Of a stretch of 64,000 nucleotides of DNA, positions 1-64,000 are shown in pieces. This stretch comes from Sinorhizobium americanum. GTDB lineage: Bacteria; Pseudomonadota; Alphaproteobacteria; Rhizobiales; Rhizobiaceae. The DNA lies in the NCBI RefSeq assembly GCF_001651855.1, contig NZ_LNQC01000077.1, forward strand, positions 153,255 to 217,254, in the 5' to 3' direction. The notes under the pieces are model-generated. The model was given only the letters and a program-made list of their open reading frames with translations, was not told where the DNA came from and searched no databases. Every line of letters starts with the position of its first letter. Positions within the stretch are counted from its first letter, which is position 1. The position numbers and the translations under genes are program-made.

Positions 1-79
1 AATTCTGCCAGCGGCGCCGGCCGATCGGCGTCAGCCAGCCCTTTTCCGGCGCTTGTGAATAGGTCGCGACGGTGCTCAT
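1..79 (-). CDS. yejE: YejE-type ABC transporter permease, N-terminal fragment (cut by window edge)
   Basis: Only the first 26 codons are inside the window. The reading begins MSTVATYSQ and reaches a WLTPIGRRRWQ stretch, which resembles the N-terminal cytoplasmic segment of YejE-family peptide ABC permeases, just before the first membrane helix. Its ATG overlaps the TGA of the preceding permease gene (ATGA, positions 76-79), so the two are very probably translationally coupled. As the second inner-membrane subunit it would pair with YejB. The assignment rests mainly on operon position and this short motif, because the transmembrane part lies outside the window. Confidence 0.8.
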   Translation of the reverse strand, partial: MSTVATYSQAPEKGWLTPIGRRRWQN

Positions 80-1161
80 CAGACGTCCCTCCGCTCGAAG
101 TCGATGCGTGGGTCGACCCAGGTGTAGATCAGGTCGGAGATGAGGCTGACGATGAGACCCATCAGCGAGAAGATGTAGAGGGTGGCGAAGACGATCGGAT
201 AGTCGCGCTTGACGACGGCGTCGTAGCCGAGGCGGCCGAGCCCATCGAGGGAGAAGATGTATTCGATCAACAGCGAGCCGGTGAAGAAGGCGGAGATGAA
301 GGCGCCGGGAAAGCCGGCGATGATGATCAGCATCGCATTGCGGAAAACGTGGCGGTAGAGCACCTTGCGTTCGCTCAGCCCCTTGGCGCGCGCGGTCGTC
401 ACATATTGCTTCTTGATCTCGTCGATGAAGGAATTCTTCGTCAGCAGCGTCGTCGTCGCGAAGGCCGAAAGCAGCAACGTGATCAGCGGCAGCGTCATGT
501 GCCAGAAGTAATCGAGAATCTTCTGGTACCAGGGAAGCTCGTGGAAATTGTCCGAGACGAGGCCGCGCAAGGGGAACCAGTCGAGGAAGGAGCCGCCGGC
601 GAAGATCACGATCAGCAGGATGGCGAAGAGGAAGCTCGGCACCGCATAGCCGATGACGATTATACCGGAGGTCCAGACGTCGAAGGTCGAGCCGTCGGAA
701 ACCGCCTTCCGAATGCCGAGCGGGATGGAGATGGCGTAGGAGAAGATCAGGATCCAGACGCCGAGCGAAATCGAAACCGGCATCTTCTCGATGATGAGGT
801 CGACGACCGAGGTATTGCGGAAAAAGCTCTCTCCGAAATCGAAGCGGGCATAGTTCCACATCATGTCGAGAAAGCGCTGGAGCGGCGGCTTGTCGAAGCC
901 GAACTGCTTCTCGAGCTTGGCGATGAATTCCGGATCGAGACCCTGCGCGCCGCGATAGCGCCCGCCCTCGTCGCCGCCCCCCTGCAGGAGATCGCCGCCG
1001 CTGCCGGAAAGCCGATCGGAGCCGGCTGCGTTCGTCAGGTCCGAAATCACCTGCTCCACCGGACCGCCCGGCGCGAACTGCACGACGGCAAAGGAGATCG
1101 CCATGATGCCGATGATCGTCGGGATCATCAGCAGCAGCCGGCGCAGGATATACGCACCCAT
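79..1161 (-). CDS. yejB: YejB-type peptide/muropeptide ABC transporter permease
   Basis: A 360-residue inner-membrane permease. It has an N-terminal helix ([18 protein letters not shown]), a long periplasmic loop with a glycine-rich insertion around residues 45-70, and several hydrophobic helices. An EAA-type loop near residues 250-270 ([22 protein letters not shown]) is where the ATPase docks. The FAPGG motif after helix 1 and the C-terminal [10 protein letters not shown] are typical of the YejB/DppB branch. It lies downstream of the binding-protein gene on the same strand after a 167-bp gap and overlaps yejE by 4 bp. Yej importers are known for microcin C uptake in E. coli. In rhizobia and Agrobacterium, homologous systems have been linked to antimicrobial-peptide and muropeptide uptake (from memory of the literature). 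Substrate here is inferred. Confidence 0.92.
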
Positions 1162-1328
1162 CAGGCGAACCTCGGCATTGTGGCGCCGCCTATCGACGGG
1201 GCGCTGGTTTGCCGTCTATTTCGTCTCAATCCTATACTCCTTGGGCGTCCGATGCCGCCGGTCGTCCGGTATTTTTAACTGATTCGCTTCCTGCATTTGG
1301 AATCGAGAGCGGCCTCAAGCGCAAGTCT

Positions 1329-3185
1329 TCATTGGCTGGCAGCGCCCTTGAACCACCACACGTCGGGAAAGCCGATCGCGTATTTCGGCAGTTCTGCTGG
1401 CCGGCCGAACTTGTCCCAATAGGCGATGTTCGCCTTGAGCTTGTAGTAGAGCGGGACGACGTAATTGTGGGCGAGAAGGACGCGGTCGAGCGCCTTGGTG
1501 GCGGCTACGAGGGTGTCGCGATCCTTGGCGAAGATAACGCGCTGGATCAAGGCGTCGACGCCGGGATCGGAGATACCGGCATAGTTCCTTGACCCTTCGC
1601 GCGAGGCCGCCTTGGATCCCCAATAATCCGCCTGCTCGTTTCCGGGGCTCAGGCTCTGGCCCCAGACTTCCCAGGTCATGTCGTAGTCGAAGGCACGCTC
1701 CCGATTGGTATATTGCGAATCATCGACCAGGCGGATGCTCGCCTCGATGCCGATTCGCTTAAGGTTCTGGGTATAGGGCAGCGCCACCCGCTCGAGTGCC
1801 GGGCTGTTCACGAGAATCTCGAAGACGAATGGCTTGCCGGTCAGCTTGTTGACCATGCGGTTGCCTTTGAGCTCGAAACCCGCTTCCTTGAGGAGAGCGA
1901 TTGCCTTGCGCAAATTGTCGCGTGCCTTTTCCGGCGTGCCGCCGACCGGATTGGTATACGGTGTCGTGAATACTTCCGGCGGCACCAGATCCTTGACCTC
2001 GTTGAGGATCTTCAGTTCCTCGCCCTCCGGCAGGCCGGAGGAGGCAAGCTCGGTGCCGAAGAAGAAGCTGTTCACGCGTTGATATTGATTGAAGAAAATG
2101 GTCCGGTTCAGTTCCTCAAAATCGAGCGCATAGTTCAGCGCCTGGCGCACGCGCTCGTCGTCGAACGGCTTGCGGCGCATATTCGGCACCATCGCCTGCA
2201 TCACGCCCGTTGCCCGGAAGGGGTTGGGGATTTCTTCGCGCTTTACGCGGCCGTCTTTCACCGCAGGGAAGTCGAAGCCGGTTGCCCAGCGCATCGCCTG
2301 GTTCTCGGTCCAGTAATCCGTGTTGCCGGAGCGGAAGGCTTCAAATTCGACCTCCCGATCGCCGAAGAATGAGTAGGTGATCGAGTTGAAATTGTTCTGG
2401 CCGATATTGACGTTGAGCGAAGCGCCCCAATAGTGGTCACGCCGTTCGTAGCGGATCGTGCCGCCAGCGGAGAAGGAAGCGATGCGATAGGGTCCGGAAC
2501 CGATGACCGGCTCGAGTGTCGTGCGGCTGATGTCCCGCGGCTTGCCGTCCGGCCCCTTGCCCTCCCACCAATGTTTCGGAACGACCAGAATCTGCCCGAG
2601 TATGTTCGGCAGTTCGCGATTGTTCTTCTCGTCAAAGTGGAAGGTGACGTCGCGGTCGCCGGTTTTCTCCACCTTCACCACATGCCGGTAATAGCTTTGG
2701 TAAAGGGGGTTCAATTCCTTTGCCTTTTCGAAGCTGAAGACGACATCCTCGGGTGTGACGGCTTTTCCGTCCGCCCATTTCGCTTCGGACCGCAGCCGGA
2801 AGGTGGCCGACGAGATATCCTCCGGGAAGGAAACCCCTTCGGCGAGAAGTCCGTAGGCGGTGGAGATTTCGTCGTCCGACGGTTTCAGGAGCGTGTCGAA
2901 GACGAGCGCCAGCCCGACTGCCGGCTCTCCCTTGGTGGCCAGGAGCGGGTTGAAACTGTCGAAGGTACCGGTCTGCGAGAGCCTGATGTCGCCGCCCTTC
3001 GGAGCGTCGGGGTTCGCATAGTCGAAATGTTTGAAGCTGGGAGGGTATTTGAGTTCGCCAATAAGCGACAGTCCGTGGTGCCAAACCTGTTGTTGTTGGG
3101 CTTCTGCCGATGGCGTAAGCAGCAGGGACAAAGCTAGTAATACGGCTGCCAGTGTCGTTCGTCCCGTACCGCCACAATCCAGCAT
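1329..3185 (-). CDS. yejA: Yej-type extracellular solute-binding protein (family 5)
   Basis: A 618-residue periplasmic binding protein. It has a Sec signal peptide at residues 1-29 (hydrophobic AAVLLALSLLL, cleavage near AEA-QQ) followed by an SBP_bac_5 fold. The opening HHGLSLIGELKYPPSFKHF is characteristic of the YejA branch, and the DRERAFDYDM-type region and WWFKG C-terminus also fit. It heads the permease genes on the same strand, so it should supply ligand to YejBE and an ATPase encoded beyond the window edge. Family members bind oligopeptides. Agrobacterium relatives have been reported to deliver murein peptides, so a YepA-like role in cell-wall recycling is plausible but not shown by sequence. 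The start at 3185 places the signal peptide directly at the N-terminus. Confidence 0.9.
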   Translation of the reverse strand: MLDCGGTGRTTLAAVLLALSLLLTPSAEAQQQQVWHHGLSLIGELKYPPSFKHFDYANPDAPKGGDIRLSQTGTFDSFNPLLATKGEPAVGLALVFDTLLKPSDDEISTAYGLLAEGVSFPEDISSATFRLRSEAKWADGKAVTPEDVVFSFEKAKELNPLYQSYYRHVVKVEKTGDRDVTFHFDEKNNRELPNILGQILVVPKHWWEGKGPDGKPRDISRTTLEPVIGSGPYRIASFSAGGTIRYERRDHYWGASLNVNIGQNNFNSITYSFFGDREVEFEAFRSGNTDYWTENQAMRWATGFDFPAVKDGRVKREEIPNPFRATGVMQAMVPNMRRKPFDDERVRQALNYALDFEELNRTIFFNQYQRVNSFFFGTELASSGLPEGEELKILNEVKDLVPPEVFTTPYTNPVGGTPEKARDNLRKAIALLKEAGFELKGNRMVNKLTGKPFVFEILVNSPALERVALPYTQNLKRIGIEASIRLVDDSQYTNRERAFDYDMTWEVWGQSLSPGNEQADYWGSKAASREGSRNYAGISDPGVDALIQRVIFAKDRDTLVAATKALDRVLLAHNYVVPLYYKLKANIAYWDKFGRPAELPKYAIGFPDVWWFKGAASQ

Positions 3186-3391
3186 CCCGCCGATTCTCCT
3201 CGTATTTTCGATAGTTCTTCAAAACCAGAATAGGCCAAATCTGGGCAATTGACAGGACTTGCCCCAAATCAGGCGAATTTTTTCAGTCACATCCGGGTGA
3301 GTCGCAAGGCTGATGCAACCGCGGCGAATCAGGATAGAATTGGCGGGATCGAGCCCGCCTGTTGCGCGTCGCTGCCGATGGGGGAAATGGA

Positions 3392-4459
3392 ATGGGACTT
3401 GATACGCGTGCCGCGCTTCGACGCTGCGGCTCCGCACTGCTGGCGCTGGTGACGAGCACGGGTCTTCTCGCGACCGATGCGGCCTCGGCGGACGGCACGC
3501 CGGCCAAGGAGCTCTTCGGTGCCAGGGCCTTGCCGACCGTGGCGGCGCCGACGTCCTACGGCTTCTATTCCAAGGGCTGCCTTTCCGGCGGCATCGCCAT
3601 TCCGACCGACGGCCCGACTTGGCAGGCCATGCGCCTGTCGCGCAACCGCCGCTGGGGGCACCCCGAGATGATCGCGCTGATCGAGCGCTTCTCCCACGAC
3701 GCGGCCGCAAAAATCGGCTGGCCGGGCCTGCTCCTCGGCGACATCTCGCAGCCGCGCGGCGGTCCGATGCTGTCCGGCCATGCGTCGCACCAGATCGGTC
3801 TCGACGCCGACATCTGGCTGACGCCGATGCCGCAGAAGACGCTCAGCTATCAGGAGCGCGAATCGATCTCCGCGACCTCGATGCTCGACAAGAGCAAGTT
3901 CCTGACGATCGACCGCTCCGTCTGGACGCCATCCCATGCGCGGCTGATCATGCTGGCGGCGAGCTATCCGGAGGTCGAGCGCGTCTTCGTCAATCCGGCG
4001 ATCAAGAAGAAACTCTGCGACACCTGGCGGGGCGATCGCGCAGCACTCGGCAAGGTGCGACCGATCTACGGCCACGACTACCATTTCCATATTCGCATCA
4101 AATGCCCGGCCGGCTCGCAAGGCTGCAAGGACCAGGCCGCCGTGCCCGCCGGCGACGGCTGCGACAAGTCACTCGCCTGGTGGTTTACCGACGCACCCTG
4201 GGCAAAACCGAAGAAGAAGCCCGGCGAGAAGCCGCCGAAGCCCAAGTTTGCGACCCTTTCCGACCTGCCGAAGGCCTGCACACTGGTGCTGAACGGCCCG
4301 GCTCCGGCCTCCGAACAGCAGGCGACCTTTGGCACGGCCTATCGTGCTCCGGCCGCCATTCCCGCCGCGGCGACGAGCATCGAAGCCGTCATCGGCGCCG
4401 CGGCCGAGACGCCGCTTGCCGAGATTCCCGTGCCGCTGCCGCGTCCCGCTCTGCAATAG
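3392..4459 (+). CDS. mepA: penicillin-insensitive murein endopeptidase
   Basis: A 355-residue secreted peptidoglycan hydrolase (peptidase M74 family) that cuts D-Ala-meso-DAP cross-links in the periplasm. An N-terminal signal peptide ends near ASA-DG (about residue 34). The zinc motif SGHASHQIGLDADIW lies near residues 130-143 (His and Asp ligands) and the second motif HDYHFHIRIKCP near residues 226-237 supplies the remaining His ligand. The C-terminal tail (about residues 265-355) is lysine/proline/alanine-rich and longer than in E. coli MepA. The ATG at 3392 is preferred over an upstream in-frame TTG at 3362, because it has a GGGGGA ribosome site at 3380-3385 and begins directly with the signal peptide. 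It is divergent from the Yej binding-protein gene, which may be meaningful for murein recycling. Confidence 0.93.
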   Translation: MGLDTRAALRRCGSALLALVTSTGLLATDAASADGTPAKELFGARALPTVAAPTSYGFYSKGCLSGGIAIPTDGPTWQAMRLSRNRRWGHPEMIALIERFSHDAAAKIGWPGLLLGDISQPRGGPMLSGHASHQIGLDADIWLTPMPQKTLSYQERESISATSMLDKSKFLTIDRSVWTPSHARLIMLAASYPEVERVFVNPAIKKKLCDTWRGDRAALGKVRPIYGHDYHFHIRIKCPAGSQGCKDQAAVPAGDGCDKSLAWWFTDAPWAKPKKKPGEKPPKPKFATLSDLPKACTLVLNGPAPASEQQATFGTAYRAPAAIPAAATSIEAVIGAAAETPLAEIPVPLPRPALQ

Positions 4460-4593
4460 GGAAACATGCAAGCCGTGTCTTTGCAATTTCACGGCACTCC
4501 TGTATAGGCGTTCAAATCGATTTAAATCGGGACCGGAAGTGTGATTGCGCCGTGCTCTCCGCTCCGGCCCCGTGAGCTTGCCGGGGACGCAGC

Positions 4594-4974
4594 ATGGCCG
4601 ATCGCAAATGTCTCGCCCTGATCGCCCACGATCAGAAGAAGGATGATCTCGCTGCCTTCGCCAAAGCGCACGAAGCGACGCTTTCCGGCTGGAAGATCGT
4701 TGCCACCGGCACGACCGGCGGCCGCGTTCTCGACGCCTGCCCCGGCCTCGACGTGACGCGGCTGAAGAGCGGACCGCTTGGCGGCGACCAGCAGATCGGC
4801 GCCTTGATCGCCACCGGCGACATCGACTGCCTGATCTTCTTCGTCGACCCGCTGACCGCCATGCCGCACGACGTCGACGTCAAGGCGCTGATGCGTCTAG
4901 CCATCGTCTACGACATTCCGATGGCGCTCAACCGGGCGACCGCCGAGCAGTTGATCGACTTCAGGCGCAGCTGA
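4594..4974 (+). CDS. mgsA: methylglyoxal synthase
   Basis: A 126-residue cytoplasmic enzyme converting dihydroxyacetone phosphate to methylglyoxal and phosphate, bypassing lower glycolysis. It has the family signatures: [10 protein letters not shown] at the N-terminus, TGTTGG (phosphate binding) near residues 38-43, [12 protein letters not shown] near 59-70 and [14 protein letters not shown] near 82-95, which carries the catalytic Asp and His region. The length is slightly short of the E. coli enzyme (152) but complete for the core fold. It sits 43 bp upstream of glucokinase on the same strand, so the two probably share a transcript linking sugar phosphorylation to triose overflow. Confidence 0.95.
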
Positions 4975-5017
4975 TACATCTTCGGAAACTATACGCGCGA
5001 GCCGGGACGAATCTGCC

Positions 5018-6037
5018 ATGCTGACTGCGAGTGACCAGAGCTTCTCCTTTCCGATCTTGATCGGCGATATCGGCGGCACGAACGCCCGCTTCGCATTGCT
5101 CGCTGACCGGTCCGCCGAGCCCCTGCAGCTTCCGCCGATCAAGACCGGCGACTTCGAGACGATCGAGGAGGCGCTCAAGAAGAGCATTCTCGACAATATC
5201 TCCGAAAGGCCGCGTTCGGCGATCCTCGCTGTGGCGGGGCCGATCAAGAGCGACGAGATCCCGCTGACCAATGCCGGCTGGGTGATCCGGCCGAAGGACA
5301 TGCTGGCGAAGCTCGGGCTGCAGGACGTGCTGGTCATCAACGACTTCGAGGCGCAGGCACTCGCGATCGCTGCGCCGGCCGAAGAGGATGTCGTGCAGAT
5401 CGGCGGCGGCAGCATCCGGCCGCGGAGTTCCCGCGCGGTGCTCGGCCCCGGCACCGGCCTCGGCGTCGCCGGCCTCGTTTTTGCCCAGGACACCTGGATC
5501 CCCGTACCGGGCGAAGGCGGGCATGTGGATATCGGTCCGCGCAGCGAGCGCGATTTCCAAATATGGCCGTTCCTCGAGCCAATCGGAGGCCGCATGGCGG
5601 GGGAGCAGATCCTTTGCGGACGCGGCATCATGAATCTCTACCGCGCCGTCTGCGCTGCCGATGGCCTGGAGCCGTCGCTCAAGGATCAGGCGGAAGTGAC
5701 GACCAGCGCGCTTTCCGGGCAGGATCCGGCGGCGGTCGAGACCGTGTCGCTGTTCTGCACCTATCTCGGCCGCGTCGCCGGCGACATGGCGCTCACCTTC
5801 ATGGCCCGCGGCGGAGTCTATCTCGCGGGCGGAATTTCGCAGAAGATATTGCCGGCGCTGATGAGGCCGGAATTCCGCGCCGCCTTCGAAAACAAGGCGC
5901 CGCACTCGGCACTGATGCAAACCATACCGACCTTCGCGGTCGTCCATCCCATGGCGGCGCTTTCGGGGCTTGCCGCCTTCGCACGCACGCCGAGAGACTT
6001 CGGTGTTGCAATGGAGGGACGGCGCTGGCGAAGCTGA
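5018..6037 (+). CDS. glk: glucokinase
   Basis: A 339-residue cytoplasmic ATP-dependent glucose kinase of the bacterial Glk (non-ROK) family. Visible motifs are the phosphate-1 loop [13 protein letters not shown] (about residues 10-22), AVAGPI (about 70-75), the catalytic NDFEAQA (about 108-114), [11 protein letters not shown] (about 147-157), the glucose-binding EGGHVDIGP (about 168-176) and the adenosine loop GVYLAGGIS near 267-275. The length matches the family. It follows mgsA closely (43 bp) in the same direction, suggesting co-expression. A repeat element lies in the 207 bp between its stop and the next gene. Confidence 0.96.
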
Positions 6038-6122
6038 GCGGCGGGCCGATGCAAAGACTCGCCAAAGCAGCTTCAAACCACTATAGACCCCCGACACGTG
6101 GCGGCGACGTGCGGCATGCCAT

Positions 6123-6219
6123 TACAGCGCCGCGCGTCGCATCAGACGCGCAAAGGTCGCTGTAGCAGTTTGAATTGCTGCATGTTTCCTTAGATCGGCT
6201 AAGATCCAAGGAAACATGC
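6123..6219. repeat. two-hairpin palindromic intergenic element, copy 1
   Basis: Two consecutive stem-loops. The first spans TACAGCG (6123-6129) to CGCTGTA (6158-6164) with an inner CGCGTC/GACGCG pairing. The second pairs CATGTTTCCTT (6181-6191) with AAGGAAACATG (6208-6218). They are joined by a GCAGTTTGAATTGCTG linker. Clearly related sequence recurs at 49971-50060 (opposite orientation) and 50621-50662, with a weaker relic at 15283-15345, so this is a dispersed family. It ends about 25 bp before the exporter gene and may also act as a transcription or mRNA-stability signal. Confidence 0.8.
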
Positions 6220-6244
6220 AGAAAGGCCAGGGAAAACGGGCTTC

Positions 6245-8050
6245 TTGAACGCGACGAACAGCAAACAGCGCGCGATCGATTCCGAGACGATCACCGGAAT
6301 TTTGCGGCGCGTCATCGCCGAGAACGGTCGCGATCACATCCGGGGCTATGCCTTCGCGATTTCCTGCCTGATCGTCGTGGCGGCAACGACCGGCTTCACC
6401 GCCTGGATCATGGAAACGGTCGTCAACGAAGCCTTCGCCAACAGGCGGGCGGATATCGTGCTTGTGATCTGCGCCGCCATTTTCGCGGCCTTCGTCCTGC
6501 GCGGTCTGGCGACCTACGGTCAGGCGGTCGCGCTTTCGAAGATCGGCAACAACATCGTGGCGCGCTACCAGCGCCGGCTCTACTCACACATCATGGCGCT
6601 CAGCGTCGGCTATTTCCACGAGCATCGCTCGGCGCAGCTTGCGGCGAAGATCAGCCAAAACGTCAGCGGCATACGTGACGTGCTCAACATGACGGTCACA
6701 TCGATCGCCCGGGACTTCCTGACCCTGATCGGTCTGGTCGGCGTCATGTTCAGCAAGGACTGGCTGCTCTCGCTGATCGTTTTCTTCGTCGCGCCGCCGC
6801 TGTTCCTCGGACTGCGCTACATTTCGAGGCGTTTGCGGCTGGCGACACGCGAGGCCATCGAGGTCAACAGCCGGGTACTCGGGGCGATGCAGGAGACGAT
6901 CCAGGGCATCACCATCATCAAGGCCTTCACGATGGAGAACGAGCTCCGCCGCAAGGTCGAGACGATCATCGATCGGGCCGAGAACCGCGCAAACCGCATC
7001 GCGCGCCTGAGCGAGCGCACGGCGCCGATGACCGAAACCTTCGCGGGCCTGGCGATCTCCAGCGTGCTTGCCTATGCCGCCTTCCGGACGATCTACGGCA
7101 ACGTGCCTCCGGGCGCCTTCTTCGCCTTCGTCACGGCGCTTTTGATGGCCTATGATCCGGCCCGCCGCCTCGCACGGCTGCAGGTGTCGATGGAGCGCGC
7201 CGCCGTCAATGCCCGCATGATCTACGAGATCCTCGACACGGTTCCGCATCAGCGCGACCGGCCCGACGCCACCGAACTGAAACTCGGCGAGGCGACCGTC
7301 GAACTGCGCGATGTGCGCTTTTCCTATGCCAATGGCGATGAGATCCTTAAGGGCGTGAGCTTCCGGGCTGAGGGCGGCAAGACGACGGCGCTCGTCGGCC
7401 CGTCCGGTGCCGGCAAGTCGACCATCATTAGCCTCATCCCGCGCTTTTACGATCCGCAATCCGGCGAGATCCTGATCGACGGCCAGAACATCGCCGGCGT
7501 TACCAAGCAGTCGCTGCGCAACGGCCTCGCCTATGTCTCGCAGCAGCCTTATCTCTTCGAAGGCTCGATCCGCGACAATATCCGTTACGGCCGTCCCGAT
7601 GCCACGGATGAGGAAGTCGAGGAGGCCGCAAGGCTTGCCTATGCGCACGACTTCATCCTGGCGCAGCCGCAGGGCTACGACACGCCGGTCGGCGAGCATG
7701 GCGTGACGCTCTCCGGCGGCCAGCGGCAGCGCCTGTCGATCGCCCGCGCGCTGGTGCGCAACGCGCCGATCCTTCTTCTCGATGAGGCCACCTCGGCGCT
7801 CGACACCGAGTCCGAGGCCGCCGTGCAGAAGGCGCTCGACCAGGCGATGAGCGGGCGTACCGTCATCGTCATCGCCCACCGCCTCTCGACCGTCGTCAAT
7901 GCCGACAAGATCGTCGTGATGAAGGACGGCAGGGTCGTCGAGGAGGGGTCGCATGAGGAGCTTGCGCGGCGGCCGGACGGTCTCTACGCTCGCCTCCACA
8001 ATCTCCAGGGCAACGGCGCTGACCTGCCCGACGAAGCGAAAATCCTATAG
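6245..8050 (+). CDS. MsbA-like ABC exporter (fused membrane and ATPase domains)
   Basis: A 601-residue half-transporter. Six transmembrane helices occupy about residues 30-320 and are followed by an ABC ATPase domain. That domain has Walker A GPSGAGKSTI (about 388-397), a Q-loop around YVSQQPYLF, signature [15 protein letters not shown] (about 489-503), Walker B ILLLDEATSALD (about 509-520) and the switch His in IAHRLST. It fits the lipid A/multidrug exporter branch (MsbA), likely homodimeric in the inner membrane; actual substrate is unknown. The start is an in-frame TTG at 6245. No ATG exists before residue 45, and membrane topology supports the longer N-terminus. dapB follows 18 bp downstream. 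Confidence 0.88.
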   Translation: MNATNSKQRAIDSETITGILRRVIAENGRDHIRGYAFAISCLIVVAATTGFTAWIMETVVNEAFANRRADIVLVICAAIFAAFVLRGLATYGQAVALSKIGNNIVARYQRRLYSHIMALSVGYFHEHRSAQLAAKISQNVSGIRDVLNMTVTSIARDFLTLIGLVGVMFSKDWLLSLIVFFVAPPLFLGLRYISRRLRLATREAIEVNSRVLGAMQETIQGITIIKAFTMENELRRKVETIIDRAENRANRIARLSERTAPMTETFAGLAISSVLAYAAFRTIYGNVPPGAFFAFVTALLMAYDPARRLARLQVSMERAAVNARMIYEILDTVPHQRDRPDATELKLGEATVELRDVRFSYANGDEILKGVSFRAEGGKTTALVGPSGAGKSTIISLIPRFYDPQSGEILIDGQNIAGVTKQSLRNGLAYVSQQPYLFEGSIRDNIRYGRPDATDEEVEEAARLAYAHDFILAQPQGYDTPVGEHGVTLSGGQRQRLSIARALVRNAPILLLDEATSALDTESEAAVQKALDQAMSGRTVIVIAHRLSTVVNADKIVVMKDGRVVEEGSHEELARRPDGLYARLHNLQGNGADLPDEAKIL

Positions 8051-8068
8051 TTACGAGGAAATCTGGCG

Positions 8069-8887
8069 ATGAGCGAAACGGACATGAAGCTCGTGGTGGT
8101 CGGCGCGGCCGGTCGTATGGGCCAGACGCTGATCCGGATCGTTCACCAGACGGCCGGCGTGCGGCTGCATGCCGCGATCGAGCGCTCGAACTCGCCCTTC
8201 CTCGGCCGTGACGCAGGCGAGCTTGCCGGCCTTGGACCGATCGGCGTCCCCGTCACCGACAAGCCCCTTGAAGCCTTCGTCGAGGCAGAGGGAGTGCTCG
8301 ATTTCACCGCGCCGGCGGCTAGCGTCGAATTCGCCGGCCTCGCGGCACAGGCGCGCATCGTTCATATCGTCGGCACGACCGGATGCTCCGCCGATGACGA
8401 GGCGAAGATCCGCGCGGCCGCCCGCCATGCCCGTGTCGTCAAATCGGGCAATATGAGCCTCGGCGTCAATCTCCTGGGCGTGCTCACGGAGAAGGCCGCG
8501 CGCGCGCTCGGACCCGCCGATTGGGATATTGAGGTCGTCGAGATGCACCACAAGCACAAGGTCGACGCGCCTTCGGGCACGGCGCTCCTCATTGGCGAGG
8601 CGGCGGCGAAGGGACGCGGCATCGATCTTGCGGACCATTCGGTCCGCGTACGCGACGGCCATACCGGTCCCCGCCCGCAGGGCACGATCGGCTTCGCGAC
8701 GCTGCGCGGCGGCTCGGTCATCGGCGAGCATTCCGTGATCCTTGCGGGCGAGGGTGAACTGGTGACGCTATCGCACAGCGCCACGGATCGCTCGATCTTT
8801 GCCCGCGGCGCCGTCACCGCGGCTCTTTGGGCGCGCAGCCAGAAGCCCGGCTTCTATTCCATGCTCGATGTTCTCGGGCTCAACTGA
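8069..8887 (+). CDS. dapB: 4-hydroxy-tetrahydrodipicolinate reductase
   Basis: A 272-residue NAD(P)H-dependent enzyme of the DAP/lysine pathway, supplying meso-DAP for peptidoglycan. It shows the Rossmann loop [10 protein letters not shown] (about residues 10-19), the VGTTG segment (about 102-106), [11 protein letters not shown] (about 128-138), and the catalytic [13 protein letters not shown] motif (about 160-172), which holds the proton-donor His, the Lys and the tetrahydrodipicolinate-binding loop. The length is normal. It begins 18 bp after the ABC exporter stop and is followed 26 bp later by gpmA, so an exporter-dapB-gpmA operon is likely. Confidence 0.97.
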
Positions 8888-8913
8888 CACGTCAAACTCA
8901 AGAGGAAATCGAA

Positions 8914-9549
8914 ATGAGCGGCACTCTCGTCCTCGTCCGGCACGGCCAGAGCGAATGGAACCTGAAGAACCTTTTCACCGGCTGGCGCGATCCGGACCTG
9001 ACCGAGCTTGGCGTCGAGGAAGCCATGGCCGGCGGCAAGGCGCTCGCCGAGTACGGGATCAAGTTCGACATCGCCTTCACCTCCGATCTCGTCCGCGCCC
9101 AGCGCACCTGCCAGATGGTGCTCGATGCGGTTGGCCAGTCGTCGCTCGAAACGATCCGCGACCAGGCGCTCAACGAGCGCGACTATGGCGATCTCTCCGG
9201 CCTCAACAAGGACGATGCCCGCGCCAAATGGGGTGAGGAGCAGGTGCATATCTGGCGCCGCTCCTATGACGTGCCGCCGCCCGGCGGCGAAAGCCTGCGC
9301 GACACCGGCGCCCGCGTCTGGCCGTACTACCTGACCGAAATCCTGCCGCGCGTGCTTGCCGGCGAGAAAGTGCTGGTCGCCGCCCACGGCAATTCGCTGC
9401 GCTCGCTCGTCATGGTGCTCGACCGCCTTACCAAGGAGCAGGTCCTGAACCTCAACCTCGCGACCGGCGTGCCGATGGTCTACAAGCTGAAGGCGGATTC
9501 CACCGTCGCCTCCAAGGAAGTGCTCGGCGACATGTCGGCCGCGCATTGA
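8914..9549 (+). CDS. gpmA: 2,3-bisphosphoglycerate-dependent phosphoglycerate mutase
   Basis: A 211-residue glycolytic/gluconeogenic enzyme interconverting 3- and 2-phosphoglycerate. The catalytic RHG motif [12 protein letters not shown] is at residues 5-16 (phospho-His), [14 protein letters not shown] follows at about 20-33, the [12 protein letters not shown] loop is near 86-97, and the second active-site His is in [10 protein letters not shown] near 158-167. The ATG at 8914 is preceded by AGAGGAAA (8901-8908), a good ribosome site. A longer in-frame reading upstream overlaps dapB and is unlikely. It is somewhat shorter than E. coli GpmA, as usual for alphaproteobacterial members. A strong terminator follows. 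Confidence 0.96.
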
Positions 9550-9574
9550 GCCCCACATCCTCGATCGATCAAAA

Positions 9575-9600
9575 GGGGCGCCGCGGCGCCCCATTTTGTT
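9575..9600 (+). terminator. intrinsic terminator after gpmA, probably bidirectional
   Basis: GGGGCGCC (9575-9582) pairs with GGCGCCCC (9585-9592) across a GC dinucleotide and is followed by ATTTTGTTT. The convergent gene ends at 9601, and the bases before the stem are AAAA, so the hairpin can serve both strands. Confidence 0.85.
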
Positions 9601-10473
9601 TCATGCCTTTCCCGCTTCCCAGCCGAGGATCGCCCGCTTTCGCGTCAGCCCCCAATGATAGCCGGTGAGTTCGCCGCCCTTGCCGAGCGCCCGGTGGCAG
9701 GGCACGACGAAGGAGATCGGGTTGCGGCCGACGGCCGCTCCGACGGCGCGCGACGCGGTCGGTTGGCCGATTTCGCCGGCTATCTTCGAATAGGTCGTCG
9801 CCTTGCCAAGCGGAATGTTCAACAGCGCCTGCCAGACCCGGATCTGGAAGTCCGAGCCGATCAGGACGATGTTGAGCGGCTCGTCGGCGCACCAGCGCTC
9901 CGGGTTGAAAATACGTGCCGCATAGCGTGCCGTTGCGGCGCTGTCCTCGAAATAGACGGCGTTCGGCCAGCGGCGGGCCATGTCCTTGAAGCTCGCCCGC
10001 TCCTCGCCCGCATCGGCAAAGGCGAGGCCCGCGAGGCCGCGGTCGGTCACCATCACCAGCGCCGTGCCGAAGGGGGAAGGATGGAAGCCGTAACGGATCG
10101 TCAGTCCCGCGCCGCGCGCCCTCCACTCGCCGGGAGACATCGCCTCATGGGTGACGAAGAGATCGTGCAGCCGCCCGGGGCCGGAGAGCCCGACCTCGAT
10201 GCTGGTCTCGAGCAACGGCATCTCTTCCTGGCGCAGGAGCCGCTTTGCGTGATCGAGCGTCACCGCCTGCAGGAAGGCCTTCGGCGAAAGTCCGGCCCAG
10301 CGGGTGAAGACCTTCTGGAGCTGAGTCGGCGACTGGCGGAGGCGGCGGGCGATCGTTTCGAGCGACGGCTGGTCGCGGTAGTCCTCCGTCAGCATCTCGA
10401 TGACATGGCGCACGGTGTCGTAATCGGTGCCGTCCGGGGTGATGTCGGTGGGAATGGTTGTGACGACGTTCAT
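9601..10473 (-). CDS. Ada-like protein: AraC-type HTH fused to methylated-DNA-cysteine methyltransferase
   Basis: A 290-residue fusion. Residues about 20-120 form an AraC-type helix-turn-helix region (SLETIARRLRQSPTQLQKVF, then a second HTH ending in GEWRARG). Residues about 125-290 form an O6-alkylguanine-DNA alkyltransferase with the acceptor motif VVPCHRALG near 255-263 and the GRNP and TYSKIA elements. It lacks the N-terminal Cys4 zinc domain that in E. coli Ada senses methylphosphotriesters, so it is a truncated-architecture Ada. It should directly repair O6-methylguanine/O4-methylthymine. Whether it still activates transcription is uncertain, since the usual methyl-phosphotriester switch is absent. 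It converges with gpmA. Confidence 0.9.
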   Translation of the reverse strand: MNVVTTIPTDITPDGTDYDTVRHVIEMLTEDYRDQPSLETIARRLRQSPTQLQKVFTRWAGLSPKAFLQAVTLDHAKRLLRQEEMPLLETSIEVGLSGPGRLHDLFVTHEAMSPGEWRARGAGLTIRYGFHPSPFGTALVMVTDRGLAGLAFADAGEERASFKDMARRWPNAVYFEDSAATARYAARIFNPERWCADEPLNIVLIGSDFQIRVWQALLNIPLGKATTYSKIAGEIGQPTASRAVGAAVGRNPISFVVPCHRALGKGGELTGYHWGLTRKRAILGWEAGKA

Positions 10474-10537
10474 GGATCATCTCCTGTCATGCCGCAGGAA
10501 ACCATGCGGGAGACCGGATAACCACCCGATTCTTGAT

Positions 10538-11041
10538 TCATCTCGACCGCGCCGTGGCGAGCGCCCGGGAGAAGGCGACGGCGAAGGTTTCGCGATCGTC
10601 GCGGTTGAGAAACGAACCGACGTCCGTCTGCCGGCCGTCGCCGCTGATCCTCATCGAGACGATGCCGATCTCCTGGTGGCGCTTGATGCTGAAGCGCGCC
10701 CAGAAGGGGTTGAAGCGATGCTCGATCATGTTTCCCGATGGCGCGAACTTCCTCACCGACACGTCGGTGCGCGAGACGCTGACCTCCTCGCGGGCGCGCG
10801 CCGAATGGTAGTTGAGCCAAAAGGCGCCGAAGAGCAGCACGAAATCAAGGCCGAAGAAGAACACGATCGGCCAGGCGCCGATGACCAGGAACACCAGGAC
10901 ATGCACGGCGCTCATCGCAGCCGCGATCATCAGCAGGATCTTGAACCCTTTGAAGCCGAGCGAGCGGTAGGGGGTGAGTTCCGCCGAAAAGATCGGCGCG
11001 TCGTTGATGCTTGTCTCGGCGTTGCCTTCGGTCATAACCAA
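10538..11041 (-). CDS. DUF2244 family membrane protein
   Basis: A 167-residue protein with two adjacent hydrophobic segments at about residues 34-75 (ILLMIAAAMSAVHVLVFLVIG and VFFFGLDFVLLFGAFW) followed by a soluble C-terminal domain containing NPFWARFSIKR and a terminal FSRALATARS segment. This matches the DUF2244 integral membrane family found next to nth in many alphaproteobacteria. Function is unknown. It is divergent from nth with only about 16 bp between starts, so the two genes share a promoter region. Met1 (11041) and Met3 (11035) are equally possible starts. Confidence 0.85.
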   Translation of the reverse strand: MVMTEGNAETSINDAPIFSAELTPYRSLGFKGFKILLMIAAAMSAVHVLVFLVIGAWPIVFFFGLDFVLLFGAFWLNYHSARAREEVSVSRTDVSVRKFAPSGNMIEHRFNPFWARFSIKRHQEIGIVSMRISGDGRQTDVGSFLNRDDRETFAVAFSRALATARSR

Positions 11042-11057
11042 TGACTATAGATGCAGC

Positions 11058-11834
11058 ATGAAAAACGTGAAGCGCAAATTGTCGCCGGGACCCGCGAAAC
11101 CGCGCGCGGCAACGGCTGCCCGCCGATCCACGCGGCAGCGCAGTGTCTATAGCAAGGCGGAGATCGAGGAAATCTTCCGCCGCTTCTCGGTCCAGCGGCC
11201 AGAGCCGAAGAGCGAGCTCGAACATGTCAACGCCTTCACGCTGCTGGTGGCGGTGGCGCTTTCGGCGCAGGCGACCGATGCCGGCGTCAACAGGGCGACG
11301 CGGCCGCTTTTTGCCATTGCAGACACGCCCGAAAAGATGCTGGCGCTCGGCGAGGAGAAGCTGCGCGACCATATCAAGACCATCGGCCTTTACCGCAACA
11401 AGGCGAAGAACGTCATTGCGCTCAGCCAAAAGCTGATTGCCGATTTCGGCGGCGAGGTGCCGAAGACGCGCGAGGAACTGATGACGCTGCCGGGCGTCGG
11501 CCGCAAGACCGCCAATGTGGTGCTGCAGATGGCCTTCGGCCAATCGACGATCGCCGTCGACACGCATCTCTTCCGCATCGCCAACCGGATCCGCCTCGCA
11601 CCCGGCAAGACACCGGACGAGGTCGAGGCCAATCTGATGCGGGACATCCCGGCGACATATCTCTATCACGCCCATCACTGGCTGATCCTGCACGGCCGCT
11701 ATGTGTGCAAGGCCCGCCGGCCGGAATGCGAGCGCTGCATCATCGCAGACCTCTGCAAGTCGCCCGAAAAGAGTTGCGACATTCCGGCGCCGCTCATCGA
11801 ATTGCCGCCGCAGATCCTGCCCGTCGCCGGCTGA
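11058..11834 (+). CDS. nth: endonuclease III (DNA glycosylase/AP lyase)
   Basis: A 258-residue base-excision-repair enzyme that removes oxidised pyrimidines and nicks AP sites. It shows the helix-hairpin-helix LPGVGRKTANVVLQ with its catalytic Lys near residue 151, the catalytic Asp in AVDTHLFRIANR, and the C-terminal 4Fe-4S loop with spacing C-x6-C-x2-C-x5-C (CKARRPECERCIIADLC). A basic N-terminal extension of about 30 residues precedes the core, common in rhizobial Nth. The ATG at 11058 is the first that gives this basic start; an upstream reading would run into the divergent DUF2244 gene. Confidence 0.96.
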   Translation: MKNVKRKLSPGPAKPRAATAARRSTRQRSVYSKAEIEEIFRRFSVQRPEPKSELEHVNAFTLLVAVALSAQATDAGVNRATRPLFAIADTPEKMLALGEEKLRDHIKTIGLYRNKAKNVIALSQKLIADFGGEVPKTREELMTLPGVGRKTANVVLQMAFGQSTIAVDTHLFRIANRIRLAPGKTPDEVEANLMRDIPATYLYHAHHWLILHGRYVCKARRPECERCIIADLCKSPEKSCDIPAPLIELPPQILPVAG

Positions 11835-11845
11835 CGACTGGCGCC

Positions 11846-12439
11846 TCATGGATCGATCAGCCGATCGATCAGCCTGTCGATCGCATAGGCATAATCGGCC
11901 CGCGCCGCACCGGCATCGATCTCGAGCGCAGCCCGGTCAAAGGCGGCGGACAAGAGAAAGGCCATTGCCTTGACCGCCTTTTCCTCCAGGCGGTGGGAAG
12001 CCATGGCCGTGCCTAACCCTTCTTCCAGAGTTCTGCCGCCATGCGCGGCGTCGATCGCCGCCATCTCGGTGACGCCGAGGACGGCCGGGCCGTCGAGCAA
12101 CAGCAGGCGCACCCGGCCGGGAACCGCCATTGCGTCGAAATAGGCGGCTGCCCCGGCGAGCAGCGCCTCGCGAGGCGCGAGGCCTTCGGGAGCGGACCGT
12201 TCGATCGCCGCCGCGACTTCGCGCGCCTCCCTTTCTATCACCGCCCGAAACAGCGACTTCTTGTCCTCGAAATGGTGATATAGCGCGCCGCGCGTAAGCC
12301 CCGCCGCCGCGACGATCTCCGGCGTTGCCGTGTCGGCATAGCCCTTGGCGACGAAGAGTTCGTGTGCCGCGTCGATGATGGCGGCGCGGGTCGTATCTGA
12401 ACGCTCACGATTCGAGCGCCGCACTGATTCCTGTTGCAT
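11846..12439 (-). CDS. TetR family transcriptional regulator
   Basis: A 197-residue repressor-type protein. The N-terminal HTH (about residues 12-60) reads [22 protein letters not shown] then [18 protein letters not shown], a textbook TetR_N domain. The remaining ligand-binding domain is helical, with an unusual C-terminal [11 protein letters not shown] repeat. The start at 12439 (MQQESVRRS) is chosen over an upstream TTG-type start, because the upstream stretch holds the operator and gives an atypical N-terminus. It is divergent from the VOC gene, and a perfect 17-bp palindrome lies one base upstream of its start codon, so autoregulation plus control of the VOC gene is likely. The ligand is unknown. 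Confidence 0.92.
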
Positions 12440-12484
12440 ACATACAGCCTGTATGTTAACTGAAGATACATGCAGATTGTATGA
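12440..12484. promoter_or_regulatory. TetR operator region between tetR and VOC gene
   Basis: A perfect palindrome ACATACAG-C-CTGTATGT occupies 12440-12456, and a second imperfect site, ATACA-N7-TGTAT, occupies 12466-12482. Both lie in the 67-bp gap between the divergent tetR and VOC starts. Spacing and symmetry fit binding by TetR dimers. The outward half TTAACATACA (minus strand) is identical over 10 bases to the left half of the RND-pump operator at 36111-36120. Confidence 0.75.
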
Positions 12485-12506
12485 TAATGAGCAATGGAGG
12501 AAAAGC

Positions 12507-12932
12507 ATGAAATCGACGAGCTATTATCCGGTGATCATGACCGCCGACGTGCCGGCGACGGCCGACTTCTACGTGAAGCACTTTCGCTTTGAGGCTCTTT
12601 TCGAGAGCGACTGGTACATGCATCTGCAGTCGACGGAGGACGAACGCGTCACGCTTGCGGTTCTCGATTATCGCCACGAGACCGTTCCGGAACAGCGTCG
12701 AGCACCCGTTCAGGGCCTGCTTCTGAATTTCGAAGTCGAGGATCCCGATCGGCTCTATGCCGAGATGCGCGGCGCCGGGCTTCCCATTCTCAAGGCCCTC
12801 TGTGACGAAGACTTCGGCCAGCGGCATTTCATCACCGCCGATCCAAACGGCGTGATGATCGATGTCATCAAGCCGATCCCGCCAAGCGCCGACTTTGCGG
12901 ATGCCTATGATGAAAGGGCGCTGCCGGCGTGA
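12507..12932 (+). CDS. VOC (glyoxalase/bleomycin-resistance fold) family protein
   Basis: A 141-residue protein of the vicinal-oxygen-chelate superfamily: [21 protein letters not shown] (N-terminal beta-alpha unit) and [18 protein letters not shown] (C-terminal unit with the DPNGV turn and a metal-ligand-like acidic residue). GGAGG at 12496-12500 is an excellent ribosome site for the ATG at 12507. It is divergent from a TetR regulator with shared operators, so it is probably inducible by a toxic or electrophilic compound. The exact reaction (glyoxalase, dioxygenase, drug binding) cannot be told from sequence. Confidence 0.88.
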
Positions 12933-13061
12933 TGGCGACATTTTCGCAGCATTCTTAGAGCTCCGGCATTGCTCGCGCGCCTCAAAGGCGGCACGGCTCT
13001 TCCAAATGGTCGGAAAACCGCTATTAACGAACACCGGCCATTTAGGAACCGGACGGAGCTC

Positions 13062-14054
13062 ATGACGAAATTCGATGTACTGACGATCGGCAACGCGATC
13101 GTCGATATCATTGCGCGCTGCGATGACAGCTTTCTCGTGCACAACGGCATCATCAAGGGCGCGATGAACCTCATCGATGCGGAGCGGGCGGAATTGCTCT
13201 ATTCGCGCATGGGCCCGGCTGTGGAAGCCTCCGGCGGCAGCGCCGGAAACACCGCCGCGGGTGTGGCGAGCCTCGGCGGTCGCGCCGCCTATTTCGGCAA
13301 GATCGCCAACGACCAGCTCGGCCAGATCTTCACCCACGACATTCGCGCACAGGGCGTTCATTTCCAGACCAGGCCGCTCGAGAGCCTGCCGCCGACCGCT
13401 CGCTCGATGATTTTCGTCACCGAGGACGGCGAGCGCTCGATGAACACCTATCTCGGCGCCTGCGTTGAACTCGGTCCGGAGGACGTTGAGGCCGACGTCG
13501 TCGCTCAATCGACGGTCACCTATTTCGAGGGCTATCTCTGGGATCCGCCGCGCGCCAAGGACGCGATCCGCGAGGCTGCGAAAATTGCCCATGCGCACGG
13601 CCGCGAAACAGCGATGACGCTGTCGGACAGTTTCTGCGTGCACCGCTATCGCGACGAATTTCTCGACCTGATGCGTTCCGGCACCGTCGACATAGTCTTC
13701 GCCAACAGGCAGGAGGCGCTGGCGCTCTACGAGACGGACGATTTCGACCAGGCGCTTCGAATGCTTGCCAAGGACTGCAAGCTCGCCGCCGTGACCCTCA
13801 GCGAGGAAGGCTCTATCGTCGTTCGCGGCGAGGAACGGGTGCGGGTCGGCGCGACCGCGGTCGAGCAGGTGGTCGACACGACCGGCGCCGGCGACCTCTA
13901 TGCCGCCGGCTTCCTCTACGGCTACACGACTGGCAGATCGCTCGAAGATTGCAGCAAGCTCGGCAATCTGGCGGCCGGCATCGTCATCGGCCAGATTGGC
14001 CCGCGCCCGATGATCTCGCTCGCCAGCGCCGCCCGGGAGGCCGCCCTCGCCTGA
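13062..14054 (+). CDS. PfkB family carbohydrate/nucleoside kinase (adenosine kinase-like)
   Basis: A 330-residue ribokinase-fold enzyme. The N-terminal signature IGNAIVDIIAR is at about residues 9-19, GGSAGNTAAGVASLGG at about 58-73 is the PfkB signature 1 region, and the anion-hole/catalytic motif VVDTTGAGDLYAAGFLYG at about 269-286 contains the catalytic Asp. The overall pattern resembles bacterial adenosine kinase and related purine-nucleoside kinases, which phosphorylate adenosine to AMP, rather than ribokinase; this specificity is inferred. The ATG at 13062 follows ACGGAGCTC, and an upstream in-frame start gives a nonconserved extension. It stands alone, 47 bp before a damaged kinase gene. 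Confidence 0.87.
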   Translation: MTKFDVLTIGNAIVDIIARCDDSFLVHNGIIKGAMNLIDAERAELLYSRMGPAVEASGGSAGNTAAGVASLGGRAAYFGKIANDQLGQIFTHDIRAQGVHFQTRPLESLPPTARSMIFVTEDGERSMNTYLGACVELGPEDVEADVVAQSTVTYFEGYLWDPPRAKDAIREAAKIAHAHGRETAMTLSDSFCVHRYRDEFLDLMRSGTVDIVFANRQEALALYETDDFDQALRMLAKDCKLAAVTLSEEGSIVVRGEERVRVGATAVEQVVDTTGAGDLYAAGFLYGYTTGRSLEDCSKLGNLAAGIVIGQIGPRPMISLASAAREAALA

Positions 14055-14101
14055 CGCATTTCGACTGAAAATCGGTGTGAGGACAATCGAAAGCTCTGCT
14101 C

Positions 14102-14610
14102 ATGCTCATCATTCTGGGCGGCTTACCGGGAACCGGGAAAACGACAGTTGCGCGCGCCCTTGCGAAGCAACTGCATGCAGTGCATGTGCGAGTCGACACG
14201 ATCGAGCAAAGCATCCGGGCTTCGGGCGGTCTAAACTCCGACATCGGGCCAGCAGGATATGTGGTGGCCTATGGAGTTGCTGAAGACAATCTCACTCTCG
14301 GCAATACCGTCATCGCTGATTCGGTAAATTGCCTCCGCGTAACCAGAGATGCTTGGCTGTCGGTAGCAAAGCGATCGGGCAAATCGGCCATCGAGGTAGA
14401 GATCATCTGCTCGGACAAAGTGGAGCATCGTCGGCGGTAGAAACCCGGAAGACCGATGTACGGGGGCTGACAAAGCCAAAGTGGGAAGAAATCACCAATC
14501 GAGTTTATGAAGATTGGATGCCGCGTCCCCTCGTTATCGACACTGCAAAGATGGGCGTGGATGAACTCGTTGCCGATCTCATTTCGAAGTTAGGACCGAC
14601 CAAGTCATGA
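14102..14610 (+). pseudogene. P-loop AAA-family kinase, interrupted by a single-base frameshift
   Basis: The first part (14102-14440) encodes a P-loop protein beginning MLIILGGLPGTGKTTVARAL (Walker A near residues 7-15) and stops at TAG 14438-14440 after KVEHRRR. The +1-shifted frame continues directly with VETRKTDVRGLTKPKW through VIDTAKMGVDELVADL and stops at 14608-14610. Inserting one base after 14437 (CGGCGG then GTAGAA) restores one open frame of about 169 residues, with the RRRVETRKTD continuity expected of this small-kinase family. I read it as a -1 frameshift: a recent pseudogene or a sequencing error. The intact protein would be a small ATP-dependent kinase of unknown substrate. Confidence 0.8.
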
Positions 14611-14677
14611 CCTTCGGCACGCCCGTCGATTCTGAGGCGAACGCTTAGCTGGGGGCGTGGTCGCTGGCCGGAGCGGC

Positions 14678-15229
14678 CTACTTGAAGGCCTCGCCCGGAT
14701 AGGCGCCCCAGATTTCAGCCTGGGCGATCCAGCCTTCTACCCCTTGCGTCTCGGCATGGCACCAGTCGCCATTGCACTCGCCGATATGCAAGAGCACGCC
14801 CGGCTGCATGCGGGCGACGATCGGTGCCGTGCTCTGCGGGTCGCGCCGCAAATTGACGAAGACGCTTTCGCCCTTGCCGCGCATCCATGGTGCGGCAACG
14901 GCGGTACGATCGCCGGAAAGCAGCGCCTGGTTGACCCAGCCTTCCGTGCCGTCGGCGTCCCGGATGCGGCGCCAGTTGTCGTATTCCTGGATGATCTCGA
15001 CGGGGACGCCGGTTTTGAGATAGCGGAAGGCGACCGCGTAATCGAGGCTCGGCCCGATCCTCAGATTCACGCTCTTGGACTTGAGGCTGACGAAGCGGGG
15101 GAGCGGCAGGCCGCTTGGACCCTTGGCCGCCTGGGCGAAGGCGGCGGAATTCATGCTAGCCGTTGCGAGGACCATGGCCAGCAGCAATAGAGAGGCTTTG
15201 GAAATGAAGTGACGCATGACGAAGCCCAT
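14678..15229 (-). CDS. secreted bacterial SH3-domain protein (two SH3b repeats)
   Basis: A 183-residue exported protein. It has a signal peptide with a SLLLLAMVLATASM core and cleavage near AFA-QA (about residue 32). Two SH3_4-type repeats follow, one about residues 47-105 (NLRIGPSLDYAVAFRYLKTG, WRRIRDADGTEGWV) and one about 115-175 (NLRRDPQSTAPIVARMQPGV, WCHAETQGVEGWIAQAEIWG). Such proteins are periplasmic and often associate with peptidoglycan or envelope proteins; the role here is unknown. Starts at 15229 (MGFVMRH) and 15217 (MRHFISK) are both possible; a longer reading to 15265 is less likely. No obvious operon partner. Confidence 0.85.
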   Translation of the reverse strand: MGFVMRHFISKASLLLLAMVLATASMNSAAFAQAAKGPSGLPLPRFVSLKSKSVNLRIGPSLDYAVAFRYLKTGVPVEIIQEYDNWRRIRDADGTEGWVNQALLSGDRTAVAAPWMRGKGESVFVNLRRDPQSTAPIVARMQPGVLLHIGECNGDWCHAETQGVEGWIAQAEIWGAYPGEAFK

Positions 15230-15282
15230 GTTCCGATCGTAAGCGAAGCCTTGCGGCGTCTCCACGGGGTCGCTCGCCTTCT

Positions 15283-15345
15283 CAGACGCACAAAGCTCGC
15301 CGTGGCACTTTGAATTGCCGCTTGTTCCAATCCTCGGGCCGGTTC
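15283..15345. repeat. degenerate relic of the two-hairpin intergenic element
   Basis: The run CAGACGCACAAAG, then GGCACTTTGAATTGC, CTTGTTCCAATCCT and GATCCGAG mirrors the order of blocks in the 6123-6219 element (CAGACGCGCAAAG, AGTTTGAATTGC, TGTTTCCTTAGATC, GATC), but the hairpins are largely lost. It lies upstream of the SH3b gene and the 2-hydroxyacid dehydrogenase gene, which diverge here. Confidence 0.5.
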
Positions 15346-15515
15346 CGATCCGAGAAGCACCCAGGGGACGCGCCTCGCGGCGCGCGCCGCGAATCCTTTA
15401 CCCGGACAGCGACTTTCAATTGTCTTCCCCACCGGGTCTGGTAGAAATTGCGGCTATAGCGAGGAACTATCACCCAACTTGGTTAAGGACCCGTCAACGA
15501 GGGCCGCTCACAGGC

Positions 15516-16520
15516 ATGACAAGCAAGAAGAAGCCAACCGTCTACATCACCCGGAAACTGCCGGAAGCCGTCGAAACGCGAATGCGCGAGCTGTTCGACG
15601 CGGAACTCAACATCGACGACACGCCGCGAAGCCAGCCGGAGCTGGTTGCTGCGGTGAAGAGGGTCGATGTGCTGGTTCCGACTCTGACGGACCGGATTGA
15701 CGCGGCGCTGATCGAGCAGGCCGGGCCGCAACTGAAACTCATCGCGGCCTTCTCGAACGGCGTCGACAATATCGACGTCGATGCCGCCGCCCGCCGGGGG
15801 ATCACCGTCACCAACACGCCGAACGTGCTGACGGAAGACACCGCCGACATGACCATGGCGTTGATCCTCGCGGTGCCGCGCCGGCTTGCCGAGGGCGCGC
15901 AGGTGCTGACCGACCGCAAGGGCGAATGGGCCGGCTGGTCGCCGACCTGGATGCTCGGTCGGCGCATCGCCGGCAAGCGCATCGGCATCGTCGGCATGGG
16001 GCGGATCGGCACGGCGGTCGCCCGCCGCGCCAAGGCTTTCGGGCTGTCGATCCACTACCATAACCGTCATCGCGTCAAGCGGGAGACCGAGGAGCTGCTG
16101 GAGGCGACCTATTGGGACAGCCTCGACCAGATGCTCGCCCGCGTCGACATCGTCTCGGTCAATTGCCCGTCGACGCCCGCCACCTATCATCTGCTCTCGG
16201 CGCGCCGGCTGGCGCTGATGCGCCCCGACAGCTACATCGTCAACACCGCCCGCGGCGACGTGATCGACGAGACGGCGATGATCAAGAGCCTGCGGGAGGG
16301 CAAGATCGCCGGCGCCGGCCTTGACGTCTTCGAGAACGAACCGGCCGTCAATCCCAAGCTCATCCGGCTCGCCGGCGAGGGCAAGGTCGTGCTCTTGCCG
16401 CATATGAGCTCGGCGACGCTCGAAGGCCGTATCGACATGGGCGACAAGGTGGTGATCAACATCCGCACCTTCTTCGACGGCCACCGCCCGCCGGACCGGG
16501 TGCTGCCGGGGCGGGATTGA
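15516..16520 (+). CDS. D-isomer-specific 2-hydroxyacid dehydrogenase (glyoxylate/hydroxypyruvate reductase type)
   Basis: A 334-residue NAD(P)-dependent oxidoreductase. The Rossmann motif GIVGMGRIGTAVARRAKAFG lies near residues 154-173, the substrate/cofactor region VNTARGDVIDE near 245-255 carries the conserved Arg, DVFENEP near 272-278 carries the conserved Glu, and the catalytic His is in LPHMSSATLEGR near 295-306. These are the D-2-HDH active-site residues. Glyoxylate or hydroxypyruvate reduction is the commonest activity in this subgroup but is not provable here. The ATG at 15516 lies after a GGGCCGCTCACAGGC leader with no strong ribosome site, though the next Met is far downstream. Confidence 0.9.
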   Translation: MTSKKKPTVYITRKLPEAVETRMRELFDAELNIDDTPRSQPELVAAVKRVDVLVPTLTDRIDAALIEQAGPQLKLIAAFSNGVDNIDVDAAARRGITVTNTPNVLTEDTADMTMALILAVPRRLAEGAQVLTDRKGEWAGWSPTWMLGRRIAGKRIGIVGMGRIGTAVARRAKAFGLSIHYHNRHRVKRETEELLEATYWDSLDQMLARVDIVSVNCPSTPATYHLLSARRLALMRPDSYIVNTARGDVIDETAMIKSLREGKIAGAGLDVFENEPAVNPKLIRLAGEGKVVLLPHMSSATLEGRIDMGDKVVINIRTFFDGHRPPDRVLPGRD

Positions 16521-16530
16521 AGCGGCAAGT

Positions 16531-16688
16531 GAGAAACTGTGGCTTTCGCCGGAAGCGGATCCGTCCGATCTGATGAAGCCGTTCCCGGCGGAACTGATCA
16601 CCATGTGGCCGATCGATCGGAAGGTCGGTTCGCCGAATATGATGCGGCGGACATTCTGAATCCGGTGGAGCCGCCGGACGGGGACTAA
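16531..16688 (+). pseudogene. C-terminal remnant of a YedK/SRAP-family (HMCES-type) protein
   Basis: In one frame the DNA reads LWLSPEADPSDLMKPFPAEL then ITMWPIDRKVGSPN. After a frameshift near 16640 it continues DAADILNPVEPPDGD and stops at 16686-16688. The pattern W-L-xP-xxD, PxPAELMxxWPxxxxVxxPxND and the acidic tail is the C-terminus of SOS-response-associated peptidase (YedK) proteins. The N-terminal catalytic part, including the essential Cys2, is absent. This is a degraded gene fragment between the dehydrogenase and the ABC-F gene, not a functional CDS. Confidence 0.7.
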
Positions 16689-16726
16689 GCTGCGCGGCAG
16701 CGATCCCGCCGACCCGGCGCGGAACC

Positions 16727-18349
<1,623 letters not shown>

Positions 18350-18473
18350 GCGGGGGAAAGACCTGATGGTGTTTGCGGGCACCCCTATGCCACGGGTCGG
18401 TGCCGCTGTCACGCGACCGGGTGCATCTTGCGGGCGCGAAGGTTCCGCGGGCAGCCGGTTTCAAATTGAGATA

Positions 18474-18563
18474 TGGCGGACAGAGAGGGATTCGAACCCT
18501 CGATACGCTTTCACGTATACACGCGTTCCAGGCGTGCGCCTTCAACCACTCGGCCACCTGTCC
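18474..18563 (-). tRNA. tRNA-Ser (anticodon GGA)
   Basis: Read on the minus strand, the 90-nt gene begins GGACAGGTGGCCGAGTGG and ends in an encoded CCA (plus-strand TGG at 18474-18476). The acceptor stem GGACAGG/TCTGTCC (closing pairs near the ends), D-arm, anticodon loop CTGGAAC with anticodon GGA, a long variable arm typical of serine tRNAs (TATACGTGAAAGCGTAT) and T-loop GTTCGAATC are all visible. It reads UCC/UCU codons. Confidence 0.95.
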
Positions 18564-18647
18564 ATCCGTCTGCAGCCGTTGGTCACTCCGGCTGGATGGG
18601 GGAGTGAACTCCACCGTGCTGCCGGCAAAACCGGCGGACGGGCGCGA

Positions 18648-18675
18648 TATATACCGATGATTGGCGGCGGATCAA
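18648..18675 (-). promoter_or_regulatory. candidate sigma-70 promoter for tRNA-Ser
   Basis: On the minus strand, TTGATC (plus 18670-18675) and TATATA (plus 18648-18653) are separated by 16 bp. They lie about 85 bp upstream of the tRNA 5' end, in a stretch with no gene. Spacing and sequence fit a housekeeping promoter with a leader that would be trimmed by RNase. Confidence 0.5.
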
Positions 18676-18842
18676 CTGGTTTCTGACAGATTGTTGACAT
18701 TGCGTGAGATGTAGTGGCGCGCTCCGCCATTGCGCTTGCCCGGCGGCGAGCCTATCTCTTTCCACAAGATGCGCCGAGCGTGAATCGGGCGGCTGGAAAC
18801 AATCGACAGGCTTCAAGGGGCGGACCCGGCCAAGGAGGGTGA

Positions 18843-19160
18843 ATGCGGCTCTTGCTGCGCTTTGCAAGTTTCGTCGCGCTGATGGCCGCCGTGCTTGCCG
18901 GCACCGTCGATTCGATCCAGTCGGTGGCCGCCTCCGAGCCGGTGCTGACGCCGCTTGCGGAAGGGATCGGGCTGCTCGGGCCGGATGCGCTCAACTGGGT
19001 GCAATCCCTGCAGCGGACCGATGCGGGACCAGCCATCTGGCTGACCGTCCTGCACTGGATCTTCATGCAGCCGGCCTTCGCCGTCATGCTCGTCGTCGCG
19101 CTCGTCCTGTGGATGGCAGGATACAGGAAGAAGCCGGCCGCCGGGCGCTTTGCGGCTTGA
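18843..19160 (+). CDS. small hypothetical membrane protein
   Basis: A 105-residue protein with hydrophobic segments at about residues 3-22 ([18 protein letters not shown]) and 72-92 ([22 protein letters not shown]). The first could be an anchor or a signal peptide, with a periplasmic middle region and a basic C-terminus ([10 protein letters not shown]). A strong AAGGAGGG ribosome site (18832-18839) supports the ATG at 18843. I recognise no family function. It is 43 bp upstream of msrA on the same strand and may be co-transcribed. Confidence 0.75.
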
Positions 19161-19203
19161 AGCCGCGCCGCTCAACGCTTTCGGTCATCGGAAGGAGCCG
19201 CAG

Positions 19204-19854
19204 ATGTTTCTGATCGACATGTTCAACAAGAAGAACATCCTGCCCGACGCCGAGACCGCGCTTGCCGGCCGCGCCGAGGAAATTCCGACGGCGGCAGCAC
19301 ACTTCGTCTCCGGCCGGCCGCTGAAGGGCCCCTACCCCGATGGCATGAAGAAGGTGCTCTTCGGCATGGGCTGCTTCTGGGGCGCCGAGCGGCTCTTCTG
19401 GCAGGTCCCCGGAGTCCACGTGACCGCGGTCGGCTATTCCGGCGGACTGACGCCGAATCCGACCTATCAGGAGACGACGACGGGGCTGACCGGCCATGCG
19501 GAGGTCGTGCTGGTCGTCTACGATCCGGAAAAACAGTCGCTTGCCCGGCTGCTCAAGACCTTTTTTGAGGAGCACGACCCGACCCAGGGCATGCGGCAGG
19601 GCAACGACATCGGGACGACTTACCGTTCGGCCATCTATGTCTTCGACGAGGAGCAGCTTGCCGAGGCGAATGCCGCGCGCAACACCTTCAAGCGGGCACT
19701 CAGGGCCTTCAATCACGGCCGCGAGATCACCACGGAAATTGCGATTGCCGGCCCCTTCTATTTCGCCGAGGACTACCACCAGCAATATCTCGCCAAGAAT
19801 CCGGGCGGCTATTGCGGCCTGCGCGGCACCGGCGTCAGCTGCCCGATCGGCTGA
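19204..19854 (+). CDS. msrA: peptide-methionine (S)-S-oxide reductase
   Basis: A 216-residue enzyme repairing methionine-S-sulfoxide in proteins and free methionine. The catalytic [13 protein letters not shown] lies near residues 55-67 (nucleophilic Cys in GCFWG). The VTAVGYSGG stretch, the [13 protein letters not shown] motif and a C-terminal [12 protein letters not shown] with a resolving-type Cys are visible. The ATG at 19204 follows GGAAGGAGCCGC, a good ribosome site; upstream in-frame Met residues overlap the preceding gene. A strong terminator starts 24 bp after the stop. Confidence 0.96.
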
Positions 19855-19878
19855 AGCGAAGTTTGTCCGCTTGCGCCC

Positions 19879-19914
19879 GCCGCCGGCGCTCCGCAGCGAG
19901 CCGGCGGCTTTTTT
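19879..19914 (+). terminator. intrinsic terminator after msrA
   Basis: GCCGCCGGC (19879-19887) pairs with GCCGGCGGC (19900-19908) around a 12-nt loop, followed by six T residues (19909-19914). Confidence 0.9.
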
Positions 19915-20068
19915 ACCATCTGAAAAATTTTGGATGTTTTTTTGCGAGAAGCCGTGCAAGGATGCGGCCACCCAAGCCTTAAACAGAAGAGGGGCGGGCT
20001 CCGCGGACGAAGCTCATGCCGCCGGCGGAAGACCCGAAAAGAATCAATTGCGACAACAGGGCTTCAAG

Positions 20069-21061
20069 ATGAAAAAAACCATTCTCGGTCTCCTTGCTTT
20101 CTCGATGATGTCGGCGACGGCGCTGGCCGCCGACGTCAAGCCGGCGCTCATCTACGACCTCGGCGGCAAGTTCGACAAATCCTTCAACGAAGCGGCCTTC
20201 AACGGCGCCGAAAAGTTCAAGGCCGAATCGGGCATCGAATACCGCGAATTCGAGATCGCCAATGATGCCCAGCGCGAACAGGCGCTGCGCCGCTTCGCCA
20301 GCGACGGCAATAGCCCGATCGTCATGGCCGGCTTCAACTGGGCCGCATCGCTCGAAAAGATCGCTGCGGAATATCCGGATACGAAGTTCGCCATCATCGA
20401 CATGGTGGTCGAGAAGCCGAACGTCAAATCGATCGTCTTCAAGGAGCAGGAGGGCTCCTACCTCGTCGGCGTACTCGCCGGGCTCGCCTCCAAGTCGAAG
20501 ACCGTCAGCTTCGTCGGCGGCATGGACATCCCGCTGATCCACAAATTCGCCTGCGGCTATGTCGGCGGCGCCAAGTCTGTCGGCGGAGACGTCAAGGTGC
20601 TCGAAGCCTATACGGGCACGACGCCGGACGCCTGGAACGATCCGGTCAAGGGCGGTGAAATCGCCAAGTCGCAGATCGACCAGGGCGCGGACGTCGTCTA
20701 TCACGCCGCCGGCGGTACCGGCGTCGGTGTTCTGCAGGCTGCAGCCGATGCGGGCAAGCTCGGCATCGGCGTCGATTCCAACCAGAACATGCTGCAGCCG
20801 GGGAAGGTGCTGACCTCGATGCTGAAGCGCGTCGACGTCGCCGTCTATGACGCCTTCACGGCGGCCAAGGACGACAAGTTCGAGTTCGGCATCTCCAACC
20901 TCGGCCTCAAGGAAGACGGCGTCGGCTACGCGCTCGACGAGCACAACAAGCCGCTGATCACGCCCGAAATGCTCGATGCCGTCGAGAAGGTGAAGGCCGA
21001 TATCATCTCCGGCAAGGTGCAGGTGCACGACTACATGACGGACGAGACCTGCCCGTACTGA
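20069..21061 (+). CDS. BMP-family ABC transporter substrate-binding protein (nucleoside/basic membrane lipoprotein family)
   Basis: A 330-residue periplasmic binding protein with a signal peptide (KKTILGLLAFSMMSATALA, cleavage at about residue 21). The Bmp/PnrA-family core includes LIYDLGGKFDKSFNEAAFNG near 27-46, MAGFNWA, FKEQEGSYLVGVLAG and VGGMDIPLIHKF. There is no lipobox Cys, so it is soluble, unlike Gram-positive PnrA lipoproteins. Family members bind purine nucleosides for ABC importers. No permease or ATPase gene adjoins it here, so it must pair with components encoded elsewhere or act as an orphan. The ATG at 20069 is the signal-peptide start. A terminator follows. Confidence 0.9.
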   Translation: MKKTILGLLAFSMMSATALAADVKPALIYDLGGKFDKSFNEAAFNGAEKFKAESGIEYREFEIANDAQREQALRRFASDGNSPIVMAGFNWAASLEKIAAEYPDTKFAIIDMVVEKPNVKSIVFKEQEGSYLVGVLAGLASKSKTVSFVGGMDIPLIHKFACGYVGGAKSVGGDVKVLEAYTGTTPDAWNDPVKGGEIAKSQIDQGADVVYHAAGGTGVGVLQAAADAGKLGIGVDSNQNMLQPGKVLTSMLKRVDVAVYDAFTAAKDDKFEFGISNLGLKEDGVGYALDEHNKPLITPEMLDAVEKVKADIISGKVQVHDYMTDETCPY

Positions 21062-21080
21062 TCGGCAAGACATTCTCAGG

Positions 21081-21111
21081 GCCGCCGGTTCGCAAGTGCC
21101 GGCGGCTTTTT
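21081..21111 (+). terminator. intrinsic terminator after BMP-family gene
   Basis: GCCGCCGG (21081-21088) pairs with CCGGCGGC (21099-21106) around a 10-nt loop, followed by TTTTT (21107-21111). Confidence 0.88.
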
Positions 21112-21121
21112 GCTGCCCGCC

Positions 21122-21331
21122 TTAATAGTGTGGCGGTCGTGTCACCGGGATCGCCTCACGGGCCTGTTCCTCAAGACTCAGGAACCGCTCGGTCAGCCGG
21201 TCGAGCTTGGCGCGCATCTGCTCGGCCACCTTCCATTGCTCGGCAAGCTGGTCGGAAAGCTCCTCGATGGTTTTTGCCTGATGCGCCACCATCTCCTCCA
21301 GGCGGACGATCCGGCTCTCCATGTCGCTCAT
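21122..21331 (-). CDS. slyX: SlyX family protein
   Basis: A 69-residue all-helical protein. It is a single coiled coil with heptads over about residues 4-58 (SRIVRLEEMVAHQAKTIEEL and onward) and ends in the family-typical RPPHY. Its function is unknown. The ATG at 21331 (MSDMESR) has GGAGAAG 6-7 bases upstream. A Met four codons earlier (21343) is a weaker alternative. It is preceded, 68 bp upstream on the same strand, by the EI24-type membrane protein gene. Confidence 0.85.
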   Translation of the reverse strand: MSDMESRIVRLEEMVAHQAKTIEELSDQLAEQWKVAEQMRAKLDRLTERFLSLEEQAREAIPVTRPPHY

Positions 21332-21399
21332 GCGCTTCTCCATCTCTTTTTTATCGACGGGCAAGTTGACCAACCTGGCTGCGCCGTCAAGCATGGCGG

Positions 21400-22143
21400 T
21401 CAGCCGCGCGCTCCGGCTGCGACGGCGTTAACGGCAGAAAAGCCGGGATCGCGTGCCGAAAGCCTCTTGTGCAGATGCACCATCATCCCCGCGGCAAAGA
21501 GCGGCGTCAGCAGGTTGATGAACGGCACGGCCAGGAAGGCCGCGATCACGAGTCCGGCGAGGAACACCGTCGCCCTGTGCTTGGCGCGGAACAGCCGCGC
21601 CTCGGCGGGCGAGCGGTGGCGCATGGCGGCGAATTCGAAGAATTCGCGGCCGAGCAGATAGCCGTTGACTAGGAAGAAGGCGATGAGGTTGACGCCCGGC
21701 ACCAGCAAGAGGAAGAGCGCAACGATGTTGCCGAGAATGACGACCCCTAGGAATTTCACTGAGCTCACCATCGCCTCGGCGAGCGGCAGCGGGGTCCCCG
21801 GCGGCTCCGCCGGATAGTCCCGCTTCTCGACCACTTCGGCGACATCGTCGAGAAAGAAGCCGGCGATCAGCGCCGTCACCGGAGCTAGCAACAGCGCCAA
21901 GGCGAGAGCGAGACCGAGGCTGGCGAAAATGCCGAAGACGAAGGTGATCCAGCCGGCCCATTCGGGCGTGCCGGGCATCAGCACGTCGATCCAGGGCAGC
22001 GCCAGCCAGACGAACAGCTCGCGCATAGCAAACCAGAGGGCGACGAGCGCCAGCAGCGTGAGCGCGATGACCTTCCAGAAAACCGCGCGCGTCTCGGCGG
22101 CAAAGAGATTGGCGAAGGCGAGCCGCGCCGAATCGACGATCAT
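21400..22143 (-). CDS. EI24/CysZ-like multi-pass membrane protein
   Basis: A 247-residue inner-membrane protein of the EI24 (DUF540/CysZ-like) family. Hydrophobic segments are at about residues 22-42, 63-90, 130-160 and 195-230. The segment AFFLVNGYLLGREFFEFAAMRHRSPAEA near 155-182 is the family signature. CysZ transports sulfate in E. coli, but most alphaproteobacterial members are uncharacterised, so no substrate is claimed. The start at 22143 (MIVDSARLAF) has GGAG at a proper distance; a longer open reading upstream is nonconserved. Confidence 0.82.
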   Translation of the reverse strand: MIVDSARLAFANLFAAETRAVFWKVIALTLLALVALWFAMRELFVWLALPWIDVLMPGTPEWAGWITFVFGIFASLGLALALALLLAPVTALIAGFFLDDVAEVVEKRDYPAEPPGTPLPLAEAMVSSVKFLGVVILGNIVALFLLLVPGVNLIAFFLVNGYLLGREFFEFAAMRHRSPAEARLFRAKHRATVFLAGLVIAAFLAVPFINLLTPLFAAGMMVHLHKRLSARDPGFSAVNAVAAGARG

Positions 22144-22336
22144 GATTGATCTCCATAACAGCAAGTCGGCTCGATGTAGGCAGCCGCACCGGCGTAGGCA
22201 AGGCACTTGCACCGCACTCCTTCGCGGTGCACTACGATTCAACAGGCCGGGCTGGCAAACACCATGGACGGCGATATTCTAAAGCGGAGTAAGTGCGGCC
22301 CGCTGCGGCGGGCCAGGAATAGACCAGGGGGAAGCC

Positions 22337-23698
22337 ATGACCCACCACAAGACGCTCGCCAGCCTTGCCGTTCTCGTACAGTCGGGACAATTGGATCCGG
22401 TCGCGCTCACAGAGGATACGTTGACGCGGATCGAGGGCCATGCGGACCAATCGATCTTCGTCGGGCTGACGCGAGGCCGCGCGGCGCGGGAGGCGAAAGC
22501 GGCCTCCGAACGCATCAACGCCGGCCGTTCCCGCGGCCTCATGGACGGCCTGCCGGTCGCCTGGAAGGATCTCTTCGACGTCGCCGGCAGCGTCACGGCC
22601 GCAGGCTCCGTCGTCCTCAAGGACAATGCACCGGCCTCTTCAGATGCGGCGGTCGTCGCGGCGGTCGGCAGCGCCGGCATGGTGAGCGTCGGCCGCACCA
22701 ATATGAGCGAGTTCGCCTTTTCCGGCCTCGGCATCAATCCGCATTACGGCACGCCGCGCAATCCAGCGTCGAACGACGTGCATCGGATTCCCGGCGGCTC
22801 CTCCTCCGGTTCGGCCGCAGCGATCGCCGCCGGGCTCGTGCCGCTGGCGATCGGCACCGACACCGGCGGGTCGGTGCGCATTCCGGCGGCAATGACCGGC
22901 ATTGTCGGCTACAAGGCGACGCGCGGGCGCTATGCGATGAAAGGCGTCTTCCCGCTCGCCCAGAGCCTCGATTCGCTGGGCCCCCTCTGCCACAGCGTGC
23001 AGGACGCCGTCTGGGCGGATGCGGCCATGCATGGCCTGACGGCGCCGGTGATCCGCCGCGCGGAGCTCGCCGATCTTTCGCTCGTCATCCCCGAGACGAT
23101 CGTCTTCGACGAGGCGGAGGCCGAGGTGGTCGCTGCCTTCGAGGCGGCGATCAAGCGGCTCGAGGTGGCTGGCGTCCGGGTGCGGCGCCAGGCCTTCCCG
23201 AGCTTCGCCGAGATCTTCGAGCTGACCGCCCGGCACGGCGGCCTGATAAACGCGGAGGCCTATGCCCTGCACCGCGAGCGGCTTGGCGGACCGGACGCCG
23301 CCCGGATGGACCCGCGGGTGGTCGTCCGTACGCGCCTCGGCGAGAAGGTCGCCGTCAGCGACTATATCGCTCTTCTCGACGCCCGCGACCGTCTGATCCA
23401 TGAGACCCTCGAGAGCCTGAAGCCCGGCGAACTGATTGTCCATCCGACGCTGCCGCATGTGGCACCGCCGATCGACCCGCTGCTTGCCGATGACGATCTG
23501 TTCTTCAAGGTGAACGCGAAGACGCTGCGCAATACGTCGATCGGCAATTTCCTCGACTTCTGCGGCGTCTCGATTCCTTGCGGCACCGGCGCCGCCGGCA
23601 TGCCGGCCGGCTTCCTCGTCTCCGCCCCGCATCATCAGGACGACCGATTGCTTTCCGCCGGGCTGGCACTCGAGGCGCTGATCCGGGGCGAGGCATGA
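22337..23698 (+). CDS. amidase signature-family amidohydrolase
   Basis: A 453-residue enzyme with the amidase-signature Ser-cisSer-Lys triad: the Lys in LPVAWKDLFDVAG near residue 75, the cis-Ser region PGGSSSGSAAAIAAG near 152-166, and the nucleophile loop GTDTGGSVRIPA near 173-184. It hydrolyses a carbon-nitrogen (amide) bond; the specific substrate is unknown. The ATG follows AGGGGGAAGCC. Its stop overlaps the start of the ROK kinase gene by 4 bp (ATGA), and that gene overlaps cutC the same way, making a tightly coupled three-gene operon. An acyl-amino-sugar or small amide substrate would fit the neighbours but is speculation. Confidence 0.9.
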   Translation: MTHHKTLASLAVLVQSGQLDPVALTEDTLTRIEGHADQSIFVGLTRGRAAREAKAASERINAGRSRGLMDGLPVAWKDLFDVAGSVTAAGSVVLKDNAPASSDAAVVAAVGSAGMVSVGRTNMSEFAFSGLGINPHYGTPRNPASNDVHRIPGGSSSGSAAAIAAGLVPLAIGTDTGGSVRIPAAMTGIVGYKATRGRYAMKGVFPLAQSLDSLGPLCHSVQDAVWADAAMHGLTAPVIRRAELADLSLVIPETIVFDEAEAEVVAAFEAAIKRLEVAGVRVRRQAFPSFAEIFELTARHGGLINAEAYALHRERLGGPDAARMDPRVVVRTRLGEKVAVSDYIALLDARDRLIHETLESLKPGELIVHPTLPHVAPPIDPLLADDDLFFKVNAKTLRNTSIGNFLDFCGVSIPCGTGAAGMPAGFLVSAPHHQDDRLLSAGLALEALIRGEA

Positions 23699-24606
23699 TC
23701 GTCTGCTTCGATATCGGCGGGTCGGCGATCAAGGGCGCGATTACCCATTCGCCGGAGCGTATCTTCCCGCTGCCGCGGCGGACGACGCCGCTCAATGACT
23801 TCCGCCGCTTCGTCGAAACGATGGAATCGGTGCTCGACGAGGCGGGCGGCCTTCCCGATCGGGTCGCGATCTCGATCACCGGCGTTATCGATCCGGAAAC
23901 GCGGCGAATCAAATGCGCCAACATCCCCTGCATCGACGGCCGCGAACTGACGGCCGAGCTCGAAGCGGCGCTGCATCTGCCGGTGGTGATCGCCAATGAC
24001 GCCGACTGCTTCGCGCTGGCGGAAGCGGGAATCGGCGCCGGCCGTGGCCATCGCATCGTCTTCGGCGCGATCCTCGGTACCGGCGTCGGCGGCGGCCTCG
24101 TGGTGGATGGCAGGCTGATCAATGCCGATGGCGGCTTTGCCGGAGAATGGGGACACGGGCCGGTCGCCGCGACCCTTGCCGGGCACCCGCCCATCGCTAT
24201 CCCCACCTTCGACTGCGGTTGCGGCCAGCGCGGCTGCGTCGACACCATCGGCGGCGCGCGCGGGCTTGAGCGCCTGCACGAGACGATCCATGGCAGGACG
24301 CTTTCCAGTGCCGAAATCATTGAGATCTGGCAGAGCGGAGAGGCCGAGGCGGCGCGCACGGTCGACATCTTCATCGACCTCGTCAGCTCGCCGCTGGCGC
24401 TCGTCGTCAACATCACCGGCGCGACGATCGTGCCCGTCGGCGGCGGCCTCTCCAATTCCGAAGCGCTGTTGGCCGAGATCGACCGGGCGGTGCGTCAGCG
24501 CATCCTCCGCCGCTTCGAAAGACCGCTCGTCGTGCGCGGCGAATGCCGGGTGGAGCCCGGCCTGATCGGCGCCGCACTGCTCGGCTTCGGAGGGCAAGCC
24601 CGATGA
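23695..24606 (+). CDS. ROK family sugar kinase (N-acetylglucosamine kinase-like)
   Basis: A 303-residue kinase of the ROK family: phosphate loop CFDIGGSAIKGAI at residues 4-16, catalytic Asp in IANDADCFALAE near 98-109, LGTGVGGGLVVDG near 124-136, the substrate motif GEWGHGPV near 148-155, and the ROK zinc cluster CGCGQRGCVDTIGG near 175-188. This fits NagK-type phosphorylation of GlcNAc or a similar hexosamine to its 6-phosphate. Start and stop overlap the amidase and cutC genes by 4 bp each. It converges on nagA across a short gap, so its product could feed the NagA step. Confidence 0.9.
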   Translation: MIVCFDIGGSAIKGAITHSPERIFPLPRRTTPLNDFRRFVETMESVLDEAGGLPDRVAISITGVIDPETRRIKCANIPCIDGRELTAELEAALHLPVVIANDADCFALAEAGIGAGRGHRIVFGAILGTGVGGGLVVDGRLINADGGFAGEWGHGPVAATLAGHPPIAIPTFDCGCGQRGCVDTIGGARGLERLHETIHGRTLSSAEIIEIWQSGEAEAARTVDIFIDLVSSPLALVVNITGATIVPVGGGLSNSEALLAEIDRAVRQRILRRFERPLVVRGECRVEPGLIGAALLGFGGQAR

Positions 24607-25340
24607 GCGGCATCCTGCTCGAGGTTTGCGTCGACGATGCCAAAGGCCTGGCAGCCGCGGTCGAGGGCGGCGCCGACCGCATCGAACTCTGCTCGGCGCT
24701 TGCCGTCGGCGGGTTGACCCCGAGCGCCGGGCTGATGGCGCTCGCAGCCCACACGCCGGTGCCGGTCTACGCGATGGTCCGGCCCCGTCCCGGCGATTTC
24801 GTCTTCAATGCCGCCGAACTCGACATCATGCGCCACGACATCGATGCGGCGCGCGCCGCGGGCCTCGCCGGCGTGGTGCTTGGGGCATCACAGGCCAACG
24901 GCCGGCTCGACGCGCAAACACTCGCCGAACTCACCCGCCATGCCTCCGGCCTCGGGCTGACGCTGCACCGGGCCTTCGATCTGGTGCCGGATTTCGCCGA
25001 GGCTATTTCGGTTGCCGCCGCACTCGGCTTCGAGCGCATCCTGACCTCGGGTGGCGCCAGGACCGCGCCGGCAGCGGTCGACAGGCTGGAGGAACTGGTG
25101 GACCTGGCTGCCGGACGGCTGTCGATCATGCCCGGCTCCGGCGTCACGGTGGAGACGATCGATCAGCTCATGCCGAGATTGTGCGTCATCGAGGTTCATT
25201 CCTCTTGCTCGGTTCGTGAGCCGGCTACCGATGCGCGAATGGTCGAAATGGGCTTTGCGCCGGCGGTGGCCCGCCGCACGGATGCGGCGACCGTCAGGGC
25301 GATCAAGGCGCGGCTGGACGCCATCCCGGCAGGGGTTTAG
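24603..25340 (+). CDS. cutC: CutC family protein
   Basis: A 245-residue TIM-barrel protein. It has the family opening LLEVCVDDAKGLAAAVEGGADRIELCSALAVGGLTPS (residues about 5-41), the YAMVRPRPGDF motif near 57-67, LTLHRAFDLVPD near 119-130 and LTSGGARTAP near 146-155. CutC was named for copper sensitivity in E. coli, but direct copper handling by bacterial CutC is disputed. Here it is translationally coupled to a ROK sugar kinase and sits next to amino-sugar genes, a context that hints at a sugar-related enzyme. Its GTG/ATG choice is clear: ATG at 24603 overlaps the kinase stop. Confidence 0.92.
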   Translation: MSGILLEVCVDDAKGLAAAVEGGADRIELCSALAVGGLTPSAGLMALAAHTPVPVYAMVRPRPGDFVFNAAELDIMRHDIDAARAAGLAGVVLGASQANGRLDAQTLAELTRHASGLGLTLHRAFDLVPDFAEAISVAAALGFERILTSGGARTAPAAVDRLEELVDLAAGRLSIMPGSGVTVETIDQLMPRLCVIEVHSSCSVREPATDARMVEMGFAPAVARRTDAATVRAIKARLDAIPAGV

Positions 25341-25383
25341 TCGAGTGGACACCGCCGCTCCACCGCATCCCGCCAGCCGAGTC

Positions 25384-26541
25384 CTAAGCCGCAAAGACCC
25401 GCTCACCACCGATCCAGGTCGACTTCATGCCGAGCTCCGGCGTCAGCAGCACGAAGTCGGCGTCGGTACCGGGCAGGAGACGGCCCTTGTGCGAGGCGAT
25501 GCCCATGACGTCGGCGGGGTAGGCAGACGCCATGCGGATCGCTTCCTCCATCGGCAGGCCGAGCTTTTCGTGCACGAAGCGGACGGAGGAGAGCATGTCG
25601 ATATCGGCGCCGGCAAGGGTGCCGTCGGCAAGCGTCAGGCGCCCGTCCTTGCGCAGGATCTCGCGGCCGTTCAGGAAGAAGCTCGTCATGTCGGTGCCGA
25701 TCGGCGACATGGCGTCGGTTACCAGGAAGATCTGTGCTGGTCCCCGTTTGCCGCGCAGCGCAATGCCCATCGATGCCGGGTCGACGTGGAAGCCGTCGGC
25801 GATTATCCCGGCGTGCAGCGTGCCGGTCGCAAGCGCGGCGCCGACGACGCCGGGCTCACGGTGGCCGAGGCCGCTCATGGCGTTGAAGAGATGCGTGACG
25901 GTTCGGGCGCCCGCCTTCGCATAGGCGCAGGCCGTCTCGAAGCCGACATCCGTATGGCCGAGGCTGACGACGATGCCAGCGTCGGCAAGGGCGCGAACCT
26001 GCTCCTTCGTGGTGTTCTCCGGAGCGACGGTGACCATCAATGAGCCGAGCGCGTTGACGCAGGCAAGCATCTCCGTCAGATCGGCGTCCTCCATCGGGCG
26101 TATCAGCGCCGGATCGTGCGCGCCCTTGCGGGCGACCGAAAGATGCGGGCCTTCCAGGTGCAGGCCGAGGAAGCCGGGCACAGCCGCGGCCCTGGCCGCG
26201 ACGCCGGCCTCGATTGACTTAGTGCGGATCTCGCGCGTGTCGGTGATCAGCGTCGGCAGCAGCGCCGTCGTGCCGAATTTCGCATGCGCGGCGCAAATCT
26301 GCCTGATGCCGTCGAGGGTCGGCTCTTCGTTGAGCAGCGCGCCGCCTCCGCCGTTCACCTGCAGGTCGATGAAGCCCGGCACCAGCAGCAGGCCGCGCGC
26401 GTCGATCGTCTCGGCATCGCCGGAAGCGCCGCTCGCGACGATGCCCTTGACATGCCCCGCCTCGATGAGGAGCGCGCATCCGTCGTGCCAATCGATACCG
26501 TCGAAAATCCGCGCTCCGGTGATCTTCCTTTTGCCAGTCAT
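25384..26541 (-). CDS. nagA: N-acetylglucosamine-6-phosphate deacetylase
   Basis: A 385-residue amidohydrolase-fold enzyme converting GlcNAc-6-phosphate to glucosamine-6-phosphate and acetate. Diagnostic stretches are VPGFIDLQVNGGGG (about residues 55-68), GLHLEGPHLSVARKGAH near 125-141 with the metal-binding Glu, VSLGHTDVGFE, HLFNAMSGLGHREPGVVGAAL near 216-236 and the catalytic Asp in VTDAMSPIG near 273-281. It is last in the leftward amino-sugar operon and overlaps the SIS-domain gene by 4 bp. A GGAG ribosome site precedes the ATG at 26541. Confidence 0.95.
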   Translation of the reverse strand: MTGKRKITGARIFDGIDWHDGCALLIEAGHVKGIVASGASGDAETIDARGLLLVPGFIDLQVNGGGGALLNEEPTLDGIRQICAAHAKFGTTALLPTLITDTREIRTKSIEAGVAARAAAVPGFLGLHLEGPHLSVARKGAHDPALIRPMEDADLTEMLACVNALGSLMVTVAPENTTKEQVRALADAGIVVSLGHTDVGFETACAYAKAGARTVTHLFNAMSGLGHREPGVVGAALATGTLHAGIIADGFHVDPASMGIALRGKRGPAQIFLVTDAMSPIGTDMTSFFLNGREILRKDGRLTLADGTLAGADIDMLSSVRFVHEKLGLPMEEAIRMASAYPADVMGIASHKGRLLPGTDADFVLLTPELGMKSTWIGGERVFAA

Positions 26542-27560
26542 CGTGTCTCCGTTACCTTCTTCAGGCTCGCCGGTGCATCCGGGTTCAAGCCGCGCGAGCG
26601 CGACCAGGCTTCGACGAAGCCGTAGAATGGCAGGATCAGCGCCAGTGCGTCGGTGAGCGGGTGGCCGGTCGCGACGAAGGGCAGGCGCTTTGCCTTTTGG
26701 GCCCTGGCAGAGGTGACATGCACCACCGCTCCCTTGGCACTCATGCCGTCGGCAATCTCGGCGACCGAGCCCTCGGCGGCGTCACGGGCGGCGAGCACCA
26801 GAACCGGGAAGCGGGCGCCGACGAGCGCCACCGGTCCGTGCAGCACCTCCGCCGCGGAATAGGCCTCGGCGTGCATGCCTGACGTCTCCTTGAACTTCAG
26901 CGCCGCTTCGCTGGCGATCGCCAGCGCCGGGCCGCGGCCGAGCACATAGAGCGATTCGGCCTCGCCGAGATCGGCGGCGAAATTCTGCCAATCGAGCTTC
27001 ACCGCCTTGGCGAACTGGTTCGGCAGGTCGGCGACGGCGCGCTTCAGGCTCGTATCACCGGTCCATTCGCCGAGGACGGCGAGGCCGGCGACAATTGAGT
27101 TAACATAGGATTTGGTCGCCGCTACGGCGAGTTCAGGACCGGCGAGAATATCGAGCGGGTGGCTGCAGGCATCGGCGATCGGCGAAGGCAGCGTGTTCGT
27201 CAGGGCGATCGAGACGGCGCCGGCCCGCGTTGCGGCCTCGGCCATCGCCACGATGTCCGGACTCTTGCCGGACTGCGAGATGGCGATCGCCGCCGCACCG
27301 CCGAGCTTCAGTTCAGCACCGTAGATCGAGGCCAGCGAGGGTCCGAGCGACGCGACGGGACGCCCGGCCGTGAGCTCGATCGCATATTTCAAGAACAGGG
27401 CCGCGTGATCGGAGGAGCCTCGGGCGATCGTCACCAGAAAGGCCGGATCCTTGGCGCGAAGCGCGGTGCCGGCAGCGGCGACGGCGGCGGCCGAGCGGTC
27501 GAGCAATCGTGCGGCGGCCTCAGGAATCTCGTCGATTTCTCGCCGCATATTGGTCTGCAT
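26538..27560 (-). CDS. SIS-domain glucosamine-6-phosphate deaminase/isomerase (NagB-II type)
   Basis: A 340-residue protein with two SIS sugar-phosphate isomerase domains, matching the isomerase half of glucosamine synthase GlmS without the glutaminase domain. It opens MRREIDEIPEA; the first SIS is at about residues 40-160 (IARGSSDHAALFLKYAIE, ISQSGKSPDIVAMAEAAT) and the second at about 200-320 (LYVLGRGPALAIASEAALKFKETSGMHAEAYSAAEVLHGPVAL). Such stand-alone proteins act as NagB-II deaminases, converting GlcN-6-P to Fru-6-P and ammonia. That is exactly the step after NagA, whose gene it overlaps by 4 bp. AGGA lies 7-8 bp upstream of the ATG. Confidence 0.88.
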   Translation of the reverse strand: MQTNMRREIDEIPEAAARLLDRSAAAVAAAGTALRAKDPAFLVTIARGSSDHAALFLKYAIELTAGRPVASLGPSLASIYGAELKLGGAAAIAISQSGKSPDIVAMAEAATRAGAVSIALTNTLPSPIADACSHPLDILAGPELAVAATKSYVNSIVAGLAVLGEWTGDTSLKRAVADLPNQFAKAVKLDWQNFAADLGEAESLYVLGRGPALAIASEAALKFKETSGMHAEAYSAAEVLHGPVALVGARFPVLVLAARDAAEGSVAEIADGMSAKGAVVHVTSARAQKAKRLPFVATGHPLTDALALILPFYGFVEAWSRSRGLNPDAPASLKKVTETR

Positions 27561-27629
27561 CGTCAGGTCCTTTCCTGAATAGGTTCGGAGCGGTAAGCGA
27601 GCCGCCTACACTGCGCCTGATACGTCGGC

Positions 27630-28394
27630 TCAGCTTTCCGGGATCGTCAGCTCCGCGACAAAGTCATAGGTGTCGCCCCGATAGAGCGAGCGGGTGAATT
27701 CGACGACGCGCCCCGAAGCGAGATAGGAGACGCGCTCGATCGACAGACCGGCCGCCCCGACGGCGACTCCGAGCATCGTCGCATCGGGGTTCTTGATGTT
27801 GCAGGCCGAAATCCGCTGCACCGCCCGCACCGGTCGGGCATGCGATTTTTCAAGCGCGGAATAGAGCGACGAGGTCACGGCGAGCGGATCGGGGACGAAC
27901 TCGGCCGAAACGCAGGCGCGCTCGATGGCAAGCGGCATGTCGTCGGCAAGGCGCAGCCGCCCGAGGCGCGCGACCAGCGCATCGGCGGGAAGGCCGAGCG
28001 TCATCATCTCGTCGGGCGACGGGTGGAAAAGCCCCCGCTCCAGCCATTCGGCGCGGGTGTTGAGACCGCGCCGGGCCATGTCCTCGGTAAAGGAGGTGAG
28101 CCGCGACAGCGACTGCTCGACGCGCGAGACCGGCCGGACGACGAAGGTGCCGGAGCCGTGGCGACGCACGAGCAGCCCGTCGCGCACCAGGTCGTCGACG
28201 GCCTTGCGGACGGTCACGCGGCTGACATTGGCGTAGTCCGCGAGGTCCCGCTCGGCGGGCAGCGCATCGCCATGATTGAGCTTGCCCGACAGGATCGCCT
28301 CTTCCAGCGATTGCCGGAGCTTGAGGTAAAGCGGGCCGGCACCGCCCGATTGGAGGCTTTCGAGCGGCAGGATGGCGGCAAGCTGCTGGTTCAT
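27630..28394 (-). CDS. GntR family regulator, HutC subfamily (probable amino-sugar repressor)
   Basis: A 254-residue regulator. The winged-helix GntR domain spans about residues 20-85 (PLYLKLRQSLEEAILSGKL, ALPAERDLADYANVSRVTVRKAVDDL, LLVRRHGSGTFV), and a UTRA effector domain spans about 105-250. UTRA regulators of this type (NagR/DasR-like) commonly sense amino-sugar phosphates. The ATG overlaps the kinase gene stop by 4 bp, with GGAGG upstream. It probably binds the two matching 18-bp sites between the divergent operons, repressing both until an amino-sugar phosphate appears; this is inference. Confidence 0.9.
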   Translation of the reverse strand: MNQQLAAILPLESLQSGGAGPLYLKLRQSLEEAILSGKLNHGDALPAERDLADYANVSRVTVRKAVDDLVRDGLLVRRHGSGTFVVRPVSRVEQSLSRLTSFTEDMARRGLNTRAEWLERGLFHPSPDEMMTLGLPADALVARLGRLRLADDMPLAIERACVSAEFVPDPLAVTSSLYSALEKSHARPVRAVQRISACNIKNPDATMLGVAVGAAGLSIERVSYLASGRVVEFTRSLYRGDTYDFVAELTIPES

Positions 28395-29275
28395 AGAACC
28401 GCCTCCGGGCCAGTTCCAAAGCGGGCGGCGGCAAGGGCAACAGCTCCGGTCAGCGCGTCGGCTTCCGCCTCGACGAAGAGCGGCTGATGCCGTTCGGCCA
28501 GCCAGGGTCGGTAAAGCGGCGCCAATCCGCCGAGCAGGCAGATCGTCCGGCTGCCCCTGGAGACGACCACGTCAAGCGCCTCGTCCACGGTCGCGGCGGC
28601 CGCCTTCAACAGGCGCGTCGCCACGGGATCGCCGCGCCCGGCATGGTCGAAGACGCGGGGCGCGTAGCGACCGAATTCGCCTGGCTTCGCCAGCCGCGCA
28701 AAATCGACGACGTCGCGCGGATCGTCGTTGAATTCGGAGAGGACGGAATCGGTCACCGGCGAGGCTTCGTGAATCCGGTCATAGGCAAGCAGGCTCTCCT
28801 GCAGCAGCGCGTGGCCGATGCGGGCGCCGCTGCCGTGATCGCCAATCGCAAAACCCCAGCCGCCGATATAGCTGACCGCTTCACCCTGGCGAGCGATATA
28901 GATCGTACCGGTTCCGAGAATGGCGACGGCCCCGTCCCTGTCGCCAAGCGCACCCTGAAGCGCGATCAAGCCATCCGATTCGATATCGGCCGCGGCGAAG
29001 GGCAAGCGCCGCTTCACATAATGGACGGCATCGCCGACATTGTGCCCCGCGACGCCGACAATCGCACGCGCCGAGGCCATGCCGGCCGGATCGAGACTCG
29101 CATCCTCGAAAGCCGCGCGGGCGGCATCGGCAATGTTCTGCAGCGCCGTTTCAGGATCGCTCAGAATATTGGCGGCACCGGATTTGCCGCGGCCGAGGAT
29201 ATGGCCGTCCGGACCGGCGACAGCCGCCCGACAGCTCGTTCCGCCGCCATCAATTCCGATCAGATAGGATGTCAT
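28391..29275 (-). CDS. BadF/BadG/BcrA/BcrD-family sugar kinase (GlcNAc/MurNAc kinase, MurK-like)
   Basis: A 294-residue ASKHA-fold kinase. The phosphate-1 loop is YLIGIDGGGTSCRAAV near residues 4-19, with IVGVAGHNVGDAV near 70-82, the ILGTGTIYIARQG loop near 118-130, GGWGFAIGDHGSGARIG near 136-152 and LLGGLAPLYRPWL near 255-267. The family includes mammalian and bacterial GlcNAc kinases and clostridial MurK, which phosphorylates both MurNAc and GlcNAc. Beside a MurQ-family gene, MurK-like activity is attractive. The start at 29275 (MTSYLIG) has CGGAGG five bases upstream; a GTG two codons earlier is possible. First gene of the leftward operon. Confidence 0.87.
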   Translation of the reverse strand: MTSYLIGIDGGGTSCRAAVAGPDGHILGRGKSGAANILSDPETALQNIADAARAAFEDASLDPAGMASARAIVGVAGHNVGDAVHYVKRRLPFAAADIESDGLIALQGALGDRDGAVAILGTGTIYIARQGEAVSYIGGWGFAIGDHGSGARIGHALLQESLLAYDRIHEASPVTDSVLSEFNDDPRDVVDFARLAKPGEFGRYAPRVFDHAGRGDPVATRLLKAAAATVDEALDVVVSRGSRTICLLGGLAPLYRPWLAERHQPLFVEAEADALTGAVALAAARFGTGPEAVL

Positions 29276-29296
29276 TGGCACCTCCGCCGACTAACA

Positions 29297-29314
29297 TACC
29301 AAAAAAATACCATT
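29297..29314. promoter_or_regulatory. candidate GntR operator, leftward operon
   Basis: TACCAAAAAAATACCATT (29297-29314), 22 bp upstream of the kinase start, matches the reverse complement of the site at 29428-29445 in 16 of 18 positions. Its presence once in front of each divergent transcript argues for a specific regulatory site. Confidence 0.7.
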
Positions 29315-29427
29315 AACCAAGTGCGATTCCGCCAAGCCAATGTCATTTGCATCATCTGATTGATTTTTATTTGATAATTTTGAAGCGACGCGTTTTATTT
29401 CGGCAGACGTTAAATTTCTCCTAGACA

Positions 29428-29445
29428 ATTGGTATTTTTTTGGCA
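29428..29445. promoter_or_regulatory. candidate GntR operator, rightward operon
   Basis: ATTGGTATTTTTTTGGCA (29428-29445), 29 bp before the murQ start, is an inverted copy of the site at 29297-29314. The 113 bp between them is AT-rich for this genome and holds no gene; it should contain the two divergent promoters. Confidence 0.7.
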
Positions 29446-29473
29446 TTAATTTGAGAAAGAGGAGAACGACGCG

Positions 29474-30370
29474 ATGCCGGCAGTGAAGACCGAAGAGCGC
29501 CACGATAAAGCCAAGGGCCTGGACCTGATGGATCCGGCGCTTGCGCTTCGCGTGCTCGCCGCTGGTCAGCAGGCGGCGGCAAAGGCCGTCGATGCGGCGA
29601 TCGAACCGATCGCATGCGCGGCGGCGCTAGCAGCGAGCATTCTTTCCGCGGGTGGCCGGCTTGCCTATGCGGGCGCCGGCAGCTCCGGCCTGATGGCGAT
29701 GGCGGACGCACTCGAGCTGCCGGGCACCTATGGCATTTCACAGCAGCAGATCATTATTCTTCTGGCCGGCGGCGCCGCAAGCCTCGGCGATCTTGCCGGT
29801 GGCTACGAGGACGACACGGAGCTTGCCCGCACCGACGTCCGCGAGGCGGGGATTGCAGTCGGTGACTGCCTCATCTCGGTTTCCGCCAGCGGCTGGACAC
29901 CCTATGCGCTCGCCGCTGCGGAAGAAGCCAGGAAGCGCGGTGCCAAGGTCATTGCGATGGCCAACAACCCCGACGCGCCGCTGTTCGAGCGCGCCGATGT
30001 CTCTATCCTGCTCAGGACACCGCCGGAGGTCATTTCCGGCTCGACGCGCATGGGCGCCGGCACGGCGCAGAAGATCGCCTTCAACATGTTTTCGACGCTG
30101 GTCGGCATCCATCTCGGCCACGTGCTCGACGGCCACATGGTCAATCTCAGGGCCGACAATATCAAGCTCAACGCCCGCGCCATCCGGATCGTCTCCGATA
30201 TCACCGGCGTTTCTGCCGGTGAAGCCGAAAGACTGATCGGCGCCGCCTCCGGATCGGTCAAGCTGGCGATCCTGCTCGCTTTTGGCGCTGAGGACCTGCC
30301 GGCGGCCGAAGCAGCGCTTGCCAATGCCGATCAGAATTTGCGCCGGGCGATCGCCATCGTCACGGCCTGA
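29474..30370 (+). CDS. murQ: N-acetylmuramic acid 6-phosphate etherase family protein
   Basis: A 298-residue SIS-fold enzyme. MurQ cleaves the D-lactyl ether of MurNAc-6-P, giving GlcNAc-6-P and lactate. Aligned by eye with E. coli MurQ, both catalytic glutamates are kept: one in DALELPGTYG (near residue 82) and one in GGYEDDTE (near 113). SASGWTPYALAAAEEARKRGAKV and PEVISGSTRMGAGTAQKIAFNM also match. The phosphate loop AGAGSSGLMAM differs from the usual GTSGRL. The sequence is divergent from enterobacterial MurQ, so a related ether substrate remains possible. It heads the rightward operon, ahead of a sugar ABC importer, and has AAAGAGGAGAACG upstream. Confidence 0.85.
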   Translation: MPAVKTEERHDKAKGLDLMDPALALRVLAAGQQAAAKAVDAAIEPIACAAALAASILSAGGRLAYAGAGSSGLMAMADALELPGTYGISQQQIIILLAGGAASLGDLAGGYEDDTELARTDVREAGIAVGDCLISVSASGWTPYALAAAEEARKRGAKVIAMANNPDAPLFERADVSILLRTPPEVISGSTRMGAGTAQKIAFNMFSTLVGIHLGHVLDGHMVNLRADNIKLNARAIRIVSDITGVSAGEAERLIGAASGSVKLAILLAFGAEDLPAAEAALANADQNLRRAIAIVTA

Positions 30371-30427
30371 ACGATAAACTGGGATCCAAACCGCGCCGTA
30401 GCGGCGCCTATAAGAGGGAGAACCTGA

Positions 30428-31687
30428 ATGACCCGTACGACAATCAAAGGCTTGCTGCTCGCATCGAGCATTCTCGGCTCGGCCGGGCTTGTGCAAGCCC
30501 AGGACAAGACGCTGACGATCGAGAGCTGGCGCAACGACGATCTGACGATCTGGCAGGAAAAACTGATCCCCGCCTTCGAGGCCAAGAACCCGGGCATCAA
30601 GGTGGTCTTCTCGCCCTCGGCCCCGACCGAATACAACGCGGCGCTCAACGCCAAGCTCGATGCTGGATCGGCCGGCGACCTCATCACCTGCCGGCCGTTC
30701 GACCCCTCGCTGGAGCTCTACAACAAGAAGCACCTCGCCGACCTGACGGGCCTAGCCGGCATGGAGAATTTCTCCGACGTCGCCAAGTCCGCCTGGACCA
30801 CCGATGACGGCAAGGTGACCTTCTGCGTGCCGATGGCCTCGGTCATCCACGGCTTCATCTACAACAAGGATGCCTTCGACCAGCTCAAGCTGTCCGTGCC
30901 GACGACCGAAGAAGAATTTTTTGCCGTGCTCGATAAGATCAAGGCCGACGGCAACTACATCCCGATGGCAATGGGCACCAAGGATCTCTGGGAGGCCGCG
31001 ACCATGGGCTACCAGAATATCGGCCCGAACTACTGGAAGGGCGAGGAAGGCCGTCTCGCGCTGATCAAGGGCGAACAGAAGCTGACCGACGATGCCTGGG
31101 TCGAGCCGTATCGCGTGCTCGCCAAGTGGAAGGACTATCTCGGCGACGGCTTCGAGGCACAGACCTATCCGGACAGCCAGAACCTCTTCACGCTCGGCCG
31201 CGCCGCGATCTATCCGGCCGGCTCGTGGGAAATCTCCGGCTTCAACACGCAGGCGCAGTTCAAGATGGGCGCCTTCCCGCCGCCGGTGAAGAAGGCCGGC
31301 GACACCTGCTACATCTCCGACCATACCGACATCGGCATCGGCCTCAACCCCAAGAGCCCGAACGCGGAAGCCGCCAAGACGTTCCTGACCTGGGTCGCCT
31401 CGCCGGAATTCGCGGATATCTATGCCAACGCGCTGCCCGGCTTCTTCAGCCTGAACTCGACCGCCGTGAAGATGACCGACCCGCTCGCCCAGGAATTCGT
31501 CTCCTGGCGTGAGAAGTGCAAGTCGACGATCCGTTCGACCTACCAGATCCTGTCGCGCGGCACGCCGAACCTCGAAAACGAGACCTGGGTGGAATCGGCC
31601 AACGTCATCAACGGCACCAGCACGCCGGAAGACGCCGCCAAGAAGCTGCAGGAAGGCCTCGACAGCTGGTACAAGCCGGCCAAGTAA
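30428..31687 (+). CDS. sugar ABC transporter substrate-binding protein (family 1)
   Basis: A 419-residue periplasmic protein with a signal peptide (GLLLASSILGSAGLVQA, cleavage near residue 24 before QDK). An SBP_bac_1 fold follows, with typical segments LTIESWRNDDLTIWQEKLIPAFE, YNAALNAKLDAGSAGDLITC, and GRAAIYPAGSWEISGF. The C-terminal KLQEGLDSWYKPAK is usual for oligosaccharide-binding proteins. It lies 57 bp after murQ with a GAGGGAG ribosome site, and before two permeases, so its ligand is probably an amino sugar or murein-derived saccharide (inferred). A strong hairpin follows its stop, which should make it more abundant than the permeases. Confidence 0.92.
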   Translation: MTRTTIKGLLLASSILGSAGLVQAQDKTLTIESWRNDDLTIWQEKLIPAFEAKNPGIKVVFSPSAPTEYNAALNAKLDAGSAGDLITCRPFDPSLELYNKKHLADLTGLAGMENFSDVAKSAWTTDDGKVTFCVPMASVIHGFIYNKDAFDQLKLSVPTTEEEFFAVLDKIKADGNYIPMAMGTKDLWEAATMGYQNIGPNYWKGEEGRLALIKGEQKLTDDAWVEPYRVLAKWKDYLGDGFEAQTYPDSQNLFTLGRAAIYPAGSWEISGFNTQAQFKMGAFPPPVKKAGDTCYISDHTDIGIGLNPKSPNAEAAKTFLTWVASPEFADIYANALPGFFSLNSTAVKMTDPLAQEFVSWREKCKSTIRSTYQILSRGTPNLENETWVESANVINGTSTPEDAAKKLQEGLDSWYKPAK

Positions 31688-31699
31688 GACCGAAAAGGA

Positions 31700-31727
31700 G
31701 CGCGCGGCCCGGCCGGCCGCGCGCTTT
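31700..31727 (+). terminator. hairpin terminator/attenuator after the binding-protein gene
   Basis: GCGCGCGGCC (31700-31709) pairs perfectly with GGCCGCGCGC (31715-31724) around a 5-nt loop, followed by TTTCCT. The weak U-tract suggests partial termination or 3'-end protection. The remaining 190 bp before the first permease gene hold no recognisable gene. Confidence 0.65.
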
Positions 31728-31921
31728 CCTATGCCCCGCGCGAACGCGGGCAAACGACGCCGCAGTTTTGTTGAGACCGGCGCCAGGCCGGGACATGACC
31801 GACCGCCGGCTTTGCCGGAGATCACGAGAGCTTGTGATGAAGCACGTGGCGGCATGGAACGCGGCATTTCGAAATGGGGCTGTGCTCCTAGAGCCAGCCA
31901 TTGGGAACGGGCCAGAGGCCG

Positions 31922-32869
31922 ATGAAACCACGCGAAACCACATTGGAAGTCGGCGAGCTCAAGCGCCCGCGGCGCTGGCACATCCTCGTCTTTCTGCTGC
32001 CGGCGCTCATCGTCTACACGGCGGTGATGATCTTGCCGCTGATCGAGACGCTGCGGCAATCCTTCTACAATACCGTCGACGGCCAATATGCATTCGTCGG
32101 CCTCGGCAATTTCAAGGTGCTGTTCGGCGACCCGCGCTGGGCCGCGGATTTCTGGAATGCGCTCCGCAACAACTTCGTCTTCTTCCTCATCCACATGGCG
32201 GTGCAGAACCCGATCGGCATTGCGCTCGCCGCCATGCTGTCGATCCCGAAGCTGCGCTTCAGCGCCTTCTACCGCACGGCGATCTTCCTGCCGACGCTCT
32301 TGTCCTTCGTGATCGTCGGCTTCATCTGGAAGCTGATCCTCTCGCCGATCTGGGGTGTGGCGCCCTACCTCATGGATCTCGTCTGGCTGAAGTGGCTGTT
32401 CGCGCCGTGGCTCGGCCGGCCCGATTCCGCGCTGATCGCGGTCTCGCTGATCTCTGTCTGGCAATATGTCGGCATCCCGATGATGCTGATCTATGCGGCT
32501 CTCCTCAACATCCCCGATGAGGTGATCGAGGCGGCGGAGCTCGACGGCGTCACCGGCTGGAGCCAGTTCTGGAAGATCAAGCTGCCCTTGGTCCTGCCAG
32601 CGATCGGCATCGTCTCGATCCTGACTTTCGTCGGCAACTTCAACGCCTTCGACCTGATCTACACGGTTCAGGGCGCGCTTGCAGGCCCGGACGGCTCGAC
32701 GGACATCCTCGGCACGCTGCTCTACCGCACCTTCTTCGGCTTCCAGCTCCAGCTCGGCGACCGTTCGATGGGCGCGACGATCGCGGCGATCATGTTCCTG
32801 ATCATCTTGGCCGGCGTGTCGCTCTACCTCTTCGTCATCCAGCGCCGCATGCGCCGCTATCAGTTCTGA
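31922..32869 (+). CDS. sugar ABC transporter permease (MalF-type)
   Basis: A 315-residue inner-membrane protein with about six hydrophobic segments (first helix WHILVFLLPALIVYTAVMILPL near residues 21-42). The EAA loop is ALLNIPDEVIEAAELDGVTGWSQFWKIKLPLVLP near 196-229. This is the carbohydrate-uptake CUT1 class, as first permease. The ATG at 31922 has AGAGG upstream; a TTG at 31901 is a weaker alternative. The second permease starts 8 bp after its stop. Confidence 0.92.
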   Translation: MKPRETTLEVGELKRPRRWHILVFLLPALIVYTAVMILPLIETLRQSFYNTVDGQYAFVGLGNFKVLFGDPRWAADFWNALRNNFVFFLIHMAVQNPIGIALAAMLSIPKLRFSAFYRTAIFLPTLLSFVIVGFIWKLILSPIWGVAPYLMDLVWLKWLFAPWLGRPDSALIAVSLISVWQYVGIPMMLIYAALLNIPDEVIEAAELDGVTGWSQFWKIKLPLVLPAIGIVSILTFVGNFNAFDLIYTVQGALAGPDGSTDILGTLLYRTFFGFQLQLGDRSMGATIAAIMFLIILAGVSLYLFVIQRRMRRYQF

Positions 32870-32876
32870 GGAGGAC

Positions 32877-33722
32877 ATGAGCATGTCGAAAGCACGAACC
32901 TCCTTCGCCCGCACCGGCGCCGTCCATGTCGCGCTGATCGCCTATACGCTGGTGGCGCTATTCCCGGTGTTCCTGACGATCGCCAACTCTTTCAAGAGCC
33001 GCAATGCGATCTTCCGCGAGCCGTTGGCGATCCCGACTCCCGAGACGTTCAGCCTGATCGGCTACGAGACGGTGCTGAAGCAGGGCGATTTCATCGGCTA
33101 TTTCCAGAACAGCGTCGTCGTCACCGTCGTTTCGATCGCGCTGGTGCTGCTGTTCGGTGCCATGGCCGCCTTCGCGCTCTCCGAATACCGCTTCCGCGGC
33201 AATACGCTGATGGGGCTCTATCTGGCGCTCGGCATCATGATCCCGATCCGCCTCGGCACGGTGGCGATCCTGCAGGGCATGGTGGCGACCAACCTCGTCA
33301 ACACGCTGACGGCGCTGATCCTCGTCTATACGGCGCAGGGCCTGCCGCTCGCGGTCTTCATCCTGTCGGAATTCATGCGAACCGTCTCGGACGACCTGAA
33401 AAATGCCGGACGCATCGACGGGCTCTCCGAATATGCGATCTTCTTCCGCTTGGTGCTGCCGCTTATAAGGCCAGCAATGGCGACGGTCGCGGTCTTCACC
33501 ATGATCCCGATCTGGAACGACCTGTGGTTCCCCTTGATCCTGGCGCCGGCGGAGACGACCAAGACCGTGACACTCGGCTCGCAGATCTTCATCGGCCAGT
33601 TCGTCACCAATTGGAACGCGGTCCTGTCGGCGCTGTCGCTGGCGATCTTCCCGGTGCTCGTCCTCTACGTCATCTTTTCGCGGCAGCTGATCCGCGGCAT
33701 CACGGCAGGAGCGGTGAAATGA
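32877..33722 (+). CDS. sugar ABC transporter permease (MalG-type)
   Basis: A 281-residue inner-membrane protein, the second CUT1 permease, with about six helices. The EAA motif is EFMRTVSDDLKNAGRIDGLSEYAIFFRLVLPL near residues 166-197. It starts 8 bp after the first permease (GAGGACATGAGC gives the ribosome site), and its TGA overlaps the ATG of the oxidoreductase gene by 4 bp, so these genes are coupled. Confidence 0.92.
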   Translation: MSMSKARTSFARTGAVHVALIAYTLVALFPVFLTIANSFKSRNAIFREPLAIPTPETFSLIGYETVLKQGDFIGYFQNSVVVTVVSIALVLLFGAMAAFALSEYRFRGNTLMGLYLALGIMIPIRLGTVAILQGMVATNLVNTLTALILVYTAQGLPLAVFILSEFMRTVSDDLKNAGRIDGLSEYAIFFRLVLPLIRPAMATVAVFTMIPIWNDLWFPLILAPAETTKTVTLGSQIFIGQFVTNWNAVLSALSLAIFPVLVLYVIFSRQLIRGITAGAVK

Positions 33723-34783
33723 GTTCTTCCGCAAATCCGATCCACGTCCTCGTGGCCGGGCTCGGCAATATGGGGCGCAGCCATGCGCTCGCCTATCACC
33801 AGAACCCCGGCTTCGAGATCGCCGGCCTCGTCAACCGCTCGAAGGTCGAACTGCCGAAGGCGCTCGCTGGCTACGAGGTCCTGCCCTCCTTCCGGGAAGC
33901 TCTCCTCGAGCTCCGGCCGGAGCTCTGCTCGATCAACACCTATTCGGACAGCCACGCGGCCTATGCGGTCACCGCGATGGAGGCCGGTTGCCACGTCTTC
34001 GTGGAGAAGCCGCTGGCGACCACGGTCGCCGATGCCGAGCGGGTCGTCGCCTGCGCCCGGGCCAATGGCCGCAAACTCATCGTCGGCTATATCCTGCGCC
34101 ACCATCCCTCCTGGATGCGGCTGATCGCTGAGGCGCGCAAGCTCGGGCCTCCCTATGTCTTCCGCATGAACCTGAACCAGCAGTCGAGCGGAGATACCTG
34201 GGCGACGCACAAGTCGCTGATGCAGACGACCGCGCCGATTGTCGACTGCGGCGTCCATTATGTCGACGTCATGTGCCAGATCACCGACGCGAAACCGGTC
34301 GAGGTGCGCGGCATGGGCCTGAGGCTCTCCGACGAGATCGCCGCCGACATGTACAACTACGGCCACCTGCAGGTGATCTTCAAGGACGGCTCGGTCGGCT
34401 GGTACGAGGCCGCCTGGGGGCCGATGATCTCCGAGACCGCCTTCTTCGTGAAGGACGTGATCTCGCCGAACGGGTCGGTGTCGATCGTCATGGACCAGGC
34501 TGCCAAGTCCGATGACATCGACGTGCATACCAAGACCGCCGTCATCCGCCTGCACAGCGCGGCGACCGGTCCGGACGGCCGTTTCCTGATACCCGACGAG
34601 GACCTTCAGATGGAAGGTGAACCGGGCCACCAGGACCTTTGCGACCGCGAACAGGCCTTCGTGCTCAAGGCCATTCGCGAAGACATCAATCTCGACCGGC
34701 ACATGGACGATGCGGTGCAGTCGCTGAAGATCTGCCTGGCGGCGGACGAAAGCGTTCGTACCGGCCGGCCGGTCAAGCTCTAA
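33719..34783 (+). CDS. Gfo/Idh/MocA family oxidoreductase
   Basis: A 354-residue NAD(P)-dependent dehydrogenase. The Rossmann fold is [20 protein letters not shown] at about residues 8-27. The family motif [15 protein letters not shown] near 92-106 contains the catalytic Lys, and a GFO_IDH_MocA C-terminal domain follows, including [10 protein letters not shown] near 178-187 where a conserved His normally helps catalysis. Substrates in this family are sugars, inositols or sugar acids. Its 4-bp overlap with a permease gene means it belongs to the importer operon, suggesting it oxidises the imported sugar or a side-chain sugar; identity unknown. Confidence 0.88.
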
Positions 34784-34800
34784 CCCAAGAGGGGCGACAC

Positions 34801-35808
34801 GTGGGATCACTGCAACTCCAATCCATCCGCAAGTCCTATGGCGGCCATGAGGTGCTGAAGGGCATCGACCTCGAGGTGAAGGACGGCGAATTCGTCATCT
34901 TCGTCGGACCCTCGGGCTGCGGAAAATCGACCCTGCTCCGGACCATTGCCGGCCTCGAGGACGCGACGTCCGGCAGCGTGCAGATCGACGGGGTCGAAGT
35001 CGGGCACGTCGCACCGGCGAAACGCGGCATCGCCATGGTCTTCCAGTCCTATGCGCTTTACCCGCACCTGACGGTGAAGGACAATATAAGCCTGGGCTTA
35101 AAGCAGGCCGGCGTGCCGAAGCCCGAGATCGACGACAAGGTCCGTAAGGCGGCCGGCATGCTGTCGCTCGACCCCTATCTCGCCCGCCGCCCGGCCGAGC
35201 TTTCCGGCGGCCAACGGCAACGCGTGGCGATCGGCCGCGCCATCGTGCGCGAGCCGAAACTGTTCCTCTTCGACGAGCCGCTGTCGAACCTCGATGCGGC
35301 GCTGCGCGTCAATACCCGCCTCGAAATCGCCCGGCTGCATCGCAGCCTCAAGGCGACGATGATCTATGTCACCCACGACCAGGTCGAGGCGATGACGCTC
35401 GCCGACAAGATCGTCGTCCTGAACGGAGGCCGTATCGAACAGGTCGGCTCGCCGATGGAACTCTACAACCGTCCCGCCAATCTCTTCGTCGCCGGCTTCA
35501 TCGGCTCGCCGCAGATGAACTTCATCGACGGCGAAAAGTTCGGCGACAGTGCCAAGACGGTCGGTATCCGCCCCGAACATATCGGCCTGTCGCGCGACGG
35601 TGGCAAGTGGAAGGCGAAGGTCATCCATGTCGAACATCTCGGCGCCGACACCATCGTCTATCTGGAGTCCGATGATGTCGGGCCGCTGACGGTGCGGCTG
35701 TTCGGCGAGCACCGCTATGCGGCCGACGACGTCGTCCACGCCACCCCGGTGATCGGCGGCCTGCATCGCTTCGACGCCGATGGCCGGGTGATCAATTCCG
35801 GGCAGTAA
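34801..35808 (+). CDS. sugar ABC transporter ATP-binding protein (UgpC/MsmK type)
   Basis: A 335-residue ATPase that energises the CUT1 importer. Walker [12 protein letters not shown] is near residues 36-46, the Q-loop is [14 protein letters not shown], signature [15 protein letters not shown] near 135-149, Walker [17 protein letters not shown] near 154-169, and the switch His is in YVTHDQVEA. The C-terminal 100 residues form the OB-fold (MOI) regulatory domain (IGRPEH-like IRPEHIGLS). It starts with GTG at 34801 after AAGAGGGGCGACAC; no nearer ATG fits the conserved N-terminus. It closes the rightward operon. Confidence 0.93.
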
Positions 35809-35822
35809 TTCAGGATAAAATG

Positions 35823-35971
35823 TCCCTCACCCTAGCCTCCCCGCTTGCGGGGAGAGGGGATACCTACCGCCCGCGGGGCTGGCGCCTACGACCATATGAG
35901 CCGCCGACAGAAGCGGCAAAGTCCTTCTCCCCGCGTGCGGGGAGAAGGTCGCAGCAGCGGGATGAGGGGCG
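35823..35971. repeat. RIME-like rhizobial palindromic intergenic element
   Basis: The 427-bp gap between the ABC ATPase and the RND adaptor begins with CCCTCACCCTAGCCT, then a CTCCCCGC-TT-GCGGGGAG hairpin, about 75 bp, a CTTCTCCCCGC-GT-GCGGGGAGAAG hairpin, GGTCGCAGCAGCGG and a GATGAGGGGCG end that mirrors the beginning. A related element occurs at 61827-61974 with the same GGGGAGAAGGTCGCGGCAGCGG block. This matches the rhizobial intergenic mosaic element type as I remember it. No gene is seen in the rest of the gap apart from the operator. Confidence 0.8.
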
Positions 35972-36110
35972 AGACTGCTCCTATATACTGTCGTCCAGCA
36001 GCGATCACACCTGCGTGAACAGCCGAAGGCCGCACCACCGAACTCCCCGCGCCTGTTGGATTTTTGCATTCATCGTGCGGCGGCAATACCCTGTTGCGCC
36101 CCGGCAAAAA

Positions 36111-36134
36111 TTAACATACATTCATGTTTGTATA
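36111..36134. promoter_or_regulatory. AcrR/TetR-type operator upstream of RND efflux operon
   Basis: TTAACATACATTCATGTTTG followed by TATA forms an imperfect palindrome about 100 bp before the adaptor gene. It resembles AcrR-type sites (ACATACATT...TGTATGT). The cognate TetR gene lies at the end of the same operon. Its left half is identical over 10 bases to a half site at the tetR-VOC operator near 12450. Confidence 0.65.
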
Positions 36135-36235
36135 TTAGCTTTCCGGTATCTTCCCCGATTCCGGCTCCGCTTCATCTCCCTGACGGACCGTGCGGCAGGC
36201 GCCGCGAGACGGTCCTTTGCGTATTGGACATTGCG

Positions 36236-37441
36236 ATGCATATGACCCGACCGATATTGGCCGCCTCGCTGGCAACCGTGCTCCTTCTCGCCGGCTGCCA
36301 GAAAAGCGAAGAGCAGGCCGCGGCCCCGGCTTTCCCTCCGGCGGCGGTCGCCGTTTTCACAACCGCGGCGGAGCCTTTGCCGATCACCAACGAGCTGCCC
36401 GGCCGGATCACGCCGACGCGGATCGCCGAGGTTCGGCCGCGCGTTTCCGGCATCGTCGTCGAACGGGTGTTCGAGCAGGGCACGATGGTCGAGGAAGGCG
36501 ACGTGCTCTACCGGATCGATCCGGCGCCGTTCCAGGTCAAGGTCGACAGCGCCGAGGCGACGCTGAAGCGGGCAATCGCGGTGCGCGACCAGGCCAAGCA
36601 GACCGCCGACCGGCAGTCGCGGTTGAAGGAGGCACAGGTCGCGGCCGTTCAGCAATATGACGACGCGATCGCAACGCTCGCCCAGGCCGAGGCCGATATC
36701 GGCATTGCCGAGGCGGGCCTCGCCGAGGCGAAGCTCAACCTCCAATACGCCAATGTGACTGCGCCGATCAGCGGCCGCATCGGCCGGGCGCTGATCACCG
36801 AGGGTGCGCTGGTCAGCGCGAGCGACACGCAGAACCTCGCAACCATCCAGCAGCTCGATCCCGTCTATGCCGACTTCACCCAGTCGGCGACCGACCTCAT
36901 CCGGCTGCGTAAGGCGCTTCAGGACGGCCAGCTGATCAGCGGCAAGAACGAAGCGGAAGTGCAGTTGATCCTCGACGACGGCACGCCCTATGGCTTGAAG
37001 GGCCGGCTGCTGTTCTCCGAGGCGGCGGTCGACGCGACCACCGGTCAGGTGACGCTGCGCGGCGAGTTTCCCAATCCCAATAACGATCTGCTGCCGGGCA
37101 TGTATGTGCGCGTGCAGATCCAGCAGGGGCTGGAAAAGGACGCGATCACCGTTCCGCAGCAGGCGGTGCAGCGCAACAATGCGGGCCAGTCGCAGGTCTA
37201 TGTCGTTACCGCCGACAAGAAGGTCGAGTTCCGCAACGTCACGCTGGGACGGACCGTCGGCGAGCGCTGGCAGGTGACCGCCGGCCTCAAGGCCGGTGAA
37301 AAGGTGATCGTCGAAGGCTTCCAGAAGATCGGCCCCGGCGCTCCCGTCGAACCCACCGATTGGACCCAGGGCGCCAAGCCCGGTAACGAACAGCAGAGCG
37401 CGGCGGCCGCCGGCGACAAGTCCGCCACCGCAGTGAAGTGA
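36236..37441 (+). CDS. RND efflux periplasmic adaptor (membrane fusion protein)
   Basis: A 401-residue lipoprotein adaptor of the AcrA/MexA type. The signal sequence has lipobox LLLAGC (Cys near residue 22), so it is lipid-anchored in the inner membrane facing the periplasm. Lipoyl/barrel-sandwich halves (ITPTRIAEVRPRVSGIVVERVFEQG near 59-83 and NVTAPISGRIGRALITEG) flank an alpha-helical hairpin (about residues 105-165), followed by beta-barrel and membrane-proximal domains. The start is 36236 or the Met two codons later (36242). The pump gene follows after 10 bp. Confidence 0.92.
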   Translation: MHMTRPILAASLATVLLLAGCQKSEEQAAAPAFPPAAVAVFTTAAEPLPITNELPGRITPTRIAEVRPRVSGIVVERVFEQGTMVEEGDVLYRIDPAPFQVKVDSAEATLKRAIAVRDQAKQTADRQSRLKEAQVAAVQQYDDAIATLAQAEADIGIAEAGLAEAKLNLQYANVTAPISGRIGRALITEGALVSASDTQNLATIQQLDPVYADFTQSATDLIRLRKALQDGQLISGKNEAEVQLILDDGTPYGLKGRLLFSEAAVDATTGQVTLRGEFPNPNNDLLPGMYVRVQIQQGLEKDAITVPQQAVQRNNAGQSQVYVVTADKKVEFRNVTLGRTVGERWQVTAGLKAGEKVIVEGFQKIGPGAPVEPTDWTQGAKPGNEQQSAAAAGDKSATAVK

Positions 37442-37451
37442 GACCACATCT

Positions 37452-40400
37452 ATGCCCAGTTTTTTCATCGACAGGCCGATCTTTGCCTGGGTGGTGGCGA
37501 TCTTCATCATGGTCGCCGGCATCATTTCAATCCCGCTATTGCCCGTGTCGCAGTATCCGGATGTCGCGCCCCCGCAGATCTCGATCAACACCACCTATCC
37601 CGGGGCCTCGTCGCAGGACACCTATCAGAGCGTCACGCGGCTGATCGAGGATGAGCTGAACGGCGTCGAGGGCCTGCTTTACTTCGAATCGACCTCGAGC
37701 GCCTCGGGCTCCGTCGAGATCAACGCGACCTTCGAACCGGGCACCGACCCCAGCCAGGCCTCGGTCGACATCCAGAACCGGGTGCAACGCGTCGAGCCGC
37801 GGCTGCCTGATTCGGTGAAGCAGCAGGGCGTCCAGGTGGACGAGGCCGGCTCCGGCTTCCTGCTGATCATCTCGCTGACCTCGACCGACGGATCGATGGA
37901 CGCGATCGGCCTCGGCGACTATCTGAGCCGCAACGTCTTGAGCGAAATCCAGCGCGTCCAGGGCGTCGGCCGCGCCCAGATGTTCGCGACCGAGCGCTCG
38001 ATGCGCATCTGGCTCGATCCGGACAAGATGCTCGGCCTCAACCTGACCGCCGCCGACGTGACCGCGGCAATCCAGGCGCAGAACGCCCAGATCGCCTCGG
38101 GCTCGATCGGCGCCCAACCGAACCCAATCAGCCAGCAGATCAGCGCCCCCGTGGTGATCAAGGGCCAGCTTTCGTCGCCGGAGGAATTCGGCGCCATCGT
38201 GCTTCGGGCGAACGCCGACGGCTCCGCCGTCCGGCTGCGCGACGTCGCCCGCATCGAGATCGGCGGCGAGAGCTATTCCTTCTCGACCCGCCTCAACGGC
38301 AAGCCCTCGGCGGCCATCGCCGTGCAGCTCTCGCCGAGCGGCAATGCGATCTCGACCTCCGAGGCGATCAAGGCGCGGATGGACGAGCTCGCCGAGTTCT
38401 TCCCGCCGGGGCTCGAATATTCCATCCCCTACGACACCTCGCCCTTCGTCGCCGTCTCGATCCAGAAGGTGGTGGAGACGCTCGTCGAGGCCATGGTGCT
38501 CGTCTTCCTGGTGATGTTCCTGTTCCTGCAGAACATCCGCTACACGATCATTCCGACGCTGGTCGTGCCGGTCGCCCTTCTCGGCACCTGCGCGGTGATG
38601 CTGGCGATGGGCTTCTCGATCAATGTCTTGACCATGTTCGGCATGGTGCTGGCGATCGGCATCCTCGTCGACGATGCGATCATCGTCGTCGAAAACGTCG
38701 AGCGCATCATGTCGGAGGAAGGGCTGACGCCGAAGGAGGCGACCCGAAAGGCGATGAAGCAGATCACCGGCGCGGTCATCGGCATCACCCTGGTGCTCGC
38801 CTCGGTGTTCATTCCGATGGCCTTTTTCCCGGGCGCCGTCGGGGTGATCTATCGCCAGTTCTCGCTGACTATGGTCGTTTCGATCCTGTTCTCGGCATTC
38901 CTCGCCCTGTCGTTGACGCCGGCGCTCTGCGCCAGCTTCCTGAAACAGGTCCCGAAGGGCCATCATCACGCCAAGCGCGGCTTCTTCGGCTGGTTCAACC
39001 GCAGCTTCGACAGGACCTCGCGCGGTTATACCGGCATGGTCGGGCGCCTGGTGACGCGCACCGGCCGCTTCATGATCATCTACCTGGCGCTGCTCGGCGG
39101 CCTCGCCTGGGCATTCCTGCAGCTTCCCTCGTCCTTCCTGCCGGACGAAGACCAGGGCTTCGTCATCGTCATGATGCAGCTGCCGTCAGAAGCGACCGGA
39201 AACCGCACGACCGAGGTCATCGAACAGGCGGAGCATATCTTCGGCCAGGAGAAGGCGGTCGATACGATCGTCGCCATCAACGGCTTCTCCTTCTTCGGCA
39301 CCGGCCAGAACGCGGGGCTCGCCTTCGTGACGCTCAAGGATTGGAGCGAGCGCGACGCCAACAACGCCGCCCAGTCGATCGCCGGCCGCGCAACAATGGC
39401 GATGAGCCAGATCAAGGACGCGATCAGCTTCGCGCTGTCGCCGCCGGCGATCCAGGGCCTCGGTACCACCGGCGGCTTCTCCTTCCGCCTGCAGGACCGC
39501 GCCGGTCTCGGCGAAGCGGCGCTGGCCGAGGCACGCGACCAGCTTCTCGGCCTTGCCGCCCAGAGCAAGGTGGTGACGGGCGTTCGCTTCGAGGGCATGC
39601 CGGATGCGGCCCAGGTCAGCGTCAACATCGACCGCGAGAAGGCCAACACCTTCGGCGTGACCTTTGCCGATATCAACTCGACGATCTCGACCAATCTCGG
39701 CTCGTCCTATGTCAACGACTTCCCGAATGCCGGCCGCATGCAACGCGTGACGGTGCAGGCGGACGAGAACCAGCGCATGCAGACGGCCGATCTGCTGAAC
39801 CTCAATGTCCGCAATTCGAACGGCGGCATGGTGCCGCTCTCGGCCTTTGCCAATATCGAGTGGGTCAAGGCGCCGACGCAGACCGTCGGTTACAACGGCT
39901 ATCCGGCTGTCCGCATCAGCGGCAATGCCGCTCCGGGCTATTCCTCCGGTGATGCGATCGCCGAGATGGAGCGTCTGGTGGCCCAGCTTCCTGCCGGCTT
40001 CGGCTATGAATGGACCGGGCAATCGCTGCAGGAGATCCAGTCGGGCTCACAGGCACCCATGTTGATTGCGCTCTCCTGCCTGCTCGTCTTCCTGTGCCTG
40101 GCGGCGCTTTACGAGAGCTGGTCGATCCCCGTCTCGGTCATCATGGTCGTGCCGCTCGGCGTCATCGGCGCGGTGCTGGCGGTGATGATGCGCGACATGC
40201 CGAACGACGTCTACTTCAAGGTCGGCCTGATCGCGATCATTGGTCTTTCGGCGAAGAACGCCATCCTGATCATCGAGTTCGCCAAGGAGCTGCGCGAACA
40301 GGGCAAGCCGCTGATCGAGGCGACGCTGGAAGCCGTGCACCTGCGCTTCCGGCCGATCCTGATGACCTCGCTCGCCTTTACTCTCGGCGTCTTGCCGCTG

Positions 40401-40598
40401 GCGATCGCGACGGGCGCAAGCTCCGGCAGCCAGCGCGCCATCGGCACCGGCGTCATGGGGGGGATGATTTCGGCAACGGTGCTGGCGATCTTCTTCGTGC
40501 CGGTGTTCTTCGTGTTCGTCATGAAGATCTTCGGGTGGCGAAAAGCGAGGGGCACGGCACCTGGGGCCGCATCCGAGAGCGCTACGCCGGCCGAGTAA
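37452..40598 (+). CDS. RND multidrug efflux transporter, inner-membrane pump
   Basis: A 1048-residue AcrB/MexB-type antiporter exporting hydrophobic drugs, probably including plant phenolics. It begins MPSFFIDRPIFAWVVAIFIM and carries the usual 12 helices and two large periplasmic loops. The proton-relay pair DD is in GMVLAIGILVDDAIIVVENV (near residues 407-408) and its Lys partner is in GLSAKNAILIIEF (near 938). TYPGAS and VDIQNRV also match HAE1 pumps. No outer-membrane channel gene is present, so a TolC-like protein must come from elsewhere. It follows the adaptor by 10 bp and is followed 52 bp later by the repressor gene. Confidence 0.95.
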   Translation: MPSFFIDRPIFAWVVAIFIMVAGIISIPLLPVSQYPDVAPPQISINTTYPGASSQDTYQSVTRLIEDELNGVEGLLYFESTSSASGSVEINATFEPGTDPSQASVDIQNRVQRVEPRLPDSVKQQGVQVDEAGSGFLLIISLTSTDGSMDAIGLGDYLSRNVLSEIQRVQGVGRAQMFATERSMRIWLDPDKMLGLNLTAADVTAAIQAQNAQIASGSIGAQPNPISQQISAPVVIKGQLSSPEEFGAIVLRANADGSAVRLRDVARIEIGGESYSFSTRLNGKPSAAIAVQLSPSGNAISTSEAIKARMDELAEFFPPGLEYSIPYDTSPFVAVSIQKVVETLVEAMVLVFLVMFLFLQNIRYTIIPTLVVPVALLGTCAVMLAMGFSINVLTMFGMVLAIGILVDDAIIVVENVERIMSEEGLTPKEATRKAMKQITGAVIGITLVLASVFIPMAFFPGAVGVIYRQFSLTMVVSILFSAFLALSLTPALCASFLKQVPKGHHHAKRGFFGWFNRSFDRTSRGYTGMVGRLVTRTGRFMIIYLALLGGLAWAFLQLPSSFLPDEDQGFVIVMMQLPSEATGNRTTEVIEQAEHIFGQEKAVDTIVAINGFSFFGTGQNAGLAFVTLKDWSERDANNAAQSIAGRATMAMSQIKDAISFALSPPAIQGLGTTGGFSFRLQDRAGLGEAALAEARDQLLGLAAQSKVVTGVRFEGMPDAAQVSVNIDREKANTFGVTFADINSTISTNLGSSYVNDFPNAGRMQRVTVQADENQRMQTADLLNLNVRNSNGGMVPLSAFANIEWVKAPTQTVGYNGYPAVRISGNAAPGYSSGDAIAEMERLVAQLPAGFGYEWTGQSLQEIQSGSQAPMLIALSCLLVFLCLAALYESWSIPVSVIMVVPLGVIGAVLAVMMRDMPNDVYFKVGLIAIIGLSAKNAILIIEFAKELREQGKPLIEATLEAVHLRFRPILMTSLAFTLGVLPLAIATGASSGSQRAIGTGVMGGMISATVLAIFFVPVFFVFVMKIFGWRKARGTAPGAASESATPAE

Positions 40599-40650
40599 TG
40601 CGTATCAACGGCCCGCCCTCACCGGCGGGCCGTCCAGCAAGGAGAATGAC

Positions 40651-41283
40651 ATGCGCCGAACCAAGGCCGATGCCGAGGAAACCCGAAAGAAGATCCTGAG
40701 CGCCGCCGAGCGCGTTTTTTACAAGAAGGGTGTTTCGGGTACGACCCTCGACGAAGTTGCCAGCGAAGCCGGCGTGACGCGTGGCGCCATTTACTGGCAT
40801 TTCGCCAACAAGACCGATCTTTTCCTGGCGCTCTACGATGCGGTGCCTTTGCCGCAGGAAGACATGATTGCGCGTGAGATCGAGACCGAAGCCTCCGACA
40901 CGCTGGCCATCGTCGAAGCAGCCACCAGCGACTGGCTCGAAATGCTTGCCATCGACGAGCAGCGGCAGCGCATTCTCGCAATCATGCTCCGGTGCGACTA
41001 CGACAATGAAATGTCGGCCGTACTCGACCGCCAGAAGGAAATGAAGGAGCGCCACACCGCCATGCTCGAACTCGCCTTCGCCCGTGCGCTCGAGCGCGGG
41101 CAGTTGCGCGACAACTGGACGCCGACCTCCGCCGTCCGCACGTTGCACTGGATGATGACCGGCCTCTGCACGGAATGGCTGCTCTTCGGCCGCCGATTCG
41201 ATCTCGCAGCCGAGGGCCGCGACGCGCTGAGGCGCCTCTTCGACAGCTTCCGGCAGACGCTTCCCGCGCAGTCTGCTGCCTGA
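40651..41283 (+). CDS. TetR/AcrR family repressor of the RND pump
   Basis: A 210-residue regulator. The HTH domain is at residues 9-57 (TRKKILSAAERVFYKKGVSGTTLDEVA, GVTRGAIYWHFANKTDLFLAL), the classic AcrR/TtgR pattern, and the effector domain carries an AcrR-like C-terminal half (WMMTGLCTEWLLFGRRFDL). AAGGAGA sits 8 bp before the ATG. As the third gene after the adaptor and pump, it probably represses the operon through the palindrome at 36111-36134; drug binding would release it. Confidence 0.92.
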   Translation: MRRTKADAEETRKKILSAAERVFYKKGVSGTTLDEVASEAGVTRGAIYWHFANKTDLFLALYDAVPLPQEDMIAREIETEASDTLAIVEAATSDWLEMLAIDEQRQRILAIMLRCDYDNEMSAVLDRQKEMKERHTAMLELAFARALERGQLRDNWTPTSAVRTLHWMMTGLCTEWLLFGRRFDLAAEGRDALRRLFDSFRQTLPAQSAA

Positions 41284-41297
41284 AGCGAACAGAAACC

Positions 41298-41684
41298 TCA
41301 GGCCGTCAGCATGCTTACGGCGGCGCCAACGAGGTCCTGCTGGGTAGCCGGCTTATCGACCACCACCGCGCCGTCGCATTTCCGTTGCATCGCGTCGGGC
41401 AGAGCTTGTCCGCTATAGAACAGGAATGGGATGCCGCGTTCGGCCAGCAGATCGCTGACATTCTCGGTCGTCACATCACCGAGGCGGATATCGAGCACTG
41501 CGAGCGAGAGCGGCTCATTTCTGGCCGCATCCAAGGCCGCTTCGAGCGTCAGGCATGGCCCGACAATGTCGGCGCCGGCACCGCGAAAAGCCGCTTCCAT
41601 GTCGAGCGCAATCAGAAGCTCATCCTCGGCCACCAGAATTCTGGCGCCGGCAAGAGGCAGGTTCTGATCAGCGTTCCGCTCCAT
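41298..41684 (-). CDS. single-domain response regulator (receiver only)
   Basis: A 128-residue CheY-fold receiver with no output domain. The acidic pocket is in ARILVAEDELLIALDM (about residues 14-29), the phospho-acceptor Asp is in LAVLDIRLGDV (near residue 65), the Ser/Thr position is in FLFYSGQ and the conserved Lys is in VVDKPATQQDL (near 110). Its start overlaps the end of the large kinase gene by 17 bp, so it is the obvious partner, receiving phosphate from the HWE kinase and acting as a shuttle or sink. A FATGUY-type receiver is suggested but not proven. Confidence 0.9.
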   Translation of the reverse strand: MERNADQNLPLAGARILVAEDELLIALDMEAAFRGAGADIVGPCLTLEAALDAARNEPLSLAVLDIRLGDVTTENVSDLLAERGIPFLFYSGQALPDAMQRKCDGAVVVDKPATQQDLVGAAVSMLTA

Positions 41685-44600
41685 TGTGCGGGATCTCCGG
41701 GAGCTTGATCTCGATCTTACAGACGACGCCGTCTGGCCGAAACTCGCGGTGAACCGTCGCTCCGGGCAAGCCTTTTTCGATCAGCACGCCGCCAAAGCCC
41801 TGTTCGCCCGGCGGTTCGACCGGCGGACCACCGCGTTCCTCCCAAGTAACCGCCAGCCGCCGGTCATTGTTCCCCACTTTCCAGCGGAGGCTCACCTGCC
41901 CGTCTGCCGTGGCGAAAGCGCCATATTTCGCGGCATTGGTGGCAAGCTCGTGAAGGACGAGACCGAAGGGGGTGGCGAGATCCGGCGTCAGCATGACCGG
42001 CTCTCCCTCTATCTGCAGCCTGCGCCCGTCGGTGCCCGTGTAGGCTTCGAGCTGGCTGAGCGCCAGGGCGCCAAGCTCGGCGCCGTTCCATTCCGAATCG
42101 ACGAGAAGCTTGTGGGCGCTCGCCAAGGCATCGAGGCGCCCCTCGAATCGCTCGACGAAGTCATCGCTCGAGTGAGTGGTGCGCAACGTCTGCCGCGCCA
42201 CGGATTGAACGACGGCAAGCGTGTTCTTCACGCGGTGGCTGAGTTCGTTCAGCAGGAGCTGCCGGCGCCGCTCCCAGCGTTTGCGATCGGTGACGTCGCG
42301 GGTGCTTTCGAGGACAAGGCGTCGGTCGCCGAGCGGCAGGAGCTCGATCTGGCTCTCCACCGTCAGCACTTGCCCGTCCTTCGTCGTATGGTTCAGTTCG
42401 CCGCTCCAATGGCCCTTTTCAAGGAGGGTCCGCCGCAGGACTTCGAAGGATGAGCCCGGCACGACCGTCTTGAGCAGCTCTTCCTTTTGTTTCCCGACGA
42501 CCTCCTCGCGCGAATAGCCGTAAAGCTCCTCGCTGCCTCGATTCCACTGTTTGATGCCGTCGTCGAAATCCCACACGAAGATCGGCGAGCGTGAGAGCTC
42601 GACCAGCCGCATTTCCTGTTCGAGGCGCTGCTTGCTTTCTCGCGCCATCTCTTCGGCCTGGCGGCGCTGCGTAACGTCGACAAACGTCGCCACGACTCCA
42701 TCGATCTTGTCGTCTATGGTGCGGTACGGGCGCATCCGCACAAGATACCAGCCGTCGTTACGGCTCTTGACCTCCCGTTCTACCGGAGCAAGATCCTCCA
42801 ATACGGAGCGCGCGTCTTCCGCCAGGTTCTCGTATTCGAGGTTATGCGTGAAATCGGTGATCGGCCGTCCTTCGTCGTTCAGCGTCACGTTGAATATGTC
42901 CGTCAAACGCGGCGTGAAGCGCTTGATGCGAAGCGACGGGTTGAGGAAAAGTGTCGCGACATCGGTCGCGGCCATCAAATTCTGCAGATCGCTGTGCGCA
43001 CGGGACACGCTTTCAAGCTTCAGCTTGAGCTCGTTGTTGACCGTCTGCAGCTCTTCGTTGATCGACTGCAGTTCCTCCTTGCTCGTCTCGAGCTCTTCCG
43101 CCGTCGACCGATACTCTTCGTTCATCGACTGGAGCTCTTCGTTGGCGGCGCGCAGTTCCTCGTTGGCCGCTTCCGATTCCTCCCTGGTCGCGCGAAGCCG
43201 GTTCTGTGCGAGCTGCAGTTCCTCCTGCAATTGCCGGACCGCCTGATTGGTCGGCACGCGACCGTTCGACGACTCGACGGCGTCTTCGGAAGGGTCCAGC
43301 ACATCGCCTTCGATGAAGAGCACCAGGGCATGGCGCGTCGGGTCGGTTCCTTGAAGGACCGGCTTTACCTGGAGATAGACGCGATGAGGCTGTCCATCGA
43401 GGTGAGCGAGGATCGGCATGCTGAGCGTCGCTTCGTTGCGCTCGAAGGCGCGGTGCAGCGCCGCCCGGAGGTCGAAGCGAAATTCCTCGCGCACGAGGTC
43501 CGTCGCATCGGTGCTGACCGGTCCGCCGGATGGCTGCAGAAAGCGACCGGCGTTCTCGGAGAGGTGGACTGCCCGATGGCTTTCATCCACGACCATGCTT
43601 GGCGGGGCGATTTTTTCGAGCATCTGCCGGTGCAATGCTGCGTCGCTGACGCTGCCGGCCGCCGATGGCGGGCGTGCGACGACCCGTGTCCGCTCCACCC
43701 CGTGGTGCGGGCCGAGCAGCACAGGCAGCACCGGGCGGCGATCGCCGGTGCCCAGTACGGACCTGTAGATGCGCGCCTCGCGATCGATCGTGCGAAACAG
43801 TCCCGTAGGATGGTCGGCACTTTCCGACGACCCCAGGAAGAGGAAGCCTCCCGGGTTGAGCGCGTAGTGAAAAGTGCTGCAGGCCTGCTGCTGAAGCTGC
43901 CGATCGAGATAGATCAACAGGTTGCGACAGGAAATCATGTCTAGATGGGAGAAGGGTGGGTCTCGCAACAGGCTATGGCTGGCGAAAAGCACGACGTCGC
44001 GCAGCTCCCGGCGCACGCGATAGTGATCGCCTTCCCGCTGGAAGAACCGGCGCAATCTTTCCTCGCTGAGATCGCTTTCGACCGTTGATGGAAAACGCCC
44101 TTCGCGCGCGATCGCCAGAGCGCCCGCATCAAGATCGGAACCGAAAACCTGAATCTCCGGCGCGAGATCGCGACGCGCCGCTTCCTCGAGCAGGAGGATG
44201 CCGATCGTGTAGGTCTCCTCTCCCGTCGCGCAACCGGGGACCCAAACGCGGATGCTGTCGCCGGCTTCCTTCCCGTCGAACAGTTGCGGGATGACGTTCT
44301 CGGCCAGCGACTGGAACGCCGCCTGGTCACGGAAGAAGGTCGTAACCGAAATCAGGAAATCGCTGAAAAGCGCCTGCGCTTCTTCCGGATTCTCGCGCAT
44401 ATAGGCGTAATAGTCGGCAAGCGTTTCCTTCCTGGTGACCTGCGCCCGGCGGCCGATGCGGCGCAAGATCGTGGCCCGCTTGTATTGCGAGAAATCGTGA
44501 CCGGTCCTCACGCGCACATGCGCCAGAATGCGAGCCAGCAGATCTTCGTCGCCGGATCGGATCGGGTGAGAGGGAAGTGCATCGCGGCTCGCGAGCAACT

Positions 44601-45156
44601 CGATCAGGCGCTCGGAAAGCTCGGGGACGGGAAGCACGAAATCGGCCACTTCGGTCGCAATGGCATTGCGGGGCATCGAGGCATACTCGGCCTCGTTTGG
44701 GTCCTGCACCAGGACAATGCCGCCGGCCTCCTTGATGGCCTTGACGCCGATCGCGCCATCTGCACCTGCACCGGTGAGAATGACAGCAAAGCCGGTCCCA
44801 CTGTGTTCGGCAAGCGATCGAAAGAAAAAATCGATTGGAGCGCGAGCCGCGCGCGTCTCTTCGAACTCAAGCGCGGCAATCGTACCGTCGGCAATCTGCA
44901 GCCGCCGATTCGGCGCAATAACGTAGACGTGGTTGTCCTCGAGTTTCGCCGTGTCCTCGACCTGAGTCACCGGCATCCGGGTGCGCGATGCCAGGATATT
45001 GGCGAGCTCACTCCGGGCGCGCGGATCAAGATGGATGATGACCACGAAAGCCGCACCGGTATCGGGCGACATGTTGTCGAAGAAGGTCTGAAGGGCCTTG
45101 ACGCCTCCTGCAGAAGCTCCGATTCCAACAATCGGCGGATCCAATTTCTGGTCCAT
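41668..45156 (-). CDS. CheB-CheR-PAS hybrid sensor with HWE histidine kinase
   Basis: A 1162-residue cytoplasmic signalling protein. Domains in order: a CheB-type methylesterase at about residues 8-190 (GIGASAGGVKAL, IIHLDPRARSELA, LTGAGADGAIG); a CheR methyltransferase at about 205-470 (FFRD, VWVPGCATGEETYTIGILL, CRNLLIYLD); a long coiled coil at about 640-725 built of repeated EEL heptads; two PAS domains (about 725-845 and 860-980); and a C-terminal HWE kinase with H-box LSHRVKNTLAV (His near 974), N-box HELATNAAKYGA and the WEERGGPPV motif. No membrane segment is seen. Input may be a methylated protein partner. The receiver gene overlaps its end, and a second CheB lies divergently upstream. 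Confidence 0.93.
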   Translation of the reverse strand: MDQKLDPPIVGIGASAGGVKALQTFFDNMSPDTGAAFVVIIHLDPRARSELANILASRTRMPVTQVEDTAKLEDNHVYVIAPNRRLQIADGTIAALEFEETRAARAPIDFFFRSLAEHSGTGFAVILTGAGADGAIGVKAIKEAGGIVLVQDPNEAEYASMPRNAIATEVADFVLPVPELSERLIELLASRDALPSHPIRSGDEDLLARILAHVRVRTGHDFSQYKRATILRRIGRRAQVTRKETLADYYAYMRENPEEAQALFSDFLISVTTFFRDQAAFQSLAENVIPQLFDGKEAGDSIRVWVPGCATGEETYTIGILLLEEAARRDLAPEIQVFGSDLDAGALAIAREGRFPSTVESDLSEERLRRFFQREGDHYRVRRELRDVVLFASHSLLRDPPFSHLDMISCRNLLIYLDRQLQQQACSTFHYALNPGGFLFLGSSESADHPTGLFRTIDREARIYRSVLGTGDRRPVLPVLLGPHHGVERTRVVARPPSAAGSVSDAALHRQMLEKIAPPSMVVDESHRAVHLSENAGRFLQPSGGPVSTDATDLVREEFRFDLRAALHRAFERNEATLSMPILAHLDGQPHRVYLQVKPVLQGTDPTRHALVLFIEGDVLDPSEDAVESSNGRVPTNQAVRQLQEELQLAQNRLRATREESEAANEELRAANEELQSMNEEYRSTAEELETSKEELQSINEELQTVNNELKLKLESVSRAHSDLQNLMAATDVATLFLNPSLRIKRFTPRLTDIFNVTLNDEGRPITDFTHNLEYENLAEDARSVLEDLAPVEREVKSRNDGWYLVRMRPYRTIDDKIDGVVATFVDVTQRRQAEEMARESKQRLEQEMRLVELSRSPIFVWDFDDGIKQWNRGSEELYGYSREEVVGKQKEELLKTVVPGSSFEVLRRTLLEKGHWSGELNHTTKDGQVLTVESQIELLPLGDRRLVLESTRDVTDRKRWERRRQLLLNELSHRVKNTLAVVQSVARQTLRTTHSSDDFVERFEGRLDALASAHKLLVDSEWNGAELGALALSQLEAYTGTDGRRLQIEGEPVMLTPDLATPFGLVLHELATNAAKYGAFATADGQVSLRWKVGNNDRRLAVTWEERGGPPVEPPGEQGFGGVLIEKGLPGATVHREFRPDGVVCKIEIKLPEIPHNGAER

Positions 45157-45408
45157 GCTTAACCTCCCGGCAACATCGCCTGATCAGCCACGATCTCGGC
45201 TCGACGTGCCTTCCACTGCGGGATTCGAAATTGGCGCCATTCTACTTCGAACGGCGGCCCCAGCGTGATTTTTTATAGCAGCGGATGAAGGGACCCAACA
45301 AGGGTGCTGGGAAAATCTTCCCTTGCCTGCCGCGATGAAGGGCCGCCAATCCGACGCCACATCGAACCTATCCGCTCGTGGAACGTTGTAGGGAAAATGG
45401 AGCATGCC

Positions 45409-46419
45409 ATGGACCGCCGCGACGTCATTGCCATTGGGGGGTCGGTGGGAGCGGTTGGCGCCCTGAAGCAATTGCTTGGTGAGCTTCCTTCCGACCTCGC
45501 GGCCGCCGTGTTCATCGTCATCCATGTCGGCGCGCGTGGAAACAATCTGCTCGCAGATATCTTCGACGAGCATACTGCCCTTCCCGTCACAACGCCTACT
45601 GATGGCGAGCGAGTCGAGCCTGGTCGTGTCTATGTGGCACCTGCAGACCACCATCTTCTCGTCGTCGACGGTGTCGTCAGGCTCGGTCGGGGCCCGCGTG
45701 AGAACCTGGCTCGACCGGCGGTCGATCCGCTCTTCAGATCCGTCGGCATGACTCACGGCACCCGAGCCGTCGGGGTGGTCCTGACCGGGATGTTGAACGA
45801 CGGCGCAGCCGGTCTCGCCGATCTGAAGCGCTGCGGCGGCGTAACCGTGGTGCAGAACCCGCAGGATGCGGCTGCGCCGGACATGCCGCTCGGAGCCTTG
45901 AAGGCGAGCGACGTCGACTACCGTGCTTCCCTTGCGGATCTGCCTCAGCTGCTTGTCAAGCTCACGAGCGAGGAGGCCGGGCCGCCGGTTCCCGTGCCGG
46001 ACGACCTCAAGCTCGAGGTTGACATCGCGCTCGGCCGTCAGATCGACTCTGAAGCGATCGCGACGATCGCCGACGCCGTTCCAATGTCCTGCCCCGCTTG
46101 CGGCGGCGTTCTCTCGCAGATCAAGACCTGGCCACCGCTTCGGTTCCGCTGCCAGGTCGGCCATGCCTACACCTCCGATACGCTCGCGGCCGAGTCCGAG
46201 GGCTCCGTCGACGAGGCGATGCGGGTTGCGCTACGCATCATCGAGGAAAGGGTGACGCTCAGTGAAAAAATGGCCGACGATGCACGGCGTAGCGGTCGAG
46301 ACGCCGCTGCCGCCGTCAACAGCCGGCGGGCCGATGAAGGTCGCGAGCATGCGGAAACATTGCGTCGCGCCATTCTCGGCAAGACCGCCGGCGCGGCCGG
46401 CGAGGTCGAGGACGCATAG
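45409..46419 (+). CDS. stand-alone CheB-type methylesterase with C-terminal zinc-ribbon-like segment
   Basis: A 336-residue protein with no receiver domain. The CheB methylesterase domain covers residues 1-185 with its triad visible: Ser12 in IAIGGSVGAVGAL, His in FIVIHVGARGNN (near 39) and Asp in LTGMLNDGAAGL (near 131). After it comes a CPACGGVLSQ...FRCQVGHAYT segment (near 226-252) that looks like a zinc ribbon, then a helical charged tail (SEKMADDARRSGRDAAAAVN). GGAG at 45399-45402 favours the ATG at 45409 over 45397. It is divergent from the CheB-CheR-HWE kinase gene, so the two probably act in one sensory module rather than in flagellar chemotaxis. Confidence 0.9.
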   Translation: MDRRDVIAIGGSVGAVGALKQLLGELPSDLAAAVFIVIHVGARGNNLLADIFDEHTALPVTTPTDGERVEPGRVYVAPADHHLLVVDGVVRLGRGPRENLARPAVDPLFRSVGMTHGTRAVGVVLTGMLNDGAAGLADLKRCGGVTVVQNPQDAAAPDMPLGALKASDVDYRASLADLPQLLVKLTSEEAGPPVPVPDDLKLEVDIALGRQIDSEAIATIADAVPMSCPACGGVLSQIKTWPPLRFRCQVGHAYTSDTLAAESEGSVDEAMRVALRIIEERVTLSEKMADDARRSGRDAAAAVNSRRADEGREHAETLRRAILGKTAGAAGEVEDA

Positions 46420-46476
46420 AGATCTCGAGTGACCTGGCTCGGCCTTTTGCACATCCGATCATGGCACGTTGTACAA

Positions 46477-46637
46477 GACCCTTCCCCAACCCATCCCCAC
46501 AAGGGGGAGGGGCTACAGTGCCCGCTGCGATCGCCGTCATTTCCGGCCCTTGCCGCAGACACAAAGGTCGGCAAGAGGTGACGACAATGCCGCCCGCTAA
46601 GCCCCTCCCCCTTGTGGGGATGGGTTGGGGAAGGGTC
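46477..46637. repeat. 161-bp element bounded by perfect 38-bp inverted repeats
   Basis: The left arm (46477-46514) and right arm (46600-46637) are perfect reverse complements over 38 bp, and begin GACCCTTCCCCAACCCATCC. They enclose an 85-bp core with no open frame of note. No flanking target duplication is evident. It lies between the convergent cheB and polA ends, where it could also act as a terminator for both. The arms resemble G/C-rich rhizobial intergenic repeats; a MITE or mosaic-element origin is possible. Confidence 0.85.
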
Positions 46638-46655
46638 GAGAGCCCCCACGGTCGC

Positions 46656-49600
46656 CTAATGCGCCTCGTCCCAGTTCTGCGCGGCGCGGGCGTCGACCTT
46701 CAGCGGCACCTTCATGTTGAGTGCTGGCATGGCGGCATTCTCCATCACAGATACGATCACGGGAAGCGTGCGCTCGATTTCGCTCTCCTCGACCTCGAAG
46801 ATCAATTCGTCGTGGACCTGGAGCAACATGCGGGCGGAAAGCTTCGCCGCGTTGAGCGCCGGTTCCATCTTCACCATGGCGCGGCGGATGATGTCGGCGG
46901 CCGAGCCCTGGATCGGGGCGTTGATCGAGGCGCGCTCGTTGAAAGCGCGGTGTGATGGATTGGAGGAGCGGATATCCGGATAATGGGCGCGGCGGCCGAA
47001 GATCGTCTCGACATAGCCGTGCTCGCGGGCAAAAGCCTTGGTGTTCTCCATATAGTCGCGAATGCCGGGGAAGCGCTCGAAATATCTCTTGATGTACTCG
47101 CCCGCTTCCGAGCGCTCGATCGAAAGCTGGTTGGCTAGCCCAAAGGCCGAGATGCCGTAGATGATGCCGAAATTGATCGCCTTGGCGCGGCGCCGGATCT
47201 CGCTCGGCATGCCGTCCACCGGCACCCCGAACATCTCGGATGCGGTCATCGCGTGGATGTCGACACCATCGGCAAAGGCCTGGCGAAGCTGCGGAATGTC
47301 CGCCACGTGAGCGAGCACCCGAAGTTCGATCTGGCTGTAATCTGCCGACACCAGCCTGTGGCCCGGGGTGGCGATGAAGGCGGTGCGGATCTTGCGGCCC
47401 TCGGCGGTCCTGACCGGGATGTTCTGCAGGTTCGGTTCGGAGGAGGAAAGGCGCCCCGTCGTGGTGGCGGCGAGCGCATAGCAGGTGTGGACGCGCTTCG
47501 TCTCCGGATGCACGAAGCCGGGCAAGGCGTCGGTATAGGTCGATTTCAGCTTGGTGAGCTGGCGCCAGTCGACGATCTTGCGCGGCAGTTCGTGTCCGAC
47601 GGCGGCAAGCTCCTCGAGCACCGAAGCGGAGGTCGACCATTGGCCGGTCTTCGTCTTCGAACCGCCCGGCAAGCCCATCTTGCCAAACAGGATATCGCCG
47701 AGCTGCTTCGGCGAGCCGATGGTGAAGGTCTCGCCGGCCAACCGATAGATCTCGTCCTCGAGCGCTGCGGCGCCCTGTGCCAACTCGCCGGAAAGGCGCG
47801 AGAGGATCTGGCGATCGACGGTGATGCCGCGCTCCTCCATCTGCGCCAAGACCGCGATCAGCGGCCTTTCGAGGCGCTCATAGACGCGGGTCAGGCCCTT
47901 GGCGGCCAGCCGCGGCTTCAAGACATGCCAGAGGCGAAGCGTCACCTCCGCGTCCTCGGCCGCATAGGCGGTCGCCCTGTGGATGTCGACGAAATCGAAG
48001 CTCACCGACGCCTTGCCGGTGCCGGCAACGTCCTTGTAGGGGATTGGCACATGGCCGAGCCAACGCTCGGCGAGTGAATCCATGCCGTGCGCGCCGTTGC
48101 CGGCATCCACCACATAGGACATCAGCATGGTATCGTCGAAGCTCTGCAGGACGATGCCGTGCCGCCTCATGACCAGATAGGCGTATTTCAGGTTCTGTGC
48201 GACCTTGAGCACCGACGGGTCTTCCATCAGGGCCTTTAGCCGGCTCAGCGCCTCGCGCACCGGCACCTGGTGTTCCACCATGCCACCGCCGAGGAGATCG
48301 CTGACGCCGTTCCTGTGGATCAGCGGCACATAGGCGGCGCGGATGGTGCCGCCTAGCGGATTGTTGCGGTAATCGGCAAACGCCATCGAGAAGCCGACGA
48401 GTTCCGCCCGCATCGGGTCGAGCGAGTTCGTCGCCGTTTCCAAACCGAGAACGCCCGCCTCGCGCGCATCGGCGATCCACCGGTCGAGGGTTTCGAGATC
48501 GCGAATCGTCACATAGGCCGAATGGTCGAAAGGCGCCTTGGCGAAATAGTCGGCGCGCGCCCGCGCCAGTTCCTGGGGCGTCGCGCCGCTGACCTCGGCG
48601 TCGCCCTTGCCGGTAAGGAAGGAAACCGCCGCCTTGGCGGCGTTGCCGCGCGGCGGCGTGGCGCTCGACGAGGCCGGCGTCGGCGGCGGACCGGCCGCCT
48701 CGCCGACGTCGAGATCGGGCCCATGCGCCTGCGCCCCCCATTCGACCGGCACATGCGCCGGTTCGATTGCCTCCGCATCCGTGTCGGTCGCTGCCGCGAC
48801 GCGGCGCGTCAAGGTGTTGAACTCCATCGTCTTCAGGAAGGCGATGAGCCTCGGTCCGTCCTGCGAATCGAGCCGCAGATCCTCGAGCGGCACGTCGAGC
48901 GGCGTGTCCTTCTTCAAGGTGACGAGCTCGCGCGACAGGCGCGCCTTCTCGGCATTGGCGATGATCGCCTCGCGCCGCTTCTGCTGCTTGATCTCGCCGG
49001 CCCGCGAAAGCAGCGTGTCGAGGTCGCCATATTCTTCGAGGAGCTGCGCCGCCGTCTTGGGGCCGATGCCGGGAATGCCCGGAACATTGTCGGTGGAATC
49101 GCCGGTCATCGCCTGGAGATCGATCATCTTCTCAGGCGGCACGCCCCATTTCTCGATGACGTCGGGAATGGTGATCTGCTTGTCCTTCATGCTGTCGTAC
49201 ATCGACACATTGGCGGTCACCAATTGCATGAGGTCCTTGTCGGAGGAAACGATGGTGACGCCGGCGCCCACCTCCTCGGCCAGCCGCGCATAGGTCGCGA
49301 TCAGGTCGTCGGCCTCGTAACCTTCCTTCTCGATGCAGGGCAGGTTGAAGGCGCGGGTGGCGTGACGAATCAGCCCGAATTGCGGGATCAGGTCCTCCGG
49401 CGGCGCGGTGCGGTTCGCCTTGTACTGGTCATAAAGCGTATTGCGGAAGGTCTTGGAGGAATAATCGAAGATCACCGCGAAATGCGTCGGCGTCACGCCG
49501 ACCGAGGTGTCGCGCGCATCGGTCAGCAACTTCCAGAGCATGTTGCAGAAGCCGGCCACCGCATTGACCGGCAGCCCGTCCGACTTGCGGTTGAGCGGCG

Positions 49601-49670
49601 GGATGGCGTGGAACGCCCGGAAGATGAAGCCCGAGCCGTCGACGAGGAAGAGATGATCACCGTTTTTCAT
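46656..49670 (-). CDS. polA: DNA polymerase I with a degenerate 3'-5' exonuclease site
   Basis: A 1004-residue repair/Okazaki-processing polymerase. The 5'-3' exonuclease domain covers about 1-290 (FLVDGSGFIFRAFHAIPPL, GYEADDLIATYA, SSDKDLMQL, TGDSTDNVPGIPGIG). The 3'-5' exonuclease domain covers about 385-585 and the polymerase domain about 600-1004 (TTTGRLSSSEPNLQNIP, SADYSQIELRVLAH, RRAKAINFGIIYG, LLQVHDELIFEV, all intact). In the exonuclease domain, the usual DxE is LETAT (Glu411, Ala413) and the NLKYD aspartate is NLKYA (Ala497); only the YAAED aspartate persists. Proofreading is therefore predicted lost, while polymerase and 5' nuclease should work. The start at 49670 gives the conserved N-terminus. 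Confidence 0.96.
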   Translation of the reverse strand: MKNGDHLFLVDGSGFIFRAFHAIPPLNRKSDGLPVNAVAGFCNMLWKLLTDARDTSVGVTPTHFAVIFDYSSKTFRNTLYDQYKANRTAPPEDLIPQFGLIRHATRAFNLPCIEKEGYEADDLIATYARLAEEVGAGVTIVSSDKDLMQLVTANVSMYDSMKDKQITIPDVIEKWGVPPEKMIDLQAMTGDSTDNVPGIPGIGPKTAAQLLEEYGDLDTLLSRAGEIKQQKRREAIIANAEKARLSRELVTLKKDTPLDVPLEDLRLDSQDGPRLIAFLKTMEFNTLTRRVAAATDTDAEAIEPAHVPVEWGAQAHGPDLDVGEAAGPPPTPASSSATPPRGNAAKAAVSFLTGKGDAEVSGATPQELARARADYFAKAPFDHSAYVTIRDLETLDRWIADAREAGVLGLETATNSLDPMRAELVGFSMAFADYRNNPLGGTIRAAYVPLIHRNGVSDLLGGGMVEHQVPVREALSRLKALMEDPSVLKVAQNLKYAYLVMRRHGIVLQSFDDTMLMSYVVDAGNGAHGMDSLAERWLGHVPIPYKDVAGTGKASVSFDFVDIHRATAYAAEDAEVTLRLWHVLKPRLAAKGLTRVYERLERPLIAVLAQMEERGITVDRQILSRLSGELAQGAAALEDEIYRLAGETFTIGSPKQLGDILFGKMGLPGGSKTKTGQWSTSASVLEELAAVGHELPRKIVDWRQLTKLKSTYTDALPGFVHPETKRVHTCYALAATTTGRLSSSEPNLQNIPVRTAEGRKIRTAFIATPGHRLVSADYSQIELRVLAHVADIPQLRQAFADGVDIHAMTASEMFGVPVDGMPSEIRRRAKAINFGIIYGISAFGLANQLSIERSEAGEYIKRYFERFPGIRDYMENTKAFAREHGYVETIFGRRAHYPDIRSSNPSHRAFNERASINAPIQGSAADIIRRAMVKMEPALNAAKLSARMLLQVHDELIFEVEESEIERTLPVIVSVMENAAMPALNMKVPLKVDARAAQNWDEAH

Positions 49671-49774
49671 GCGGCCATGGATAGCGCGGGGTGAGCCAAA
49701 GGTCCATTGCGGTTTTCGCCCGAATCCTCACGGAAACGTTACGCATTTGTAATGTGCGAGTGGGTCGCACAATC

Positions 49775-49803
49775 CTTGAAAAGCCACATTTGAATCCTCA
49801 AAT
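49775..49803 (+). promoter_or_regulatory. candidate sigma-70 promoter for the polA-marR intergenic sRNA
   Basis: CTTGAA (49775-49780) and TCAAAT (49798-49803) are separated by 17 bp. The -35 matches the rhizobial CTTGAC consensus closely. The predicted start is about 49809-49811. Confidence 0.55.
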
Positions 49804-49808
49804 CAGGG

Positions 49809-49960
49809 TGAGCGGCACTAAAACGATGCCGTCGTCTGGTGATTGGCCTGTCCCCCGCCCGCACCAGATGTGGACAAAGGCCTCATCCCCCTCTCCGGGC
49901 CTTTGTCCCGCTTTCACGAAGCCGCTACGGCGCCGCCTCCGCGCCGTGGCGGTTTTTGTT
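49809..49960 (+). ncRNA. predicted trans-acting sRNA between polA and marR (possibly alpha-r7/Smr7C family)
   Basis: The 444-bp gap between divergent polA and marR holds a complete small transcription unit of about 150 nt. A promoter lies at 49775-49803. An internal stem pairs GGACAAAGGCC (49872-49882) perfectly with GGCCTTTGTCC (49898-49908) and exposes a C-rich loop (CATCCCCCTCTCC) able to pair with Shine-Dalgarno sequences. A terminator pairs CCGCTACGGCGC (49922-49933) with GCGCCGTGGCGG (49941-49952), followed by TTTTTGTTT. A 97-codon open frame overlaps it but has no ribosome site and crosses the terminator, so I favour RNA. From memory, S. meliloti Smr7C lies in the polA-marR gap; that identification needs a covariance search. 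The rest of the gap is a repeat element. Confidence 0.65.
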
Positions 49961-49970
49961 TGGGGCTACT

Positions 49971-50060
49971 GCATGTCTCCCTAAATCGATCTCGATCTAA
50001 GGCCAAAGACATGCAGCAATTCAAAGTGCTACAGCGTCTGATAAGACGCGCGCGCTGTAG
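49971..50060. repeat. two-hairpin palindromic intergenic element, copy 2 (inverted)
   Basis: Opposite orientation to 6123-6219. The first hairpin pairs GCATGTCT (49971-49978) with AGACATGC (50007-50014). Linker AGCAATTCAAAGTGC follows, and the second hairpin runs from ACAGCGTC to the CGCTGT end at 50059. It sits between the sRNA terminator and the marR gene. Confidence 0.78.
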
Positions 50061-50114
50061 ATCCACTCCATCGCCTGCATTGTAACTTGTCTTGATGCCG
50101 ATTCGGCCCTACGC

Positions 50115-50564
50115 ATGGGCATGGCCTTCAATCGTATGGACTCCGCGACATATCTGGCCAGCCTGCTGGCAAGAAGCTTCTCGCGCGCCCTGCAGGAGCG
50201 GGCACAGAAGCTCGGTTTCGCCCCGGGGCAGTTTCCTATCCTGCTGGAACTGTGGGCCGAAGACGGGCTGACGCAGAAGCAGCTTCTCGACCGCCTCGAC
50301 ATCGAACAGGCGACCATGGCCAATACGCTCGCCCGGATGGAGCGCGACGGCCTCGTCGTCCGCCGCAAGCATCCGAACGACCGGCGCTCGCAGCAGATCT
50401 TTCTGACGGCGCAGGCCCGCGGCATGGAGGCGGCGGCGAAGGAGGCGGCACTTTCGGCGGAGCAGTCGCTGCTCGCCGGTTTCCGGCGCTTCGAGAAGGA
50501 GCTGATGCTCGAATATATGCGCATGGCGCTCGCCAATGCGGCACGCAGGGGCGACCCGTCCTAA
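50115..50564 (+). CDS. MarR family transcriptional regulator
   Basis: A 149-residue winged-helix regulator. The wHTH is at about residues 50-110: LTQKQLLDRLDIEQATMANTLARMERDGLVVRRKHPNDRRSQQIF, ending in the DxRS wing. N- and C-terminal helices form the dimer interface. Several in-frame Met codons (50115, 50121, 50136) are possible starts and no ribosome site decides. The target is unknown; an M20 peptidase gene follows about 190 bp later on the same strand. MarR proteins usually respond to phenolic or oxidative signals. Confidence 0.9.
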   Translation: MGMAFNRMDSATYLASLLARSFSRALQERAQKLGFAPGQFPILLELWAEDGLTQKQLLDRLDIEQATMANTLARMERDGLVVRRKHPNDRRSQQIFLTAQARGMEAAAKEAALSAEQSLLAGFRRFEKELMLEYMRMALANAARRGDPS

Positions 50565-50620
50565 CGGCCGTCCGGACAATTTGTCGTTGCAGTTTGCTTA
50601 AAGCCGCCTCCATTCGATTT

Positions 50621-50662
50621 TACAGCGCCGCGCGTCCTTTCAGACGCGCAAAGGACGCTGTA
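50621..50662. repeat. two-hairpin intergenic element, copy 3 (first hairpin only)
   Basis: TACAGCG (50621-50627) to CGCTGTA (50656-50662) with inner CGCGTC/GACGCG pairing is nearly identical to the first half of the 6123-6219 element. The following ACACTTTGAAT linker is recognisable, but the second hairpin has decayed. Lies between marR and the peptidase gene. Confidence 0.78.
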
Positions 50663-50756
50663 ACACTTTGAATCTACGCATCGTGCCTTTTGAAAATGGA
50701 TTTCGATTTTCGGGCCGATGCGCTAGGTTCGCCCGCGAAACCCACAAAGGATTCGC

Positions 50757-52148
50757 ATGATGGCAGACATCACCCCCGTGCTCGAGCGCGCCGACGCAAA
50801 CCTTCCTGAAAGCCTTGAGCGGCTATTCGATTTCGTTCGCATCCAGTCCATCTCGACCGACCCCGCCTTCAAGGCCGAGTGCCGCAAGGCGGCCGAATGG
50901 CTGGTGGCCGAGCTCAAGGCTCTCGGCTTCGAAGCCGCTGTGCGCGACACGCCCGGCCATCCGATGGTGGTCGCCCATCATGCCGCCGCAAAAGCCAGCG
51001 CCCCGCATCTGCTCTTCTACGGCCACTACGACGTCCAGCCGGTCGACCCCTTGAACCTCTGGGAGGCTCCGCCCTTCGAGCCGGGAATCAAGGAGCTCGA
51101 ACCCGGCCGCAAGGTGATCACCGGCCGCGGCACCTCCGACGACAAGGGACAACTGATGACCTTCGTCGAGGCGGTGCGGGCCTACAAGGAGACGCAGGGG
51201 GCGCTTCCCTGCCGCATCACCATTCTCTTCGAAGGCGAAGAGGAATCCGGCTCGCCGTCGCTGAAACCCTTCCTCGAGGCCAATGCCGCCGAGCTCAAGG
51301 CCGACTATGCGCTGATCTGCGACACCGGCATGTGGGACCGCGAGACACCGGCGATCTCGGCGGGCCTGCGCGGTCTCGTCGGCGAGGAGATCATCGTCAA
51401 GGCGGCGGACCGCGACCTGCATTCCGGCCTTTTCGGCGGCGCTGCGGCCAACCCGATCCACATCCTCACCGGCATCCTGGCCGGACTGCACGACGAGACC
51501 GGCCGTGTCACGCTCGACAATTTCTACGACGGCGTCGAAGAGACGCCCCCCGAGATCAAGGCGAGTTGGGAGACGCTTGGCCGGACGGCTGAGAAATTCC
51601 TTGGAGATGTCGGCCTTTCCATCCCCTCCGGCGAAAAGGGGCGCTCGGTGCTTGAACTGACCTGGGCGCGCCCAACAGCGGAGGTCAATGGCATCACCGG
51701 CGGCTATACCGGCGAAGGCTTCAAGACGGTGATCGCGGCGCAAGCCTCCGCCAAGGTCTCCTTCCGCCTCGTCGGCGACCAGGACCCGGCAAAGATCCGC
51801 GAGAGCTTCCGTGCCTATGTCCGGTCAAAAATTCCGGCGGACTGCTCGGTGGAGTTCCACGCGCATGGTGCTTCGCCGGCTATCCATCTTCCTTATGACT
51901 CGGCGCTTCTCACCACCGCCAAGGTGGCGCTGTCCGCCGAATGGCCGAAGCCGGCCATTGTGATTGGCATGGGCGGCTCGATCCCGATCGTCGGCGATTT
52001 CCAGAAGATGCTGGGCATGGAATCGCTGCTCGTCGGCTTCGGCCTTGCCGACGACCGCATCCACTCGCCCAACGAGAAGTACGAGCTCACATCCTTCCAC
52101 AAGGGCATCCGTTCCTGGATCCGCATTCTCGACGCCGTTGCCGCATGA
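50757..52148 (+). CDS. M20 family metallopeptidase (dipeptidase)
   Basis: A 463-residue cytoplasmic dinuclear zinc peptidase. The metal-binding GHYDVQPVDP is near residues 88-97, GRGTSDDKGQ near 123-132, the catalytic and metal-bridging Glu pair is in ILFEGEEESGSP near 160-171, and ICDTGMW follows. A dimerisation (lid) domain lies at about 200-370, and HSPNEKY near 438-444 supplies the last His. This is the ArgE/DapE/CNDP branch; related proteins cleave dipeptides such as beta-alanyl or gamma-glutamyl peptides. Exact substrate unknown. The ATG pair at 50757/50760 follows AAAGGA. Confidence 0.93.
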   Translation: MMADITPVLERADANLPESLERLFDFVRIQSISTDPAFKAECRKAAEWLVAELKALGFEAAVRDTPGHPMVVAHHAAAKASAPHLLFYGHYDVQPVDPLNLWEAPPFEPGIKELEPGRKVITGRGTSDDKGQLMTFVEAVRAYKETQGALPCRITILFEGEEESGSPSLKPFLEANAAELKADYALICDTGMWDRETPAISAGLRGLVGEEIIVKAADRDLHSGLFGGAAANPIHILTGILAGLHDETGRVTLDNFYDGVEETPPEIKASWETLGRTAEKFLGDVGLSIPSGEKGRSVLELTWARPTAEVNGITGGYTGEGFKTVIAAQASAKVSFRLVGDQDPAKIRESFRAYVRSKIPADCSVEFHAHGASPAIHLPYDSALLTTAKVALSAEWPKPAIVIGMGGSIPIVGDFQKMLGMESLLVGFGLADDRIHSPNEKYELTSFHKGIRSWIRILDAVAA

Positions 52149-52416
52149 CTCTCGTCAGCCGCTGCGAAGGCGTTCGCGGCGGCTGACCCTCGATGGAAGG
52201 ACTTCCAATCAGATATCCGGCCAGCGCTGCTTGACCTCACCGCGCCGGAATGCTTCCCTTTTGAAAAGCACAGAATGGGAATGGGCTGTTGGCAAGGGTG
52301 AGTATCGAGGCATCGCGTCTCAAGCGCGATTCTTTCTGCGACGGCGGATGTGGCCGCTCTGGCAACGCTTTCCATGCCTGCACAAGCCGCGGTCGATCCA
52401 TCGCCCTGGCGCCAGC

Positions 52417-53364
52417 ATGACACGGCTAAAGGCATATTTCTGGCCCGCCGTGGGGCTGGCGGCGATCGTTTTTTCGGTGCGTGCGCTGGTCCACGAACTG
52501 CGCGGACTTTCACTGAACGAGTTCATTGTCAGTTTCCAAGCGATCTCGATCGGAAGCTGGTCGCTGGCCATAGGCTCGACGCTCGTGGCCTATGCGGCCC
52601 TTGCCGCCTATGACAAGCTGGCGCTCGACCATCTCGGCCATCGCATCTCGATCTGGTTCATAACGCTCTGCTCGTTCACGACCTATGCGCTATCGCACAA
52701 TCTTGGCGCCTCGGTGTTCTCCGGCGCCGTGGTACGCTATCGCGCCTACCGTTCCAAGGGGCTGACACCGGGCGAGATCGGCGTTCTCGTCGCCTTCTGC
52801 TCCTTCACCTTCACCCTCGGCACGCTGATGCTGTCGGCAATCGTGTTGCTTGCCAAGCCGGACATCATCGAACGCTTTGCCGAGGTGCTGCCGATCGAGA
52901 TGTCGCTGACGACGGGCGGCCTGCTCCTGACGTTTATCGGCCTTTACATCCTCGGAAGCCTGGTCGGGCTTCGGCCGCTGCGCACCCGATGGTTCCAGCT
53001 TCACTACCCGCGGCCGGCGATTGTGCTCCGGCAGTTGGTGATCGCCCCGGTCGAACTCCTCGGCGCGGCCGGCATCATCTATTTCGCACTGCCGGAGGCC
53101 GGCAACCCGGGCTATGTCGTCATCCTCGGCATCTTCCTCGCCTCCTTCTCGGCGGCGCTGCTCTCGCACGCGCCGGGCGGGCTCGGCGTGCTCGAACTCG
53201 TCTTCATCGCCGCACTGCCCGAGATGGATCCCGCCGACGTGCTGGCGGCGCTGGCAATCTTCCGCCTGCTCTATCTTTTGATCCCGTTCGTCATGGCGCT
53301 TGTCGTCATCTTCGTCTTCGAGCATTCGCGCTTCCTGGAGCAGCGCGACGCGAAGGGGTCGTAG
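52417..53364 (+). CDS. lysylphosphatidylglycerol synthase TM-region/UPF0104 family membrane protein
   Basis: A 315-residue protein with about eight hydrophobic segments, including YFWPAVGLAAIVFSV near the N-terminus. TTYALSHNLGASVFSGAVVRYRAYRSKGLT near 82-111 and LLSHAPGGLGVLELVF near 246-261 are diagnostic of the LPG-synthase flippase-type domain (UPF0104). The catalytic aminoacyltransferase domain of MprF is absent, so it may move or bind lipid rather than synthesise lysyl-PG. Start uncertain: the ATG at 52417 has no clear ribosome site, and an in-frame ATG at about 52348 would add 23 residues. About 268 bp separate it from the peptidase. Confidence 0.82.
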   Translation: MTRLKAYFWPAVGLAAIVFSVRALVHELRGLSLNEFIVSFQAISIGSWSLAIGSTLVAYAALAAYDKLALDHLGHRISIWFITLCSFTTYALSHNLGASVFSGAVVRYRAYRSKGLTPGEIGVLVAFCSFTFTLGTLMLSAIVLLAKPDIIERFAEVLPIEMSLTTGGLLLTFIGLYILGSLVGLRPLRTRWFQLHYPRPAIVLRQLVIAPVELLGAAGIIYFALPEAGNPGYVVILGIFLASFSAALLSHAPGGLGVLELVFIAALPEMDPADVLAALAIFRLLYLLIPFVMALVVIFVFEHSRFLEQRDAKGS

Positions 53365-53379
53365 CGACTCGCGTTGCCG

Positions 53380-53874
53380 TCAGGGCGCGTTGCAGACGCC
53401 GGGTATCGCTTTCTCGATCGGTCCCTCCGCCTCCTCGAGACGTGCCGTCTCGATCTGGTAGGGGGTGAACGGTGGCACTTGCAGCGACGGATTGATGATC
53501 CGCGCGACATAGCAGCCGGAGAAGAAGCGGATCTTGCCTTGCTGCTCGACCGACTTGATCGCCACCGGCACGGCCGAGTAGATGCTGCCGGCGGCGCCCT
53601 CGGTCGTGACCTCGCCGATCCGGATCTCGACTGATTCGGTTTTGGCATAACCATCGGCAAAGGCCTTGAACTCGCCGACCGGCTTCGAATCGCCGAAATA
53701 GCCATAGGCCCTGGCATATTCCTTGCGGTTGATGGCGTTATAGAGCGAGCGAACGAGCGTCGCCCCATCCGAACGGTCGTCGACATAAGGGACGGAGTCT
53801 TGCGCCCTGACCTCGGCGCTCAACGCCGCCAGGGCTGCTGCCGACACCGGCAGCAGGATCGAACGAAATCTCAT
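53380..53874 (-). CDS. secreted hypothetical protein
   Basis: A 164-residue protein with a signal peptide (ILLPVSAAALAALSAEVRA, cleavage near residue 24). The mature part opens SVPYVDDRSDGATLVRSLYNAINRKEYARAYGYFG, reminiscent of NTF2-like folds with a helical start, and contains two Cys (SGCYVARI and the C-terminal VCNAP) that may form a disulfide. I do not recognise a named family. It converges with the UPF0104 gene with only about 15 bp between stops. Confidence 0.78.
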   Translation of the reverse strand: MRFRSILLPVSAAALAALSAEVRAQDSVPYVDDRSDGATLVRSLYNAINRKEYARAYGYFGDSKPVGEFKAFADGYAKTESVEIRIGEVTTEGAAGSIYSAVPVAIKSVEQQGKIRFFSGCYVARIINPSLQVPPFTPYQIETARLEEAEGPIEKAIPGVCNAP

Positions 53875-53978
53875 CGTCTTCCTTTCGCAAGGATGAACAT
53901 GGCCGGCCGAATCGCCGACGGAGGCCGGTACGATTGGTCATGATCACGACGATTTTGAGTTGAGGGATCGAACCGTCC

Positions 53979-54081
53979 TAAAGCGCGTCGCGTTCAGACG
54001 TATTCACGCGGCGCGCGTTAGGTCTTTGTTTTTGTGCATGTCGTTATCCCAAAACCGCTGCACACTTTTGGGCCACATGCA
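53979..54081. repeat. second type of rhizobial palindromic intergenic element
   Basis: It opens TAAAGCGCGTCGCGTTCAGACG, pairs with the following GCGGCGCGCGTTA, then reads GGTCTTTGTTTTTGTGCATG, TCGTTATCCC, AAAACCGCTGCACACTTTTG and GGCCACATGCA, the last pairing GCATGTCG...TGGGCCACATGC. The CCAAAACCGCTGCACACTTTTGG core is a recurrent rhizobial repeat as I remember it. It lies downstream of the DMT transporter gene and upstream of the secreted-protein gene. Confidence 0.72.
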
Positions 54082-54969
54082 TTAGACCGGCGGGAGTCCC
54101 GCCTTGCGTCTTGCGACTACCCGCTCGCGCCAGACGGTGAAGATACCGGCCGCCACCACCAGCAGCGATCCGAGGATCATGTTGGCGGTCAAGGTCTCGC
54201 CGAAGATCGTCACACCCATGATCGAGGCGAGGACGAGCTGCAGATATGTGAGCGGCTGCACCGCCACCGCATCGAGCAGGTCATAGGCACGGATGAGGAA
54301 ATAGTGGCTCAGGCTGCCGGTGACGCAGAGAAGGATCATCCACATCCAGTCCGGACCCGACAGCGTCGCCCAGAAGAACGGGCCGACGAGGCTGATCGCC
54401 GCGGCACCGACGACGCCGGTGTAGAAGAAGCTCGTCATCGCCGAATCATCGCGGCTGACGAGCCGCGTCGTGATCGCATAGATCGCGAACATCAGCGCCC
54501 CGGCAAGCGGCAGGAGGAAATCGACCTCGAACGTCCCCCCGCCCGGTTTCAGGATCAAGAGCACGCCGACGAGGCCGGCCGTGATCGCCGACCAGCGGCG
54601 CCAGCCGACCCGCTCGCCGAGAAGCGGCATCGACAGCAAGGCGACGAAGATCGGCGTCGCCGCCAGGATCGCCTGCGAATGGGCAAGGCCCACGACGGTG
54701 AAGGCCGTGATCACCACGACGATCTGCGCCGGCAGCAGCACGCCGCGCAATAGCTGCAGCAGCGGCCTCTTCGTCACCGCGGTGGCGCGGAGCCCGGCCG
54801 GCGACCGCCAGGCCAGCGTGACGGCAAAGGCGGCAAAGGCCCAGTAGCGGATCATCGCCACGAAGACCGGCGGATAGTTGGAGCCGAGATGTTTGGAAAG
54901 CCCGTCCTGGATCGAGAAGATGACGATCGCCAGCAGCGCGAAGACGTAGCCGTTAGCCTTGGTTCCCAT
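54082..54969 (-). CDS. DMT superfamily transporter (EamA domains)
   Basis: A 295-residue inner-membrane protein with ten predicted helices in two EamA repeats. The first repeat begins VFALLAIVIFSIQDGLSKHLG; the ATPIFVALLSMPLLGERVGWRRW hinge near 104-126 and the second repeat's PLTYLQLVLASIMGVTIFGETL near 243-264 carry the typical ...GE-W motif. Such proteins export metabolites or drugs; substrate unknown. The start at 54969 (MGTKANGYV) gives the family N-terminus; a longer reading upstream enters the sRNA region. Confidence 0.9.
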   Translation of the reverse strand: MGTKANGYVFALLAIVIFSIQDGLSKHLGSNYPPVFVAMIRYWAFAAFAVTLAWRSPAGLRATAVTKRPLLQLLRGVLLPAQIVVVITAFTVVGLAHSQAILAATPIFVALLSMPLLGERVGWRRWSAITAGLVGVLLILKPGGGTFEVDFLLPLAGALMFAIYAITTRLVSRDDSAMTSFFYTGVVGAAAISLVGPFFWATLSGPDWMWMILLCVTGSLSHYFLIRAYDLLDAVAVQPLTYLQLVLASIMGVTIFGETLTANMILGSLLVVAAGIFTVWRERVVARRKAGLPPV

Positions 54970-55056
54970 GGGCTCGTCGATACACGCGTCCAGCGGCTGA
55001 AACCACGACTTTCTCTGGCAGCGCGCCCCAGTCGCTGCGAGAAGCGGGTGCGTTGA

Positions 55057-55190
55057 CAGAAAAAGACCCCGAGCCGGGAGGAGGTGGCGTCGGGGTCTTT
55101 CAAACTTGGCCGGTTCCTGGGAGGAGGAGTGAAACCGACCCGCATCGGGCGCCGCGGGAGGAGGTGCAGCGCTTCGATGAGGATGATCAT
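55057..55190 (-). ncRNA. predicted sRNA with three CCUCCUCCC motifs (alpha-r14-like)
   Basis: Read on the minus strand, this 130-nt unit contains three exact CCTCCTCCC motifs (plus-strand GGGAGGAGG at 55156-55164, 55119-55127 and 55076-55084). The last sits in the loop of a perfect 11-bp hairpin, AAAGACCCCGA (55100-55090) with TCGGGGTCTTT (55072-55062), whose 3' side runs into TTTTTC, an intrinsic terminator. Triple anti-Shine-Dalgarno loops plus terminator are the hallmark of the alpha-r14 sRNA family of rhizobia (NfeR1/Smr14 relatives) as I know it. The 5' end is estimated from a TTATGAT -10-like element and is uncertain. It lies about 90 bp upstream of the DMT transporter gene on the same strand, in a 224-bp gap otherwise empty. 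Confidence 0.7.
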
Positions 55191-55193
55191 AAG

Positions 55194-55658
55194 TCATTCC
55201 GGCTGATTTAATACTGCCAATGTTGCATCGCAGCATTGCAGCGGATGCAAAGCGGATGAATGACCGGCGCCTCGGCGCGCTGTTCCGGCCAACCGCTCTC
55301 GGATACGCTCGCGATTGAGCGCCATGGCTTCGGAGGTCGGGTCCCAGTCATTGCACCATTCCAAAGGGAGATCGCCGAGCAGGCCTTCGGCCTCGCGAAA
55401 GGCCGGCCGGTAGCCGCGCCGCTGCATTTCCGCGATCAGGCTTGCTTGGCGCTTGGCGAGATAGGCAAGCCGGCTGTAGAAGAACCGGACATGGCCCTTG
55501 CCGAGCGTATAGACGGGCGGATTTCGCGGATCGCTCGGGCTCTCGCCGCGTGCGATGGCCGCCCGAACGAGCGCAAAGACGCGCGGCAGTTCTCTATATT
55601 CGGCAACCAGATGCGGGCCACACAGTTCCGAAGGCGGAATGCAGTTTATTCTGGTCAC
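55194..55658 (-). CDS. pyrimidine dimer DNA glycosylase (T4 endonuclease V family)
   Basis: A 154-residue homologue of phage T4 DenV. With GTG at 55658 as start, the N-terminus reads M-T-R-I-N-C-I-P-P-S-E-L then HLVAEYRELPRVF. This aligns position for position with T4 endonuclease V, placing Thr2 (alpha-amino nucleophile after Met removal) and Glu23 (catalytic) exactly. LGKGHVRFFYSRLAYLAKRQ near 55-74 also matches. A longer reading from 55712 would bury Thr2 and cannot be functional. It should excise UV-induced cyclobutane dimers. The last 35 residues diverge from T4 and are His/Cys-containing. Confidence 0.9.
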   Translation of the reverse strand: MTRINCIPPSELCGPHLVAEYRELPRVFALVRAAIARGESPSDPRNPPVYTLGKGHVRFFYSRLAYLAKRQASLIAEMQRRGYRPAFREAEGLLGDLPLEWCNDWDPTSEAMALNRERIRERLAGTARRGAGHSSALHPLQCCDATLAVLNQPE

Positions 55659-55975
55659 TGGCGCCAATCCGTTTCCCTGTAACGCCGAGCCGCTCCCGGT
55701 CCTCGCATGCAATATCTAATGTAACACCTGCCGAGCACAAGGCGGCCGCAGCGGCCCTGCCAATGACAGGATGCGCAACCGGCAACGCCAAGGTTTTGAA
55801 GGTGCTGGGTTTTTCCCACGCGCCAATTCTTAACTCCCCCTTAAATTGCCGCATTTACAGTCGAGGGATCGGCATGGAGCGGAGCGGCAAGACCGGTGCC
55901 GCACGATAATCGCGCCGCCGGTGTCGCCTGGAGCGACGATGAACCGGTTCGGCTTCAGGGGACAATCCTTCCGGC

Positions 55976-58198
55976 ATGGCGAGCAGAAACTCAGGGCAGC
56001 GGATCGAGCCTTCCTTCGGCGGCGACTATGATGACGACGACGATCTGCGGGCCGATGCAAGCGACCGCCTCAGCAGCGGCGGACGCAAGGCCAAACGTGC
56101 GGGGCCGAGCGGCAAGGGCGGCCGCGAGACGCGCAGCCGGCGCCGCCGCGGCGGCGGGTCGGGCGGCGGCTTTTTCGGCCCGCTGCGTCGGCTTGCCTAT
56201 TGGTGCGTCGTGCTTGGCATCTGGGGCGCGATCGGCGTCGGCGGGCTGGTGCTCTATTATGGCGCGCGCATGCCGAGTGCGACGAGCTGGTCGATTCCCG
56301 AGCGTCCACCGAACGTCAAGATCCTCGCCGTCAACGGAGACATCGTCGCCAATCGCGGTGCGACCGGCGGCGAGGCGCTGGCGCTCGAGGACATGTCCCC
56401 CTACATCCCGCAGGCGGTGATCGCCATCGAGGACCGCCGCTTCTATTCGCATTTCGGCGTCGACCCGCTGGGGCTGGCGCGCGCCATGCTGACCAATCTG
56501 ACGACTGGCCGCATGGTCCAGGGCGGCTCGACGCTGACGCAGCAGCTTGCCAAGAACCTGTTCCTCTCGCCGGAACGCACCCTTGAACGAAAGGTGCAGG
56601 AGGTGCTGCTCGCCTTCTGGCTGGAGCAGAAATACACCAAGGACCAGATCCTGGCGATGTATCTCAACCGCGTCTTCTTCGGCTCCAACGCCTATGGCGT
56701 CGAGGCGGCGTCGAGGCGCTACTTCAACAAGTCGGCGCGCGACGTCAATCTCGGCGAGGCGGCGGTGCTCGCCGGCCTGCTGAAGGCGCCATCGCGGCTT
56801 TCGCCGGCGCGCGACCCTCAAGCCGCGGAAGCGCGCGCCCAGGTGGTGCTCGGCGCCATGCGCGAGGAAGGCTTCATCAGCGATGCCGAGATCAAGACGG
56901 CGATGTCGCAGACGCCGACGCGGGCCAAGAGCTTCTGGTCGGGCGCCGAGCACTATGTCGCCGACATGGTGATGGACCAGCTTCCAGGCATGATCGGCGA
57001 GGTCAAACAGGACCTGATCGTCGACACCACCATCGATCTGACGCTCGAGAAAAAGGCCGAAGAGGTGATTGCGGCCACGCTCGACGACGAGGGCGGCAAG
57101 CTCAACGCCTCGCAGGCGGCGCTCGTCTCGATCGACGGCACCGGTGCGATCCGGGCGCTCGTCGGCGGCCGGGACTATGCGGAGAGCCAGTTCGACCGGG
57201 CATCCAAGGCCAAGCGCCAGCCGGGCTCCGCCTTCAAGCCCTTCGTCTATGCGGCGGCGCTCGAAATCGGCCGCACCCCCATGTCGGTCAGGAACGACGC
57301 GCCGGTCAGGATCGGCAACTGGACGCCGGAAAACTACGACCAGAAGTATCGCGGCGAGGTGACGCTTGCCGATGCGCTCGCCAACTCACTGAACACCATC
57401 GCCGCGCAGCTCGTGATGGAGGTGGGGCCGCCGAACGTTGTCAAGCTCGCGCATCGGCTCGGGATCGATTCGGAAATGCAGGCGAATGCTTCGATCGCGC
57501 TCGGCACGTCGGAAGTCACCCTCGTCGAGCTCACCTCTTCCTACGCCCCCTTCATGAATGGCGGCTTCAAGGCGACGCCGCATGTCATCCGCCGCATCTC
57601 CACCGCCGAAGGTACCGTGCTTTACGAAAACACATATGACAACCCGCCGCGCGTTCTCGATCCGGCGATCGTCAGCGAGATGAACCGGATGATGGTGCGG
57701 GTGCTGACCGACGGCACCGGCAAGAAGGCGCGGCTGCCGGACTGGGAGTCGGCCGGCAAGACCGGCACGACGCAATCCTTCCGCGACGCGCTGTTCGTCG
57801 GCTATACGTCGAATCTCACCACCGGCGTCTGGTTCGGCAATGACGACGGCAAATCGATGAAGAAGGTGACCGGTGGCGGGCTGCCGGCCAGGGCCTGGCA
57901 CGATTTCATGGTGGCCGCCCATCAGGGACTTTCTCCCTCGCCGCTCTTCGGCACGACCGGTGTCCAGCCGGTCTTCGAGGAGACTGGCCCCATTGCCGGC
58001 GGCGAGGCCCCGCCTGACGGCCTTGGTGATCCCGCAGCCTTCCCGGAACGGCCGGCGACAATGGACGGTGCGGTCGCCGCCGATCAGTCCCGCCCGATGG
58101 AAGAGCCGACGGGCGGCCCCATTCCGCCGGCGGGGGTCGGCGAGACGACCGGCGCGACCCGTCGCACCACGCTTTTCGAGCTCTTGACCGGCGGCTGA
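55976..58198 (+). CDS. class A penicillin-binding protein (PBP1A type)
   Basis: A 740-residue bifunctional murein synthase. Cytoplasmic residues 1-65 are acidic, then Arg/Gly-rich (RRRRGGGSGGG). One membrane helix spans about 70-95. The GT51 transglycosylase is at about 130-310 (AIEDRRFYSHFGVDPLGLARA with the catalytic Glu, GGSTLTQQLAKNLFL, KVQEVLLAFWLEQKYTKDQIL). The transpeptidase is at about 375-650, with SxxK in PGSAFKPFVYAA (nucleophile near 417), SxN in LANSLNTIAAQL and KTGT in ESAGKTGTTQSF. The C-terminal tail of about 75 residues is Pro/Gly-rich. It polymerises and cross-links glycan in the periplasm. No close operon partner; dnaK follows 265 bp later. Confidence 0.95.
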   Translation: MASRNSGQRIEPSFGGDYDDDDDLRADASDRLSSGGRKAKRAGPSGKGGRETRSRRRRGGGSGGGFFGPLRRLAYWCVVLGIWGAIGVGGLVLYYGARMPSATSWSIPERPPNVKILAVNGDIVANRGATGGEALALEDMSPYIPQAVIAIEDRRFYSHFGVDPLGLARAMLTNLTTGRMVQGGSTLTQQLAKNLFLSPERTLERKVQEVLLAFWLEQKYTKDQILAMYLNRVFFGSNAYGVEAASRRYFNKSARDVNLGEAAVLAGLLKAPSRLSPARDPQAAEARAQVVLGAMREEGFISDAEIKTAMSQTPTRAKSFWSGAEHYVADMVMDQLPGMIGEVKQDLIVDTTIDLTLEKKAEEVIAATLDDEGGKLNASQAALVSIDGTGAIRALVGGRDYAESQFDRASKAKRQPGSAFKPFVYAAALEIGRTPMSVRNDAPVRIGNWTPENYDQKYRGEVTLADALANSLNTIAAQLVMEVGPPNVVKLAHRLGIDSEMQANASIALGTSEVTLVELTSSYAPFMNGGFKATPHVIRRISTAEGTVLYENTYDNPPRVLDPAIVSEMNRMMVRVLTDGTGKKARLPDWESAGKTGTTQSFRDALFVGYTSNLTTGVWFGNDDGKSMKKVTGGGLPARAWHDFMVAAHQGLSPSPLFGTTGVQPVFEETGPIAGGEAPPDGLGDPAAFPERPATMDGAVAADQSRPMEEPTGGPIPPAGVGETTGATRRTTLFELLTGG

Positions 58199-58321
58199 GC
58201 GCGGGCACACACCGCAAGGCCAGCCTGGCCGATCGCTGGCGCACGCATCGCGCGCGGAAGCGATCGGCACGGGACCGCGGAGAGGTGGCTTGCATTTGCC
58301 CCTGATCCCCCCGCAGAATGC

Positions 58322-58350
58322 CTTGCAGTCCGAAACGCCGGTCCTTATAT
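58322..58350 (+). promoter_or_regulatory. RpoH (sigma-32)-type heat-shock promoter of dnaK
   Basis: CTTG (58322-58325) and CCTTATAT (58343-58350) are separated by 17 bp, fitting the alphaproteobacterial RpoH consensus (CTTG-N17-CYTATnT). It lies about 110 bp upstream of dnaK. Confidence 0.72.
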
Positions 58351-58463
58351 ACGCCGCATCGGCGCAGCCGCGGCTGCGATGAAATGCAAAAGACCATCCC
58401 GTTAGGGGCTGTCCCATGAATGCCTGACCGGGTTCCGACAGTCCGCTGCAAGGAGAGAACGAC

Positions 58464-60389
58464 ATGGCTAAAGTTATTGGTATTGACCTCGGAACGACCA
58501 ACTCCTGCGTCGCCGTCATGGACGGCAAGGACGCGAAGGTAATCGAAAACGCCGAAGGCGCGCGCACCACCCCGTCTATGGTGGCCTTTTCGGACGACGG
58601 CGAACGCCTCGTCGGCCAGCCGGCCAAGCGCCAGGCGGTCACCAATCCCGAAAACACCCTTTTTGCGATCAAGCGCCTGATCGGCCGCACCTTCGAGGAT
58701 CCGACCACCCAGAAGGACAAGGGGATGGTCCCCTACAAGATCGTCAAGGCCGACAATGGCGACGCCTGGGTCGAGGCGCACGGCAAGAACTATTCCCCGT
58801 CGCAGATCTCCGCGATGATCCTTCAGAAGATGAAGGAAACGGCCGAGTCCTATCTTGGCGAGAAGGTCGAGAAGGCCGTCATCACCGTCCCGGCCTATTT
58901 CAACGACGCCCAGCGCCAAGCCACCAAGGATGCCGGCAAGATCGCCGGTCTCGACGTGCTGCGCATCATCAACGAGCCGACCGCGGCAGCGCTTGCCTAC
59001 GGCCTCGACAAGAAGGAAGGCAAGACGATCGCCGTCTACGACCTCGGCGGCGGCACCTTCGATATTTCCGTGCTGGAAATCGGCGACGGCGTCTTCGAGG
59101 TGAAGTCGACCAACGGCGACACCTTCCTCGGCGGTGAAGACTTCGACATGCGTCTCGTCGAGTATCTGGCTGCCGAGTTCAAGAAGGAACAGGGCATCGA
59201 TCTCAAGAACGACAAGCTCGCGCTGCAGCGCCTCAAGGAGGCTGCCGAAAAGGCGAAGATCGAGCTGTCTTCCTCGCAGCAGACCGAGATCAACCTGCCG
59301 TTCATCACCGCGGATGCGTCCGGTCCGAAACACCTGACGATGAAGCTGTCGCGCGCCAAGTTCGAGAGCCTTGTCGAAGACCTGATCCAGAAAACCATTG
59401 CGCCGTGCAAGGCAGCCCTCAAGGATGCCGGCGTTTCGGCTGCCGAGATCGACGAAGTCGTTCTCGTCGGCGGTATGACCCGCATGCCGAAGGTCCAGGA
59501 AACCGTGAAGCAGCTCTTCGGCAAGGAGCCGCACAAGGGCGTCAACCCGGATGAAGTGGTCGCGATGGGTGCCGCCATCCAGGCCGGCGTGTTGCAGGGC
59601 GACGTCAAGGACGTCCTGCTCCTCGACGTGACGCCGCTGTCGCTTGGCATCGAGACGCTTGGCGGCGTCTTCACCCGCCTGATCGAGCGCAACACGACGA
59701 TCCCGACAAAGAAGAGCCAGGTCTTCTCGACCGCCGACGACAACCAGTCCGCCGTGACGATCCGCGTCTCCCAGGGCGAGCGCGAGATGGCGGCCGATAA
59801 CAAGCTGCTCGGCCAGTTCGATCTCGTCGGAATTCCGCCGGCACCGCGCGGCATGCCGCAGATTGAAGTGACCTTCGACATCGACGCCAACGGCATCGTC
59901 CAGGTTTCGGCCAAGGATAAGGGCACCGGTAAGGAGCACCAGATCCGTATCCAGGCCTCGGGCGGTCTTTCCGACGCCGACATCGAGAAGATGGTCAAGG
60001 ACGCCGAGGCCAATGCCGAGGCCGACAAGAAGCGCCGTGAAGGGGTCGAAGCCAAGAACCAGGCCGAAAGCCTGATCCATTCTTCCGAAAAGTCGCTGAA
60101 GGAATATGGCGACAAGGTTTCGGAGACGGATCGCAAGGCGATCAGCGACGCGATCGCAGCGCTGAAGACCGCTGTCGAAGCGTCCGAGCCGGACGCCGAG
60201 GACATCAAGGCGAAGACCAACACGCTCATGGAAGTCTCCATGAAACTTGGTCAGGCGATCTATGAAGCTCAGCAGGCCGAAGCGGCGCACGCGGATGCCG
60301 CCGCCGACGCCAAGCGCGACGGCGACGACGTCGTCGACGCCGACTACGAGGAAGTCAAGGACGAGGACGACCGCAAGCGTTCGGCATAA
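58464..60389 (+). CDS. dnaK: molecular chaperone DnaK (Hsp70)
   Basis: A 641-residue cytosolic ATP-dependent chaperone. The ATPase domain spans 1-385 with phosphate loops [17 protein letters not shown] (4-20), [17 protein letters not shown] near 140-156, [14 protein letters not shown] near 168-181, [15 protein letters not shown] near 191-205 and [11 protein letters not shown] near 332-342. The linker is [19 protein letters not shown] near 384-402, followed by the substrate-binding domain and helical lid. The C-terminus ends [16 protein letters not shown], the conserved acidic tail. It is driven by the RpoH-type promoter upstream and separated from dnaJ by 288 bp that include a terminator. Confidence 0.99.
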
Positions 60390-60410
60390 GCCCGCCTCGA
60401 TCGAACAGCG

Positions 60411-60437
60411 AAGCCCGGGAGCGATCCCGGGCTTTTC
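60411..60437 (+). terminator. intrinsic terminator after dnaK
   Basis: AAGCCCGGGA (60411-60420) pairs with TCCCGGGCTT (60425-60434) around GCGA, followed by TTCT. It should reduce read-through into dnaJ. Confidence 0.82.
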
Positions 60438-60469
60438 TGTATCGCTGAGGCCCGCGCGGCGAGATGAAA

Positions 60470-60550
60470 GCCTGCCCGTGAGGCGGGCAGGCAAACGCAT
60501 TACGAGGCGATAACGTCGGGAAATGGTGCGGGAACACCATTATTCCCGAC
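60470..60550 (+). other. two further stem-loops in the dnaK-dnaJ gap
   Basis: GCCTGCCC (60470-60477) pairs with GGGCAGGC (60485-60492). A nested hairpin pairs GTCGGGAA (60515-60522) with TTCCCGAC (60543-60550), with an inner GGTG/CACC. Neither has a U-tract on the plus strand (the second is followed by AAAAAA), so they look like mRNA processing, stability or regulatory structures ahead of dnaJ rather than terminators. Confidence 0.55.
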
Positions 60551-60677
60551 AAAAAACCACGCGGACGCCATTTGGCCTATGGTATCGCGCTTCAAGGTTT
60601 ACTAAATCCTGTGGCAAGATAATCGAGGTCGAACCCTTCGCGCTGGCAAGCCTTGTCAACTGGACAACCGTTGAAGC

Positions 60678-61817
60678 ATGAAACGTGATCTTTACGAAAC
60701 GCTTGGCGTTCAAAAAAACGCGGACGAGAAGGAGCTGAAAAGCGCCTTCCGTAAACTGGCGATGAAATATCACCCGGACCGCAACCCCGGGGACCAGGAA
60801 GCGGAAAAGTCCTTCAAGGAAATCAACGAGGCTTATGAAACGCTGAAGGACCCGCAGAAGCGGGCCGCCTACGACCGCTACGGCCACGCGGCCTTCGAGC
60901 AGGGCGGCATGGGAGCCGGCTTCGGCAACGGGTTTGCCGGCGGCGGCGCCAGCGGCTTCTCGGACATTTTCGAAGATATCTTCGGCGAGATGATGGGCGG
61001 CCGGCAGCGCCGCTCTTCGGGCGGCCGCGAACGCGGTGCGGATCTTCGCTACAATATGGAGATCACTCTCGAGGAGGCCTTTTCCGGCAAGACGGCACAG
61101 ATCCGCGTGCCGACTTCGGTCACCTGCGACGTCTGCACCGGTTCCGGTGCGAAGCCGGGCACCAGCCCGAAGACTTGCGCCACCTGTCAGGGCTCGGGCC
61201 GCATCCGCGCCGCCCAGGGCTTCTTCTCGATCGAACGCACCTGCCCGACCTGCGGCGGCCGCGGTCAGACGATCACCGATCCCTGCACGAAATGTCACGG
61301 CCAGGGCCGGGTTACCGAAGAGCGCACGCTATCGGTCAACATCCCGACCGGCATCGAGGACGGCACCCGCATCCGCCTCTCCGGCGAGGGCGAAGCGGGG
61401 CTGCGCGGCGGTCCGCCCGGCGACCTCTATATTTTCCTGTCGGTCAAGCCGCATGAATTCTACCAGCGCGATGGCGCCGATCTCTATTGCAGTGTGCCGA
61501 TCTCGATGACGACGGCCGCCCTCGGTGGCAAATTCGACGTCACCACGCTCGACGGCACGAAATCGCGCGTCACCGTGCCGGAGGGCACCCAGGCCGGCAA
61601 GCAGTTCCGCCTGAAGGGCAAGGGCATGCCGGTGCTGCGCTCCAACCAGACGGGCGACCTCTATATCCAGATTCAGATCGAGACGCCGCAGAAGCTCACC
61701 AAGCGGCAGCGCGAACTCCTGCAGGAGTTCGAGCAGATCTCGTCGAAGGAAAACAATCCGCAATCGGCGGGCTTCTTCTCCCGCATGAAGGATTTCTTCG
61801 ATACGCTGAGCGAGTAA
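60678..61817 (+). CDS. dnaJ: chaperone protein DnaJ (Hsp40)
   Basis: A 379-residue DnaK co-chaperone. The J-domain is at residues 1-70 with [15 protein letters not shown] (HPD near 33-35) and a Gly/Phe-rich stretch near 75-100. The zinc domain near 147-215 has four CxxCxGxG-type motifs ([32 protein letters not shown]), followed by C-terminal substrate-binding domains and a dimerisation tail. It stimulates DnaK ATPase and hands over unfolded clients. Its own promoter probably lies in the 288-bp gap. Confidence 0.98.
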
Positions 61818-61826
61818 TCTCTCTCA

Positions 61827-61974
61827 AGTTTGCCCCTCTCCTCGAGTTTTAACCCGAGGATTACCCCTCTTGCCGTTCTGACGGGGAGAGGGGACTGAGC
61901 AGGCGCCGCGCGTCCCCTTCGCCCCGCTGGCGGGGAGAAGGTCGCGGCAGCGGAATGTGGGCGACACGCGCACG
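61827..61974. repeat. RIME-like intergenic element, second copy
   Basis: Between dnaJ and the convergent DUF2182 gene. It contains GCCCCTCTCCTCGAG, a CTCGAGTTTTAACCCGAG hairpin, GACGGGGAGAGGGGACTGAG, a CTTCGCCCCGCTGGCGGGGAGAAG hairpin and GGTCGCGGCAGCGGAATGTG, the same block order as 35823-35971. Confidence 0.75.
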
Positions 61975-61991
61975 CGCACCCTGCGGAAGGC

Positions 61992-62873
61992 TCAGCCCAA
62001 CACCACAGCCAATTGCCAGATGCCAACGACGATGAGCCCCGTGCCCGCAACGCGGGAAAGAAGACGCCCGGCCGGCAGCAGCTTTTCGGCCAGCACGAAG
62101 ACAGCGATCGCGGCGATCCACAGCACATTCATGATGCCGCCGACGAACAGGAGGCCCATCAGCGCCCAGCAGCAGCCGACGCAATAGAGCCCGTGGCGGT
62201 AGCCCAGCCTCACGGCACCGCCCGGATTGCTGCGGAAGCCGCCGTGCCGCTGCAGGAAGACGATCGGCGCCTGGCATTGGGTCAGGCAGGCATCCTTGAG
62301 CGGCGTCCATTGGTACAGGCCCGCGACGATCAGCACGATGCCGCTGAAGAGACGACTGGCGCTTGCGAGCGCCGGGGTCAGCAGCGTGCCTTCGATCAGC
62401 CATTGCCCGAGCGTCGCGACCAGCGCAAAACCGGCCCAGGCCATGAGATAGCCGCCGGTGAAATAGCCGGCCGAAGCGAAGGGCTTGCCGTCGCGGAGGC
62501 TCTGCCGTCCGACGCGGGCATAGAGAAGGATCATCGGCGACGCCGAAGGAAGCATCATGCCGACCATCATCACCACCCACATGGTCAGGGTGAAGGCGGC
62601 TTCGACGGCGCTCCAAGGGCGCGGTGAAATGCCGAGCATTGCGTCGAGCGGACCGGCCGTCGTGCCGCTTCCCATGTCCATATCCATGTGCATGCCGGTC
62701 TCCATCGGCATGGCTCCGTCGGTGCCCGTCGCGGGCATCGGCATGCCGTCCATGTCCATGCCGGCGGCAAGCCACAGGATGTAGATCCAGGAGACAACCG
62801 CCAGCATAGCGATCGCCGCAGCGACGATCGCCCGGTCCCGGCGCAACAGGGATTCGAGCGTCGCGTTGGTCAT
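61992..62873 (-). CDS. DUF2182 family metal-associated membrane protein
   Basis: A 293-residue inner-membrane protein with about six to seven helices. Between helix 1 and helix 2 (about residues 38-68) lies a Met/His/Asp-rich loop (MDMDGMPMPATGTDGAMPME then MHMDMDMG), likely periplasmic and copper-friendly. The body carries MMVGMMLPSASPMILLYARV near 103-122, AGLYQWTPLKDACLTQCQAP near 184-203 and HGLYCVGCCWALMGLLFVGG near 227-246 with paired Cys. These are signature features of DUF2182. Function is unknown. Its start is 4 bp downstream of the DUF1326 gene stop on the same strand, a pairing seen widely in proteobacteria as I recall. Confidence 0.88.
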   Translation of the reverse strand: MTNATLESLLRRDRAIVAAAIAMLAVVSWIYILWLAAGMDMDGMPMPATGTDGAMPMETGMHMDMDMGSGTTAGPLDAMLGISPRPWSAVEAAFTLTMWVVMMVGMMLPSASPMILLYARVGRQSLRDGKPFASAGYFTGGYLMAWAGFALVATLGQWLIEGTLLTPALASASRLFSGIVLIVAGLYQWTPLKDACLTQCQAPIVFLQRHGGFRSNPGGAVRLGYRHGLYCVGCCWALMGLLFVGGIMNVLWIAAIAVFVLAEKLLPAGRLLSRVAGTGLIVVGIWQLAVVLG

Positions 62874-62877
62874 GATG

Positions 62878-63513
62878 TCAATGCACCACGCCGCGTTCGG
62901 TCATATGGATCCTGGCGAAATGGGCGTGCGAATCCGCCAGCGAGAGCGGCAGGACACCGGTCGTATCGGCCCAGCCCCGCCCCATCTCGCAAGTGTCGTA
63001 TTCAAATCCGTGCGGCAGGTTCAGGCGGGCACGGTGCTCATCGCCGGTCACCGGATTGACGATCGGCTCGCCGCGCGCCTCGATCCATCCCGGCACACGG
63101 ACGCGCGCCGTCCGCTTCTCGATGTCGACCTCGAAGTCGATCGGGGCGAAGACCGGATCGTGGAACGTCTCGAAGGTCGTCGAGAACACCTGGAAGAAGG
63201 TCGCACCGGGTTCGGTGTCCTGGCCGCTCATGATGCGCAGCAGCGCTTCGCGTTGCGCGTCCGAGGCGCGCTCGTCGACGATCGGCACCACTTCGCCCCT
63301 GCCCTCGTGGATGGCACCCGGCCAGGCGACGATCATCCCGCACCTCAGGCCATCCAGGCGCGTATCGCCGTAATGGCCTTCCTCGATCTCGATCACCCCC
63401 ACGGCGCTGCAATGCCCTTGCGTCGGCAGGGCATTGAACTGGCAGGGGCAGCCATAGGCGCAATTGCAATGAATGAATTCGCGGCCCTTGATCGTCCATT
63501 TGACGTCCGTCAT
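62878..63513 (-). CDS. DUF1326 family cysteine-motif protein
   Basis: A 211-residue soluble protein that begins MTDVKWTIKGREFIHCNCAYGCPCQF. The CNCxxGCPCQF motif (residues 16-26) offers four Cys at the N-terminus; further Cys include GHCSAVGV and RCGMIVAWPGAIHEG near 57-71. A beta-rich body with EVDIEKRTARVRVPGWIEARGEPI near 135-158 matches DUF1326. No signal peptide is seen, so it is probably cytoplasmic. The Cys cluster suggests thiolate metal binding or redox chemistry; neither is proven. It is first in a two-gene operon with the DUF2182 membrane protein. Confidence 0.88.
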   Translation of the reverse strand: MTDVKWTIKGREFIHCNCAYGCPCQFNALPTQGHCSAVGVIEIEEGHYGDTRLDGLRCGMIVAWPGAIHEGRGEVVPIVDERASDAQREALLRIMSGQDTEPGATFFQVFSTTFETFHDPVFAPIDFEVDIEKRTARVRVPGWIEARGEPIVNPVTGDEHRARLNLPHGFEYDTCEMGRGWADTTGVLPLSLADSHAHFARIHMTERGVVH

Positions 63514-63691
63514 CTACCCCTCCCGAAATCAGAACGAGTAAGCTGTCAACCGCCTCGCATGCAACCATATCATCAGTGACGGGAATATACTCCCGACCAC
63601 GAATGATGCCAACGGCGCGAAGTGCCCATGCGCCGCACCATTTCTGGACGAGTCGGGTCGGGAGGCAGCTTCGGCGAGCTGCGGCGCCGTC

Positions 63692-64000
63692 TCAGCCGAT
63701 GAGATCAACAGCGTAGTAGGAGAGGGCCGAAATCAGCGCGGCCGCCGGCATCGTGATCACCCAGGCGACGACGATGTTGCCAGCGAGACCCCAGCGCACG
63801 GCCGAGACGCGCCGGGCCGACCCGACGCCGATGATGGCGCCGGTGATCGTGTGGGTCGTCGACACCGGAATGCCGAGCCAGGTCGCGGCAAACAGCGTGA
63901 TGGCGCCACCGGTCTCGGCACAGAAACCCTGCATCGGATTGAGCTTGGTGATCTTCGATCCCATGGTGTGGACGATCCTCCAGCCGCCGAACAGGGTGCC
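63692..64000 (-). CDS. Pit-family inorganic phosphate transporter, C-terminal part (cut by window edge)
   Basis: The last 102 residues are present and the frame is open to the window edge. Characteristic PiT features are GTLFGGWRIVHTMGSKITKLNP, FCAETGGAI, and GIPVSTTHTITGAIIGVG, the C-terminal PiT signature with its conserved Ser-Thr-Thr-His, followed by RWGLAGNIVVAWVITMPAAALISAL. It is a membrane phosphate:H+ (or Na+) symporter. In rhizobia a pit gene is often paired with a PhoU-like gene; none is visible on this side. The end lies 178 bp from the DUF1326 start. Confidence 0.93.
   Translation of the reverse strand, partial: GTLFGGWRIVHTMGSKITKLNPMQGFCAETGGAITLFAATWLGIPVSTTHTITGAIIGVGSARRVSAVRWGLAGNIVVAWVITMPAAALISALSYYAVDLIG

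Follow-up and report, generated by a model that had tools for sequence, protein, structure and literature searches.

The window, which is the whole 64,000-nucleotide stretch of Sinorhizobium americanum DNA that we analysed, contains two divergent operons at 25384..35808. The operon on the minus strand comprises nagA, the gene for GlcNAc-6-phosphate deacetylase (25384..26541); a nagB-II-type SIS protein that is a putative glucosamine-6-phosphate deaminase (26538..27560); a NagQ-type GntR/HutC regulator with a UTRA domain (27630..28394); and a putative NagK-type kinase of the BadF family, for GlcNAc and possibly also for MurNAc (28391..29275). The operon on the plus strand comprises a MurQ-family MurNAc-6-phosphate etherase from a divergent clade (29474..30370); a CUT1 solute-binding protein that is putatively a GlcNAc-binding protein of the nagTUVW type (30428..31687); ABC permease 1 (31922..32869) and ABC permease 2 (32883..33722); a Gfo/Idh/MocA oxidoreductase (33719..34783); and the importer's ATPase, which is of the MalK/UgpC type with a TOBE domain (34801..35808). 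All ten reading frames are open, with the order and strands of the preliminary description, and Pfam and NCBIfam models recognise every one of them. Better starts are ATG 31922 for permease 1, ATG 32883 for permease 2, ATG 33719 for the oxidoreductase, and GTG 34801 for the ATPase. With its start at ATG 29275, the kinase gene is 885 nt, and both it and permease 1 have the same length as in the S. meliloti annotation. The gap from this start to the ATG of murQ at 29474 is exactly 198 bp. The reading frames, family models and start sites thus uphold all ten genes, their divergent arrangement and the control region of 198 bp. The earlier claim also holds that the locus is complete for amino-sugar catabolism and has a CUT1 ABC importer of its own.

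NagA and the ATPase are above the cut-offs for their families. NagA scores 296.5 bits against TIGR00221 (cut-off 225.65), and the ATPase, which matches ABC_tran and TOBE_2, scores 455.5 bits against NF008653 (cut-off 432). Both permeases match BPD_transp_1 and the oxidoreductase matches GFO_IDH_MocA. The kinase and the SIS protein are nearest to Shewanella-type NagK and NagB-II, both below the cut-offs: the only NCBIfam match of the kinase is NagK_SO3507 (188.5 bits, cut-off 370), and NagB_SO3506 is the best NCBIfam model for the SIS protein, which also has the SIS Pfam domain (278.5 bits, cut-off 430). Among structures in the PDB, the kinase is more similar to a probable NagK (1zc6, 108.7 bits) than to a hexokinase (61.7 bits) or to a MurNAc/GlcNAc kinase (8zo3, 59.7 bits).

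The control region contains two direct repeats of the TGGTATT type with an 11-bp period, one for each operon. The predicted NagQ-type operators are TGGTATTTTTTTGGTAT (29296..29312, minus strand) for the leftward operon and TGGTATTTTTTTGGCAT (29430..29446, plus strand) for the rightward operon. The exact repeat pattern occurs only twice in the 6.65 Mb genome, and both copies are in this region. (A guessed site, TGGTCT-N5-TGGTCT with up to three mismatches, gave 41 matches where 27.5 were expected, and was dropped.) Across the 80 named loci that we kept from a genome scan, the left site is present in 75 and the right site in 78. NagQ would bind one operator before each operon and act as a repressor, and an amino-sugar phosphate probably releases it.

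The whole ten-gene string is present in 79 of the 80 named loci (after merging split pieces), so the arrangement is far beyond chance, and the gene order is conserved in Hyphomicrobiales. Plasmids of Ruegeria also carry the same ten genes, and the gene set is widespread in rhizobia and related bacteria. In each of the 23 family loci that we fetched besides the window, MurQ immediately precedes the binding protein. The same holds for 12 of the 13 class loci in which the two genes share a cluster; the exception, L202, has the opposite order. In the pieces from the 80 named loci, the mean identity to the window's protein is 74% for MurQ versus 88% for the binding protein. Three plus-strand genes flank the cluster. 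The amidase (22337..23698; PF01425; 740.7 bits against NF004766, cut-off 559) is a possible accessory, to judge by its neighbourhood. The ROK kinase (23695..24606; PF00480) is possibly a second GlcNAc kinase, at 190 bits against NF009835 for N-acetylglucosamine kinase (below the cut-off of 380), and is present in 51 of the 80 named loci. The CutC-family TIM-barrel protein (24603..25340; PF03932) is present in 62 of them.

The assignment to the MurQ family was also sound. The window's protein keeps E81 and E112, which we take to be the two catalytic glutamates, and it scores 320 bits against NF003915, a broader subfamily model (cut-off 168). It misses the cut-off of the equivalog model TIGR00274 (219.7 bits versus 302). 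The best E value against this model among the 13 cluster members that we scanned was 1.6e-71, and a canonical MurQ paralogue in L062 scores 435.6. Our set of cluster MurQ proteins has 117 sequences (115 distinct). E81 is present in 117 of 117 and E112 in 116 of 117, and most of the other SIS motif residues that we looked at are kept as well. The arginine of the GTSGR motif is gone from all 116 readable cluster sequences (the window has GSSGL); all 11 of the other MurQ sequences keep it. In a tree, the cluster proteins form a separate group with 99/99 support. MurQ is missing from the cluster in four of the 28 family genomes that have the binding protein, so it is optional; these four clusters retain the kinase, regulator, importer and oxidoreductase. 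The S. americanum genome has an AnmK gene elsewhere, which could supply MurNAc-6-P, so a MurNAc importer is not required. Among 10 mechanically picked reading frames near MurQ genes outside the cluster, Pfam gave no family for six, and the other four had no evident pathway.

The oxidoreductase has no place in the textbook pathway, as the preliminary description had recognised. It has a Rossmann domain and the C-terminal domain of its family, and its predicted structure has a mean pLDDT of 93.9. Among 19 sequences, E96, P98, D176 and H180 are invariant and K97 is conserved in at least 90%. Of 28 family clusters, 26 retain the gene; in five other loci it has moved to another position in the cluster. 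It is part of the cluster across ten sampled families (including the window's own). We rejected the idea that it is a partner of MurQ alone: it is retained in the four MurQ-less family clusters, and it accompanies related transporters in operons that lack MurQ in Rhizobium sp. WYJ-E13 and on plasmids of R. leguminosarum; conversely, two family clusters (L045 and L050) and one class cluster (L210) have MurQ without it. Across the class, the pairing of the two genes is strong (13 of 15), which speaks for a partnership. The substrate of the oxidoreductase is probably the imported sugar or a compound derived from it.

The evidence favors GlcNAc over MurNAc as the sugar that is imported, because of the NagQ-type sites, the similarity of the kinase to NagK, the fold of the binding protein (whose top match is a chitin-oligosaccharide binder), the optional presence of MurQ, and the likeness in locus order to the GlcNAc importer nagTUVW of R. 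pomeroyi. The binding protein misses the cut-off of TIGR03851, the model for NgcE (GlcNAc/chitobiose), with 43.2 bits versus 399.65. We consider it likely that the cluster is a self-contained, NagQ-controlled system for the uptake and catabolism of GlcNAc, with MurQ as an add-on. The CUT1 importer (the binding protein, two permeases and ATPase) would take up GlcNAc, and perhaps also short saccharides that contain it; NagK, of the BadF family, would form GlcNAc-6-P; NagA would deacetylate this to GlcN-6-P; and NagB-II would convert GlcN-6-P to Fru-6-P. The divergent MurQ would convert MurNAc-6-P to GlcNAc-6-P, with the MurNAc-6-P most likely coming from the action of AnmK on recycled anhydro-MurNAc, or else from the kinase acting on MurNAc that has entered the cytoplasm. 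As for the Gfo/Idh/MocA protein, it would be a sugar oxidoreductase that depends on NAD(P) and is tied to the transporter; its substrate is probably the imported sugar in a modified form.

The preliminary description instead proposed that MurNAc or MurNAc-containing saccharides are the main substrate of the importer, with the kinase and MurQ as a dedicated pathway. MurNAc use has already been inferred in print from MurQ together with a GlcNAc pathway (available text of PMC5507952), and a MurNAc ABC importer in rhizobia and the cluster's Gfo protein both went without treatment in the text available from the literature searched, with most subscription journals outside its scope. The position of MurQ directly before the binding protein is in favor of MurNAc import, as are the dipeptidase and second ABC importer that follow the cluster in Sagittula. 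Also in its favor, the claim that there is no PTS held for EIIC: a profile search with PF02378 gave no matches in the S. americanum genome, and the control was positive in 7 of 14 genomes. The stretch of the kinase that we take to match S133-P134-L135 of MurK reads GGW (a pattern that we read in 97 of 123 kinases), and the accessible part of the MurK paper describes human NagK, which has Gly at the P134 position, as having no clash with MurNAc (PMC10465942). However, the four clusters without MurQ, the kinase's resemblance to NagK, the chitin-oligosaccharide-binder fold, the weaker conservation of MurQ relative to the binding protein, and the transport of GlcNAc by nagTUVW (as given in the available text of PMC10130141) all argue against MurNAc. 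We have rejected it as the leading reading and retain it as an unlikely rival.

It falls just short of probable that MurQ acts only in internal peptidoglycan recycling, with AnmK making MurNAc-6-P from anhydro-MurNAc and MurQ passing it on to the pool of GlcNAc-6-P. Such a role is compatible with GlcNAc uptake and would narrow the MurQ step. It agrees with the presence of AnmK in the genome and, as far as the text available shows, with the import of muropeptides by YejBEF-YepA in A. tumefaciens, so that a muropeptide route exists without an importer of the window's type (PMC9790009). However, Tn-seq data from A. tumefaciens in the same text point to AnmK, MupP, AmgK and MurU as the route for recycled MurNAc, with which MurQ would compete. 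The ten-gene cluster, MurQ included, is also present in A. tumefaciens MEJ076 (L141). It is also conceivable, and in our view quite improbable, that the cluster's MurQ clade no longer uses MurNAc-6-P, and either eliminates a different substituent or takes the product of the oxidoreductase as its substrate. The lost arginine, the separate group in the tree and the scores against TIGR00274 suggest such a change, but the retention of both glutamates and most other SIS motif residues, and the score against NF003915, argue against it. The oxidoreductase and MurQ may belong to one undescribed pathway for a modified GlcNAc compound that the importer brings in, which may be a GlcNAc glycoside or an anhydro- or muramyl saccharide. 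Gfo would open or activate it by reversible NAD-dependent oxidation, for which NAD-dependent sulfoquinovosidases and sialic acid oxidoreductases of the NanOx type offer models. After phosphorylation of the sugar, MurQ would remove a substituent from it by elimination. We regard this pathway as doubtful. Our analysis isolates one gap, namely a conserved oxidoreductase without a textbook place, beside a MurQ clade with an altered GTSGR motif. For a transporter that occurs across both plant-associated and marine Alphaproteobacteria, GlcNAc is the likely substrate, which corrects the MurNAc reading.

Known pathways for MurNAc include MurP-MurQ of E. coli and MurK of Clostridium (described in part in PMC10465942 and PMC13041923). 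The window's cluster shares with them a MurQ-family etherase and, as with MurK, a kinase takes over the phosphorylation that a PTS would perform. Unlike them, it has no PTS EIIC, its MurQ is from a separate clade, and its kinase is nearest to NagK. The S. meliloti cluster around SMc02869-SMc02878, which GapMind annotates for GlcNAc, is presumably the counterpart, and we found no difference in layout. S. meliloti 4H41 has the window's gene order, with proteins that are 77-96% identical and an RND pump behind the cluster; in strain Ak57, which shares this gene order, an IS element precedes the RND adaptor. In the text available, SMc02873 is named "Multiple sugar-binding protein precursor" (PMC4941405) and SMc02867/02868 is an efflux pump (PMC12542648). 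The accessible descriptions of the NagQ regulon of Proteobacteria (PMC5343134, PMC4494728) have in common with the window a GntR/HutC regulator, nagA, nagB and NagQ direct repeats. They place a PTS transporter in the core of the regulon, whereas the window's cluster has an ABC importer, MurQ and the Gfo oxidoreductase. Finally, nagTUVW of R. pomeroyi (SPO1835 and SPO1837-1839) is a GlcNAc importer that was verified with mutants, according to the available text of PMC10130141. Its host belongs to another order, the Rhodobacterales. Going by the locus tags alone, nagTUVW fits the order of ATPase, a gap (for the oxidoreductase), two permeases and binding protein, and we infer that it corresponds to the window's system. 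The ten-gene cluster is also present in Ruegeria sp. B32 and TM1040, where the binding protein, permeases and ATPase are orthologous to those of the window and follow its gene order; the binding proteins share 80% and 76% identity, respectively, with the one in the window.

We propose that this locus is ordinary in kind and that it is, quite probably, a NagQ-type cluster for the import and catabolism of GlcNAc. In this genome (6.65 Mb in 82 contigs), two divergent operons lie at 25384-35808 of the window, and a 198-bp gap separates their start codons (ATG 29275 and ATG 29474). Based on profile matches, the leftward operon encodes, in order, a BadF-family kinase, a GntR/UTRA regulator, an SIS protein, and NagA; the rightward operon encodes a MurQ-family protein, a CUT1 binding protein, two permeases, a Gfo/Idh/MocA oxidoreductase, and an ATPase. 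The preliminary description of ten genes in a divergent layout was sound. NagA scores above its NCBIfam equivalog cut-off. The top NCBIfam models for the SIS protein and the kinase are NagB_SO3506 and NagK_SO3507, and both scores are below cut-off. The nearest PDB entry to the kinase is 1zc6, a probable NagK (108.7 bits), followed by a hexokinase (61.7 bits) and the N-acetylmuramic acid/N-acetylglucosamine kinase 8zo3 (59.7 bits). Because MurNAc binding by kinases is not identifiable from sequence analysis, as a passage of the MurK paper states (PMC10465942), these matches do not settle the kinase's specificity.

NagQ recognises direct repeats of TGGTATT, according to passages in two papers (PMC4494728; PMC5343134). 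The control region contains two candidate NagQ-type repeats: TGGTATTTTTTTGGTAT (29296-29312, minus strand), 20 bp ahead of the kinase start codon, and TGGTATTTTTTTGGCAT (29430-29446, plus strand), 27 bp ahead of the murQ start codon. These are the only exact matches to the pattern in the whole genome; allowing one mismatch adds 13 more, for a total of 15 places, versus 6 with the reversed pattern. Conservation was scored with a slightly looser pattern than the own-genome search. The right and left repeats were found in 78 and 75 of the best 80 loci (of 506 relatives) from species genomes, in 18 and 17 of 22 readable Rhizobiaceae loci, in 3 and 2 of four loci that lack MurQ, and in 5 and 4 of 12 loci from a sample of Alphaproteobacteria (mean in shuffled sequence, 0.0). 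Thus, the repeat is strong within the family and patchy within the class sample.

The preliminary description suggested an importer for MurNAc or a MurNAc-containing saccharide here. This is possible but unsupported, and we consider it unlikely that MurNAc is the main imported sugar. Among 117 cluster MurQ sequences (115 distinct), E81 is retained in all and E112 in 116, with Asp in the remaining one (L202, a class locus). The window's MurQ scores above the cut-off of NF003915 and below that of TIGR00274. In a tree, 37 cluster MurQ proteins form a group separate from 11 other alphaproteobacterial MurQ (support 99/99), and the residue after GSSG is Arg in none of 116 readable cluster sequences, versus all 11 of the others. 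(The sequence from L060 is cut by a contig end and was left out of this count.) The genome also encodes AnmK, so the cell has an internal route to MurNAc-6-P. Passages of a 2017 study predict MurNAc use from MurQ together with the GlcNAc pathway, and also predict novel ABC systems with GlcNAc among their substrates (PMC5507952). Fold and sequence results weaken a chitin-type reading of the binding protein, so we hold the GlcNAc reading with slightly less confidence, and give MurNAc slightly more weight, than we otherwise would.

Two further loci have GTSGR-type MurQ paralogues immediately 3' of a BadF-family kinase (L065, 8457-10409; L066, 8467-10405), and two ABC ATPase-like matches lie 4-5 kb downstream. 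As candidates for true MurNAc or muropeptide pathways, they look better than the window cluster. A plasmid of Sagittula sp. P11 (L243, 11009-17720) carries, after the ten-gene cluster, genes for a GNAT acetyltransferase, a dipeptidase, and another ABC importer with two permeases and two ATPases, a possible hint that this lineage uses muropeptides.

Among 61 Rhizobiaceae genomes, 33 have some MurQ match (E up to 0.001) and 24, including our own, have this type of cluster. All ten genes are in order in 17 of 23 fetched loci (window not counted); a contig end cuts four (L040, L049, L054, and L060), and the oxidoreductase is missing from two (L045 and L050). The L060 oxidoreductase shares just 44% identity with that of the window. 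A search of the 61 genomes for the binding protein (E up to 1e-60) identified it in 28, and the cluster retains MurQ in 24 of these and the oxidoreductase in 26. The four clusters that lack MurQ (L067-L070) still have the oxidoreductase along with the kinase, regulator, and importer; in the 20 kb fetched for each, NagA was not found in two of them, nor the SIS protein in three. G040, which is one of these four genomes, carries MurQ paralogues at other places.

The remaining question of the locus is the oxidoreductase. Asp176 and His180 are invariant and Lys97 is nearly so, and we take these to be the catalytic positions of the Gfo/Idh/MocA family. Along with a confident structure model (mean pLDDT 93.9), this conservation speaks for an active enzyme. 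With the oxidoreductase as the query (E up to 1e-50), 15 of 289 alphaproteobacterial genomes had matches, and in 13 of the 15 (own included) its cluster contains MurQ. In five class loci (L203-L206 and L209) the oxidoreductase has relocated to the NagA side. The cluster lacks the kinase in L199, the kinase and regulator in L202, and the oxidoreductase in L210; in L207 and L208 the oxidoreductase is present and the other nine genes are absent.

The oxidoreductase also matches 32 plasmid records, and the binding protein is present in 24 of these (the two match lists were compared by eye). The unit of Rhizobium sp. WYJ-E13 (L242), made up of a binding protein, permeases, oxidoreductase, and ATPase, comes after an aminotransferase and a PIG-L deacetylase; the stretch seen contains neither Nag genes nor MurQ. 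On pSS05631a of Sinorhizobium sp. CCBAU 05631 (L241/L235), a 50% identical relative has a PIG-L deacetylase and a sugar phosphate isomerase/epimerase as neighbours, with a related importer across from it; here, too, the stretch seen lacks Nag genes. Both units may represent a route that deacetylates and oxidises N-acetylglucosaminyl compounds. Two Deinococcus plasmids have two permeases and two Gfo genes downstream of a binding protein (57-58% identical). Where MurQ is missing, then, the oxidoreductase often accompanies the transporter, and such neighbourhoods suggest that its substrates are N-acetylated amino-sugar derivatives. The 18.8-kb plasmid pTJ519 of Providencia rettgeri (L240, 2032-6572) encodes an MFS transporter together with a sugar phosphate isomerase/epimerase and two Gfo oxidoreductases, one of which shares 53% identity with that of the window; these genes amount to a small, portable pathway for a sugar.

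When species genomes were scanned with the MurQ alignment, 506 relatives came up, of which we kept the best 80, all close relatives (two repeat genomes from the family sample). Counts over these 80 do not speak for the other 426. The same gene order recurs here as well: the ten genes form one string in 79 of these best 80. The sole exception, Rhizobium sp. Leaf371 (L132), keeps NagA, the SIS protein, regulator, kinase, and MurQ, with no importer gene behind MurQ at that locus. An amidase, a ROK kinase, and a CutC-like protein adjoin the window's cluster (22337-25340) and are likely to be functionally linked to it. The best model for this ROK kinase is the E. coli-type N-acetylglucosamine kinase, below cut-off. 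Among the best 80 loci, the ROK kinase is present in 51, the CutC-like protein in 62, and both in 51, sometimes on the opposite side of the cluster (L144). Elsewhere in the window (16727-18412, minus strand), an ABC-F family ATPase scores 475.5 bits against the ribosomal-protection-like model NF000355 (cut-off 380); an equally likely reading is an ABC-F of the housekeeping type. In S. meliloti 4H41 (L086) and Ak57 (L231), the gene order is as in the window; an RND pump adjoins the cluster in 4H41, and in Ak57 an IS element lies between the cluster and the RND pump.
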